Origin: a virus
Length of the DNA: 42,960 bases
Virus record (IMG/VR): IMGVR_UViG_3300035670_000452
Coordinates: 1-42,960 of that record
Strand: one strand, 5' to 3'
This document shows positions 1 through 42,960 of this stretch, piece after piece (position 1 is the first letter of the stretch; each line of letters opens with the position of its first letter). Below the pieces are notes generated by a model. That model did no database searches, was not told where the DNA came from, and was given only the letters and a program-made list of their open reading frames with translations. The translations under genes and the position numbers were made by a program.

Positions 1-33
1 ATTCCCCCCCAGTTCGCGCCCGACACACACACT

Positions 34-53
34 ACCGGATTTAGTTATCCGGT
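34..53. repeat. Inverted repeat just upstream of the first gene
   Basis: The arms ACCGGAT and ATCCGGT are perfectly complementary (7 bp) around a 6-base centre, ending eight bases before the ATG at 62. It contains the 9-mer GTTATCCGG, which recurs in either orientation at gene boundaries near 10156, 10642 and 32206. It could be an operator or a short transcript hairpin. No clear -35/-10 pair is visible beside it, and there is no obvious Shine-Dalgarno sequence before the ATG. Confidence 0.5.
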
Positions 54-61
54 TTGATTCA

Positions 62-1345
62 ATGGTGACCGAAAAACCGACAACGAAACGCCGAAGCCGC
101 AAGCAGTCTGGCGAACCCGATGCAAACCCGCCCTTGCGTCTGGAGTACCGCAGCCCCGCGGAGTTGGCAGAGAATCCGAAAAATTGGCGGCGCCATCCAG
201 CGTCGCAGATAGCGGCCTTAGGTGGCGTGCTGTCCGAGGTCGGTTGGGACGGGGCCTGTCTGTACAACGAGGCCACTGGCCGCCTGATCGATGGGCACGC
301 TCGAAGGAAGGTGGCGTTGGAACAAGGGGCCGCCACGGTGCCGGTGTTGGTCGGGAGTTGGACCCCGGAGCAGGAAGCGAAGATCCTGGCGACGCTCGAC
401 CCCGTGGGCGGCATGGCGACGGCTGACCCGGTTGCGCTGGATGCGTTGCTGAGAGAGGTCAACACGGGCTGCGCCGAACTGCAGCAGATGCTCGATGACT
501 TGTGGCAGGACGCACAGGACGAAGCCGTAGCGAACACGGAGCCCGCGGGCGACGTCGAGGAGGACAAGGCACCAGAACCCCAGGCGGCAGTTGTGACGCG
601 GCCGGGGGACGTGTGGCTGTGCGGACGGCATCGGGTGTTGTGTGGCGACTGCCGCAAGCCGGAGGACGTTGCCAGGGTGATGGGTGGCGAGCGGGCGCAG
701 GCCGTGCTGACTGATCCGCCTTATGGAATTGCGCAAGAGGGTGTGCCGGGTGATGAACCAGAGAACCTTGACAGCTTGATCAGTGCCGCTGTTCCTATGC
801 TACCTCTGGCCTCTGGCGTCTGTGTGGCGTTTGCTTCGACACGGACGTTCCCGACGTGGCTTGATGCAATCCGTAAGGCCGGGCACCAATTTGAGCGGAT
901 GCTGTGGCTGTACAAGAAGGCTCAGTGTACGTTCCCGTGGCGAGGATGGATTCTGAAGTCAGAATCCATCCTCGTCTCAACTGTTGGCGAGCCGGAATGG
1001 AGCGAGTGCAAGCCCTACTCCCACGACTGTTACGAACTGCCGGAAGTGTCCGGCGAACTTGACGCCGCCTTGGGGTGGCATGGTTCAATTAAGCCGCTCA
1101 AGGTTGTAGCGGATATTCTGCAAAGAATCACGCCAAAGGGTGGGGCTGTGTTCGACGGCTTCCTCGGCAGCGGGACAACCCTAATTGCCGCCGAGGCACT
1201 CGGGCGCCGCTGTTTCGGAATCGAGATCGCCCCGCAGTACGTAGACGTGTCCGTCCGCCGCTGGCAGAACCTCACACACCAGTCCGCCACCCGCGAATCC
1301 GACGGCGCGAAGTTCGACGACCTGGAGCCCACGGCAACCGCATGA
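62..1345 (+). CDS. ParB-like domain fused to DNA methyltransferase
   Basis: This is a 427-residue two-domain protein. Residues about 28-120 resemble the ParB/sulfiredoxin-like N-terminal fold (LIDGHARR at about 75-82), and residues about 178-405 form a DNA N4-cytosine/N6-adenine methyltransferase. The catalytic motif DPPY is at 218-221 and the AdoMet motif FLGSGTT at 367-373. Catalytic before cofactor motif is the order of beta-class enzymes. The gene overlaps the terminase start by 4 bases, and such fusions are common beside terminases in phages. Likely roles are protection of phage DNA from restriction or marking DNA for packaging; the target sequence cannot be read from the sequence. A perfect 16-bp inverted repeat lies inside the gene at 941-974. 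The family assignment is firm and the biological role is inferred. Confidence 0.9.
   Translation: MVTEKPTTKRRSRKQSGEPDANPPLRLEYRSPAELAENPKNWRRHPASQIAALGGVLSEVGWDGACLYNEATGRLIDGHARRKVALEQGAATVPVLVGSWTPEQEAKILATLDPVGGMATADPVALDALLREVNTGCAELQQMLDDLWQDAQDEAVANTEPAGDVEEDKAPEPQAAVVTRPGDVWLCGRHRVLCGDCRKPEDVARVMGGERAQAVLTDPPYGIAQEGVPGDEPENLDSLISAAVPMLPLASGVCVAFASTRTFPTWLDAIRKAGHQFERMLWLYKKAQCTFPWRGWILKSESILVSTVGEPEWSECKPYSHDCYELPEVSGELDAALGWHGSIKPLKVVADILQRITPKGGAVFDGFLGSGTTLIAAEALGRRCFGIEIAPQYVDVSVRRWQNLTHQSATRESDGAKFDDLEPTATA
941..974. repeat. Perfect 16-bp inverted repeat inside methyltransferase gene
   Basis: Arms at 941-956 and 959-974 are exactly complementary, separated only by AG, so the mRNA could form a very stable hairpin within the reading frame. 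It encodes the segment around RGWILKSESILV between the catalytic and cofactor motifs. Because of the symmetry, the opposite strand also encodes a similar peptide. It could be an RNA hairpin, a protein-binding site or the scar of a small palindromic insertion. Confidence 0.85.
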
Positions 1346-3498
1346 TCGCCCCCGGCACCGCCGAAGCCCGCAAGCGAGCCAAGGAAGCGGCCGCGAAGGC
1401 CCGGGCGCTGGCTCGTAAACTGGAAGCGGCCGCGGGGATCAAGGAGGAATCCGAGCGCGAGCGGCAGCAAGCCAAGCAACGGGCCACGGCGTCGGCCGGT
1501 GCCAACGTCGAGGTCTCCGCGCTCACCGACGAGGACCGCCGCATCCGCGAGGACCGCGAGGCTGACGACGAGCTATGGTTGCGATCCTACTGGCCGGCGT
1601 TCTCTTGGGACGAGTACTACCCGCTCTCGCCGCAGCAACTGCAGATGGTGGCGGACTTCCATGCCGCGTTGACCAACGGCGGGGACCGAGCGGTAGCCGC
1701 CAGTCGCGGCGAGGGGAAGACTACGCTGGCATGCGCGATGGTGCTCAAGTCGATCTTGATGGGGCAGGTGAAATTCGCCATCCTCTTCGCGGCCAACTCG
1801 AAGAACGCCAGCCAGGTGCTCGCCAAGATCAAGTCCCCGCTGGCTAACTCGCTGGAGTTCCGCCGGTTCTACCCGGAGGTTTGCGATCCCGTGGTAGCAT
1901 TGGACAACCGAGTCCAGCGGGCCAAGACGCAGACTGTGACCGGGCATCGGCACGACAACGGCGAGCCGTACACGTTCGCCCCGACGTGTTTTCATTGGAC
2001 GGGTGAGCAGTTGATCTTCCCCGCGGTCCCCGGTTCTCCGTCGGCCGGGGCAATCGTAATTGCTCAGGGACTGGACAGCGCGGTCCGAGGGATGAACGTC
2101 GACAACCGGCGTCCGGACATCGTGTTGATTGATGACCCAGACACGGCCGACACGACGAACAACCCCGATCAGGCCGCCAAGCTGTTGACCAACATCGACC
2201 GGGGAATCGCGGCTCTTGGATCCCAGCGGCGTCCGGTGACGCGCATTGCCCTCGTGACAATCGCCAGCCACTGCTCAGCGGCGGCACAACTGACAGACCG
2301 GAGCAAGTATCCGTCTTGGCGTGGCCGGCGAGATCGGTTCCTGCTGACGCCGCCGACCGCGGCCGACAAGTGGCAAGAGTTCGTGGCGGCCTGTAAAGAG
2401 GGGTGGACGCGAGAGCAGGCGGCCGAATCGCAGCCACCGATACCGCGGGAGGCCCACGACTTCTACCTCGCCAACCGGGAGGCAATGGACGCTGGAGCCG
2501 TGGTGTCGAATCCAAACCGCTACGACCATCGGCAGCGGCCGGAAGGCGGGACCGTCGAGGCGTCGGCGCTGGAGCACTACTACGGTTGGGTCGCGAGGGT
2601 CGGGCAGGCGAACACGAGCACGGAGCTGGACAACGACCCGCCGACTGAGGTTGACGGCGCGCAGGTACTGACGCCTCACCGCGTGCTGGAAAACAGGAGT
2701 GGCTGCGAGCAGCGCATGGTTCCCGCTGGGACGAGACTTCTCACCGTTGGCGCGGATGTCAAAAAGGTGCGGTTGCATTGGGTGGCGATTGCCTGGAGCG
2801 AACATCTTGTAGGGTCAATTGTAGACCTCGGCGAATGGGACTTGCATACCGAGGGCAAGAAACCGGGGGTCTGTGAAAATCTTGTTCTGGAGGGGCTGCA
2901 GAGTTTTTGGGATTGGGTGAATCGCGGGCCGTGGAAAAGTGAAGATGGGGAGCCGGTTCAGCCCGACAGATTTGGAATCGACAGCGGATGGAAAGAACGC
3001 GAGTGGTCAAGCCAGCCCGTGCACGTGTTTTGCTCTTGGGCCGGACGAAACTGCTATGCGACGAAGGGCAGTGCCAATTATCGAATGCCGAAGCCGGGAC
3101 CGGGAATCAAGGTTTACGACAACTGCTATCTGAACACAAAGGACCGATACCCGCTCGTTTTGGTAAACGCGGATCACTTTAAGCTTAAGGTGCAAGAGGC
3201 ATTCACGGTTGATTTCGGATCACCTGGCTCTCTGGGAATCCACAACCCGGAGACTGACGCATCCGGCCGCGACAGCTACGCTCCGTGGCAAAAGCGATTT
3301 GCGGCGCACATTTGTAGCGAGCGGTGGGATCCGGTGCGGAATCGGTTTCCCAAAAATCCTCCAGAGAATCACTTTCTCGATGCGACGGCCATTGCTCGCG
3401 TGATGGCCGTGATGGGCGGCTTGTCGACGATCGAAATGCCGGCACGGATAAAGCCTCGTCGCACCCTTGCCGAGATGGCGGCTGCAGCACGGAGGTAG
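1342..3498 (+). CDS. Terminase large subunit
   Basis: This is the DNA-packaging motor ATPase and nuclease, 718 residues. A Lys/Arg/Ala-rich helical N-terminal extension (about 1-75) precedes the ATPase domain. The Walker A-like stretch ASRGEGKTT lies near 120-128 and Walker B (DIVLIDDPD) near 259-267. The C-terminal half resembles the GpA-type nuclease region, with FGIDSGW around 546 and a late DATAIARV segment. The ATG overlaps the preceding stop (ATGA). No separate small terminase was recognised next to it, and the long helical N-terminus might carry part of that role (inference). From about 2690 onward the gene looks slightly less GC-rich than its first half, which hints at mosaic origin. 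Confidence 0.93.
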   Translation: MIAPGTAEARKRAKEAAAKARALARKLEAAAGIKEESERERQQAKQRATASAGANVEVSALTDEDRRIREDREADDELWLRSYWPAFSWDEYYPLSPQQLQMVADFHAALTNGGDRAVAASRGEGKTTLACAMVLKSILMGQVKFAILFAANSKNASQVLAKIKSPLANSLEFRRFYPEVCDPVVALDNRVQRAKTQTVTGHRHDNGEPYTFAPTCFHWTGEQLIFPAVPGSPSAGAIVIAQGLDSAVRGMNVDNRRPDIVLIDDPDTADTTNNPDQAAKLLTNIDRGIAALGSQRRPVTRIALVTIASHCSAAAQLTDRSKYPSWRGRRDRFLLTPPTAADKWQEFVAACKEGWTREQAAESQPPIPREAHDFYLANREAMDAGAVVSNPNRYDHRQRPEGGTVEASALEHYYGWVARVGQANTSTELDNDPPTEVDGAQVLTPHRVLENRSGCEQRMVPAGTRLLTVGADVKKVRLHWVAIAWSEHLVGSIVDLGEWDLHTEGKKPGVCENLVLEGLQSFWDWVNRGPWKSEDGEPVQPDRFGIDSGWKEREWSSQPVHVFCSWAGRNCYATKGSANYRMPKPGPGIKVYDNCYLNTKDRYPLVLVNADHFKLKVQEAFTVDFGSPGSLGIHNPETDASGRDSYAPWQKRFAAHICSERWDPVRNRFPKNPPENHFLDATAIARVMAVMGGLSTIEMPARIKPRRTLAEMAAAARR

Positions 3499-3499
3499 T

Positions 3500-3703
3500 A
3501 TGGTTCCCAGCAAGCCGGCAAAGTCTCTTGCGCAGATGCAAGCCGACACGGCAAAGATAGAGAGCGGCGGCAGGGGCATTGCGTGCCCAGCGTGCGGGTG
3601 CCGCGAAACACGGGTTGAAACGTCGCGGCGCCACGATAACATGGTAATCCGCTATCGTGTGTGTCGGCATTGCGGGGCAAAAAAAATAACCATAGAGTCT
3701 TGA
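3500..3703 (+). CDS. Small zinc-ribbon protein, possibly Ogr-like late activator
   Basis: A 67-residue protein; the start is chosen because GGAGG precedes the ATG at 3500. A basic N-terminus is followed by a four-cysteine ribbon: CPAC at about 29-32 and CRHC at about 54-57, with an intervening segment containing TSRRHD and YRVC. This spacing and the aromatic residue before the third Cys resemble the Ogr/Delta zinc-finger activators of P2/P4-type phages and also the ribbon of NrdR. It is immediately followed by an inverted repeat and promoter-like sequence that face the head genes, which supports a transcription role. That role is inferred; the zinc ribbon is directly visible. Confidence 0.65.
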   Translation: MVPSKPAKSLAQMQADTAKIESGGRGIACPACGCRETRVETSRRHDNMVIRYRVCRHCGAKKITIES

Positions 3704-3724
3704 ACTGTCCTACATATGGACAGT
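3704..3724. promoter_or_regulatory. Dyad upstream of head-gene promoter (candidate activator site)
   Basis: ACTGTCC and GGACAGT form a perfect 7-bp inverted repeat around TACATAT. The inner pattern is TGT-N11-ACA. P2-type Ogr activators bind a TGT-N12-ACA dyad centred near -55, and this dyad is centred about 50 bases before the predicted start site. There is no T-run, so it is a poor intrinsic terminator. Confidence 0.5.
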
Positions 3725-3729
3725 GGCCG

Positions 3730-3757
3730 TTGACGCTCTACCGTCCGGCATTATCGT
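3730..3757 (+). promoter_or_regulatory. Candidate promoter for head/tail genes
   Basis: TTGACG (3730-3735) is a near-consensus -35. After 16 bases comes TATCGT (3752-3757), a weak -10. A weak -10 with a good upstream dyad fits an activated promoter. The predicted start site falls at or just before the ATG at 3764, so the message may be nearly leaderless. Confidence 0.45.
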
Positions 3758-3763
3758 TGGGGC

Positions 3764-3967
3764 ATGACCGCTCCGACAACAGCTCAGGAAGCGATTGACC
3801 AAGCTTTATTGCAGCCCGCCTCTGTAACGGAGAACGGCCGCACGATTACCGAGCGACCCATCAAAGACTTGCAGGACGCTCGCGATCGAGAGATGTCGTC
3901 AACCGCTGGCAAGAAATCCCACTTTGGATTGCGGTTTACGAAGCTCGTTCCTCCCGGTGCCGGGTGA
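3764..3967 (+). CDS. Small head-tail connector-like protein (gpW-type position)
   Basis: A 67-residue protein between terminase and portal. The sequence begins with an AQEAIDQAL helix, then a GRTITERPIKDLQDARDRE stretch typical of small gpW-like or head-completion proteins found directly upstream of lambda-type portals. The end overlaps the portal start (GTGA). It is very short, so the assignment rests on position and on this helix-turn-helix pattern. The tail end is likely unstructured. Confidence 0.6.
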   Translation: MTAPTTAQEAIDQALLQPASVTENGRTITERPIKDLQDARDREMSSTAGKKSHFGLRFTKLVPPGAG

Positions 3968-5523
3968 TGACGCGACACTCTGCGATTCTCGATGTCAACG
4001 GCAGGCCGTTTTCAAAAATGAACGGCAAGCCTCGCCCTGCGCTGGCAGAGGCGTTGCGCCGCCAGCGAACGCATCGACAGCCTGTCGAAGCCACCTATGA
4101 CGCCGCGCAGGCGAGCGACGAGTTCAAGAACTACTGGGCGGCGGCCGACGCTTACGACGCGGACAGTGCGAACAGCAAGGCGGTTCGCGAAAAGCTCGTT
4201 CAGCGGTCGCGATACGAAATCGCCAACAATGGCTACGCTGACGGCATCGCGACAACCTGGGCAACTGACCTGATCGGCAAGGGGCCGGCGCTGCGAATGC
4301 AGACGGGGAGCGAAGGCTTCAATCGCCTCATCGAAGCCACCTGGACCGCATGGTGTAAGGTCGTTCAGTTTCGCCGCAAGTTGTGGTGTGCTGCTCACGC
4401 CTTGCACTCAGACGGCGAAGGGCTGGCGGTGATTCGTCGCAGTCGGAACTTGCGGCACCCCGTGAAGCTGGACGTGGTGCTGTACGAGACAGAGCAATGC
4501 CAAACGCCGCTGCTGGGCTGGAATCAAACCGGCTACATCGACGGGATTAAGTTCGACGAACACGGGAACCCGGTTTGGTACGACATCCTGCAAGACCACC
4601 CCGGCGCCAGCGGCATTCCGATGATGATGACGCCTGAGCGGGTGCCTGCTCGGTACGTCCTGCACTGGTTTAAGTTGCGACGGCCCGGCCAGCATCGCGG
4701 TATCCCGCAATCCACAAGCACGCTCAATACCGGGGCAGCTGCCCGCCGATGGCGAGAGGCAACGCTTGCTGCTGCAGAGACGGCCGCGGACTTCACGTTG
4801 TTTTTGAAGACGCAGTATCAGCCCGACGAACTGGACGCCGCCGAGCCGTTCTCTACGCTCAACATCCAGAAGCGAATGATGACGGCGCTTCCCAATTCTG
4901 TCGAGCCATTTCAGATGAAGGCGGAGCAGCCGACCGCCTCCTACGAGGCGTTCCACAAGACGCTCATCAATGAGCAGGCCCGGCCGAAGTCGATGCCCTA
5001 CAACAAGGCTGCCTGCGATTCGTCCAGCTACAACTATGCGTCCGGCCGGCTCGATCACCAGACGTACTACGCTGCACTGGACGTTGATCGCGAGGATTGC
5101 AACGACCTCGTGTTGGATCCGCTGTTCGACGTGTGGTTCGATGCCGCCGTTCTCACGTATGGCTGGCTCGGCGGCGACCCGGAAGCCATCAACGACGCGG
5201 CCCGCTTGCACCTATGGGATTGGCCGAAACATCGCGTTGCAGACGTGGACACTGAGGCGAGCGCAAACGACCGCCAGTTGAAAAACGGCACCAAGTCGTT
5301 GACCGCCATCTATTCGGAGTGCGGCGAAGACTACGAGGACGCAATCGTCGCACAGGCCACGGCGAACGGCGTAACGCCGGACCAGCAGCGGCAAATCAAT
5401 ATGCTGCTGAATCTGCCGCAGCACGTCCTGCCAGCGGTGGCATCCCTGCTTGGATTGCAGTCGCCGCAACAAAGGCAGCAAACTCCAAACCAAGAGGAGG
5501 CCGACGATGGCAGCCAAGAATAA
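3964..5523 (+). CDS. Portal protein (lambda gpB family)
   Basis: A 519-residue lambda-type portal, forming the dodecameric ring at the capsid vertex through which DNA passes. Recognisable features include RYEIANNGYADGI (about 80-92), the central segment around RPGQHRGIPQ (about 239-248) and SYNYASGRLD (about 356-365), all typical of the family. The C-terminus is a Gln-rich tail. The start is GTG at 3964, overlapping the preceding stop; ATG at 3967 is an equally good alternative. The following capsid gene begins within its last 17 bases. Confidence 0.92.
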   Translation: MMTRHSAILDVNGRPFSKMNGKPRPALAEALRRQRTHRQPVEATYDAAQASDEFKNYWAAADAYDADSANSKAVREKLVQRSRYEIANNGYADGIATTWATDLIGKGPALRMQTGSEGFNRLIEATWTAWCKVVQFRRKLWCAAHALHSDGEGLAVIRRSRNLRHPVKLDVVLYETEQCQTPLLGWNQTGYIDGIKFDEHGNPVWYDILQDHPGASGIPMMMTPERVPARYVLHWFKLRRPGQHRGIPQSTSTLNTGAAARRWREATLAAAETAADFTLFLKTQYQPDELDAAEPFSTLNIQKRMMTALPNSVEPFQMKAEQPTASYEAFHKTLINEQARPKSMPYNKAACDSSSYNYASGRLDHQTYYAALDVDREDCNDLVLDPLFDVWFDAAVLTYGWLGGDPEAINDAARLHLWDWPKHRVADVDTEASANDRQLKNGTKSLTAIYSECGEDYEDAIVAQATANGVTPDQQRQINMLLNLPQHVLPAVASLLGLQSPQQRQQTPNQEEADDGSQE

Positions 5524-7558
5524 GCGGCTAATTGCGTTCGAAACTTCGGTCGAGATCAAAGCCGCGGCAGCCGAAAACGAAGAGAAGTCCGTGCCTTCAT
5601 TCGAGGTGGTCGCGTACACCGGCGACGCAATGAACCTGGCTGGCTGGTCAATGCCCGTTGTCGTCGACGTGCGCGGCTTGTCCTACGGCAAGTCGATTAT
5701 TGCCAACCTCGACCACGATCGAACCAAAAGAGTCGGGCACGTAACGGCAAAGCAAAAAGAGGACGGGCAGCTTGTCTTAACCGGCAAGATTTCCGCTGCG
5801 ACGGACGCGGCCCGCGAAGTGGTGGAAAGCGCCGCCAATGGGTTCGTGTGGCAGGCATCTATCGAGGCTTCGCCGGACGAACTGCGGGAGGTGGCCGCCG
5901 GCAAGACAGTAACGGTTAACGGTCGAGAGTTCACTGGTCCGCTGTACGTGGCTTCCAAAAGCACGTTGAAAGGTTTCGCATTCGTCAGCCACGGGGCGGA
6001 CGATAACACGAGTGTTTCGATCGCGGCCGAGGTCGCACAGTCAAAGGAGAATCCAATGGACAAAAAGTTACAAGCGTGGATCGAGTCGCTGGGGTTCGTC
6101 GTCGCGGACCTGAGCGAAGAACAGGTGACCGGATTGACGGCCGACTACGAGGGTCGCAAGCGGGACAAGCCTCGCACCAAGCTCAATCTGGGCGACGGCA
6201 TCGCGGCAAAGAAGGCTGAACAAGAGCGGGTTGACGGCATTACCGAAGTCGCGCTGACTGCTTGCGAGCGTCAACCGTTTCATATCGACCAGATCAAGGA
6301 ACTTGCCGAGACCGCAATCGAAGCCAAGTGGACGGTCGACAAGTTCCGTTTGGAGTTGCTGGAGGCCACCATGCCGCAAGCTCACACCGTGTTCCACGCG
6401 CCACGCGGCAACGACCGATTGAATGCCCGTGTGCTCGAAGCCGCGGTTTGTGTTGCCGGTCGCTTGTCGAACGTCGACAAGATGTTCGACGACCAGACGC
6501 TGCAGGCCGCTCACGATCGGTTCCCGCACGGCATCGGCCTGAATCAACTGCTGCTGATCGGCGCCGAAGCCAACGGCTACCGGGCGAACCATTCGAGTCA
6601 GGTAACGATTGAGGCTCAGCGTGCTGCGTTCGGCATGGTGGCGCCGCAGAGCATTCACGCGACTGCGTTTTCGACGCTGAGCATTCCGAATGTCTTGGCG
6701 GCGACGGCCAACAAGTTCCTCCGCGAAGGCTGGGACGCTGTGGACATGACGCCGCTGGTCATCTCCGCGGTTCGAAACGTGCGTGATTTCAAGCAGATCA
6801 CGACCGTCAGCCTCACCGGGCACCTAATGTTCGAGGAGCTTGGCGCGTCCGGCGAAATCAAGCACGGCACGCTGAGCGACTTGACCTACACCAACCAGGC
6901 CGACACCTACGCGAAGATGCTGGCCATCACGCGGAAGGACATCATCAACGATGACCTGGGTGCGTTGACTGCTGTTCCTCGCCGGCTTGGCCGCGGCGGT
7001 GCGTTGAAGCTCAACGACATCTTCTGGACGGTATTCCTCAACAACACCGCCTTCTTCACGACCGCGAGATTGAATGTCAATGAGGCCGTCGCCGACATGA
7101 CGGTCGGCGGTCTGGAAGCGACGGAAACGATCTTCCTCAACCAGACGGACCCGGACAGCAAGCCGCTCGGTGTGCAACCGAAGATCCTGCTGGTTCCCAC
7201 GGCATTGAAGGCTGCGGCGCTGGCCCTGATGGCTTCCGAGCGGATCATCGATGGCAGCAGCACTACCAAGCAGGGCGATGCGAATATCTATCGCGGTCGC
7301 TTCCGCGTGGAGTCCAGCCCGTACATGAGCAACAGCTCGTATACCGGATACTCCGCTGCGGCGTGGTACATGCTGGCGGACCCGGCCGAAATGCCGGTCA
7401 TCGAGATTGCGGCGCTCAACGGAAACGTGATGCCCGCTGTCGAGACCGCCGATGCTGACTTCAACGTGCTGGGCGTGCAGATGCGCGGCTACAGCGATGT
7501 CGGCGTGGCCCTGCAAGAGTACCGCGGCGGCGTCCGCGCCGACGGCGGCTCGTCCTAA
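5507..7558 (+). CDS. Prohead protease-major capsid protein fusion
   Basis: A 683-residue polyprotein. The start is chosen at ATG 5507, with GAGGAGG just upstream. Residues about 30-172 look like an S78-type prohead protease, with candidate catalytic His70 in LDHDR and Ser118 in WQASIEA. From about residue 184 onward is the scaffold/delta-like helical region and an HK97-fold major capsid protein, ending near MRGYSDVGVALQEY. An in-frame internal ATG at 6056 has its own ribosome-binding site, so a 500-residue capsid product could also be made directly. The protease would cleave itself and the scaffold region during maturation. Fusion of the two functions is known in some phages; the internal start is inferred. 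Confidence 0.88.
   Translation: MAAKNKRLIAFETSVEIKAAAAENEEKSVPSFEVVAYTGDAMNLAGWSMPVVVDVRGLSYGKSIIANLDHDRTKRVGHVTAKQKEDGQLVLTGKISAATDAAREVVESAANGFVWQASIEASPDELREVAAGKTVTVNGREFTGPLYVASKSTLKGFAFVSHGADDNTSVSIAAEVAQSKENPMDKKLQAWIESLGFVVADLSEEQVTGLTADYEGRKRDKPRTKLNLGDGIAAKKAEQERVDGITEVALTACERQPFHIDQIKELAETAIEAKWTVDKFRLELLEATMPQAHTVFHAPRGNDRLNARVLEAAVCVAGRLSNVDKMFDDQTLQAAHDRFPHGIGLNQLLLIGAEANGYRANHSSQVTIEAQRAAFGMVAPQSIHATAFSTLSIPNVLAATANKFLREGWDAVDMTPLVISAVRNVRDFKQITTVSLTGHLMFEELGASGEIKHGTLSDLTYTNQADTYAKMLAITRKDIINDDLGALTAVPRRLGRGGALKLNDIFWTVFLNNTAFFTTARLNVNEAVADMTVGGLEATETIFLNQTDPDSKPLGVQPKILLVPTALKAAALALMASERIIDGSSTTKQGDANIYRGRFRVESSPYMSNSSYTGYSAAAWYMLADPAEMPVIEIAALNGNVMPAVETADADFNVLGVQMRGYSDVGVALQEYRGGVRADGGSS
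6043..6058 (+). promoter_or_regulatory. Internal ribosome-binding site and start within capsid fusion
   Basis: AAAGGAG at 6043-6049 lies 6 bases before an in-frame ATG (6056-6058, Met184 of the fusion). It sits exactly at the junction between the protease domain and the scaffold/capsid part. It is as strong as the best Shine-Dalgarno sites in the window, so dual translation in one frame, as with lambda C/Nu3, is likely. Confidence 0.65.
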
Positions 7559-7570
7559 TAGGAGGCTTTC

Positions 7571-7891
7571 ATGAAGGTCAGGCTGTTGCGCAACCCGGCT
7601 GCCTGCATCGGCTGCCGGCTGCGAGAAAACGAGTCCGGTGACGTTGACGACGTTATCGGGAAGACGCTGCTGTCGCTTGGCTTGGCCGTGCGGCTCGATG
7701 AGCCGGCGCCGGTTGCGGCGGCGCAAGAGGCGATCCAGGCTGTGCCTGAACCGCCGACCATTGCCGAGCCGGCGGAACCGGCGATCAAGGTATCGAAGAA
7801 GCAGCCGTGGAAGCAGTCCAAGGCGGCATTTACCCAGCAACCTCCAAACGTAAAGGAAGAATCAGATGGCCGAAGTATTGGCGACGAATGA
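7571..7891 (+). CDS. Small capsid-associated protein, unknown
   Basis: A 106-residue protein preceded by AGGAGG. The N-terminal ~45 residues start MKVRLLRN and end in LGLAVRLDE, like the short beta domains often placed after major capsid genes. The remainder is a Pro/Ala/Glu-rich linker with a basic end (KKQPWKQSK). Its end overlaps the decoration protein gene by 26 bases. I cannot name a family; a minor head protein or assembly factor is plausible from position. Confidence 0.55.
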   Translation: MKVRLLRNPAACIGCRLRENESGDVDDVIGKTLLSLGLAVRLDEPAPVAAAQEAIQAVPEPPTIAEPAEPAIKVSKKQPWKQSKAAFTQQPPNVKEESDGRSIGDE

Positions 7892-8810
7892 CGGCGTGTC
7901 GGTCGACTACACCCCGACCGTGGCAATGACGGCCGGTGAAGTTCGGCAACTGCCGGACGGCCGCGCCGCGTACGCCCCGACGGCGATTGCCGCCGGCAAG
8001 AAGGGTGCGGTGACCGTGGCTGGAATCGTGGAAGTCGAGAAGACCGCCACGATGGTTATGCTGAAGGGCTCCCGCGTGTTCTGGGATCACTCAGCGAACA
8101 AGGCGCACCTCCTGCAGGTCAAAGACACGAAAGACTTTTTCCTTGGTACGGTGCAAGAGACTGCGGCGTCGGCAGCCACCACGGTCAAGGTGGCGATCAA
8201 CGTGAAGGTGCCGTACACCATCAGCCTGGGCGACGGCTTCTGGTCTGTCCCGGTTTGCACCGCCGGCCTGAACAACCGGGCCATCGGTCACGGCGAGGGT
8301 GTGTCGCTGATCTTCGACACGACGGCCGAAGCGCAGAAGCACGACGCGCTGAGCATTCTCGGTTTCGATGTCCAGACGCCGGCCCTCGTCGAAGCGCTGG
8401 TGTGCATCAACCTCAATGGTGACGCCGCATCGGCTGATTTCAATGTGGGGCTCGCTAATGAAACGCACGCGAGCGATGCCGACTCGATTACCGAATCGCT
8501 GTTTGCGCACATCGACGGCGGGTCGCTCAACATCATGGCGGAGTCGGACGACGGCACCACTGAGGTAACGTCGACGGATACCACCGTCGACGCGGTGGTG
8601 GGAACGCCGTTCCTCGTGCAATGGGACTTGGCCGACTACGAAGACATCCAGATGTATGTCAACGGCGTCAACGTGCTGGCGTCGACGGTGTTCAAGCTGG
8701 ACGCTGCGACAGGCCCGTTGAAGCTGCTGGCTCACTTCGAGAAAGACGCGAACGACACGCCGGGCAATATCACCGTGTTGCGGTTGGGCGCGATTCTCCG
8801 CGAGGAGTAA
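7866..8810 (+). CDS. Capsid decoration protein (DUF2190-like N-terminus)
   Basis: A 314-residue protein. Residues about 1-110 have the pattern of DUF2190 head decoration proteins: VDYTP, AGEVRQLPDGRAAYAP, then AIAAGKKG and VFWDHSANKAHL. Residues about 140-314 form a second, beta-rich domain (DALSILGFDVQTP through LRLGAILREE) that looks like a jelly-roll surface domain and may project from the capsid. It follows the capsid gene directly, fitting abundant expression. The role of the second domain (stability or host-surface adhesion) is inferred. Confidence 0.75.
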   Translation: MAEVLATNDGVSVDYTPTVAMTAGEVRQLPDGRAAYAPTAIAAGKKGAVTVAGIVEVEKTATMVMLKGSRVFWDHSANKAHLLQVKDTKDFFLGTVQETAASAATTVKVAINVKVPYTISLGDGFWSVPVCTAGLNNRAIGHGEGVSLIFDTTAEAQKHDALSILGFDVQTPALVEALVCINLNGDAASADFNVGLANETHASDADSITESLFAHIDGGSLNIMAESDDGTTEVTSTDTTVDAVVGTPFLVQWDLADYEDIQMYVNGVNVLASTVFKLDAATGPLKLLAHFEKDANDTPGNITVLRLGAILREE

Positions 8811-8814
8811 GCCG

Positions 8815-9177
8815 GTGCCGTCGTTGTTCACTCAGCGATTCGAAGACGTGGCAAGGCCGCGAATCCGCGAGCGGTGCGGATTCGCGGTTACGCTCTACCG
8901 CGGATCGCAGTCAACAGCGAACGTTACGGCCATGTGGGGCAAACCGGAGTCGCAGACATTCGACGCCGAAGGTATGGCGACCGATTACGACTCGCGGGAG
9001 TGGACGATTGCCAAGACCGCCTACACCTTCGCCGGCATCGCGCGCGAGCCGCGGGCCGGGGACAGGATTGTCGACGCGGACGGAACCTGGCAGGTGTTGC
9101 CGGACGACGCCGGGCCAGCGGTGGTGAGCAGCGGAGATGATTGGGTCGTGAAGACGAAATCGGTGTCCAATGGCTGA
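8815..9177 (+). CDS. Head-tail joining / head completion protein
   Basis: A 120-residue protein with a GTG start preceded by GAGGAG. It is beta-rich, with WTIAKTAYTFAG, GDRIVDADGTWQV and a closing W-V-K-T strand, as in small head-closure proteins located between capsid decoration and tail-terminator genes. It overlaps the next gene by 8 bases. The assignment is by position and fold impression; there is no diagnostic motif. Confidence 0.55.
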   Translation: MPSLFTQRFEDVARPRIRERCGFAVTLYRGSQSTANVTAMWGKPESQTFDAEGMATDYDSREWTIAKTAYTFAGIAREPRAGDRIVDADGTWQVLPDDAGPAVVSSGDDWVVKTKSVSNG

Positions 9178-9697
9178 CGCAATCCTCGTGTCGTTAACGA
9201 AGGCGGTCGATACCGCGATGAAAGCGGCGACATGGGAGATTGGCGAGCCGGACATCGATTGGGATTTTGAGGGCAGGATTGCGGATTTTCAGCCGGACGA
9301 AGGCAAGGTGTATTTGCGATCGATCGTCCCGAAGAAGTTCGACCAGATCAACCGCGAGTCACGGACTGAGCTTGGCTATGTCGCGACGGTAGACGTGGAT
9401 GTGCGTTCGGCTCTCGGAGTGTCGCAGCAAGGGAACGACCAGGCGATTACCCGGGACGAACTGACGCGGTTGATCCGGTTCGCGGAACAGGTGCATACGT
9501 ACTTCCAGGCCACGCTGAGCGAGGCCCGACTAACGCTGGCCGACCACGGCCTGATAGCCGAGTGGATCGATGAACGCGAAGGCGTAACGAAAAAATCGGA
9601 ACTGCTGGTGTCCTACTCGCCAAAGTTTCTGCGGGAGAATCGGCAGTTTTACGCGGTCTGCCGCGAGGTGTTCGAGCTTACGCCGGGGACAGCATGA
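9170..9697 (+). CDS. Tail completion/terminator-like protein
   Basis: A 175-residue protein starting inside the end of the previous gene. The order head closure, this gene, HK97 gp10-like, tail tube corresponds to the place of tail-terminator proteins (gpU-like). The sequence shows an N-terminal helix (VSLTKAVDTAMKAATWE), then strands with YVATVDVDVRS and a C-terminal YAVCREVFEL strand. No catalytic motif is seen. The function is inferred from order. Confidence 0.5.
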   Translation: MADAILVSLTKAVDTAMKAATWEIGEPDIDWDFEGRIADFQPDEGKVYLRSIVPKKFDQINRESRTELGYVATVDVDVRSALGVSQQGNDQAITRDELTRLIRFAEQVHTYFQATLSEARLTLADHGLIAEWIDEREGVTKKSELLVSYSPKFLRENRQFYAVCREVFELTPGTA

Positions 9698-10155
9698 TCG
9701 GTGCCGCGACCAAATTTGAGAACCGCGCGAAGCGCGTAACCGACGCGAAGAACAAAGCCGCGTTTCGCAACGTGCGGCACGCCCTTGCGTCGATTCGCCG
9801 TGATGCACAGGCGTCAATGAAAGAGGCACCTGGGCCGAGCAAGCCGGGCACGCCGCCGCACGTACACAAAGGGAATCTTCGCCGGTCGATTCGGTTTGCT
9901 GTCACTGACGAGAAGGCCGGCGAGGGCATCGTCGGACCATCGGAGCAAGTGGTTGGTATCCGCGGGTACGTGCTGGAGTTTGCTGGTACGCGGCTTACAA
10001 GTGCTGCCCGCGGGGCCGGCGGCAAGTTTAAGAAGGGTGCCCAGCGGCGAGCGAAGGCACCCAGCGGCGCCAAGTGGGCGCGTCCGTTCATGGCTCCGGC
10101 TCTGGAGCGTGCGGTAGTCAGAATGGCAAACGACTGGCGATCCTCGATCGGGTAG
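9694..10155 (+). CDS. HK97 gp10-like minor tail/joining protein
   Basis: A 153-residue basic protein overlapping the previous stop by 4 bases. The pattern RNVRHALASIRRDAQASMKEAPGPSK then GNLRRSIRF and a C-terminal RPFMAPALE helix is characteristic of the HK97 gp10/gpZ-like family, which joins tail to head. The Lys/Arg-rich middle (about 110-128) is probably a loop. Confidence 0.75.
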   Translation: MIGAATKFENRAKRVTDAKNKAAFRNVRHALASIRRDAQASMKEAPGPSKPGTPPHVHKGNLRRSIRFAVTDEKAGEGIVGPSEQVVGIRGYVLEFAGTRLTSAARGAGGKFKKGAQRRAKAPSGAKWARPFMAPALERAVVRMANDWRSSIG

Positions 10156-10181
10156 CCGGATAACCAAACGGAGAAGCAATC

Positions 10182-10622
10182 ATGGCGAAGAAACGAGCGG
10201 GATGGGAACGGATGCTCTACTACGGTGCGGCTGGTTCGACCGGAGCGACCGCGGTTAGCGTTAACGTCACCGACATCGACATTAAGACAGCCAACGAATA
10301 CTTCGAGACGACCGACCGCGGGGCCGGGACCAACCTGCCGCAGAAGACCGAGCAGCAGGTATGCGTCGGATGCGAGCTGTCGTGGAAAATGATCTACAAG
10401 GATGGCGACGCCAACGTGGCGGCGTTCCTGGCTGCGTCTCGCTCCGTCACGACGCCGCTGCCGAAGGCGATCAAAATCGTCCGCTACAGTGGCGGGGCAA
10501 CCGAGTTTGACGGCGACTGCTACCTCGAAGACGATTCGCCGGGGCCGCTGAAGGAAGGCATGGAAATCACCTTCACCGCGCACCCGACCGACGATGGCGG
10601 CCGCGCGTGGACAATGGCGTAA
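10182..10622 (+). CDS. Major tail tube protein
   Basis: A 146-residue beta-rich protein preceded by GGAG. It opens with MAKKRAGWERMLYYG and has alternating strands (VNVTDIDIKT, CVGCELSWKMI, KIVRYSGG, EGMEITFTAHP) ending in WTMA, the layout of siphophage tail tube proteins that stack in hexameric rings. It lies between the gp10-like protein and the tail chaperones. It is followed by a 16-bp palindrome that may protect or end the message. Confidence 0.7.
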   Translation: MAKKRAGWERMLYYGAAGSTGATAVSVNVTDIDIKTANEYFETTDRGAGTNLPQKTEQQVCVGCELSWKMIYKDGDANVAAFLAASRSVTTPLPKAIKIVRYSGGATEFDGDCYLEDDSPGPLKEGMEITFTAHPTDDGGRAWTMA

Positions 10623-10629
10623 CAACACG

Positions 10630-10645
10630 CCGGCCGATCGGCCGG
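10630..10645. repeat. 16-bp perfect palindrome after tail tube gene
   Basis: The 16 bases CCGGCCGATCGGCCGG are fully self-complementary and lie 7 bases after the tail tube stop. No T-run follows. It could be a DNA-binding site or an RNA hairpin that stabilises the upstream message. The recurring CCGGATAAC 9-mer overlaps its right end. Confidence 0.6.
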
Positions 10646-10664
10646 ATAACGCAGGAGAGCAAAT

Positions 10665-11288
10665 ATGGCGACGATTCAATATGGTGTTCAGGTCAGCGGA
10701 GCCGGCATCGGTATCTCTGGCGCGATCAACAGGACTGCCGATGGTTTGATTGCGATCGAGCCGACCGTCAACACCGCTAAGGCTATCAGCGATTGGGTGA
10801 AAACCGACGCAGACACTGCTGCAGGAAACCTGACTGCTGGGCACGGTTGGGCCACCGGAACGGGAGACGTGTATTGGACAGGCGGCCGAAGGTATGATGT
10901 TGGCATCACCATTGCAACAGACGCAGTGTCATTTGAGGGCGGAACCGGGGATGACTTCCCGGCTAGCGCGAACGCCACCGTCAAGCTGGCGATGCATCAA
11001 CAGGTCAACCAAGTCATCGACGGTGACCTGCTGGAGATCATCGCCATTTGCTTTGAGAGCACGACGGCCGGGAGTACGGCCCGCGGACACGTCCATGCTG
11101 AAGATGCCGACGGTGATGTAATCGCCGATCTTGACTTTGACGCCAACGAGCCGCGCGTGTGGGACGTTGATTCTGGGCAGACGAACCCATTTACCGGCGA
11201 CATTATCACGACGCTGTACATCACGATGGACAGCACCACGGAAAGCGTCAAGTGCAAGGTGGTGGGCTGCCAGGACGTGACGCCATAA
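10665..11288 (+). CDS. Virion structural protein, unrecognised
   Basis: A 207-residue acidic, beta-rich protein (ATG preceded by AGGAG). It begins MATIQYGVQVSGAG and is rich in Gly, Thr and Asp, with no transmembrane segment or enzyme motif. Position between the tail tube and the tail chaperones, together with composition, suggest a decoration or tail-surface protein. I do not recognise a family. Confidence 0.5.
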   Translation: MATIQYGVQVSGAGIGISGAINRTADGLIAIEPTVNTAKAISDWVKTDADTAAGNLTAGHGWATGTGDVYWTGGRRYDVGITIATDAVSFEGGTGDDFPASANATVKLAMHQQVNQVIDGDLLEIIAICFESTTAGSTARGHVHAEDADGDVIADLDFDANEPRVWDVDSGQTNPFTGDIITTLYITMDSTTESVKCKVVGCQDVTP

Positions 11289-11304
11289 CCATTGGGGGTG
11301 CCAC

Positions 11305-11952
11305 ATGAGCGGGTCTTTTTCTGGGACGTGTGGGCTGGTGGGCGATTTTTCCTTCGGAGAATCATCTATCACCAATTCGCAAATCTCGCCGACAGCAGAC
11401 ATAGCCAGATCAAAACTGGCGCAGGACGCGAACAAGTGCTACGCGATCCCGATTCACGCCTTCCGCGTGTGGGACGCGATGGCGACGAACCTTCCCGCGG
11501 CAGCAGCCAACGATGACATGGGCATCATCACCGGCACGCCTGGGACTGATGTTCCGACGCTGCAAGGCGTTGATTTTGGCGGCGCCACGTCGGACGAAAA
11601 ATGCGCGTTTGAGTTTTGCCTGCCGGCGGAATATGACGCCGGGCAGACGATTACGCTGCGGCTTAGGGCTGCGATGCTTACCACCGTTGCCGATACGTCC
11701 TGCACGCTGGACGTGAACTGCTACAAGAGTAGTCGGGACGGTGCGGCGAGTGCTGACATTTGCGCCACCGCGGCGCAAAACATGAACAGCCTGACGCCTG
11801 CCAACTATGACTTCACAGTCACGCCGACCGGGCTTGCTGCTGGCGATCGGCTCGTATTCGTGCTGACGTTCGCCGGAGCTGATAGCGGCAACCTTGGGGA
11901 AATGATCCCGGAGATTTCTCAAGTTGAACTATTGCTGGACGTTCGGGGGTAG
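11305..11952 (+). CDS. Virion structural protein, unrecognised (jelly-roll-like)
   Basis: A 215-residue protein with GGGGG upstream of the ATG. The middle segment CAFEFCLPAEYDAGQTITLRL through GDRLVFVLTFAGAD resembles beta-sandwich surface proteins seen in phages, where such a domain stands between tail tube and chaperone genes. The N-terminal ~40 residues are Gly/Ser-rich. Likely exposed on the particle; the function is unknown. Confidence 0.5.
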   Translation: MSGSFSGTCGLVGDFSFGESSITNSQISPTADIARSKLAQDANKCYAIPIHAFRVWDAMATNLPAAAANDDMGIITGTPGTDVPTLQGVDFGGATSDEKCAFEFCLPAEYDAGQTITLRLRAAMLTTVADTSCTLDVNCYKSSRDGAASADICATAAQNMNSLTPANYDFTVTPTGLAAGDRLVFVLTFAGADSGNLGEMIPEISQVELLLDVRG

Positions 11953-12038
11953 TGGGTTTGCCTAGCGGAAGCTGGGTGCATTGCGGCCCGCCGGAACCCC
12001 GAATCCGCGCGGGCCGCTTTCCTATCGGGGAGGATCGT

Positions 12039-12617
12039 ATGTCTGTGTTCCGAAGTTCTGACGGCAACGAGTGGCGGATTTGTCTTGATGCGTTTCTACT
12101 AGACGAAATCAAAAAGTCGACCGGCATCGACTTGGCGGACCTGTCGGCCGGCGGCTGGTGGACACTGGAGACTGACGCGGGTGCCGTGGGACGCGTGCTG
12201 GCCATCGTCTGCGGGGATGAAGTGCGAGCCCGCAAGATCGAGTCTCGGTTGTTCGTGCGGACGATCCGTGGGCAAGCCATTGCCGACGGCCGCGCGGCAC
12301 TGCTGAGCGAGGGCGCCGATTTTTTCCCACCGAGCGAATGGTCCGCGATTCAGTCGAGCTTGGAGAAGAGGCGGACGAATCAGACGGCGACGACGGACCT
12401 GACGACGCTAGAGCCGATGCTGCGGGCCATCGCACTGATGCCGGAGGACATGCGACTGGGAGCGACGGAGGCACTGCGGGAGGCGATCCTGGCAGCCGGG
12501 ACGGATACCAGTTCGCCAGCATTGCCGGACAGCGTATCTGCGTTTGGCCTGGACGGCATCCCGTTGAGCTTTGCCACCGACTCGCCGGCGAGTGCGGAGT
12601 TACCGCCAGCGGCCTGA
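12039..12617 (+). CDS. Tail assembly chaperone, first frame (gpG-like)
   Basis: A 192-residue protein. ATG 12039 is chosen because GGGGAGG precedes it; an upstream start would overlap the previous stop region. The N-terminal part (SSDGNEWRICLDAFLLDEIKK) and the helical middle resemble the G-type chaperone that coats the tape measure protein during tail assembly. A possible slippery site lies at 12320-12326, allowing a -1 shift into the overlapping downstream frame. The order tube, chaperones, tape measure supports the call. Confidence 0.6.
   Translation: MSVFRSSDGNEWRICLDAFLLDEIKKSTGIDLADLSAGGWWTLETDAGAVGRVLAIVCGDEVRARKIESRLFVRTIRGQAIADGRAALLSEGADFFPPSEWSAIQSSLEKRRTNQTATTDLTTLEPMLRAIALMPEDMRLGATEALREAILAAGTDTSSPALPDSVSAFGLDGIPLSFATDSPASAELPPAA
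12320..12326 (+). other. Candidate -1 ribosomal slippery heptamer
   Basis: T TTT TTC matches the X XXY YYZ pattern in the frame of the first chaperone gene (codons GAT TTT TTC). The -1 frame is open from here to 12841, where it encodes a T-like domain. Slippage here would give a fused G-T product. It lies unusually far (about 290 bases) before the first frame's stop, so the site is uncertain. Confidence 0.35.
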
Positions 12618-12841
12618 CGCTGCGGGTGCTGTGGTTGATGGCGATGGCGCGGCGCGAACAAGTGAGATTCACGATGCTTCCGCACATGGTCGGAAAGTTC
12701 GATGTGCCGCGATTTATTCGCACCGGCTTTGCGGGCGAGCGCAAGTCGTACCCGCTGCCGATGACGCCGACAATGGTAGCGGCCATCGAACAGGCGGAAC
12801 GCGAGGCGGCGGAGTTGAAAGCGAGGCTTGCCAATGGCTAA
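12338..12841 (+). CDS. Tail assembly chaperone, overlapping second frame (gpT-like)
   Basis: This frame overlaps the first chaperone gene by 280 bases in the -1 frame. The convincing part is the C-terminal half: CHRLAGECGV, then GLTLRVLWLMAMARREQ, which matches the helix found at the end of many siphophage G-T chaperones, followed by an E/A/R-rich helix at the end. The N-terminal part (rich in Gly, Asp, Ala) looks like a shadow of the other frame. The true product is probably a frameshift fusion, or else begins at an internal start near 12640. The end overlaps the tape measure start. Confidence 0.45.
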   Translation: MVRDSVELGEEADESDGDDGPDDARADAAGHRTDAGGHATGSDGGTAGGDPGSRDGYQFASIAGQRICVWPGRHPVELCHRLAGECGVTASGLTLRVLWLMAMARREQVRFTMLPHMVGKFDVPRFIRTGFAGERKSYPLPMTPTMVAAIEQAEREAAELKARLANG

Positions 12842-14792
12842 CGCATCAGCGATTGAAGCCGGCCGTGCGTTTGTTCGCATCTTCTTGCGTGACGACATGG
12901 CCGCCGCGTTGGCTCGCACTTTGAATAACGCCGGCAAGTCGCTGAAGTCGTTTGGTGCCACGACGATGAAAGGCGGGGCCGGCTTGATGGCCGGCGGCGG
13001 GGCGGTGCTTGCTCCGATTGTGGCTGGCATCAAGGCGTTCGCCGAGATGGGCGGGGAAGCGGTTGATGCGTCGGCGCGTACGGGACTGTCGGTGGAGGCA
13101 TTGTCCGAGCTTGGGTTTGCTGCTGAGCAGACGGGGGCCAGTATCGGCGATGTCGATGTCGCGATGAAGGCCCTTGCCAAATCAGGATTGGCGCGCAACG
13201 GTGAGTCGGCCGAGCAGGCGTTTTTGCGAGTGGCCGATGCGATTGCAAAAACCGAAGACTCAATGAAGCGGGCTGCGTTGGCGCAACAGGCATTCGGCAG
13301 AAGCGGCACGAAGTTGCTACCGATGATTGGCGATCTGGACGCGCTCAGAGCGAAAGCTCGCGAACTGGGGATCGTCATGTCCACCGACGACGCCGCAGCC
13401 GCCGACGATCTTGGCGATGCGTTCGATGCGCTCAAGGCTCAATCCAAGGCCGTCTTTTTTCAGATCGGGGCCGCCGTTGCGGGGCCGCTGTTGAAGTTCG
13501 CGAAGCAGTCGCAGCAGATTGCTGGGGCGGTGATTGCCTGGGTGCGCGAAAACAGAACACTCGTGGCGTCCGTGGCAGCGGCCGGGGTTGCTCTAGTTGC
13601 TGCCGGCGGGGCTATGGTCGCGATCGGCGCCGCAATCTCCGGGGCTGGCGTCGTCCTATCCACGCTCGGTGCGATCGTCGGCGCTGTGCTGTCGCCGGTT
13701 GGCTTACTGACGACTGCCCTTGTCGGCGGTGCTGTTGCATGGTTTCGATTCACAGAGTCCGGCCAGGCCGCGTGGACCGGAATCATCAACGGCGTTCTGC
13801 CCGCCCTTCAATCGCTGCAGCAGACGTTCGGCGGCGTGCTGACTGCGATCCGCAACGGCAACTGGGCGAACGCCGGCGCCATCGCGATGACCGGACTGGA
13901 GCTTGCGTTGCTCCAGGGTATGGACGCCATCTCGGCTATTTTCGGCGAGTGGCTCGGTGGCATCGCGAAGCAACTCGCGATGGGCGACGTGAAGGCCGCC
14001 ATGCAGACTGCGGCGACCGGGTTGTATGCGGTTTGGGCGGCTTGGTCGGAAATGGTCGTCAACGTGTTCACGGGCTTGGGGCGCAAGCTCACCGACGCAT
14101 GGGAGGCGGCCGTTAACGCACTGAGCCGCAAGATCCTGGAGACCTCGGCGGCTGGCGGCGTCGGCGGCAAGGTGGCGTCGTGGCTGCTTGGCGTTGACAT
14201 GCAAAAAGAGCAAGCCCGCGAAAACAAAATGAACGCGGAGCGGCAACGATTGGGGATGACAACCGGCGGGCCTGCCGATGTGACCGACGAAGCGGCACGC
14301 AACGCGGCGGCAGCCACGAAAGCAAAAGCCGACGCCTTCCGCCGGCAGCTCGATGCGGTGGATGCGGCAGCATCAGCAAACACGCAAGACGCCGCCGGTG
14401 ATGCCGTGGCAAACGTGGACGCTGCAACCGCGAAGGCGAACGCGAAAATCGAAGAACTGAAAAAGCGGCTCGACAGCCTGAAGTCTGCCGAAGACTTTCA
14501 GGCGTTCATGTCGGACCTGAAGCAAATGCAGGCCGACCAGGGGCGAGCCGGCGCTGGTGGCATGGTTGCGGCCGTCAAAAGCTCGCTTGCACTCGGCCCG
14601 ACGTTTTCCGCGGCTGCCGCACAAGCGGCCGGGCAAGTTGGCATCGCGCCGCAAGATCGGATGGCCAAAGCTGTCGAAGAACAGAAGGGCATCCTGGCCG
14701 ACGTGAAGCAGGCGATTGACGCCGGCAACGCCTTGGCTCAGCAGTCCGTGACCATCTACGAGCGGTTCCTCGCCGCGATGACGTACGGGTAA
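12834..14792 (+). CDS. Tail tape measure protein
   Basis: A 652-residue Ala/Gly-rich protein that sets tail length and fills the tail lumen. The ATG at 12834 overlaps the previous stop. Helical N-terminus (about 1-120) with a typical SVEALSELGFAAEQTGAS segment; strongly hydrophobic stretches at about 230-300; coiled-coil region at about 430-560 (KIEELKKRLDSLKSAEDF). No peptidoglycan hydrolase motif is seen in it. The tail is therefore probably short compared with phages whose tape measures exceed 1000 residues. Confidence 0.85.
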   Translation: MANASAIEAGRAFVRIFLRDDMAAALARTLNNAGKSLKSFGATTMKGGAGLMAGGGAVLAPIVAGIKAFAEMGGEAVDASARTGLSVEALSELGFAAEQTGASIGDVDVAMKALAKSGLARNGESAEQAFLRVADAIAKTEDSMKRAALAQQAFGRSGTKLLPMIGDLDALRAKARELGIVMSTDDAAAADDLGDAFDALKAQSKAVFFQIGAAVAGPLLKFAKQSQQIAGAVIAWVRENRTLVASVAAAGVALVAAGGAMVAIGAAISGAGVVLSTLGAIVGAVLSPVGLLTTALVGGAVAWFRFTESGQAAWTGIINGVLPALQSLQQTFGGVLTAIRNGNWANAGAIAMTGLELALLQGMDAISAIFGEWLGGIAKQLAMGDVKAAMQTAATGLYAVWAAWSEMVVNVFTGLGRKLTDAWEAAVNALSRKILETSAAGGVGGKVASWLLGVDMQKEQARENKMNAERQRLGMTTGGPADVTDEAARNAAAATKAKADAFRRQLDAVDAAASANTQDAAGDAVANVDAATAKANAKIEELKKRLDSLKSAEDFQAFMSDLKQMQADQGRAGAGGMVAAVKSSLALGPTFSAAAAQAAGQVGIAPQDRMAKAVEEQKGILADVKQAIDAGNALAQQSVTIYERFLAAMTYG

Positions 14793-14796
14793 CAGA

Positions 14797-15636
14797 ATGG
14801 CTCTCACGTTTGAACTTGTCACCGGATCGGATTTGACGCTCGACCGCGAAAACCTCACGGTGATTCGCAAGGCCCGCGCTCGCGACCGGCTGCCAGTCGG
14901 TATCGGTGGCGATTACTTCGATTACGTGTCGTCTGCTGCAATGGCCTGGGTGATTGCCAACTATCCGACGTACGGCACGCCGATGGGTACGCTGTTTTGG
15001 AACAGCATCCAGCTCCACGAGAACTACTACGCGCAGAATTACGACCTGTCTATCACGTACTCGCCTGTCAACCGGCAGAGCGGTACCTATCAGATTACGG
15101 TGGACCAAGCTGTCGGAACGCAACGAGTCACCGCGGGCGTAAGGATCGCCGGTTTCGGCGACGCCGACAATGAAGTCGATAACGAGGGTGTGTTTCACGA
15201 TGGCCACGAGGTCACGGGCATTGATGTTCCAGTTGCTGAAGACAAGCTTACCATCATGTACCGGCACCCGCAGGCGTACTTGAACGGCGCCTACATTCGT
15301 CGCATCGGCGCCCTGCGCGGCTATCCGAACAACGACAACTTTCTCGGCTACGAGCCGGGCGAAGTCGTCTACATGGGCGGGCAGTTCACCGAGAGCAACG
15401 TGGAGGCGTCGGCGTCGTATAATTTCGCCATCAGTCCCAACGTGGCGAATCTTGTAATCGGCAGCATCACCGTCACCAGTAAAAAAGGCTGGGACGCGGT
15501 AAGCCCGGTTTACGAGGACGACGTTGACACGAACGGCGCCGGCAAAAAGCACGATGTGCGAAAGCTGAAGTACATCGAAATCATCAGGCCGAGAGCGTGG
15601 AAGGATTACGTCGCGGCGTTTGGCTGGGGGGCGTAG
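14797..15636 (+). CDS. Distal tail / baseplate protein, unrecognised
   Basis: A 279-residue protein directly after the tape measure. It is beta-rich with many aromatic residues (WVIANYPTYGTPMG, HENYYAQNYDLSITYSP) and ends in KLKYIEIIRPRAWKDY. The position corresponds to distal tail proteins in siphophages. No domain could be named with certainty. No signal peptide. Confidence 0.55.
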   Translation: MALTFELVTGSDLTLDRENLTVIRKARARDRLPVGIGGDYFDYVSSAAMAWVIANYPTYGTPMGTLFWNSIQLHENYYAQNYDLSITYSPVNRQSGTYQITVDQAVGTQRVTAGVRIAGFGDADNEVDNEGVFHDGHEVTGIDVPVAEDKLTIMYRHPQAYLNGAYIRRIGALRGYPNNDNFLGYEPGEVVYMGGQFTESNVEASASYNFAISPNVANLVIGSITVTSKKGWDAVSPVYEDDVDTNGAGKKHDVRKLKYIEIIRPRAWKDYVAAFGWGA

Positions 15637-15638
15637 GC

Positions 15639-16427
15639 ATGGAAAAGAAGCGACCCGGGCAGCGGTTCAAGCCACCGAAAGCCGCTGACTGGAATCGGCT
15701 ATGCGCGACTGCCGATCTTGTCAGCCGGCAGAGCGGCAGCATCGACGGCGCGAATCCGCAAGGCCCGTGGTTGCGAGCCGGCGAAGCCAACCCCATCTTG
15801 ATTCGCAACCAATGCGGGGCCGTCCGTTCGATCGGCGACGTGCTAAAACTGGACGACTTGCAGACCACAGTTCCCAACAAGTACAGGACGATCATCGACG
15901 GCATCGTGTCGGACGGCCTGCGCTCTAACTTTGGGATCCTCCAGGCCACGCTTGAAAACGGCGCCATCGGCGAGGCGTGCATTTCGGGGGCCTGCTGGGC
16001 GACGGTCAACGTGGTGTCGAGCTACCACACGCGAGCATACCCAGAGAAGGATTCCTACGTTCTCAAGTCCGGCTACGCTGGGCCGGTGTCGATTCTCTAC
16101 AAGCCGGCCAGCACGGGGAATCAAACGTGCCTGATTCGATGGGACGCATGGCCGAAGGTCTACGCCCACTCCGGCTCTGGGATCAGCGCGGCGACGAAAG
16201 GGGCATCCTGCGCGTACTCTACTCCGGCGTCGGCGACGTGCAATATCTGGGGATGGGATGCGACCAATTCTCGCTACGCTCCGCTGGCGGCTGGCACGGC
16301 CACGGCAACTATTTACAACTTCTTTGCGACGGCCATCCCAGACAACCGCCTGATGATTTGTTCTCCAGGCGATGACTGGCGACTGACCGTCGATACGGCC
16401 GATTGCACGGACTGCGCGACAAGCTGA
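15639..16427 (+). CDS. Tail-tip structural protein, unrecognised
   Basis: A 262-residue protein; ATG 15639 follows the previous stop closely. The N-terminus RPGQRFKPPKAADWNRLCATADLVSRQ (short basic stretch, then a Trp-containing helix) recalls tail-region proteins of planctomycete-type prophages, in which a trimerising or anchoring helix precedes a beta domain. The C-terminal part is rich in Ser, Thr, Ala and Cys. Function unknown. Confidence 0.5.
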   Translation: MEKKRPGQRFKPPKAADWNRLCATADLVSRQSGSIDGANPQGPWLRAGEANPILIRNQCGAVRSIGDVLKLDDLQTTVPNKYRTIIDGIVSDGLRSNFGILQATLENGAIGEACISGACWATVNVVSSYHTRAYPEKDSYVLKSGYAGPVSILYKPASTGNQTCLIRWDAWPKVYAHSGSGISAATKGASCAYSTPASATCNIWGWDATNSRYAPLAAGTATATIYNFFATAIPDNRLMICSPGDDWRLTVDTADCTDCATS

Positions 16428-16434
16428 GGCACCA

Positions 16435-17640
16435 ATGGCTGAGTTGATGTTCCAGCAGGGGCAGTGCTGCGACGGCGACGATCCGTGCATCATCAGGTCT
16501 GCAACGTCCGAAGACTGGGGCGACTGGACGGTCGACGCTGGCGACGCGGGAGACTTCAGCTATTCCGGTACTGCGGCAACCATCGAGGCCGCAAGTATGC
16601 GGGTGCTGTCTCCGACTGAGCACCCCAACGCTTCGACGCCGTGGCCGATCACGATTACGGCGAAGGTTCAAGCCGGGACCGGGACGAAACCGCGACTGTT
16701 TCTCAACTGGGCTTCCGATGACTCGTCCGGCATTATCGTGGAGTTTGAGGTTTTCGCGGATTACACGTTCGTTCGTTGTTACGAGTTCGACGGGTCAGGC
16801 GAAACTCAGATTGGAAATACTGCGGTGACGATTGGGCTGCGAGGGACCGAGCAGTCTTGGGTCACAGCCTGCTACTACGACTCGAAAGTGACGGTCGGGG
16901 TTTACGATGACGCGGCAACTCCTGCTGGCTATCTGTTGGAGTGGACGCTGAGCCCGATTACGCAAGACGGCGGCCCGCTGTGGGGTGTCGGGCGAGGCAC
17001 GGGCGGAACTACGGATGCTGTTTTCGATTCCGTGTCGGCAGGCGTCCGAGACAGCGGGACTCCGTGCGGGACGTGCTACCCGGTGTGCCCGATTGTGCAA
17101 CAGGAATCATTCTCCCTGTACACGCCAGAGACGCGGGATGACGAGTTTTCCGCGCTGGGAAGCTACGTGCTGAGCGACACCGGCCACGAGGGGACCGCTT
17201 ACGGCAGCGGCACGATTACGCACCGCGCCCTGCATCGCGAGGTGCCGTACGTCTTCTATTGCGGCTCTACCCCTGTCGAAGTGAACGAGACATACACGCT
17301 GACTCTGGGCGCCCTGGATATCTCCGCAACGCTCACAGAAGACAGCGGAACGTACACGCTGACGGTAAGCGTCGACGGCTCGCCGCTGGATACGATCGTT
17401 TGGGAGTATTTCCCTGTCGGATCGCTGATTATCTACGGGGTCCGCGAAAATGCCGATGTACGGGTGTACGTCTATATTTTTGGCGAGGGTGGCGCAGTGT
17501 ACCTCGACACGGCCGCGGCGGCATTCGCGGCTGGAGAGACGGTTGGATTTTCGTCAACTGCTGACGTTGACGTGGCGTTCTACACAAACCGCCACGTCGA
17601 CCTGGATGGCGACTGCGACGACGTGGAGGCCCCACAGTGA
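16435..17640 (+). CDS. Minor tail protein with beta-sandwich domains
   Basis: A 401-residue acidic protein with two apparent beta domains (about 20-210 and 225-395), separated by a Cys-rich hinge CGTCYPVCP near 220-228. The first contains a pattern like LamG/concanavalin-type folds (PWPITITAKVQAG, GIIVEFEVFADYTFVRC). Position after the distal tail proteins suggests receptor or carbohydrate binding, which is inference. It ends in a GTGA overlap with the next gene. Confidence 0.55.
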   Translation: MAELMFQQGQCCDGDDPCIIRSATSEDWGDWTVDAGDAGDFSYSGTAATIEAASMRVLSPTEHPNASTPWPITITAKVQAGTGTKPRLFLNWASDDSSGIIVEFEVFADYTFVRCYEFDGSGETQIGNTAVTIGLRGTEQSWVTACYYDSKVTVGVYDDAATPAGYLLEWTLSPITQDGGPLWGVGRGTGGTTDAVFDSVSAGVRDSGTPCGTCYPVCPIVQQESFSLYTPETRDDEFSALGSYVLSDTGHEGTAYGSGTITHRALHREVPYVFYCGSTPVEVNETYTLTLGALDISATLTEDSGTYTLTVSVDGSPLDTIVWEYFPVGSLIIYGVRENADVRVYVYIFGEGGAVYLDTAAAAFAAGETVGFSSTADVDVAFYTNRHVDLDGDCDDVEAPQ

Positions 17641-17915
17641 AGCTGTTCCGCGTCCCGCAGTCCGTGGCCAACAAGGTGCGTGCGGGCCAGCGGCGGGGCG
17701 GCTCGTGCCCGATGCGTGGACCTGCCATTGGCCGCCTGATTTGCAACTGCGGCGGATCCCCTCCGGTGTTCTCCTGTTCCCTCTTCGGCCGCTGCGTCCT
17801 GACGACACCAGGCAAGCCGTATCCGCTCGACATGCGGCGCGTCGACGGCTCCCGCGTGACGATCAGGCCGGAGGAAAAACCGGCGGTCTGCTCTCGGTGC
17901 GAGCGGCGGGCCTAA
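17637..17915 (+). CDS. Small Cys-rich protein, unknown
   Basis: A 92-residue basic protein with a GTG start overlapping the previous stop. It contains seven cysteines, including CNCGGSP and a C-terminal CSRC pair, so metal binding is possible. It is the last rightward gene before the integrase, which faces it. I do not recognise it. Confidence 0.55.
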   Translation: MKLFRVPQSVANKVRAGQRRGGSCPMRGPAIGRLICNCGGSPPVFSCSLFGRCVLTTPGKPYPLDMRRVDGSRVTIRPEEKPAVCSRCERRA

Positions 17916-17954
17916 ATCGGTTGACTCGTAAAAGTCAACCCGAATCGGTTGACT
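17915..17954. terminator. Hairpin and 12-bp direct repeat between convergent genes
   Basis: GGTTGAC (17919-17925) and GTCAACC (17934-17940) form a 7-bp stem with an A-rich 8-base loop, between the end of the tail genes and the end of the leftward integrase. AATCGGTTGACT occurs twice, at 17915-17926 and 17943-17954. The hairpin may end transcription in both directions although it has no T-run; the direct repeats could instead be integrase or Xis arm-type sites. Confidence 0.45.
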
Positions 17955-18747
17955 ACCCCAGACGCGGCGGAAGCACTCCCCGAGGCCTGTACTGGGAGCG
18001 GTCGACGTAGAAATTGACCATCCCGGCCGTCCGGTGACCGAGGAACTGCCTCGCGGCGTCCAGCCCCTGGGCACACGCCACCGCCGTAGCCCCTGTGCGG
18101 CGAAGCTGCTGGAGGCCGCCGTCACTGGAGACGCCGGCCAGGAGGCGGATCAAGGCGAACCGCTGGTAGAACGCTCGCGGTCCCCACGGTGATGCCAGGG
18201 GGTAGTCGCCCGGCAGGGCCAGCACTTCTGCGGCCGTCTCTGGCCGCATCAGCGGTTCGTGTGGCTGGCCCGTCTTGTGCTGCCGGAGGGCCACCAAGCC
18301 AGTAGTGGCAATCTGGTCGCGTCGCAGGCCCCACAAATCTGACCGGCGCAGTCCTGTTTCGTAGCCGGCCAGTATCAGGGCATGCCAATAATCCCCGTGG
18401 GCCACCAGGGCGGCGGCCGCGGCAAGCCGGCCAATCTCGTCTACCGTCCATGCCGTCGGCATCGGTGGCGGTGGCGTCTCCCGGCGGACCTCACCCGGGC
18501 CAACAGCCCAACCGTGGCGAGCCGCGAATCTCCAGAGACAGAGGATCCTCGTCCGGTGACCGGATAGCGTCCAGCCAGCGTACAGCGGTTCCAGGCCAAC
18601 CAGCCAGGCAGATACCGTGGTGTCCGTGAGATCGGCCGTGGTACTGCCGGGGAACAGGCAGAGCGTGCGGCGCATCTGGTACGCGGCACCATCGGACAGG
18701 CGGCGGGTCGCCAAGTAGCGGTCGAGTACGTCACTGAGGTTCATCAT
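17953..18747 (-). CDS. Tyrosine site-specific integrase
   Basis: A 264-residue phage integrase. N-terminal SAM-like core-binding domain (about 1-90), then the catalytic domain: Arg in GLRRSDL (about 134), Lys in QHKTGQ (158), Arg in QQLRR (216), His in LGHRT (238) and the nucleophile Tyr in NFYVD (247). The first His of the usual HxxR box is replaced by Gln, which occurs in some members. No N-terminal arm-binding domain is evident, so it is short for a lambda-type enzyme. It lies next to an attP-like tRNA fragment. The start at one of the two ATGs at 18747/18744 is preferred; a GTG further up is possible. Confidence 0.9.
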   Translation of the reverse strand: MMNLSDVLDRYLATRRLSDGAAYQMRRTLCLFPGSTTADLTDTTVSAWLVGLEPLYAGWTLSGHRTRILCLWRFAARHGWAVGPGEVRRETPPPPMPTAWTVDEIGRLAAAAALVAHGDYWHALILAGYETGLRRSDLWGLRRDQIATTGLVALRQHKTGQPHEPLMRPETAAEVLALPGDYPLASPWGPRAFYQRFALIRLLAGVSSDGGLQQLRRTGATAVACAQGLDAARQFLGHRTAGMVNFYVDRSQYRPRGVLPPRLG

Positions 18748-18812
18748 GGCAGCCCCCAAACGTAGCACGCTGTTGGCTGCCGTGCCGGATTGGCACTCCG
18801 TTTTTCTCGCGA

Positions 18813-18866
18813 CGAGCTTCTAGCTCGACAAGCTAGGGGTCACTGGTTCGAGTCCAGTAGCGCCCA
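18813..18866 (+). other. attP core: 3' half of a tRNA gene
   Basis: From 18820 the sequence folds as a tRNA 3' half: anticodon stem CTAGC/GCTAG around the 7-base loop TCGACAA (18825-18831), a 5-base variable loop, T-arm ACTGG-TTCGAGT-CCAGT (18842-18858), then acceptor strand AGCGCCC and discriminator A (18866). There is no 5' half. Tyrosine integrases commonly use such sites, with crossover in the anticodon loop. CGAGCT and AGCTCG flanking at 18813-18827 add a further inverted repeat. Position 33 of the loop is C and not T, so the anticodon (formally GAC) may not be that of the host gene. Confidence 0.75.
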
Positions 18867-18868
18867 CT

Positions 18869-19066
18869 ATGCAACTCCCAACGATTCCAACAACGCTTTA
18901 CGACGAAAAACTCAACTTCACTTTCCAGGTGCTGGCCTACCGGACGTTGACCGCTGGCGAGATGCGCGCCGCATGGGCTTACTACCGGAGCCAGAAGAAG
19001 AGCGCGAAACCGAAGAAGAACCAGACGGTGCAGGTAATTTCGCAGATCGGGATACGCGGGCGATGA
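18869..19066 (+). CDS. Small hypothetical protein downstream of attP
   Basis: A 65-residue protein starting 3 bases after the tRNA fragment. The sequence LNFTFQVLAYRTLTAGEMRAAWAYYRSQKK looks like a genuine amphipathic helical protein with a basic tail. No good Shine-Dalgarno is possible because the tRNA part lies upstream. It overlaps the leftward gene at 18918-19217 in antiparallel. Real but uncertain; function unknown. Confidence 0.4.
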   Translation: MQLPTIPTTLYDEKLNFTFQVLAYRTLTAGEMRAAWAYYRSQKKSAKPKKNQTVQVISQIGIRGR

Positions 19067-19217
19067 TCGACTTGACGAGCCGGGCCGGTAGCAACCCGAC
19101 CTTGCCGTCGGCGGCGCGAGCGACCCATGCGGCGTACAGTTCCTCCCAAAGCGGCGGCGTTAGCTCGACGCCGTTGGGGAGAATGCACACGAGATCGGAA
19201 GCGAAGTCGGGTTTCAC
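18918..19217 (-). CDS. Small leftward early protein, unknown
   Basis: A 99-residue protein starting at GTG 19217, with AAAGGAG (complement of 19225-19231) 7 bases upstream, the same strong site used by the early genes. The N-terminal 60 residues (VELTPPLWEELYAAWVARAADGKVG) look structured; the last 35 are Ser/Arg-rich and antisense to the small rightward gene. It is transcribed towards attP and int from a divergent promoter, so an excisionase or integration accessory role is possible but unproven. Confidence 0.5.
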   Translation of the reverse strand: MKPDFASDLVCILPNGVELTPPLWEELYAAWVARAADGKVGLLPARLVKSIIARVSRSAKLPAPSGSSSVSRSSSGSGSKPMRRASRQRSTSGRPAPGK

Positions 19218-19273
19218 GCCAGTTCTCCTTTCGGTGATGGTGATGGGCCGGATGGCCGGGTGACTGGCCGTTG

Positions 19274-19302
19274 ATTGTAACGTGTATCTTGAAATAATCC
19301 AA
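19274..19302 (-). promoter_or_regulatory. Leftward promoter of the divergent control region
   Basis: On the minus strand TTGGAT (complement of 19297-19302), 17 bases, then TACAAT (complement of 19274-19279) form a promoter with a strong -10 and weak -35. It would transcribe the gene at 18918-19217 and perhaps int. The operator CCAACCAGTTGG (19299-19310) covers the -35. Confidence 0.5.
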
Positions 19303-19316
19303 CCAGTTGGTAGAAT
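19289..19316 (+). promoter_or_regulatory. Rightward promoter with operator (copy 1), before HTH gene
   Basis: TTGAAA (19289-19294), 16 bases, TAGAAT (19311-19316). The spacer ends with CCAACCAGTTGG (19299-19310), an inverted repeat CCAAC-CA-GTTGG abutting the -10. The same 12-mer in the same place occurs in the promoter at 19558-19585. A protein bound here would block both this promoter and the divergent leftward one. Confidence 0.75.
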
Positions 19317-19322
19317 GGGGGC

Positions 19323-19553
19323 ATGTCGATAATGTCCGCAATCCCTGGATTTCTGACCCTTCACGAGGTCGCAGACCTGTTTGGCGTGTGCCATTCCCAG
19401 GTGGCGCGCGACGTGCGCGCGGGAAAGATCAAGGCAACGCGGCTCGGACAGCAGGCGTTGATCCCTGAATCGCTCGCGAAAGAACTGGCGGAACGCAGGA
19501 AAACCAACCCACCGAAGCGCGGTCCGAAGCCTCGCCAGAAAAATCTCAACTGA
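19323..19553 (+). CDS. Small HTH regulator (excisionase/MerR-type fold)
   Basis: A 76-residue protein. FLTLHEVADLFGVCHSQVARDVRAGKI (about 10-36) is a winged-helix HTH of the MerR/excisionase type, followed by the wing TRLGQQALIPES and a basic, Pro-rich tail (PPKRGPKPRQ). It lies between two promoters that carry the same operator, so it is probably the repressor or Cro-like protein that regulates itself, the leftward gene and the early operon. It has no dimerisation domain like that of CI. Target assignment is inferred from position. Confidence 0.7.
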   Translation: MSIMSAIPGFLTLHEVADLFGVCHSQVARDVRAGKIKATRLGQQALIPESLAKELAERRKTNPPKRGPKPRQKNLN

Positions 19554-19557
19554 CCTA

Positions 19558-19585
19558 TTGAGTTAGTCCAACCAGTTGGTATAAT
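19558..19585 (+). promoter_or_regulatory. Early rightward promoter with operator (copy 2)
   Basis: TTGAGT (19558-19563), 16 bases, perfect TATAAT (19580-19585). CCAACCAGTTGG lies at 19568-19579, again directly against the -10, with flanks matching copy 1 (TARTCCAACCAGTTGGTA). It faces the replication operon. Similarity to consensus predicts a strong promoter when not repressed. Confidence 0.8.
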
Positions 19586-19630
19586 AGCCGCAGTCGGTCA
19601 GGGAAACCTGACGCAGACGAGCGGCTTTTT
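19586..19630 (+). terminator. Compound hairpin with T-run at start of early transcript
   Basis: AGCCGC (19586-19591) can pair with GCGGCT (19621-19626), followed by TTTT. Inside is GTCAGG-GAAA-CCTGAC (19597-19612), a 6-bp stem with a GNRA-type tetraloop. For RNA coming from the HTH gene this is a complete intrinsic terminator. RNA starting at the promoter just upstream (start near 19592) would lack the 5' arm and so could escape it. That selective reading is inference. Confidence 0.6.
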
Positions 19631-19924
19631 CTGGTTCTTGGCTCAGCGATTACCGCAGTACGACCCTGAAAGCCGGATTATCAGTGGCCCCGGACGTGTA
19701 ACGCAAGCCAATCTGGATATGACGCTCTGAAGCGTATCAGGTCATTCTGGCCGCAGGATTCCAACACGGAGCCGCTGCGTGCGGCGTGGTAACGGATGGT
19801 CCCGAAACTGAATTGCGCTGACGGTACGCGCAGATCAAACCACCGGGGAGCCGGGATAGGGCTGGCGGATGGACTCCGAGAGGGGGACGACGCAGGACGC
19901 GGGTGGTTGGTGGGTATTGCATCC
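19631..19924 (+). other. Leader region without a recognised gene
   Basis: Between the hairpin and the next gene I see no convincing coding sequence or repeat. An open frame in phase with the following gene extends back to 19796 but has no ribosome-binding site there and a shadow-like composition. This stretch is probably the early leader RNA. Confidence 0.4.
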
Positions 19925-20206
19925 ATGAAGTCCAAACAACGAACAACGCGGGCGAAGAAACGGCCGGAAGTATCCGCAGAATTTGCGATTTCCAAGGGCC
20001 TCCCAATTCCAGAACCACGAGGCGTCAAACCCAAATACCCGTGGGATCAGATGGGCGTAGGTGACTCCTTTTTCGTTCCCGGGCAAACGTCTCAGTCGTT
20101 TGGAGCAGCAAGGCAGTACGCCCAGGTTACCAGGTCATGCGTGTATGTCTCGCGGACGGTGACAGAACGCGGCGTATCAGGCGTTAGAGTTTGGCGGACG
20201 AAGTAG
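19925..20206 (+). CDS. Small early phage protein (VGDSFFVP family)
   Basis: A 93-residue protein. A basic N-terminus is followed by KYPWDQMGVGDSFFVPGQT, repeated aromatic/basic strands and a terminal VRVWRTK. This YPW...VGDSFFVP...VWR pattern is widespread in small phage early proteins, often with an N-terminal basic or HTH segment, but their function is not known to me. ATG 19925 is chosen at the start of the conserved-looking part; an in-frame extension to 19796 cannot be excluded. Confidence 0.6.
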   Translation: MKSKQRTTRAKKRPEVSAEFAISKGLPIPEPRGVKPKYPWDQMGVGDSFFVPGQTSQSFGAARQYAQVTRSCVYVSRTVTERGVSGVRVWRTK

Positions 20207-20229
20207 CTAAGTCGTTGAAAGGAGTCACG

Positions 20230-20382
20230 ATGCGACCGAACTGGATGCAGGAAGATAGCGATGCCGAAGACCGGGCCATGAACGAGGTTGAGGCGTTCGA
20301 AGCGTTGCTTCTGTGGTGTTTCGTGGCCGCCGGGCTGATCTGGTTCGGGGCCGAATGCGCGGCGGCGTTGTGGCTGTGGTAG
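20230..20382 (+). CDS. Small single-span membrane protein
   Basis: A 50-residue protein; GAAAGGAG (20217-20224) fixes the ATG at 20230. Acidic N-terminus (EDSDAEDRAMNEVEAFE), then a hydrophobic segment LLLWCFVAAGLIWF and ALWLW at the C-terminus. Early position suggests a host-takeover or superinfection-exclusion role rather than lysis, but no function can be assigned. Confidence 0.6.
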   Translation: MRPNWMQEDSDAEDRAMNEVEAFEALLLWCFVAAGLIWFGAECAAALWLW

Positions 20383-20416
20383 TTGGATCTTTGGGTTCTG
20401 AAAGGAGCGATGGCAC

Positions 20417-21112
20417 ATGCTGATCTGGGACATCGAAACGAGCGCGGCACCGGAAGAACGGCTGCGGGAGTTGTACCGGGCGCCGACGTTCGAGGAGTTC
20501 TCCTCCACCTGCGACAAGCGGTGGAAGGACGACACGAAGCGGGAGAAGTTCGAAAAGGCCAAGGTTGATGGCTGGCAGTCCTTCAAGGACAAGGCAGCCC
20601 TCTCCGCGGTGACCGGCCAAGTCGTGGCCGTGGGCTGCTGGTCCGCCACGACGGGGAAAACGGTGATCGTCGGCGAGCAGGAGGGCATGACGGAGCCAGA
20701 GATTCTCGCCAAGTTCTGGGGCCTGTACGGGTCGATGCGGTCCCAACAACGCAAGATGGTCGGGGTGAATATCTGCGGGTTCGATCTGCCTTTCTTGGTC
20801 CGCCGATCCTGGATCCTCGGCGTCGACATCCCCGCCACGGTCCGCGACGGCCGGTACTGGGACCGGCTGTTTTTGGATCTACGCGACGTGTGGCTGTGCG
20901 GCCAGCCTTGGGGGCAATGCGAATCCTCGCTGGATCACATGGCCCGGGCGTTGGGCGTGGGGGCCAAGGCCGAAGCCGCCGGCTGCGACGGGGCGACGTT
21001 CGCCAAGTTGTGGCTGTCGTGGGATGCGGAGTTGAGGGCGAAGGCCAGAGCGTATCTGGTCAACGATCTGGAGATGACCAGGAAGGTGGCAGAACGGCTG
21101 GGGGTGGTCTGA
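20417..21112 (+). CDS. DEDDy-type 3'-5' exonuclease (PolB-like)
   Basis: A 231-residue protein preceded by AAAGGAG. Exo I WDIET (Asp5, Glu7), Exo II NICGFDLPFL (Asp123) and Exo III YLVND (Tyr213, Asp217) give the DEDDy set of RNase H-fold exonucleases. No polymerase domain is attached. With the downstream RecT-like protein it may form a recombination pair: the nuclease exposes single strands and the annealer pairs them. The role in replication or recombination is inferred. Confidence 0.75.
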   Translation: MLIWDIETSAAPEERLRELYRAPTFEEFSSTCDKRWKDDTKREKFEKAKVDGWQSFKDKAALSAVTGQVVAVGCWSATTGKTVIVGEQEGMTEPEILAKFWGLYGSMRSQQRKMVGVNICGFDLPFLVRRSWILGVDIPATVRDGRYWDRLFLDLRDVWLCGQPWGQCESSLDHMARALGVGAKAEAAGCDGATFAKLWLSWDAELRAKARAYLVNDLEMTRKVAERLGVV

Positions 21113-21240
21113 TGTACGGCGTTTTTTCTACCCACGGCTATCTGCTCGGTTCTTTCGAGCGGCGTGAGGATGCTGAGCGTGCGTTGAAAACCTGGAATCA
21201 GGCCAGCGTGATCGTTTGGATCGGGGATTCGTGGGAGTGA
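21112..21240 (+). CDS. Tiny hypothetical protein
   Basis: A 42-residue peptide starting in a TGATG overlap with the exonuclease stop, so it is translationally coupled. The sequence MYGVFSTHGYLLGSFERREDAERAL then VIVWIGD looks like one beta-alpha-beta unit. Function unknown. Confidence 0.5.
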   Translation: MYGVFSTHGYLLGSFERREDAERALKTWNQASVIVWIGDSWE

Positions 21241-21272
21241 GTGAGTTTTGAAGGTTGAAAGGAGCAAGTGGC

Positions 21273-22445
21273 ATGTCGGGATCAACGGAATTATCTGTGT
21301 ACGAGCGAATACCAGACCCGCTGGCGGCGGTCCGCGAGATGGGCGAGGCAATCGCGAAAAGCCGAATGTTCGGCTGCGAAAACGTTGAACAGGGGAAGGT
21401 TTTCGCGTGGGAGTGCTTCTCCCGCAAGTGCTCTCCGCTGAGCCTCACGGAGACCTACCACGTGATCGACGGCAAGTTGTCGATGCGGGCGGACGCGATG
21501 CTGGCCCGGTTCATTGAGCAGGGCGGACGGCACGCGATTTTGGAGCGGACTCCCAATCGGGCCGCGGTCCAACTCTTCCAGGACGGCGAATCGCAGGAAT
21601 TCGCCTTCACCTGGGAAGAAGCCCAAGCGGAATCGGGCCTGACAACCGGGAAAAACGGAGTCAAGACCAACTGGTCAACCCCGCGGCGGCGGATGCAAAT
21701 GCTGTGGGCCCGCGTCGTCAGCGACGGCGTGCGGGCGATGGCCCCGCAGGTTTGCAGCGGGAAGTACACGCCGGAGGACTTCGGCCACTCGGTCGACAAC
21801 CAGGAGGACGGCGACTGGGACGCGGCCGACGTGGTGCAGGCCGACCAGGTGGTGACGGTCGAAGTCACGCCGACAGCGGCCCCGGTGGTCAAGACGGAGC
21901 CGGCCCCGGCGACGAAGCCCGCCACGGTGGTTGAGCCCGCGGGCGCTGCGTCCAGCGAGAAGCCCGTCACCGCGGCGCAGAAGGCCCGCATCCGCGAACT
22001 GGTGGAACTGCTGGCCGCCCACGACGCCCTGGACGGGGCTCTGCGGAAGCGGGGCGTCTCGTCCGTCAACAGCCTCACGACGACGCAGGCCGGAGAGATC
22101 CTCGCACGGTTGGAAGCCGCGCGGCTGAAAGCGGAGTTGGCCCGCGAAGTTACGGGTGCATCGAAGCTGCCCACGGAGGCGACGTCGGCCGCCCTGGCTG
22201 GCCCGTGCTCACAGGTCCAGATCGACCGGGCCAAGGCGTTGGTGATGGAGTTGGAGCAGGTCAAGCCGGGGTCCGCGGCCAAAATTAAGCAGAAGTTGCA
22301 GGCCGCCGGGATGCAGAAAATCGCGGACCTGTCGATGTCCGACTGCGATGCTTTGCTGCAGCAACTGGCGGCGCGAAACATCGAAGCATTCTTTACCGCG
22401 GCGTTGTCGAAGCCGGTGGCGGCCGGGAACCCCACGGGAAACTGA
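21273..22445 (+). CDS. RecT-like single-strand annealing protein
   Basis: A 390-residue protein; AAAGGAG at 21258-21264 supports ATG 21273. Residues about 40-180 match RecT-family annealing proteins: PLSLTETYHVIDGKLSMRADAML, then RRRMQMLWARVVSDGVRAMAPQVCSGKYTPEDF. Residues about 225-290 and 313-375 are two similar helical modules separated by a linker (ELVELLAAHDALDGALRKRGV and KALVMELEQVKPGSAAKIKQKL), each about 45 residues, which may bind DNA or protein partners. It catalyses annealing of complementary strands in phage recombination. Flanked by an exonuclease and an SSB-like gene. Confidence 0.82.
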   Translation: MSGSTELSVYERIPDPLAAVREMGEAIAKSRMFGCENVEQGKVFAWECFSRKCSPLSLTETYHVIDGKLSMRADAMLARFIEQGGRHAILERTPNRAAVQLFQDGESQEFAFTWEEAQAESGLTTGKNGVKTNWSTPRRRMQMLWARVVSDGVRAMAPQVCSGKYTPEDFGHSVDNQEDGDWDAADVVQADQVVTVEVTPTAAPVVKTEPAPATKPATVVEPAGAASSEKPVTAAQKARIRELVELLAAHDALDGALRKRGVSSVNSLTTTQAGEILARLEAARLKAELAREVTGASKLPTEATSAALAGPCSQVQIDRAKALVMELEQVKPGSAAKIKQKLQAAGMQKIADLSMSDCDALLQQLAARNIEAFFTAALSKPVAAGNPTGN

Positions 22446-22459
22446 TCGACGTTCCGCCG

Positions 22460-22612
22460 GTGTTGCTGCCGCTGGTGGAACTGTACGGGATTGCAGCGGT
22501 GCGTGAGGCGTGGAATGCGGCGATGGGCTACCCGCTGACATGGGCCACGGACATTCGAGACGTTTTCACGGTGGCCGAGATTTTGGAATCGAAATCGAAA
22601 GGAGCACGGTAA
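22460..22612 (+). CDS. Tiny hypothetical protein between RecT and SSB genes
   Basis: A frame with a protein-like helix (LLPLVELYGIAAVREAWNAAMGYPLTW) and an end 2 bases before the next ATG. The start is uncertain: GTG 22460 has no ribosome-binding site, and the frame is open further upstream into the RecT-like gene. It encodes about 50 residues. Could be coupled to RecT translation. Confidence 0.4.
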   Translation: MLLPLVELYGIAAVREAWNAAMGYPLTWATDIRDVFTVAEILESKSKGAR

Positions 22613-22614
22613 TC

Positions 22615-23241
22615 ATGGCATTCGAGATGGACATGCCCGACAAGATGGATGGTGACTCGAATTTTCTCAGCGAGCCTGGGACGTATCACTTCGCGGTACT
22701 GGCGGTGGATGAACAGCCGACGAACCGCGACGGCAAGCCGCTGGACGGGTTCAAAGTCCACTGCTGCGTTTTGGACGGGACCACGGTTAACCAGGCGAAG
22801 AAAGAGCTGGAGCTGATGTTCTTCGCTCCGAAGCTCACGGATAAGAACAACGGCGAGTTCGCCAAGCGGAAGCAGGCCCGGTTCGCGATGGCCACGGGGA
22901 TCCTCCCGCAGGCAGCGCCCGGGCAGCGGGTGTCAGTGGACCTGCAGCAAGCGGCCGGGCGGCAGTTCGTGGCCGAAGTCGAGCGGGGAACCGGTTCGGA
23001 TGGCCAGCCCACGAAGTTCCTGCAGTTGGCCTGGGCCAACATCTACCACGTTGACGACCCGGCGGTGGCGGCGGTGCCGAAGGACGCGGCGGCGTTGGCG
23101 TTGCTGCCGAAGGAATTGCGGAAGACCGCAAAGGATTTCGAGAAGAAGCCCGCCAGCGGTGGCGGGAATGGCAGCAAGCCGGCGACGGCGACCACGGCTC
23201 AGCCCGCGACGGCCGGGGCGGTGGACTTGAACGATCTGTAG
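22615..23241 (+). CDS. SSB-like / DUF669-type protein
   Basis: A 208-residue protein with AAAGGAG (22598-22604) before ATG 22615. The N-terminal domain (FLSEPGTYHFAVLAVDEQP, then FKVHCCVLDGT) and QAAGRQFVAEVER match the OB-like fold of phage single-strand binding or DUF669 proteins. A Gly/Ala/Thr linker ends in the acidic tip VDLNDL, as in SSB proteins whose tips recruit partners. It lies between RecT-like and helicase genes. Function is inferred from domain and context. Confidence 0.65.
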   Translation: MAFEMDMPDKMDGDSNFLSEPGTYHFAVLAVDEQPTNRDGKPLDGFKVHCCVLDGTTVNQAKKELELMFFAPKLTDKNNGEFAKRKQARFAMATGILPQAAPGQRVSVDLQQAAGRQFVAEVERGTGSDGQPTKFLQLAWANIYHVDDPAVAAVPKDAAALALLPKELRKTAKDFEKKPASGGGNGSKPATATTAQPATAGAVDLNDL

Positions 23242-23267
23242 TCCGTGTCGTGTTTCCAACCAGGGGA

Positions 23268-23333
23268 GAGCACGGGTGCCACCGTGCTCCTTTCGGCCGG
23301 CTGTCGTGATCGGAGACGCGGCAGCCGGCTTTT
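23268..23333 (+). terminator. Tandem hairpins, second with T-run
   Basis: Hairpin 1 has arms GAGCACGG (23268-23275) and CCGTGCTC (23282-23289). Hairpin 2 has arms GCCGGCTG (23296-23303) and CAGCCGGC (23322-23329), followed by TTTT. The second is a plausible intrinsic terminator, which would reduce expression of the helicase and genes beyond; the first may be an RNA-processing or stability hairpin. Confidence 0.6.
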
Positions 23334-23355
23334 CTGAATCACGAGTCGGTGAACC

Positions 23356-24846
23356 ATGCCCGCGAAGCTCGAAGAAATCACCGCTACCTACCTCCGGGAG
23401 CGGTTCCGCTGGGACGACGTGGCAATCGTCGCGTGCTGGTGCAACGGTGAGATCAGCGATGAAATCGCGGTCAAGGTCACCTGCGACCCGGACGAGTTGA
23501 AGCAAGAGCAGGAGTACCGATGGCTGGGCCGCTGGACGACACACGCAAAGTACGGACGGCAGTTCCACGCACAGTCGTTTGTATTAAAGCTCCCGCACGG
23601 CCGGACTGGGGTTATCAGTTATCTTCGCGACGCCGGTGAGGGGCTGGGCTTCGGAGCCGCGCGGGCCGCCAGGTGCTGGGAGGAATACGGATCGGACGCG
23701 GTACTGGTCTGCAGGGAGCGGCCGGGCGACGTGGTGGCCATGCTGGCGGCCCGCAAGCTGCCGATCACCGCGGAGAACATGGGGCTGATCGCGGCCAAGC
23801 TGACGGAGGACGCGGCCCTGGAAGCCTGCACGCTGGACCTGCTGGACGTACTGACCGGCCGCGGGTTCCCCAAGGCCACGGTGAGGGAGTGCGTTCGAGC
23901 CTGGGGCAACCGGGCCAGCCAGGTGGTGAGGCGTGACCCGTTCAAGCTGATGCGGTTCCGAGGCTGCGGATTCAAGCGGTGCGACGCAACCTGGCTGGAG
24001 TTGGGGTTGTCGCCGACGCGGTTGAAACGGCAGGCGTTGGCCGCGTGGTACAGCATCGCGAGGGATACGGACGGCCACACGTGGTTCGGCGACCTGCAGG
24101 CCGTGCGCGGTGTCGAGATGAGCATTGCCGGGGCTGATGTGAAGCCGGAGAAGGCACTGCGGCTGGCGGTCCGCGGCAAGGCTTTGGCGGAAATCAGGAC
24201 CGATGGGCCGAGCGGACCGGTGGCGACGGACGGGAAGACGCGGTGGGTGGCCGAGTGGAAGAAGGCACGGAACGAGGGAGAGTTGGCGGCGTTGGTGGCG
24301 GATGCGCGGCGCGAGGCCGTATGCGATGCTCTGGTACTCTTCCGTACCATTGTCGGATTTGATGGATACCGAGTATCGACCGACGGAGCGATTGAAAGCT
24401 GCTGGTCCAACAGCGGAGGCATGCGCGAATATTGGAAGGAGGTATCGCTGGAAGAAATCAAGGGTGGATACATGCGAGTTCGATTGCGTGTTGCCCTAAG
24501 GGAATACGTTCACGCGCAAGTGTCGCATCTTGTTCTTGAAACATTCGTAGGAAAACGGCCACTGGACGCTGTTTGTTGTCATCGCGACGGAAACACGAAG
24601 AACAACGCGTTGAGAAATCTTAGGTGGGACAGCAGACCAGCAAACGAAGAAGACAAAAAGCTTGTCGGAACGCATCAAACTGGAAGCAAGAACCCGGCTG
24701 CGAAGCTCACGGAAGAAGATGCAATTAAGATCCGCAGCATGTACGACGTTGGCGACGTGAGCACGTATCAACTTGCCAAGAAATTTGGCGTTGATCGAAG
24801 CATCATAGCCGATATCGTCAACCGGAAACTGTGGAGGCATGTATGA
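23356..24846 (+). CDS. RecD2-type helicase N-terminal part fused to HNH endonuclease
   Basis: A 496-residue protein. Residues about 1-320 resemble the N-terminal region of RecD2-type helicases (YRWLGRWTTHAKYGRQF early on, RDPFKLMRFRGCGFKRCD near 194-211), without any ATPase motif. From about residue 327 the sequence becomes a NUMOD4-HNH homing endonuclease: IVGFDGYRVSTDG, then VHAQVSHLVLETFVG, CCHRDGNTKNN and NLRW, ending in a NUMOD-like HTH. There is no plausible start codon for the HNH part in this frame, so it is made as a fusion. The helicase core continues in a separate gene that overlaps the stop by 4 bases in another frame. The insertion is visibly less GC-rich than its surroundings. 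Confidence 0.8.
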   Translation: MPAKLEEITATYLRERFRWDDVAIVACWCNGEISDEIAVKVTCDPDELKQEQEYRWLGRWTTHAKYGRQFHAQSFVLKLPHGRTGVISYLRDAGEGLGFGAARAARCWEEYGSDAVLVCRERPGDVVAMLAARKLPITAENMGLIAAKLTEDAALEACTLDLLDVLTGRGFPKATVRECVRAWGNRASQVVRRDPFKLMRFRGCGFKRCDATWLELGLSPTRLKRQALAAWYSIARDTDGHTWFGDLQAVRGVEMSIAGADVKPEKALRLAVRGKALAEIRTDGPSGPVATDGKTRWVAEWKKARNEGELAALVADARREAVCDALVLFRTIVGFDGYRVSTDGAIESCWSNSGGMREYWKEVSLEEIKGGYMRVRLRVALREYVHAQVSHLVLETFVGKRPLDAVCCHRDGNTKNNALRNLRWDSRPANEEDKKLVGTHQTGSKNPAAKLTEEDAIKIRSMYDVGDVSTYQLAKKFGVDRSIIADIVNRKLWRHV

Positions 24847-26228
24847 GCTGGCCACTTCCGATCGATCTTGCAGACAGGGTGTCGGATCACCAGCGAGCGG
24901 AATATTGGAAGGCAACACAAGGAACAATTGGCATCCTTGGCGGTGGGCCGGGATGTGGGAAAACGTTTCTGGTTGGTGCAGTAATTGAAGCGTTGGCAAA
25001 ATCAACTGGCCTGAACCAGATCGCAATCGGGGCACCCACGGGCAAGGCCGCCGTCCGCGTCACAGAAACTCTCAGCACCCACGGAATCCCCCTCCGCGCC
25101 CGCACGTGGCACAGCTTACTCCGTGGCGGCACAGACGGCGGGTTCCTCTACACGACCGGCAACCCGCTTCCGTATCGCGTGCTGATCGGCGACGAGAGTA
25201 GCATGGTTGATCTTGATTTAATGGCCAGCATTTTCCGGGCCCGGGCGCAAGGAACGCTCGTCCTCCTGGTTGGCGACGTGAACCAGCTTCCGCCAGTCGG
25301 CCACGGGGCACCGCTCCGTGATCTGATCGCGGCCGGGCTGCCGTGCGGAATCCTGGAAGAGATCAAACGCAACAGCGGTGGCATCGTCGAAGCCTGCGAC
25401 GCGATCCGCCGCGGCAAACGCTGGACCTGCGGGGACAACCTCCGGCTGGTGGATTGTTCGACCCCGGACGGGCAGATTGCCGCGATGCTGGCCAATATCC
25501 ACGCCGCACGCGTGGCCGGGGCCGATCCGATCTGGGACTGCCAGGTGGTCTGCCCAGTTAACAAGAAGTCACCGCTGGCCAGAAAAACGCTCAACGGGAT
25601 CCTCCAACGGGAGTTGAACCCGCGCGGAGAAACCGCCGGAGGCTCGCCGTTCCGCGTTGGTGACAAGCTGGTCAATTCCGCCAATGGCCGGTTCCCAGTT
25701 GTGGATTTCGACAGCACAGATCCAGAGGCAGACGTGAGCGATCGCGGAGAGGCGTATTGCGCAAATGGCGAACTCGCCAGAGTGCTGCACGTTGAGGATC
25801 GGTTGACGATCGTTCAACTCGACAACCCCAAACGAGTCATCAAGATTCCGCGAGGCAAAACTACATCCCCAGCAGGAAGTGAAGGAGAGTCCCAAGAGCA
25901 AGCCGGGGCCGGCGACGACGATCAGCCGGATAAGACCGGAACCGGCTGCTCCTGGGATCTGGGGTACTGCCTCAGCGTCCACAAATCCCAGGGCTCGGAG
26001 TGGCCCACGGTGCTGGTGATGCTGGACGAATACCCGGGGGCCCGCATGGTGGCAAGTCGTGAATGGCTCTACACCGCCATCAGCCGGGCCAAGTCTCAGT
26101 GTGTGCTGATCGGGAAGAAGGCCACGGCCGACGCGATGTGCCGGAGGCAGGCAATCTGGCAGCGGAAAACGTTGCTGAAGGAACGGCTGTTGGTCGAGGT
26201 CGCCAAGAGGGAGCTTGCGGAACTATGA
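24843..26228 (+). CDS. RecD2-type helicase, SF1 core (split C-terminal part)
   Basis: A 461-residue ATP-dependent DNA helicase core. ATG 24843 overlaps the preceding stop (ATGA) and follows GGAGG by 5 bases. Walker A ILGGGPGCGKT (31-41), Walker B IGDESSMVD (about 115-123), motif III GDVNQLPP, late motifs LSVHKSQGSEW and TAISRAKSQC. It starts with SDHQRAEYW, the segment that normally follows the N-terminal domain directly, so the protein is half of a gene split by the HNH insertion. Function presumably requires assembly with the first product. The first ~60 codons have lower G+C than the rest, possibly co-converted with the HNH gene. Confidence 0.88.
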   Translation: MSWPLPIDLADRVSDHQRAEYWKATQGTIGILGGGPGCGKTFLVGAVIEALAKSTGLNQIAIGAPTGKAAVRVTETLSTHGIPLRARTWHSLLRGGTDGGFLYTTGNPLPYRVLIGDESSMVDLDLMASIFRARAQGTLVLLVGDVNQLPPVGHGAPLRDLIAAGLPCGILEEIKRNSGGIVEACDAIRRGKRWTCGDNLRLVDCSTPDGQIAAMLANIHAARVAGADPIWDCQVVCPVNKKSPLARKTLNGILQRELNPRGETAGGSPFRVGDKLVNSANGRFPVVDFDSTDPEADVSDRGEAYCANGELARVLHVEDRLTIVQLDNPKRVIKIPRGKTTSPAGSEGESQEQAGAGDDDQPDKTGTGCSWDLGYCLSVHKSQGSEWPTVLVMLDEYPGARMVASREWLYTAISRAKSQCVLIGKKATADAMCRRQAIWQRKTLLKERLLVEVAKRELAEL

Positions 26229-26827
26229 CCACGACAACCACCACAACCATCCCCAACCCGCCGAAGCCGCTGACGCTCCCGTGGCGCGTCGTTGTCGACA
26301 CCGCTGAGCAGGCCCCGTTCACGTTCACCGATCTGCGGTCAGATTCCTCGCGCGGCAACCGGCCGCTGATTATTGAGACCGTCCGCCGATCCATTGGTCG
26401 GCATCCCGTGGGCATGGGAGACTACTCCCTGGAATCCGCGGACGGTGTTACCTCCTACGTCGGATGGTGCAACGTCGAACGCAAGAGCCGCGAAGACTGC
26501 CAAACAACCATCCTGGGGTTCGGCGACGGGCACCGAGACCGGTTCGAGCAGGAATTGGACAACTTGAGCCGCCTGTGCATTGGTGGCGGGTGCGCGATGA
26601 TCGTGGTTGAGTGCTCGTTCGAGCAACTGATCTCCACCGCACCGCAGTACGGCCAGAAGACGGCCGGGCAAAACGCCAAGACGCTGTTGCGATCCGTGCT
26701 GGCCTACCAGCAGGACTACCGCGTCCCGTGGCTGTTCGCCGGGAGCCGGCGCATGGCAGAGATCGCGACGTTTAGATTTTTGGAGAGGTTTTGGAAACAT
26801 CATCACGGAAAGGACTCAGCCCAATGA
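26225..26827 (+). CDS. ERCC4-family nuclease
   Basis: A 200-residue protein starting at the ATGA overlap with the helicase stop. VVVDTAEQAPF (Asp25), then NVERKSRED (Glu85, Arg86, Lys87, Asp91) are the active-site motifs of XPF/ERCC4-type nucleases; FEQELDNLSRL and a terminal WLFAGSRRMAE follow. No helicase or helix-hairpin-helix is attached. Such small phage enzymes may resolve recombination intermediates or cut flaps, matching neighbours RecD, RecT and SSB. The Thr run at the N-terminus is simply low complexity. Confidence 0.8.
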   Translation: MTTTTTTTIPNPPKPLTLPWRVVVDTAEQAPFTFTDLRSDSSRGNRPLIIETVRRSIGRHPVGMGDYSLESADGVTSYVGWCNVERKSREDCQTTILGFGDGHRDRFEQELDNLSRLCIGGGCAMIVVECSFEQLISTAPQYGQKTAGQNAKTLLRSVLAYQQDYRVPWLFAGSRRMAEIATFRFLERFWKHHHGKDSAQ

Positions 26828-27879
26828 CAATGACACTCGAAATGCCATCCACCGCGATTGAAGACACCCCGTCCACCATCCCGTTTGCCGTGGTCGGAGA
26901 TTCCGAAGACGCGGCCGGCGCGGCGGAGCTGCTGGAATCCGCAGCGGACGACGGAACGGAAGACGACGGGACGCAACTTGACGAGACCGAGCAACCGGAG
27001 CCGGCGGCTGGCGGGTGTGTTGTGCCTCGCGACGATCAGCCTGCGGAGATGGGACCGCAAGCAGAGCCCGCCAGCCAGCCGGAGGCCATTGCCGCAACGG
27101 CTGACAAGCCCAGCCAGGAGGAGAAACAAGCCAAAGCCCGCGAACGATACCTGCGATCGAAGGCCAATCTGGAAGAGCACATCGCGGCCCTGACGATCGA
27201 AGAGGCCAAGCTGAAGGCCCAGGCGAAGCGGGCGAAGAAAGAGCGCGAAGTCCTGACGGAACAACTCTCGGACATGATCGACTCCTGGGAGAACGGCGAC
27301 GACGACGGCGACGAAGAGATCAACGAAGACAAGGGCGAGCCGGCCACGGCTGGCAGGGATGCTGCCGGAATAGGAGCCGAGCAGCTGACCGCTGAGGAGA
27401 ACGCGGACCCCGCCGGCCAGCCGGCTACGGATGCTTCAACGGCTGCCACACAGGCCGCAAACGACGCCGCCGAGCAGGCCCGGTATCGCAAGGTACTGGA
27501 ATCCGCCAGCATCGCTGAGCTTCGGCTGCCGGCAAAGGTCCAAGAGAAGCTGGAGGAGGCCGGTGCAGTGAATATCTGGAAGCTCGAACAGCTCCGCTCG
27601 GACATCGCCCTGGGCCGCGAGAAGTGGCCTAAGGGGATCGGGCCGGCGAAGGTGACGGATATCGAAGACGCAATCATGCGGTGGATGGCCAGTAACTCCG
27701 ATACGTGGGCTCCGAATCAACGCGAGGCGATCACAGCGGAGGACTCGTTGCAGGCCGCCAACGATGCGGTGGAGCAGCAGCAGGACGCCGAACGGGCCGC
27801 GGAGGTCACGGAAGATAATCCGCCGCCGGAGTCGGTTGCCACGGCAACGGACGATCGCGACCCGCTGGACGATCTGTAA
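26824..27879 (+). CDS. Coiled-coil protein with RNA polymerase alpha-CTD-like HhH domain
   Basis: A 351-residue acidic protein (ATG 26824, overlapping the previous stop). Disordered acidic N-terminus; coiled coil at about 95-150 (KANLEEHIAALTIEEAKLKAQ); second disordered stretch; then at about 225-290 a compact HhH unit, IAELRLPAKVQEKLEEAGAV, GIGPAKVTDIEDAIMRW, closely resembling the RNA polymerase alpha C-terminal domain. The end RDPLDDL is an acidic tip like that of the SSB-like protein. It may contact DNA or the host polymerase, or a replication partner; both are inference. Confidence 0.6.
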   Translation: MTMTLEMPSTAIEDTPSTIPFAVVGDSEDAAGAAELLESAADDGTEDDGTQLDETEQPEPAAGGCVVPRDDQPAEMGPQAEPASQPEAIAATADKPSQEEKQAKARERYLRSKANLEEHIAALTIEEAKLKAQAKRAKKEREVLTEQLSDMIDSWENGDDDGDEEINEDKGEPATAGRDAAGIGAEQLTAEENADPAGQPATDASTAATQAANDAAEQARYRKVLESASIAELRLPAKVQEKLEEAGAVNIWKLEQLRSDIALGREKWPKGIGPAKVTDIEDAIMRWMASNSDTWAPNQREAITAEDSLQAANDAVEQQQDAERAAEVTEDNPPPESVATATDDRDPLDDL

Positions 27880-27937
27880 CAGCCTGCAACTGCCTGCACC
27901 GCTCCGCGACGATCTGCACCGCAACAGGACGCGACAC

Positions 27938-30436
27938 ATGGCACGGACCGCCCACCAGCCAAAATCCAAACAGCCGAGCATCGTCCCGACGATCAAGGAC
28001 GCGGCCCGCGGCCGATGGGCGGAGATCCTCGCGACGGTGGGCGGGTTCGACGCGGACTCGCTTGACGGCAGCCACCACCCCTGCCCCAAGTGCGGCGGCA
28101 GGGACCGGTTCCGGTTCAGCGATCAGGACGGCGACGGCTCGATCATCTGCAACCAGTGTGCCCGCCGGACGTGCGGCGACGGTCTGGCGTCGATTGGCTG
28201 GCTCACCGGCTGGACGTTCCCGGAGGTCGTGCGACGAGTGGCCCAGCACCTGGGGATTGGGGTCAACGCCGCGAGCCCTGGCGCCAGCGGCAACGGAAAG
28301 CCGCAGGTCGACCCGGCCAAGGACTTGCAGTTCCTTCCGTGGTCAGACGCTGTGGCAGCGATCTTCTGCCAGGCCAAGCGACCGATCACGCCAGCGGCCA
28401 TCGTTGCAGCCGGGGGCCGGCTGGCACGCTACCGAAAGCAATACACCGTAATCGCACTCCCGGTAGTCGGACCCGACTTTGGATCCGCTCCTGTCGGCTG
28501 GGTGCTCTACAACGCGACCGGCGGCACCCTGCCGAAGTGGTCGAAGGACGGAAAAACCAGCCAGGTCAAGGTAAAGCTGACGCACGGGAGCCGGCCAGGA
28601 CTGATCGGAACTCTGGACCGACTGGCTGAATCCACCACGGCAGTAAAGGTCGAAGGGCCATCAGACCTGCTGGCCATGTTGTCGCTGCCTGATCTGCCTC
28701 CCGGAACTGCAGCAATCACCAACGCGATGGGCGCCGGCGAGATCCCGCAGACCTGGATGGTTCAGCGGTTGGCCGAAAAAACCGTCTACGTGGTCGGGGA
28801 TGCAGATCAACCTGGCCAGAAGGGGGCCGAAGCCTGGGCTGCGGCTGCAGCGGCAATCGCGGGCGAGGTCCGGATCCCAAAACTCCCCTACGACGTCACC
28901 GAAACGCACGGAAAAGACCTGCGGGACTGGATCTCCGCAGGGTACAGCTGGGCGGACCTGCAGCAACTGGCCGGCGATGCCAAGCCGCTGTCACGTGACT
29001 CCGCAGTCCCACTCCCGGAGTCGATTGACGATCCCCATCGGTTGGCTCGGCTGAATCTCGAACGGTACGCTACGTCCACCGAGGGCCGGACGCTCCGATT
29101 CTGGCGGTCCGAGTGGTACGTCTGGAAGCGGAACCGATACCGGCGAATCTCGGAGGATGACCTGCGGGCAAAGCTGTCGACCAGCATCAAGGCAGAGTTT
29201 GACCGAGCCTACCGGGACGGCGAAGTAGATGAGGTTCGCCGGGTGACCGGCGGCATCGTGTCCAATGTCCTGGGGGCCACGGCCAGCCTGACTATCATGT
29301 CCCCGGAAATCGAGTTCGGGACGTGGATCGAAGATCGGCGGCGCCGGGCCTACGTCAGCATGACGAACGGGATCCTCGACTTGGACGCCGTAATGTCTGG
29401 GAAAGACGAGTCGGAATGCCTGATTCAGCACTCACCGAACTGGTTTTCCTTGGTCGCATTGCCCTACCAATTCGATAGCAACGCTGGTTCCGAGCCCGCC
29501 ACCTGGCTGAAGTACCTCGACCGCGTGATGGAAGGGGACCAGGAGCGGATAGCGATCCTCCAGGAGTGGGCCGGCTACCTACTACTCCCGGATACCGGGC
29601 ATCAGCGGTTCGTCGTCCTGGAGGGCGACGGGGCCAACGGGAAGAGTGTCTACTGCGCGGCAATGACCGCCATGCTGGGCGGCGACAACGTGAGCAATAT
29701 TCAGCTCGAAGTCTTCGGCGATCGTTTCAGCCGGACCGAAACACTGGGGAAGCTCTGCAACGTCTGCGGCGACGTGGGTGAGATCGACAAGGTGAGCGAA
29801 GGGTACGTCAAAAGTTTCACCAGCGGTGATCGCATGTACTTCGACCGCAAAGGGATCAGCGGTCTCAACGTGGTTCCCACGGCCCGTCTGACGCTGGCCT
29901 GCAACACCAGACCTCGATTCTCCGACCGATCGGATGGGATATGGCGCCGGATGCTGCTGGTTCCGTTCCGTGTGCAAATCCCGGAAGAGGAACGGGTGAT
30001 CGGAATGGACAAGATCGATTGGTGGGAGCAATCCGGGGAGCTTCCGGCCATCCTAAATTGGGCCATCCTGGGGCTTGCAAGGCTGCGACAGCAGGGGCGG
30101 TTCACCCGGTCAAGACTGGTGGAGCAGACTCGCGAAGAATACCGAGAGGAGATGAACCCTGCGAGGATGTTTCTTAAGCAGTTTTTGGAGGAATCGAGAT
30201 CTGGCGAAACGCCGACGAGACTGGTCTATCAGTTCTACGCGGGGTGGATTCGGGAGAACGGATACAAGCCACTCTCGGAGCGACAATTCGGAAAAGAGGT
30301 CCATCGGGTGTTTCGCACGTCGCTTCGACGAATTGGAACGAGGGACAATCGGTCGTACTGTTACGAGGGAATCCAATTCACAACGGACGAAATTTGCGGA
30401 GTGAAGATACAAGAGAAAAACTTGCCTGGATTCTGA
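27938..30436 (+). CDS. Primase-helicase (zinc finger, TOPRIM-like, SF3)
   Basis: An 832-residue replication protein; ATG 27938 is chosen as the start of recognisable sequence. N-terminal zinc ribbon of T7-primase type with Cys49, Cys52, Cys71, Cys74. TOPRIM-like region near 235-300 (VKVEGPSDLLAML, YVVGDADQPGQKG). C-terminal phage/plasmid P4-type SF3 helicase: Walker A GDGANGKS near 564-571, Walker B-like GDVGEID near 606, then LACNTRPRFSDRSDGIWRR near 652-670. It primes and unwinds at the phage origin. The adjacent downstream sequence has iteron-like repeats. Confidence 0.9.
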   Translation: MARTAHQPKSKQPSIVPTIKDAARGRWAEILATVGGFDADSLDGSHHPCPKCGGRDRFRFSDQDGDGSIICNQCARRTCGDGLASIGWLTGWTFPEVVRRVAQHLGIGVNAASPGASGNGKPQVDPAKDLQFLPWSDAVAAIFCQAKRPITPAAIVAAGGRLARYRKQYTVIALPVVGPDFGSAPVGWVLYNATGGTLPKWSKDGKTSQVKVKLTHGSRPGLIGTLDRLAESTTAVKVEGPSDLLAMLSLPDLPPGTAAITNAMGAGEIPQTWMVQRLAEKTVYVVGDADQPGQKGAEAWAAAAAAIAGEVRIPKLPYDVTETHGKDLRDWISAGYSWADLQQLAGDAKPLSRDSAVPLPESIDDPHRLARLNLERYATSTEGRTLRFWRSEWYVWKRNRYRRISEDDLRAKLSTSIKAEFDRAYRDGEVDEVRRVTGGIVSNVLGATASLTIMSPEIEFGTWIEDRRRRAYVSMTNGILDLDAVMSGKDESECLIQHSPNWFSLVALPYQFDSNAGSEPATWLKYLDRVMEGDQERIAILQEWAGYLLLPDTGHQRFVVLEGDGANGKSVYCAAMTAMLGGDNVSNIQLEVFGDRFSRTETLGKLCNVCGDVGEIDKVSEGYVKSFTSGDRMYFDRKGISGLNVVPTARLTLACNTRPRFSDRSDGIWRRMLLVPFRVQIPEEERVIGMDKIDWWEQSGELPAILNWAILGLARLRQQGRFTRSRLVEQTREEYREEMNPARMFLKQFLEESRSGETPTRLVYQFYAGWIRENGYKPLSERQFGKEVHRVFRTSLRRIGTRDNRSYCYEGIQFTTDEICGVKIQEKNLPGF

Positions 30437-30605
30437 ATGGACACAATGGACACGGTGTCCATGAAGTCCACGGTGTCCATACATTCCTATTACCTCGTAC
30501 ATTTCAAAAACAAGAAATAAAAGAGAGAAAAATAAGAAGAAAAAAAGGAAGGTCAAGAATATAAGGGATAGGGAGATCAATGGACACCGTAGCCACTGTG
30601 GACAC
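30437..30605. other. Candidate replication origin: iteron-like repeats and A-rich tract
   Basis: ATGGACAC occurs at 30437-30444, 30446-30453 and 30580-30587, with inverted copies (GTGTCCAT) at 30455-30462 and 30473-30480 and a near copy at 30598-30605. ATGGACAC-G-GTGTCCAT at 30446-30462 is a perfect palindrome. Between them (about 30500-30575) lies a purine- and A-rich tract that stands out sharply in this high-G+C sequence and could melt easily. It lies directly after the primase-helicase gene, a usual place for phage origins. A 27-codon frame across the first repeats is probably incidental. Confidence 0.6.
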
Positions 30606-30614
30606 GGAGCGAAA

Positions 30615-31106
30615 ATGCAAACTCTACTTGAAAAATTGTCGTTGCAGAAAAAACGAGAGCGGGAAAATGAAATTACGGCTCCCTGCTCCACCTGCGGTTG
30701 CCCTCTCCTCTGGCAGGACATCTACTCCGGCCCGTCCGGCCCGTGGCGGTGCTTCCACTGCCAGCCGCCGCCGCTGTGGCCCGCGGAGACGTTCGTCCGC
30801 CGCTGGGTTGATGTTCGGAACTCCCGGACCATCCAGCCAGCCACGGACGCGGCTGGCGAGGTCCTGGACGACCTGGCGGCATTCCAGCGGGACTGGGAGT
30901 GCTACGACCTGGCTGGAGGACTGGCCGGCGGCGAGGCCAACGGCGGCGCCCGGGTGGCGGTGATCCGGCGGCGAGGTAACGGACGGCACGTGTGCCCGCG
31001 CGATCAACCGCTGGCGGAATGGGTTGCGGGGTTGCGGACGCGATTGTTGGTGGAGGATCTGATTGCGGAAATCGTGGGAGTGTTGAATGAAAAGCACAAC
31101 GTTTGA
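30615..31106 (+). CDS. Small zinc-binding protein, unknown
   Basis: A 163-residue protein. A basic helix (LSLQKKRERENE) leads into a CSTCGCP...CFHC zinc ribbon at about 24-48, followed by a helical C-terminal part (VLDDLAAFQRDWECYDLAGG, then LLVEDLIAEIVGVL). It could bind DNA at the neighbouring origin region or be a regulator. I do not recognise the family. Ends 20 bases into the next gene. Confidence 0.5.
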   Translation: MQTLLEKLSLQKKRERENEITAPCSTCGCPLLWQDIYSGPSGPWRCFHCQPPPLWPAETFVRRWVDVRNSRTIQPATDAAGEVLDDLAAFQRDWECYDLAGGLAGGEANGGARVAVIRRRGNGRHVCPRDQPLAEWVAGLRTRLLVEDLIAEIVGVLNEKHNV

Positions 31107-31314
31107 GACCGGAGACCGCGTGCGTGTCGTCTGGGGACGATACCGCGGACAAGTTGGTTTGGTCGATTGGGTGTCTGGTATCCGTGGACCGAACGGCCGA
31201 TTGGTCGGAGTCCAACTCGACGGCCGACTGTTGGGTTTTGGACACGGTGAGCTGCGTAAATTAAGGCGTCGCGTATTCGTTGCGTGTCCGGCCGGTGCGA
31301 GGCATGGACCATGA
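31087..31314 (+). CDS. KOW-like small protein
   Basis: A 75-residue basic protein. FETGDRVRVVWGRYRGQVGLVDWV is a KOW/SH3-like motif as in NusG and ribosomal proteins; a beta barrel follows (VGVQLDGRLLGFG). The tail is basic. RNA or protein binding is likely, the partner unknown. The stop overlaps the next start (ATGA). Confidence 0.55.
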   Translation: MKSTTFETGDRVRVVWGRYRGQVGLVDWVSGIRGPNGRLVGVQLDGRLLGFGHGELRKLRRRVFVACPAGARHGP

Positions 31315-31601
31315 ACGAATTCGAAACAAAATCGAGCACCCGGCAGCAACAGCCAGTTATCGGGGATCGCGTTACACGGCGGTTGACGGCGTGGGAGATT
31401 GCCGCGAGGTGGTATCGACCGGAGGAGGTGCATCGGTGTATTTGCCAGACCGGAATGCCTTTGCGGCAGGAGAAGCTACAGGCGATTCCCCGCGACGTGT
31501 TCAGCGTGGAGTTCGCCGAGTGGCTGTGTGACCAGTACCGATTGGCGATGGCCAAGGGAATCCAGCTGGGGAGAGACGGTGACGAGGACTTTCCCCGATA
31601 A
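31311..31601 (+). CDS. Small hypothetical protein, coupled to KOW-like gene
   Basis: A 96-residue protein starting in an ATGA overlap. TAWEIAARWYRPEEVHRCICQTG then LRQEKLQAIPRDVFSVEFAEWLCDQYRLA is a helical, HTH-like pattern. Not recognised; its place between small early genes suggests a DNA-binding or host-interaction protein. Confidence 0.5.
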   Translation: MNEFETKSSTRQQQPVIGDRVTRRLTAWEIAARWYRPEEVHRCICQTGMPLRQEKLQAIPRDVFSVEFAEWLCDQYRLAMAKGIQLGRDGDEDFPR

Positions 31602-31625
31602 CGCCATAGGGATCAGGGGGCCGCG

Positions 31626-32213
31626 ATGACCGACAACACCAAACCGACAGGCGAGCCAGCGGCTCCCCTGCATCCCTTAGTTATCCGGCGTCTCCGTGTA
31701 GAGCGCTGGAGGCGCCGAGAGGCGGAGCGCAAATCCGATCAGTGGGAAGCCGTGGTAGCCGTCATGTGCTTGGCGCGTGCGATGCGTGACGGATTGCCTG
31801 AGTCTCGCGACCTGACGCGGATTGTGACGCTGGAGAAGGCCCGGTCCGTGCGATGGAAACGCGAGTTGCTGAACGAATTGCGCACAGGCCGTGAGGCCGT
31901 TAAATGCCTAGCGGCCGAGACGCGAGCGAAGGAATCCGCAGATCGCGATTTGCGGTCCGTGACACGTGACCGTGACCGTGTGGCTCGCGAGGCAGCGGAC
32001 GGAGCCAGGCGAGCGAAGGAAGTGATTCAGCGACAGGGCCAAAAGCTGATTGACGGGGCCGGATTTCACGACGGCCTCGTGTTGCTGGAGATGGCCCGTG
32101 TGCTGCTCAGCGGCGTGGAGCCGCCGAGCGAGGAGTGGCGACAGACGGCCGTGGATTGGTTCCGCGCGTATGACCGGGCGGTGCAGGTCACGGCCGGGAC
32201 GGTCGCCGGATAA
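31626..32213 (+). CDS. Coiled-coil hypothetical protein
   Basis: A 195-residue, strongly charged helical protein with GGGGG before the ATG. Arg/Glu-rich helices (RRLRVERWRRREAERK, then ESADRDLRSVTRDRDRVARE) suggest an extended coiled coil, and a Trp-rich C-terminus follows. No enzyme motif. The stop lies within a CCGGATAAC repeat. Function unknown. Confidence 0.5.
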   Translation: MTDNTKPTGEPAAPLHPLVIRRLRVERWRRREAERKSDQWEAVVAVMCLARAMRDGLPESRDLTRIVTLEKARSVRWKRELLNELRTGREAVKCLAAETRAKESADRDLRSVTRDRDRVAREAADGARRAKEVIQRQGQKLIDGAGFHDGLVLLEMARVLLSGVEPPSEEWRQTAVDWFRAYDRAVQVTAGTVAG

Positions 32214-32306
32214 CGCAATGTTGACCGGGCGGCGGCCGGTTGACTTTCCATTTTCGAGGACCGTATCCGCCGCTCCGGTCCAACGTTTGGTTATCGGGAG
32301 GTTTCC

Positions 32307-32687
32307 GTGAGAGAGATTACAAGTCATCGAGTGAACGGGTTGAACGAAGTCCTGCGCATCGAAGTGCTGGACGAACCGGGCCAGGGTAATGCGTGCCATG
32401 TGTACGGCATCACAAGTGATGAGCCGCGCAACGCAGACGCGCCCCCGGCCGTCATGTGTCCTATCCGATTTCAGAACGGTCCAATCCACGAGGCCGGCGT
32501 CAACGGCATCAGCGGCGAGGCCCTGCTGGCGATCGTTGAGGATCGGTTGCAGGGGTTCCAGTCCGGGCAGTATTCGTGCCGCGAGAACGCCATCGCGTTG
32601 ACCAAGATCCAAGAGGCCATGATGTGGTTGTCGAAGCGGACCCGTGACCGTGTAGCCCGTGGGGTTGAAGGTCGCAACGTGGTCTGA
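32307..32687 (+). CDS. Acb2/Tad1-hairpin-type protein (candidate anti-defence sponge)
   Basis: A 126-residue protein with a GTG start after GGGAGG. The N-terminal half (LRIEVLDEPGQGNACHVYGI then IRFQNGPIHEAGVNG) and the helical C-terminal half (LLAIVEDRLQGFQSG, CRENAIALTKIQEAMMWL, RTRDRVARGVEG) match a very widespread phage family whose C-terminal helical hairpin is assigned to the Acb2/Tad1 hairpin domain. Acb2 and Tad1 capture cyclic nucleotide or cADPR-type signals of CBASS and Thoeris immunity. Whether this member binds a signal is unknown. Family recognition is from memory of the motif and is good but not certain. Confidence 0.65.
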   Translation: MREITSHRVNGLNEVLRIEVLDEPGQGNACHVYGITSDEPRNADAPPAVMCPIRFQNGPIHEAGVNGISGEALLAIVEDRLQGFQSGQYSCRENAIALTKIQEAMMWLSKRTRDRVARGVEGRNVV

Positions 32688-32774
32688 TCCGTCCAGATAA
32701 CTATTATTTCACCCCGCCGCGCTGGCGATAATGCACTGATAACTCACGGCGGAATTATCACCACGGAAGCTCCC

Positions 32775-32999
32775 ATGCTCTACGATTCACCCGAAGACGC
32801 CGACGCCTACCGCGAGGAACTGGCCGAAGGCCATTGGGTGCCGAGCCAAGACGAGATCGAGCGGAGGGCCGCGGAGATTCGCAATGGATGGACGCCAAGC
32901 GAACGCGCGCGGCGGCGAGTGCAGGCGGTGTGTCGGCCGCAACTGTTCGAGCGGTACGTTACGCTGCGGAGAGTGAATCATCATCGAATGGAGTCGTGA
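32775..32999 (+). CDS. Small hypothetical protein
   Basis: A 74-residue charged protein (SPEDADAYREELAEGHWVPSQ, then WTPSERARRRVQAV). It is mostly helical with Arg-rich segments. It directly precedes a CsrA-like gene. Not recognised; an 87-base gap upstream contains GATAAT/ATTATC half-sites but no clear promoter. Confidence 0.5.
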   Translation: MLYDSPEDADAYREELAEGHWVPSQDEIERRAAEIRNGWTPSERARRRVQAVCRPQLFERYVTLRRVNHHRMES

Positions 33000-33001
33000 C
33001 G

Positions 33002-33214
33002 ATGGACACGGACACGGTAACGCGGCTCTCTCTGAGCCGCCGAAACGGTGAGGCGGTGGTTGTTGATGGGCCGGCTTGCGTGCGGGTTCTCGTCAGCAAG
33101 CGGGGGCGTGTGCGGATCCTCGTCGAGGCCCCGGAGTCTACCAGGGTGCGGCGGGAGGAGCTGGATGAGAGGGAGGGGACTCGTGATGCGGCGACGGCAG
33201 AAGACACTATTTGA
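33002..33214 (+). CDS. csrA: CsrA-family RNA-binding regulator
   Basis: A 70-residue protein. LSLSRRNGEAVVVDG aligns with the start of CsrA (LILTRRVGE pattern), VRILVEAPESTRVRREEL with its RNA-binding end (IGVNAPKEVSVHREEI pattern); the important Arg of HREE corresponds to Arg51. CsrA dimers bind GGA motifs near ribosome-binding sites and repress or stabilise mRNAs. Phage GGAG sites, or host flagellar and carbon-storage messages, are possible targets (inference). The extra acidic tail overlaps the next gene by 29 bases, so both are translated together. Confidence 0.75.
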   Translation: MDTDTVTRLSLSRRNGEAVVVDGPACVRVLVSKRGRVRILVEAPESTRVRREELDEREGTRDAATAEDTI

Positions 33215-34373
33215 CGGTGCGCGGCTTCGGTATGACGAGGCCATGTCAATGACGCTCGACTCTCTTCGCGAGTGGGGGGCGGATCACGATACGTGGGTGA
33301 TCGCGTGGAGCGGAGGAAAGGATTCGACTACCCTGTTGACGGTGACGCTGCACCTGCTTGCCGAGCGCGCGTTGCAAGAACCGAAGCGGCTGATTGTGTG
33401 CTATGCGGACACGCGGATGGAGTTGCCGCCATTGGCCACGTCGGCGTCCTGTTTAATCGAGAAGATGCGTCACGATGGCCGCGAGGTGCGAACAGCGATG
33501 GCACCGATGGATAAGCGGTTCTTCGTCTACATGCTGGGCCGCGGAGTGCCACCGCCGAACAACAATACGTTTCGCTGGTGTACGCGACAGATCAAGGTCG
33601 ATCCGATGGCCGATGAGATTCGCAGGACGGTTAAGGACGCTGGCGGAAACGTTTTGATGCTTACCGGGGTGCGGCAGGGCGAGTCGGCAATCCGAGACGG
33701 CCGCATCGCCATGTCTTGCGGCCGGGACGGCGCCGAGTGCGGGCAGGGCTGGTATCAGCAGATGACAGGCGATGGATTTGCGACGTTAGCGCCGCTGCTT
33801 CATTGGCGAGTCTGCAACGTGTGGGACTGGCTGAAGGTCTACGCGCCGATGGTGGAGTATGGAGGCTGGCCGACGACACTTCTGGCTGATGCGTATGGCG
33901 GGGATGAGGCTGAAGAGAAAAACGCACGCACCGGGTGCAACGGCTGTCCGCTGGCGAATCAGGACACGGCATTGGATCAGGTCCTGCAAGTGCCGTACTG
34001 GTCGCATCTGGCGCCGCTGAAGGAGCTAAGGCCGTTGTACCGTGAGTTGCGGGAGCCACGCTGCAGACTGAGGCAACCAGGCGGTGAGACACGACAGGAC
34101 GGGACGCTGGCTCGAAATCAACATCGGATGGGGCCGCTAACCCTAGAAGCTCGGGCGTGGGCATTGGATCGCGTGCTGGACATTCAGCGACGCTGCAACG
34201 TCCCGGACAGGCCACCCGTGGATTTTCTGAATGCAGATGAAGAATCCCGCATCCGTGAATTGATTGATGCGAAGACGTGGCCGCGGAAGTGGAGCGGTGA
34301 CGAGCCGATAGCGTCCGATCCGTACACCGAGGCGGGCCAGATGGCGTTATTTGCTAGTCTCCCAGCCCCTTGA
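33186..34373 (+). CDS. PP-loop/Fe-S protein of PAPS reductase-DndC type
   Basis: A 395-residue protein; GAGGGAGG upstream supports ATG 33186 (GTG 33183 possible). PP-loop SGGKDS at 42-47, WCTRQIK (Cys132), GVRQGES (161-167), and Cys pairs at 178/185 and CNGC (251/254) that could hold an Fe-S cluster, as in DndC of DNA phosphorothioation. No DndB, D or E genes are seen. It may modify phage DNA or RNA sulphur chemistry or counter host defence; a role in sulphate reduction is less likely given the size and the extra cysteines. The family call is firm, the substrate unknown. Confidence 0.75.
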   Translation: MRRRQKTLFDGARLRYDEAMSMTLDSLREWGADHDTWVIAWSGGKDSTTLLTVTLHLLAERALQEPKRLIVCYADTRMELPPLATSASCLIEKMRHDGREVRTAMAPMDKRFFVYMLGRGVPPPNNNTFRWCTRQIKVDPMADEIRRTVKDAGGNVLMLTGVRQGESAIRDGRIAMSCGRDGAECGQGWYQQMTGDGFATLAPLLHWRVCNVWDWLKVYAPMVEYGGWPTTLLADAYGGDEAEEKNARTGCNGCPLANQDTALDQVLQVPYWSHLAPLKELRPLYRELREPRCRLRQPGGETRQDGTLARNQHRMGPLTLEARAWALDRVLDIQRRCNVPDRPPVDFLNADEESRIRELIDAKTWPRKWSGDEPIASDPYTEAGQMALFASLPAP

Positions 34374-34397
34374 CGCCCATGCGATCAGCGGTATACT
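34370..34397 (+). promoter_or_regulatory. Sigma70-like promoter before lysis/tail-fibre module
   Basis: TTGACG (34370-34375), 16 bases, TATACT (34392-34397). The -35 overlaps the stop of the DndC-like gene. It separates early genes from the secreted-protein/lysis group. It has no visible operator of the CCAACCAGTTGG kind. Confidence 0.65.
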
Positions 34398-34451
34398 ATC
34401 CGCCGCTCGCAGGGCAGCGAGCATTTCCAACGGTTATGTGGAGATGCTCGC

Positions 34452-35375
34452 GTGCGCCCGCTGCTATCCTGCCTATTCTGGCTTGTCTCAGCCGTCGCTT
34501 CGGCGCAGATCATCGTTCCGCCTGACATCCAGTCCTATCGACTGTTTGATTTGAAGCTGGACGACAAGCAATCGACTGGTGAGCAATCGGCCTGGGCTTG
34601 CGACGATGGAATCGACTGGCGGGAAATCTCTACCGGCCGCGGAATCGTCTGCACCGGGACACCCGGAAAGCATCGCGTTTTCTTCGTCTACGGGGACCGC
34701 GTAGCCGACAGGATGGGCCTACTGGACGTGGCCCGCCAGATCGAGGCCGGCACGCTTAAGGTGGTGGCGGCCGACGTGACGATCGGCGGCGAGCCGGCAC
34801 CGGACGCGATTTCATTCTCGGCATCGCCGCAGCAAATCAAGGCCGGCGAATCTGCCACACTCATCTGGAAGACCTCGGCTGACTCGGTGACCATCAACGG
34901 CGTCTCGGTGACGCAATCGGGCACGCAGGAAGTCACCCCCGACAAGACCGCGACGTACACGCTTGTCGCGACCACCGGGGCGGCGAAGGTGACGCGGCAA
35001 ATCGTGGTGACGGTTGGCGATGATCCGACGCCTGGGCCTGTCGAAAAGCTGTCTGCGGTGATCGTCTACGAATCCTCCGGCGCGTTGACTCCCGGCCAGT
35101 CTGATATTTGCAAGGGAAAATCGCTGCAAGACTGGTTTGCTGCGAGCAAGCATGAGCTGCTGCGTGTCGACAAGGACGCAACTTTTGAGGGGATGCCGAA
35201 AGAGCGTGTCGACATAATCAAGTCGGCGATTCTCTACGCGATCGCATCTGGCAAAGACTTCCCGCTTGTCGTGTGGACCGGGAAGCCGGGCGGCTCAAAA
35301 ACGGTCGAGCCAATTAAGGCCGATGCGGAAACGCAGATTGAACGCTTTAAGGAAATCGCGGGGGTGAAGAAGTGA
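34452..35375 (+). CDS. Secreted protein with Ig-like domain
   Basis: A 307-residue protein with GTG start after GTGGAG. Signal peptide at 1-18 (LLSCLFWLVSAVASA, cleavage likely before Gln). An Ig/PKD-like domain at about 115-195: SASPQQIKAGESATLIWKTS, then TPDKTATYTLVATTG. The C-terminal part (KLSAVIVYESSG to ERFKEIAG) looks like a separate alpha/beta domain. It overlaps the cysteine peptidase start (GTGA). Likely exported; roles in lysis or envelope attachment are inferred from the neighbour. Confidence 0.65.
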   Translation: MRPLLSCLFWLVSAVASAQIIVPPDIQSYRLFDLKLDDKQSTGEQSAWACDDGIDWREISTGRGIVCTGTPGKHRVFFVYGDRVADRMGLLDVARQIEAGTLKVVAADVTIGGEPAPDAISFSASPQQIKAGESATLIWKTSADSVTINGVSVTQSGTQEVTPDKTATYTLVATTGAAKVTRQIVVTVGDDPTPGPVEKLSAVIVYESSGALTPGQSDICKGKSLQDWFAASKHELLRVDKDATFEGMPKERVDIIKSAILYAIASGKDFPLVVWTGKPGGSKTVEPIKADAETQIERFKEIAGVKK

Positions 35376-36169
35376 AAGAATACCCCAACGGAACAACCGG
35401 GACACATGACAGCGGCCTGCCGATGGTTTACGAAAACGGCGGCTGGCGAGTGCTCAACGCCCTGCCGCTGGAAGGCGACGTACACAGGCGGTTAATGGCT
35501 CTGCCGTTGGCAGAAGACGTTATTCCGCTGGTGCCGGAGTCGGAATTGGCGAGCTATTACGGAGTGAGCCTGGAGGAGTACACCGACGCGTTTACGCTGG
35601 ATCAAGATGGCGTCGGCTCCTGCGCCTGGGAAGCTACGGCGAATTGCCTGATGGTTACTCGCTGGCAGCAGACGGGGCGATTTGAACTGCTCAATCCGTG
35701 GACCGGCTACGCACAAACCAACAGCCGCGACGTGGGGAGCGACCCGGCAGAAAACTTCCAGAAGTGCCGCGAGGTCGGGCTAGTGCTCGACAAAGACTGG
35801 CCGCGGGCCGATCACTCGTGGAAATCGCTGCCACAGAACTACAAGGAACTCGCGGCTGGGCAACGCATCGACGAGATATTCCGAATCGGCACGCGGCGCG
35901 AGCTTATCAGTGTTGTGGGTCGCAGAATCCCGGTCAATATCGGGGTAAACTGGGGCGGTGGTGGGCACGCCATCACGTGCGTCGCGTGTTTGCCGGATGG
36001 CGTGCTGATTAAAAACTCGTGGGGTGCCGACTGGAACGGCGGCTACAGAAAGCCGAGCTACAAGATTTTGCCGTGGCGTCAGGTGGACTCCGGGCTCGAC
36101 GGGTTCTCGTGTGTTGCGTGTCGATCAGCGGTAATTTCAGGGCCGGCAGCGGCCGGCATGGGGCAATAA
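35372..36169 (+). CDS. Papain-family (C1) cysteine peptidase
   Basis: A 265-residue protein with a complete papain-type active site: oxyanion Gln78, nucleophile Cys84 (SCAWEAT), His199 (GGHAITCV) and Asn215 (KNSWGADW). Q-to-C distance is six residues, as in papain. There is no signal peptide or prodomain. It is coupled to the secreted Ig-like protein, followed by several membrane proteins, and no glycoside hydrolase, amidase or other endolysin was found, so it may act in lysis, cleave host surface protein, or process virion proteins. The peptidase call is strong; the role is inference. Confidence 0.82.
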   Translation: MKEYPNGTTGTHDSGLPMVYENGGWRVLNALPLEGDVHRRLMALPLAEDVIPLVPESELASYYGVSLEEYTDAFTLDQDGVGSCAWEATANCLMVTRWQQTGRFELLNPWTGYAQTNSRDVGSDPAENFQKCREVGLVLDKDWPRADHSWKSLPQNYKELAAGQRIDEIFRIGTRRELISVVGRRIPVNIGVNWGGGGHAITCVACLPDGVLIKNSWGADWNGGYRKPSYKILPWRQVDSGLDGFSCVACRSAVISGPAAAGMGQ

Positions 36170-36184
36170 CTGGAGGACCAAAAA

Positions 36185-36451
36185 ATGCGTGGACTGTTGA
36201 TCGTGCTTGTCGTCCTATCGTTCGTCGTCCTCAGTGCCGATGGGTTGGCTCAATGCCGGACCTGTCCCGGCAACGTGTGCCCAACGCTCGCCCCGCCGCT
36301 GCCCGGGTATAACGTGCCGCCGCCGAAGGTGATTCGCGTCGAGCGATCGGTGATCGTCAACAGCCCATGCGTCAGCGGCTCGTGCGTCACGGACGCCTAC
36401 CAGGCCCCCGTCCGCCGCTACTGGCTCAGGCCCTGGAGGTGGTTCCGGTGA
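36185..36451 (+). CDS. Small secreted Cys/Pro-rich protein
   Basis: An 88-residue protein preceded by GGAGG. Signal sequence MRGLLIVLVVLSFVVLS with cleavage or lipidation possible at GLAQC. Mature part has CRTCPGNVCP, a Pro-rich segment and CVSGSC, then a basic, Trp-rich end. Possible lipoprotein of the lysis cassette, like a small spanin; the lipobox is imperfect. Overlaps the next start (GTGA). Confidence 0.55.
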   Translation: MRGLLIVLVVLSFVVLSADGLAQCRTCPGNVCPTLAPPLPGYNVPPPKVIRVERSVIVNSPCVSGSCVTDAYQAPVRRYWLRPWRWFR

Positions 36452-36750
36452 CACGATTCGAGACGGCCGCGAGGCAGTACACAGCTGAACAATACGCCGC
36501 GTGCTTCGCGCAAGCGACGCCTCGCGTCAAAGCAATCATCGCCAAAGCCAAGGTGCCTTGGCTCAAACGCGGGAAGCTCCGGCGGTTGATCTTCGAGGGG
36601 TTCCGCGAGGGCTACCAGACAGCGGAAGACATGGAGAATTGGCTATGGGATCGCTTGAAGGCCATCGACTGGCAGAACATCTGGAGGATATTCCGAGAGT
36701 ATGTCCTGCCGGTGGTTCAATTTCTGATCCTGATTATCACCATCCTGTGA
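36448..36750 (+). CDS. Small protein with C-terminal membrane anchor
   Basis: A 100-residue protein from GTG 36448. Basic helical body (TPRVKAIIAKAKVPWLKRGKLRR) and a hydrophobic C-terminus YVLPVVQFLILIITIL. Tail-anchored topology suggests a lysis or holin-related accessory. The stop overlaps the next start (GTGA). Not recognised as a family. Confidence 0.5.
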   Translation: MTRFETAARQYTAEQYAACFAQATPRVKAIIAKAKVPWLKRGKLRRLIFEGFREGYQTAEDMENWLWDRLKAIDWQNIWRIFREYVLPVVQFLILIITIL

Positions 36751-36914
36751 GCGAGGCACCGCAAGCCTTTGGCAACCCGCTGGAACGTGCCGCCAATCGG
36801 TACGTGTTCGGCAAGATCATCGCGGTAGTTGAAGCGGCTCGGCCTAAGATTCAGATCGAGGTCAACCGCTGGGTGGACCTGTTGATCGAGAGTTTGAAAG
36901 AGCAAATCAAATAG
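36747..36914 (+). CDS. Very small amphipathic protein
   Basis: A 55-residue protein from GTG 36747, overlapping the previous stop. Sequence begins MSEAPQAFGN and contains VFGKIIAVVEAARPKIQIEVNRW and a basic/acidic amphipathic end. The coupled start and the regular composition favour a real gene. Function unknown. Confidence 0.5.
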   Translation: MSEAPQAFGNPLERAANRYVFGKIIAVVEAARPKIQIEVNRWVDLLIESLKEQIK

Positions 36915-36924
36915 GAGAGCGAAC

Positions 36925-37128
36925 GTGGACGAAGAACTGAAAGCTGCGTGTGCAAAACCACCGATGACCGCCGCCGACGTGGCGGCCCTGCCGAACAGCG
37001 TCAAGCAGATGCTGATCGCTGGACTTGTGTTGCTCAAGCCGTTCCTACACCAGCTCCTGGACGACGGGATTGCCAAGCTCGTGTCCATGCTGGGCGGCAA
37101 CCCCAACCCTCCGATCCCTCCGGCCTAG
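36925..37128 (+). CDS. Small amphipathic/membrane-associated protein
   Basis: A 67-residue protein with GTG start after AGGAG. Central segment MLIAGLVLLKPFLHQLLDDGIAKLV could be a short membrane-associated helix. Ends in a Pro-rich tail (NPNPPIPPA). Possibly part of the lysis group. Function unknown. Confidence 0.5.
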   Translation: MDEELKAACAKPPMTAADVAALPNSVKQMLIAGLVLLKPFLHQLLDDGIAKLVSMLGGNPNPPIPPA

Positions 37129-37144
37129 TCTCTCCTCCAGGGGC

Positions 37145-37219
37145 AAGCCCTGCCGCGGACCGCGCGAAGATGCAATACCCAGGCTTACGAGCCAGGACGG
37201 CCGGCGCGGCAGGGCTTTT
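37145..37219 (+). ncRNA. Large structured hairpin element, terminator or small RNA
   Basis: AAGCCCTGCCGCG (37145-37157) and CGCGGCAGGGCTT (37205-37217) form a perfect 13-bp stem followed by TT, closing a 47-base loop that holds a smaller hairpin GGCT-TACG-AGCC. The outer stem with its short T-run resembles an intrinsic terminator; the unusually large structured loop suggests a processed or functional RNA instead or in addition. It lies between small genes and a holin-like gene. Confidence 0.55.
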
Positions 37220-37236
37220 GAAACGAGGGCGCAAGC

Positions 37237-37632
37237 ATGGATGCACAGATCATTGAAGCAATCAACGACGCTGTAAAAGTGGCTCTTGAGTCGGCGGCCA
37301 AAGACTCATGGGAGTCGATCCTAGTTGCCATTGGCATCATCGTGGCCATCGCCGCGGCGTCGCTGTTTTTTTGGGGCTACGTCAGGACAAACGAGAGCAC
37401 CATCAAGCGGCTATCGGAGCGGATAACGGCACTGGCAGATTTTCAAAGTACGACGCTGCTTGATGTGGTGAAAAACAACGCCATAACGATGTGCAACGTG
37501 TCCGACGTGCTGCGGGACAACACCGAGGCCATCAATGGGCTACGCGACCACCTAGCACAAGCAGATCGCGACTTGCGGGACTTGATGGTCGAGGTCCGGC
37601 AGCGGCCTTGCATCGCAAAGGAAACGGCGTGA
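37237..37632 (+). CDS. Holin-like membrane protein
   Basis: A 131-residue protein with one strong transmembrane segment (about 27-48, ILVAIGIIVAIAAASLFFW), followed by a cytoplasmic or periplasmic coiled coil (ESTIKRLSERITALADFQS to LRDHLAQADRDLRDL). This N-terminal span with a helical tail resembles holin or antiholin-type proteins, though single-span proteins of this kind are hard to classify. Overlaps the next gene start (GTGA). Confidence 0.5.
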   Translation: MDAQIIEAINDAVKVALESAAKDSWESILVAIGIIVAIAAASLFFWGYVRTNESTIKRLSERITALADFQSTTLLDVVKNNAITMCNVSDVLRDNTEAINGLRDHLAQADRDLRDLMVEVRQRPCIAKETA

Positions 37633-37736
37633 ACGTGTTGTGCTTCGCAAGTCTTGGTATCGGCGCAGCGATTCTGGTAGTCGTTGGGACGCTGCTGGTG
37701 TTGGAGCACTGGTTCCCCGATGGCCCGTGGTGGTGA
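37629..37736 (+). CDS. Tiny single-span membrane protein
   Basis: A 35-residue peptide from GTG 37629. LGIGAAILVVVGTLLVLEHWF is a clear transmembrane segment with a short Trp-rich end. Coupled to the holin-like gene by the overlap. Could be a holin partner or a spanin-like component. Confidence 0.5.
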   Translation: MNVLCFASLGIGAAILVVVGTLLVLEHWFPDGPWW

Positions 37737-37737
37737 C

Positions 37738-37965
37738 ATGGCCCCGACAGATTTAGACGCACAACGAGCGCAGGAAGCATTGCGGGCGCTGGAGGACATG
37801 CGGCGCAACGGGGGCGTGTGCCTCGACGGCAAGGCCGGCGACGGCTGGGAGTGCGTGGCGGTCGTCTGCGGCATTACGGTACATGGACGCGGCCGGCAGC
37901 ACTACGAAGCAATTGAGGACGCGGCGGAAGGGTGCACGCCGATTTATCGTGCGGAGGCTAAGTAA
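37738..37965 (+). CDS. Small hypothetical protein
   Basis: A 75-residue protein starting 2 bases after the preceding stop. Helical N-terminus (DAQRAQEALRALEDMRRNGG), then a small beta unit (WECVAVVCGITVHG) and an acidic helix. Not recognised. Confidence 0.45.
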   Translation: MAPTDLDAQRAQEALRALEDMRRNGGVCLDGKAGDGWECVAVVCGITVHGRGRQHYEAIEDAAEGCTPIYRAEAK

Positions 37966-37966
37966 C

Positions 37967-38407
37967 ATGGCAGACAGCAGGCCGACGACGAAAGAGGAAG
38001 CCGAAGCCGCTGTGCAACGGTACGGCTCACAACGCAAGGCTGCCAAGGCGTTCCACATGGCCCCGGAGACGCTGGCGGCGATTCGCCGCGGCGACGGCCC
38101 CGCTGGCGATACCGCAAAGAAGGCACAACGCAAGGCAGCCGGGGTATCTGTGGCTGTGTTCATCGGCCGCTACGACTACGACGCCCTCCTTCGCAAGGCC
38201 ATCGCCGATCTATGTTCCGAAGCTTTCGTAACGGATTCCGACATCCGGCTTGCGTCGGGCATCCCGGCGGCGCACTTCCGCCGCGTAGCTGAGCAGGACG
38301 AATTTTGCGACTGCCAGATCAGGGACCAGGGCAAAGTCTGGTGGTCGACAAAACACAACGTTGCCCGCGTGCGAGCCAAGCAGCAGCAATGGGGAATCGG
38401 CCGATGA
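37967..38407 (+). CDS. HTH protein upstream of phosphoesterase
   Basis: A 146-residue protein. The N-terminus KEEAEAAVQRYGSQRKAAKAFHMAPETLAAIRRG is a helix-turn-helix as in small terminase or Fis-like proteins. The rest (SVAVFIGRYDYDALLRKAI, DEFCDCQIRDQGKVWW) is a compact domain of unknown type. Its end overlaps the phosphoesterase start (ATGA), so the two may work together, the HTH bringing the enzyme to DNA. It is a candidate for the otherwise missing small terminase, but far from the large subunit. Confidence 0.5.
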   Translation: MADSRPTTKEEAEAAVQRYGSQRKAAKAFHMAPETLAAIRRGDGPAGDTAKKAQRKAAGVSVAVFIGRYDYDALLRKAIADLCSEAFVTDSDIRLASGIPAAHFRRVAEQDEFCDCQIRDQGKVWWSTKHNVARVRAKQQQWGIGR

Positions 38408-39441
38408 GGACGCGCACGATCGCAGAAATGGAATCCGCGCAGACTCCTGTTGTGGAGTCGTTGCGACAGGAGAATGCCAAGCTGCGATCCCTGCTACACG
38501 AAGCCAAGATTCGCGAAGGCTCAGAAGAGCAAATTCTCCATGAGCTGCTAGAGGCCGTTCAGGTATCGACACCGCCGGTTGTGAAGTACAAGCCGCCAGC
38601 CCGTGGTAAGGTCAAGAGCCCGTGCGCGCTGGTTATCCATTTGACCGACTGGCATATCGGGCAGGTGACCAGGCCGCAGCATATCGAGGAGTTTGGAGCG
38701 TACAACTACGGGCTGGCCGTTGAGCGAATTAACGCCCTTCTCGCGAAGCTTCTCGCATGGACCGAGCTACATCGGCAATCGTACACTATCGACGGCGTAG
38801 TCGTGTTGGGAACCGCCGACTGGATCAGCGGCGACATTCATCAGGAGCTTGTGGCGACGAATGAGTTTCCGGCACCCGAGCAGGCAGTCAATGCGGGCTA
38901 CCTGCTGGGGGCATTCCTGTTGCAACTGTCGGCGGCATTCTCCAGCGTGCGGGCTGAGTTGATTACGTGTGGAAACCACGACCGGCTGACGAAAAAGCCG
39001 CAGTCGTCCGATGGCGGGCTCAACTCGTGGGGCTATGTCGTGTCTGCCATTGCTCGCGAGAACGTGAAGCTGCAAAAGTCGGTGCGAGTAAACATCCACC
39101 CGCAAACGCATAAGGTGGTAGAGGTGTCCGGCCAGCGATACCTGATCGCTCACGGAGATGGCATTCAAGGGACGTGGGGTATTCCGTATTACGGAATCGA
39201 GCGACAGAAGCAACGCGAGGCGATGGCTCGCATGAACCGGCCTCCAGACACTCACTTTGACAAGATCGTAATCGGGCATTTTCATTCCGCGTTGAATCAC
39301 GAGCACTGGTTGATTGGCGGCAGTCTGAGCGGGACGACGGCATTTGACCACAAGTGCGGCAGACACTCTCCGCCGCATCAGACCGCGTGGTTTGTTCACC
39401 CGGAGCACGGAGAGTTTGATTGGTCGAGGTGGTGGCTATGA
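38404..39441 (+). CDS. Calcineurin-type metallophosphoesterase
   Basis: A 345-residue protein. An N-terminal coiled coil (about 10-45) precedes a calcineurin-like domain: LTDWHIG (metal ligands Asp, His), TADWISGD, GNHDRLTK, IAHGDG and GHFHSAL supply the full metal-binding set. Such enzymes hydrolyse phosphodiester or phosphomonoester bonds; phage members include DNA-repair nucleases. The substrate is unknown here. It is coupled to the upstream HTH gene and lies in the late region rather than with the replication genes. Confidence 0.78.
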   Translation: MRTRTIAEMESAQTPVVESLRQENAKLRSLLHEAKIREGSEEQILHELLEAVQVSTPPVVKYKPPARGKVKSPCALVIHLTDWHIGQVTRPQHIEEFGAYNYGLAVERINALLAKLLAWTELHRQSYTIDGVVVLGTADWISGDIHQELVATNEFPAPEQAVNAGYLLGAFLLQLSAAFSSVRAELITCGNHDRLTKKPQSSDGGLNSWGYVVSAIARENVKLQKSVRVNIHPQTHKVVEVSGQRYLIAHGDGIQGTWGIPYYGIERQKQREAMARMNRPPDTHFDKIVIGHFHSALNHEHWLIGGSLSGTTAFDHKCGRHSPPHQTAWFVHPEHGEFDWSRWWL

Positions 39442-39659
39442 CGCAGCCCCTGGTTCAAAGTGCTAAGATCGTGTACTGGCAGGACGCCGACAACTGCCCG
39501 GAGGACGGCGGGCAGGAGCTGGTGGTACACACGGAAGATGGCGGCGGCGGGCCGTACATCGTTATAGCGACGCAGCGATGGGCAATTGACGTGGACGAGG
39601 TTGACAATGTGCCGGAGCTGCTGCGGCGAGTGCTGGAGATCCACGAGGGCGAGCTATGA
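39438..39659 (+). CDS. Small hypothetical protein
   Basis: A 73-residue acidic protein coupled to the phosphoesterase by ATGA. Beta strands (SAKIVYWQDAD, ELVVHTEDG, PYIVIATQRWAID) and an acidic helix. Not recognised. Its stop also overlaps a possible start at 39656 of another frame. Confidence 0.5.
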   Translation: MTQPLVQSAKIVYWQDADNCPEDGGQELVVHTEDGGGGPYIVIATQRWAIDVDEVDNVPELLRRVLEIHEGEL

Positions 39660-39711
39660 GCGGCGGGCAGGATTGGGCTTCTGAACAGCTGTCAACCAGC
39701 GGGGGGCCGCG

Positions 39712-40029
39712 ATGGGACGATGCGACGCTGACGCCGACGTTGCCTACATCCGAGCCCTCCACCGTCGAATCTGTTGGCAGTTCGGTGCGCGAGCAAGACT
39801 CAGATTCCAGGCTGTTATCAGAGATTACGATGGCAAAACGCTGGCCGGCTACGCGACCGCCGGAGGCGGCTGGATAGTGCTGGTTCGCGGAACGGGGCAG
39901 GAGATGCTCGACGCACTGCTACATGAACACGCGCACATCCTGTCCGGCCGCCGCGGCAACCGGCATGGTCCCGCGTGGGGGAAGTGGTACGCAGTGCTTT
40001 ATCAGTGGTGGGAAGAGGCAAATGGTTAA
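39712..40029 (+). CDS. SprT-like zinc metallopeptidase
   Basis: A 105-residue protein with GGGGGG upstream of the ATG. LLHEHAHIL holds the HExxH zinc site, and a downstream RHGPAWGKWYAVLY gives the third ligand and the SprT/WSS1-like arrangement. It is small, essentially a bare catalytic domain. Related proteins act in DNA-protein crosslink removal, though this could also act on virion or host proteins. Ends 8 bases into the next gene. Confidence 0.7.
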   Translation: MGRCDADADVAYIRALHRRICWQFGARARLRFQAVIRDYDGKTLAGYATAGGGWIVLVRGTGQEMLDALLHEHAHILSGRRGNRHGPAWGKWYAVLYQWWEEANG

Positions 40030-41173
40030 GCCAGCCGACAAACCGATCCATCAAATCGGCCGAGGGCAGTTTGCTCACATTTCGGAAGGGGCGTCAGTTG
40101 TCATCGGGTCACTCGGCTCGCCTGATGGGGATTTCATCCCACAGCTTCGCGCGTCGCGGTGGGACAATGAGGCGTGGTTAAAGGTTCGGGCGATTGGCGT
40201 AATACCCGACAAGAAGCAGCCGACGTTTGCTGGCGGAATCATCGACCATCCCAGCAAGCGGAACGGCAAGACTGAGATCCACCGCTTTGTCGAAGGATCA
40301 ACCAAGTGGGAGATTGTGTGGGAACGGCGGAACGACCTGCCAGATGGGCCGTGGTTAGAGTTTGCGATTGATGCACCCACTGGCCTCGCGTGGCACTACC
40401 AACCACCACTGACTCCGCAGGAAATCGCAGAGGGCTGCTACCGGCCCGACAACATAGTCGGGTCTTACGTGTCAGTGTGGCCGCGGTCGGGACGATTCGT
40501 CTACAACACCGGCGAGGAGATCGTAAATTACCAGACGGGCAAATTTGCGCATTTGTACCGGCCAGAATTTATCGACGGTGCCGGACGGCGACTGTGGGGT
40601 GTGCAGAAACTTCTAGCCGATCCATTGCGGCTGCAGATACAAATGCCGCCGCAGGCGTGGCTGGCCGAGTCGGTATTTCCTCTGACGCTTGACCCGACGT
40701 TTGGTTACGGTACGGGTGGGTCGGTGTCCCTCACGACTAATCGTACAACGTGTTTAGTCCATGCCGATTATTGCTACACAGCAGTAGCCGGAGCACAGAT
40801 AACCGCTCTTACGTTTGGTGGTCGCGGAACGGCAAACAAACTAGGAATATACGAAGTCACATCAGCAAACGCCGGAAATAAATTGGCGTCCGCCGCTGTT
40901 TCTGGTGGTGCTGTCGATGCTGAGTATACAGTGACACTAGACCCGGACTGGGATCTTACGGCTGGGACTAGCTACGGTGTCGCGATATTTGTCGGCACGT
41001 CCGGGCGAGTCTATTATGATTCGCTTGCAGGCACGAGGCGCGAGTATCAGGCCGGGGACTTTCCATCGCCTATGGGTGGGTCGACAGACGGGGCGACGGT
41101 GTGGCTGTATGCGACGTATACGGCACCCGCGCCAACAACGAAAGCTAGAATCATCGGCGGGGGAATAATCTGA
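40022..41173 (+). CDS. Virion/tail-fibre-like protein
   Basis: A 383-residue protein; ATG 40022 overlaps the previous stop. The N-terminal domain (GRGQFAHISEGASVVIGSLG and DGDFIPQLRASRWDNEAWLKV) leads to LAESVFPLTLDPTFGYG, a phrase typical of phage proteins that end one domain, then a beta-sandwich of about 150 residues (TALTFGGRGTANKLGIYEV, LTAGTSYGVAIFVGTSG). Probably exposed on the particle. Overlaps the next gene by 1 base. Confidence 0.6.
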   Translation: MVKPADKPIHQIGRGQFAHISEGASVVIGSLGSPDGDFIPQLRASRWDNEAWLKVRAIGVIPDKKQPTFAGGIIDHPSKRNGKTEIHRFVEGSTKWEIVWERRNDLPDGPWLEFAIDAPTGLAWHYQPPLTPQEIAEGCYRPDNIVGSYVSVWPRSGRFVYNTGEEIVNYQTGKFAHLYRPEFIDGAGRRLWGVQKLLADPLRLQIQMPPQAWLAESVFPLTLDPTFGYGTGGSVSLTTNRTTCLVHADYCYTAVAGAQITALTFGGRGTANKLGIYEVTSANAGNKLASAAVSGGAVDAEYTVTLDPDWDLTAGTSYGVAIFVGTSGRVYYDSLAGTRREYQAGDFPSPMGGSTDGATVWLYATYTAPAPTTKARIIGGGII

Positions 41174-42960
41174 TGGCACAACCAACAATCGACGGCCTGA
41201 CACTGAATGTAGGCTCCGGCGGCTCTGAGCTTGCGCACGACCTATGGACGGATAAAGTCGTCCAAGTGATTCTGCCAGCCTACTCGACAGGCGACGGCGC
41301 CGGCAATGTGGTGATGCTTGACGCTGGACTTCCTGTTCAACCGCAGACCGGCAGCACCTGGGCGGCCACGCAATCGGGCTCGTGGTCGATTGAGGTCAGC
41401 GGTTCCGTGGCTGTTACCGGGCCGCTGACGGATGCCCAACTGCGGGCCACCGCGGTCCCGGTGTCTCTCACGTCGACAACGATCACTGGTAGCGTCGCGG
41501 TCACTGGGCCATTGACTGATACAGAGCTTCGCGCGTCGGCGGTGCCCGTGAGCGTGGCGAGCATCCCCAGCCACGAGGTCACGAACGCCGGCACATTCCC
41601 GGTTCAGGCCGCGCAGTCGGGTAATTGGGATGTGCGAGTACAGGACGGCAGCGGAACTGCGATCACCAGCACGGGGGCCGATGCTAAGCAAGGGCTGGAC
41701 GTGTGCATCGTCACATCGTCCGCGGTTGTCAGCGTAGACGCAACTGGCAGCGGCGATGTGCCGATCACATTGGACGGAGAAACGGTCGCCGTCACTGGTC
41801 CGCTTACTGATGCGGAGCTGCGCGCTACAGCGGTTCCAGTAAGCGGCACGTTCTGGCAGGCCACGCAACCCGTCTCTGCGGCCTCGCTCCCGCTCCCCAC
41901 AGGAGCCGCGACGGATGCGACGCTGACGGCCATTGCTGGCTACCTCGACACGGAGATTGCGACCGGCGTGGGGCACTTGGCTACGCTCGCCGGAGCCGTC
42001 ACGACCGGCGTTGTGCAAGTTGCAATTGTCAGCGGAGCCGGCGGCGGATTGACGGATGCGGAGTTGCGTGCAACCCCCGTCCCGGTTTCGGGGACGTTCT
42101 ACCAGGCGACTCAGCCAGTCAGTTTGGCGTCAGTTCCCAGCCATGAGGTTACGAATGCCGGGACGTTTGCAGTCCAGGTGACGAGCGCACCAAACACAGC
42201 CGTCACAGGCCCGCTCACGAACACTGAACTGCGAGCGGCCGACGTTGTGGTGAGCCTCGACGGGGAATCCGTTGCCGTTACGGGGCCATTGACCGATACG
42301 GAACTGCGGGCAACAGCAGTTCCCGTTTCGGGTACATTCTGGCAAGCAACCCAACCCGTAAGCGGAACGGTCACCGCAGACACTGAGCTAACGACGGCCG
42401 ACATGGACACTGGCGGCGGCACCGATACGCGGGCCGTTGTAGGACTCGTCTACGCTGCTAGTGGCGGCGCTTCTTTGGTCAGCGCTGCCAACCCATTGCC
42501 AGTCGGCGGGACGCTGCTCACGTCGATCGAAAGCTATTCCAGTTTGCTCGGTTTGATTTCAACCGACACGGCGGCGTTGGCGACCATTAACGGGTACACG
42601 TCAAATACGGCCACCTCTGTCGGTGTGATGGACGACTGGGACGAGTCCGACCGCTGCAAGGTAAACTTGATTGCGGGACAGGCCGGCATTACTGCCGGAG
42701 CCGGAGCAGTCGCCGCGAATACGCCGCGCGTCACGCACGCCAGCGACGATCCAGCGGTGACGGCGTTGCAACTGATCGACAACGCCGTGAGTGGGGCCGG
42801 TTTTAACATCACGCAGCTTGGCGGCGCTGCTGTGCCGATCGGAGCGGGGACCGAGGCCGCAGCGCTGAGAGTCACCGTCGCGACAGACTCAACCGGGGTG
42901 CTCTCGGTAGATGACGGAGGCGGCGCCCTGACTGTCGACGGCACCGTGACGGCAGAATTG
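41173..42960 (+). CDS. Repetitive tail-fibre-like protein, 3' end outside the window
   Basis: The frame begins ATG GCA CAA at 41173 and stays open to the last base (596 codons seen). It contains at least six copies of a unit reading VAVTGPLTDTELRATAVPVSG, often followed by TFWQATQPVS, and two copies of SHEVTNAGTF. These beta-prone Val/Thr-rich repeats are characteristic of long phage fibre or appendage proteins. If the sequence is circular the frame continues into base 1 and stops at 55-57, 4 bases before the next ATG. Host-receptor contact is likely (inference). Confidence 0.7.
   Translation, partial: MAQPTIDGLTLNVGSGGSELAHDLWTDKVVQVILPAYSTGDGAGNVVMLDAGLPVQPQTGSTWAATQSGSWSIEVSGSVAVTGPLTDAQLRATAVPVSLTSTTITGSVAVTGPLTDTELRASAVPVSVASIPSHEVTNAGTFPVQAAQSGNWDVRVQDGSGTAITSTGADAKQGLDVCIVTSSAVVSVDATGSGDVPITLDGETVAVTGPLTDAELRATAVPVSGTFWQATQPVSAASLPLPTGAATDATLTAIAGYLDTEIATGVGHLATLAGAVTTGVVQVAIVSGAGGGLTDAELRATPVPVSGTFYQATQPVSLASVPSHEVTNAGTFAVQVTSAPNTAVTGPLTNTELRAADVVVSLDGESVAVTGPLTDTELRATAVPVSGTFWQATQPVSGTVTADTELTTADMDTGGGTDTRAVVGLVYAASGGASLVSAANPLPVGGTLLTSIESYSSLLGLISTDTAALATINGYTSNTATSVGVMDDWDESDRCKVNLIAGQAGITAGAGAVAANTPRVTHASDDPAVTALQLIDNAVSGAGFNITQLGGAAVPIGAGTEAAALRVTVATDSTGVLSVDDGGGALTVDGTVTAEL
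41407..42330 (+). repeat. Six diverged copies of a ~57-bp coding repeat
   Basis: Units begin at about 41407, 41494, 41785, 42049, 42199 and 42271, each coding a VTGPLTDxELRA-type segment. They differ at many third codon positions, so the protein repeat is conserved more than the DNA. Two longer blocks also share the SVPSHEVTNAGTF segment (about 41560 and 42135). Confidence 0.75.

Follow-up and report, generated by a model that had tools for sequence, protein, structure and literature searches.

A RecD2-type helicase encoded by two adjacent genes, with an HNH endonuclease at their boundary, in a tailed phage

The window analysed here is the whole of a 42,960-base virus record (IMGVR_UViG_3300035670_000452), identified as a tailed phage by its terminase, portal, head protease and tape measure genes. 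At 23356-26228 it encodes a RecD2-type helicase in two genes (Table 1), as a first-pass annotation made from the letters alone had claimed. In Pfam, ORF1 matched HHH_RecD2 (PF14490, 9e-12) and OB_YrrC (PF23139, 8e-8), both above cut-off, while ORF2 matched AAA_19 (PF13245, 2e-27), UvrD_C_2 (PF13538, 8e-16) and AAA_30; the SH3-like domain SH3_13 (PF18335) scored below cut-off, with an E of 0.04. The motifs GGGPGCGKT (Walker A), GDESSMVD, GDVNQLPPV, SVHKSQGSEW and YTAISRAK are kept in ORF2, whose first residues, MSWP, fall at the conserved linker motif. The profile of PHROG 4412 ('exonuclease V') was matched at 46-245 by ORF1 and at 332-653 by ORF2, and because these matches follow in succession, the two ORFs correspond to successive halves of one protein. 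The helicase belongs to a phage-specific RecD2 subfamily with the signature EI(K/R)RN(S/A)GxIV. Their domains do not all lie on one polypeptide, since ORF1 stops where ORF2 starts in another frame, and the Shine-Dalgarno sequence and 4-base ATGA overlap described earlier for ORF2 are both present. The gene that follows is the same neighbour found after recD2 in two relatives, L009 and L013.

Table 1. Features of the split recD2 locus in the window, and what lies at the split in related viral contigs.
Feature	Coordinates	Strand	Description and evidence
ORF1	23356-24846	+	496 aa; RecD2 N-terminal module, then in-frame HNH endonuclease
ORF1 RecD2 N-terminal module (OB_YrrC + HHH_RecD2)	23356-24324	+	Codons 1-323; Pfam/PHROG; colinear with one-gene relatives to module end
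Low third-position G+C tract	24319-25008	+	HNH and 3' recD2 flank; change-points, permutation test, 31 relatives
ORF1 C-terminal HNH part	24325-24846	+	NUMOD4-like, HNH_3, C-terminal HTH; PHROG 59, PDB 1u3e
Shine-Dalgarno GGAGG of ORF2	24833-24837	+	5 nt upstream of ORF2 ATG; sequence
ATGA overlap	24843-24846	+	ORF1 stop TGA 24844-24846, ORF2 start ATG 24843-24845; sequence
ORF2, RecD2 SF1B helicase core	24843-26228	+	461 aa from ATG; frame differs from ORF1; Pfam, alignments
Downstream gene	26225-26827	+	Likewise with ATGA overlap; ORF lists; context
L307 (record of L247) gap			Probable GIY-YIG gene; Pfam E 0.014, under cut-off
L276 gap			Dam-type methyltransferase, N-terminus weakly GIY-YIG-like
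L017 gap	L017:4830-5005		csrA; Pfam 9e-18; ATGA overlap with core gene just before MIWP
L090 gap			ParB-like protein, 285 aa; phrog_5931
L013, L254, L262 gaps			Small ORFs
L251, L267			DUF6011 zinc-ribbon tail on N gene
L253 (record L306) gap	L306:1-7501		3.2 kb; Cas12u3/Cas12f-like gene and CRISPR array
L009, L287, L296 gaps			Nothing

Elsewhere in the window, an ORF at 62-1345 joins a ParB-like N-terminus to a DNA methyltransferase, a phosphoadenosine phosphosulfate reductase-like gene lies at 33048-34373 (PHROG 12882, 6e-173), and two small ORFs at 36501-37256 have no Pfam match and a third-position G+C near 0.5, far under the rest of the contig.

ORF1 is a single open frame in which, as had been noted, the N-terminal part runs into an HNH endonuclease. 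The tail matched HNH families in PHROG (family 59 at 9e-27, also 1492 and 959); in Pfam, HNH_3 (3e-4) fell slightly under its curated cut-off and NUMOD4 (PF07463, E 0.066) was also under cut-off. The best PDB match of this part was I-HmuI (1u3e, 2e-5). Alignment to 1u3e showed that the equivalents of H75, N87 and N96, which we take to be the catalytic residues of the I-HmuI HNH motif, are kept, and that the residue preceding the motif H is C, not D. An internal-start scan found no ATG, GTG or TTG at the beginning of the HNH part; the nearest in-frame start codons are at 24283, 24292 and 24295. The HNH protein might also be made alone from 24292 or 24295, which have AGGGAGAG upstream, although this is weakly indicated. 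A protein scan with the HNH part returned one weak relative. The first-pass annotation had considered that the domain might be a fixed part of the family, and it is not: the HNH is missing from the whole records of 11 relatives and from every intact linker compared. An HNH gene 34% identical to that of the window lies directly upstream of the intact recD2 of L014 (L014:3537-4055). Few HNH relatives were available as input to the fold prediction for ORF1, so the HNH part was modelled with low confidence. ORF1 also had a fold match to a 402-aa protein of Megavirus courdo7 annotated as a RecD2-like HHH domain protein (BFVD H2E9J7), which suggests that the RecD2 N-module also occurs alone in a giant virus.

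Scanning viral contigs with either half as a single query gave nothing usable; one-gene relatives were retrieved from them by means of a seed alignment and degenerate DNA signatures. The relatives recovered from genome contigs were all distant, none exceeding 33% identity. In the one-gene proteins, the end helix of the N-module (W..E....E..A motif) is followed by a short linker, the WP motif and S-x-HQ at the motor start. The N side of the window is colinear with these proteins to codon 322-323 and ORF2 opens MSWP...SDHQ, so the insertion cost about zero helicase residues. Alignment to uninterrupted homologues, the check proposed earlier for locating the junction, thus placed the HNH exactly at the boundary of the two halves, and the intact relatives L289, L290 and L293 read straight across its position with about zero residues lost. 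From the end of codon 323 at 24324 to the conserved core W codon at 24849, the insert measures about 0.52 kb, close to the earlier estimate of about 510 bases, nearly all of it HNH coding sequence. The insertion point is the linker between the N-domain and the core. In an AlphaFold model of intact L293 (mean pLDDT 89, pTM 0.79), which matches Deinococcus radiodurans RecD2 (3GP8, TM 0.60/0.80), the junction is predicted to lie in a coil (319-334) between helices 302-318 and 335-344, and a sequence profile places it where the N-domain gives way to the motor in 3E1S. Direct repeats of 13-15 nt near the insert are off the junctions and look like chance.

Third-position G+C (G+C3) falls from 0.85 over the N part to about 0.53 over the HNH part and 0.44 over the first 55 codons of ORF2, then rises to 0.75. 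Change-points were found at 24319, the HNH edge, and within the core at 25008, the latter with a permutation p<0.001, and the low-G+C tract reaches 165 nt into the core. The G+C3 difference between the first 40 codons of the core and the rest was -0.37 in the window and ranged from -0.17 to +0.13 in 31 relatives. Because none of the 31 has a dip at the core start, the HNH and the 3' recD2 flank probably came together. These limits agree with the lower G+C that had been placed at about 24330 to 25010 and ascribed to arrival with co-conversion of the 3' flank; judged by its composition, the tract is probably a co-conversion tract. On the simplest reading, the HNH and flank would derive from a lower-G+C donor that already carried the HNH at the same place. 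No such donor was found.

Splitting is not confined to the window. Fourteen subfamily members of known state are split and 36 are intact, with at least 8 changes between these states within the subfamily on the tree and 6 on the N-half tree. An interruption scan of both halves found no frame break inside the core or the N-module, only in-frame insertions (L018) and an intein (L294); all gene-splitting breaks found lie in the N-domain/core linker, and the scan thus places them in a concentration there. A bias in break positions is possible, because the relatives were retrieved through core motifs. The majority of a more distant sister group is also split, and in its member L237 the halves are separated by an HNH gene of another type, unrelated to that of the window. 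Splitting of recD2 is recurrent and occurs mostly without a recognisable endonuclease. The L018 insertion, about 55 codons in the core of an intact relative (L018:5453-5619), has overlapping query coordinates that suggest a local duplication. The intein of L294 (L294:2700-3840) is of LAGLIDADG type and sits at the P-loop (GTGK^T) of a relative that is otherwise one gene.

The gaps between split halves hold varied contents (Table 1). The csrA gene of L017 occupies the same position as the window HNH, and L014, 68% identical to L307, has an intact recD2. Zinc-ribbon modules of the form CxxC...GP(T/V)C were seen at the linker in L239 (3380-3560), L013 (4180-4280), L251 (1630-1735) and L267 (6895-6995); in L239 the module is in frame inside the one-gene protein, and in split relatives it forms a tail of the N gene. 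The CRISPR locus in L306 comprises a 381-aa ORF matching Cas12u3/Cas12f models (1e-10), a 168-aa ORF and 14 repeats with a period of about 72 nt. A compact CRISPR locus also lies between the split recD2 halves of L309 (record of L260).

The closest relative of the window for both halves is L009, with 63% identity in the core. The two are sisters (100/98) within a clade of 11, of which 6 are intact. In L009 the break is again in the linker, with no insert or HNH; its N gene ends ...KWPA and overlaps the core gene start by 13 nt. The break in L009 falls after the WP motif, which is in the N frame, and the linker is shortened and frame-shifted, whereas in the window the core frame encodes both WP and the full-length linker.

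We propose that the endonuclease first entered a one-gene recD2 in a donor lineage, splitting the gene there, and that homing-type recombination then brought the HNH, with about 165 bp of the recD2 sequence downstream of it, into the window lineage, under a presumed cleavage specificity of the HNH protein. We give this order of events a probability of roughly 0.55. It is favoured by the uninterrupted L289, L290 and L293 and by the G+C3 shift, which coincides with the HNH edge. Among the relatives, none of the intact alleles found was similar enough to show a cleavage site. ORF1 and ORF2 would now be adjacent, translationally coupled genes: the HNH would be translated as a tail of the DNA-binding N-module, ribosomes finishing at the ORF1 TGA would reinitiate on the ATG that overlaps it and translate the motor core, and the two polypeptides would associate without a covalent link.

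The first-pass annotation had made the HNH the cause of the split. Its position at the boundary stands, but causation is not established: the L009 gene is divided with no HNH present, and in most split relatives no endonuclease can be recognised between the halves, so a split does not require the HNH. A less probable but serious alternative is that recD2 was already split in the common ancestor of the window and L009, and that the HNH entered the gap later as a passenger, the helicase still being two polypeptides. It gains from the break of sister L009 at the same linker and from how common endonuclease-free splits are (L009, L287, L296 and L251). The same ambiguity is on record for seg43(25) at split gene 43, where it is unclear whether the endonuclease was the cause or a later entrant because phage 44RR has the split without seg43(25) (PMC2988022). 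However, the different break points of the window and L009 weaken the case for a shared ancestral split, as does the placement of the pair in a clade with 6 intact members. The imported 3' flank would have overwritten the recipient's own linker, and the deciding part of the gene would thus be gone.

Both halves have been maintained. In a split pair of relatives (L090/L254), dN/dS was 0.145 for the N half and 0.120 for the C half, similar to intact pairs. The N/C distance ratio of the window, 1.46, is within the intact range of 1.29-1.58, and the distances of the two halves are correlated (Mantel r 0.76 overall, 0.82 for split members alone). Taken together, these measures indicate that both halves were kept and inherited together, as two subunits would be. 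With both halves under purifying selection, a helicase made of two polypeptides, as the first-pass annotation had proposed, is very likely. The N-region is already regarded as a separable module in work on RecD2: the D. radiodurans protein retains activity when truncated at its N-terminus (delta150 RecD2Dra), and the RecD2 N-domain is thought to mediate strand switching (PMC12143592). Inactivation of the helicase, with both ORFs as remnants, might be supposed from a single chain having become two and from the HNH tail on the first polypeptide. It is very unlikely, given that ORF1 and ORF2 are full length with helicase motifs kept, that the rate ratio is normal and that in parallel split pairs both halves are under purifying selection.

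An assembly chimaera of two virus strains joined at the HNH is conceivable in a metagenomic record with a sharp composition shift at 24319, but it is highly improbable: the ORF1 reading frame is kept at the precise point of the homologous junction, the tract of low G+C runs on into homologous recD2, and a mechanically similar insertion occurred independently in L307 (a probable GIY-YIG) relative to intact L014.

The least probable reading is that the halves are rejoined, whether through splicing of RNA or protein or through a programmed -1 frameshift, even though a related recD2 may hold an intein (L294, P-loop) and the frames overlap by 52 nt at the end of ORF1: the window gave no Rfam intron match at gathering score and nothing plausible at a relaxed threshold, ORF1 and ORF2 gave no Pfam match to a Hint domain or intein blocks, a frameshift product would still carry the HNH within the helicase, and inspection of the overlap by eye showed no canonical slippery site. 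Because recD2 homology abuts the HNH flush on both sides and leaves no residues to spare, there is no space for a ribozyme or for the two parts of a split intein, in line with the earlier claims that the locus has no room for a group I ribozyme and lacks intein splicing blocks.

More broadly, and tentatively, the interdomain linker of viral RecD2 may be a general landing site: separable subunits would allow repeated conversion to two genes, and the gap would become a protected berth for mobile endonucleases and other cargo, including a Cas12-like CRISPR locus. Phage enzymes split by homing endonucleases are known from single cases in which cause and effect are inseparable. The recD2 gene has been broken at a single joint at least 8 times, and its relatives include both one-gene and two-gene forms for comparison. 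This series allows one to test whether domain linkers set the positions of splits and whether endonucleases cause or follow them, and it makes the role of the poorly understood RecD2 N-module as a separate protein testable. No description of a split phage RecD2 was found in the literature searched, subscription papers being outside its coverage.

The window helicase has the same domains in the same order as RecD2 of D. radiodurans (3E1S/3GP8) and Bacillus subtilis, but it comprises two polypeptides rather than one and belongs to the phage-specific subfamily. By its PDB and PHROG matches, the HNH part resembles I-HmuI-type and free-standing phage NUMOD4/HNH endonucleases; it differs in lacking an intron and in being made as a C-terminal tail on the N-module. 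Fractured genes that carry split inteins and free-standing endonucleases (Dassa 2009, listed in PMC10448857) also place an endonuclease where a phage gene is broken in two; unlike those, the window has no split-intein halves, and therefore no protein splicing. The T4 gene 60/mobA/39 topoisomerase and the gene 43A/seg43(25)/43B DNA polymerase of Aeromonas phage 25 are also split at endonuclease insertions (PMC2988022). These share with the window a replication gene split at an endonuclease but differ in the gene and in endonuclease placement, and the recurrence of recD2 splitting can be counted on a tree. The comparison drawn earlier with nrdA-a/mobE/nrdA-b of Aeromonas phage Aeh1, whose split enzyme is reported to be fully functional (PMC2988022), holds: in both, an HNH homing endonuclease gene lies within an essential DNA-metabolism gene that yields two polypeptides, with no intron or intein. 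In contrast to Aeh1 nrdA, the window gene is a RecD2 helicase broken in an interdomain linker, the first half continues in frame into the HNH, which has no start codon at its own beginning, and recD2 has been split recurrently at that one linker.
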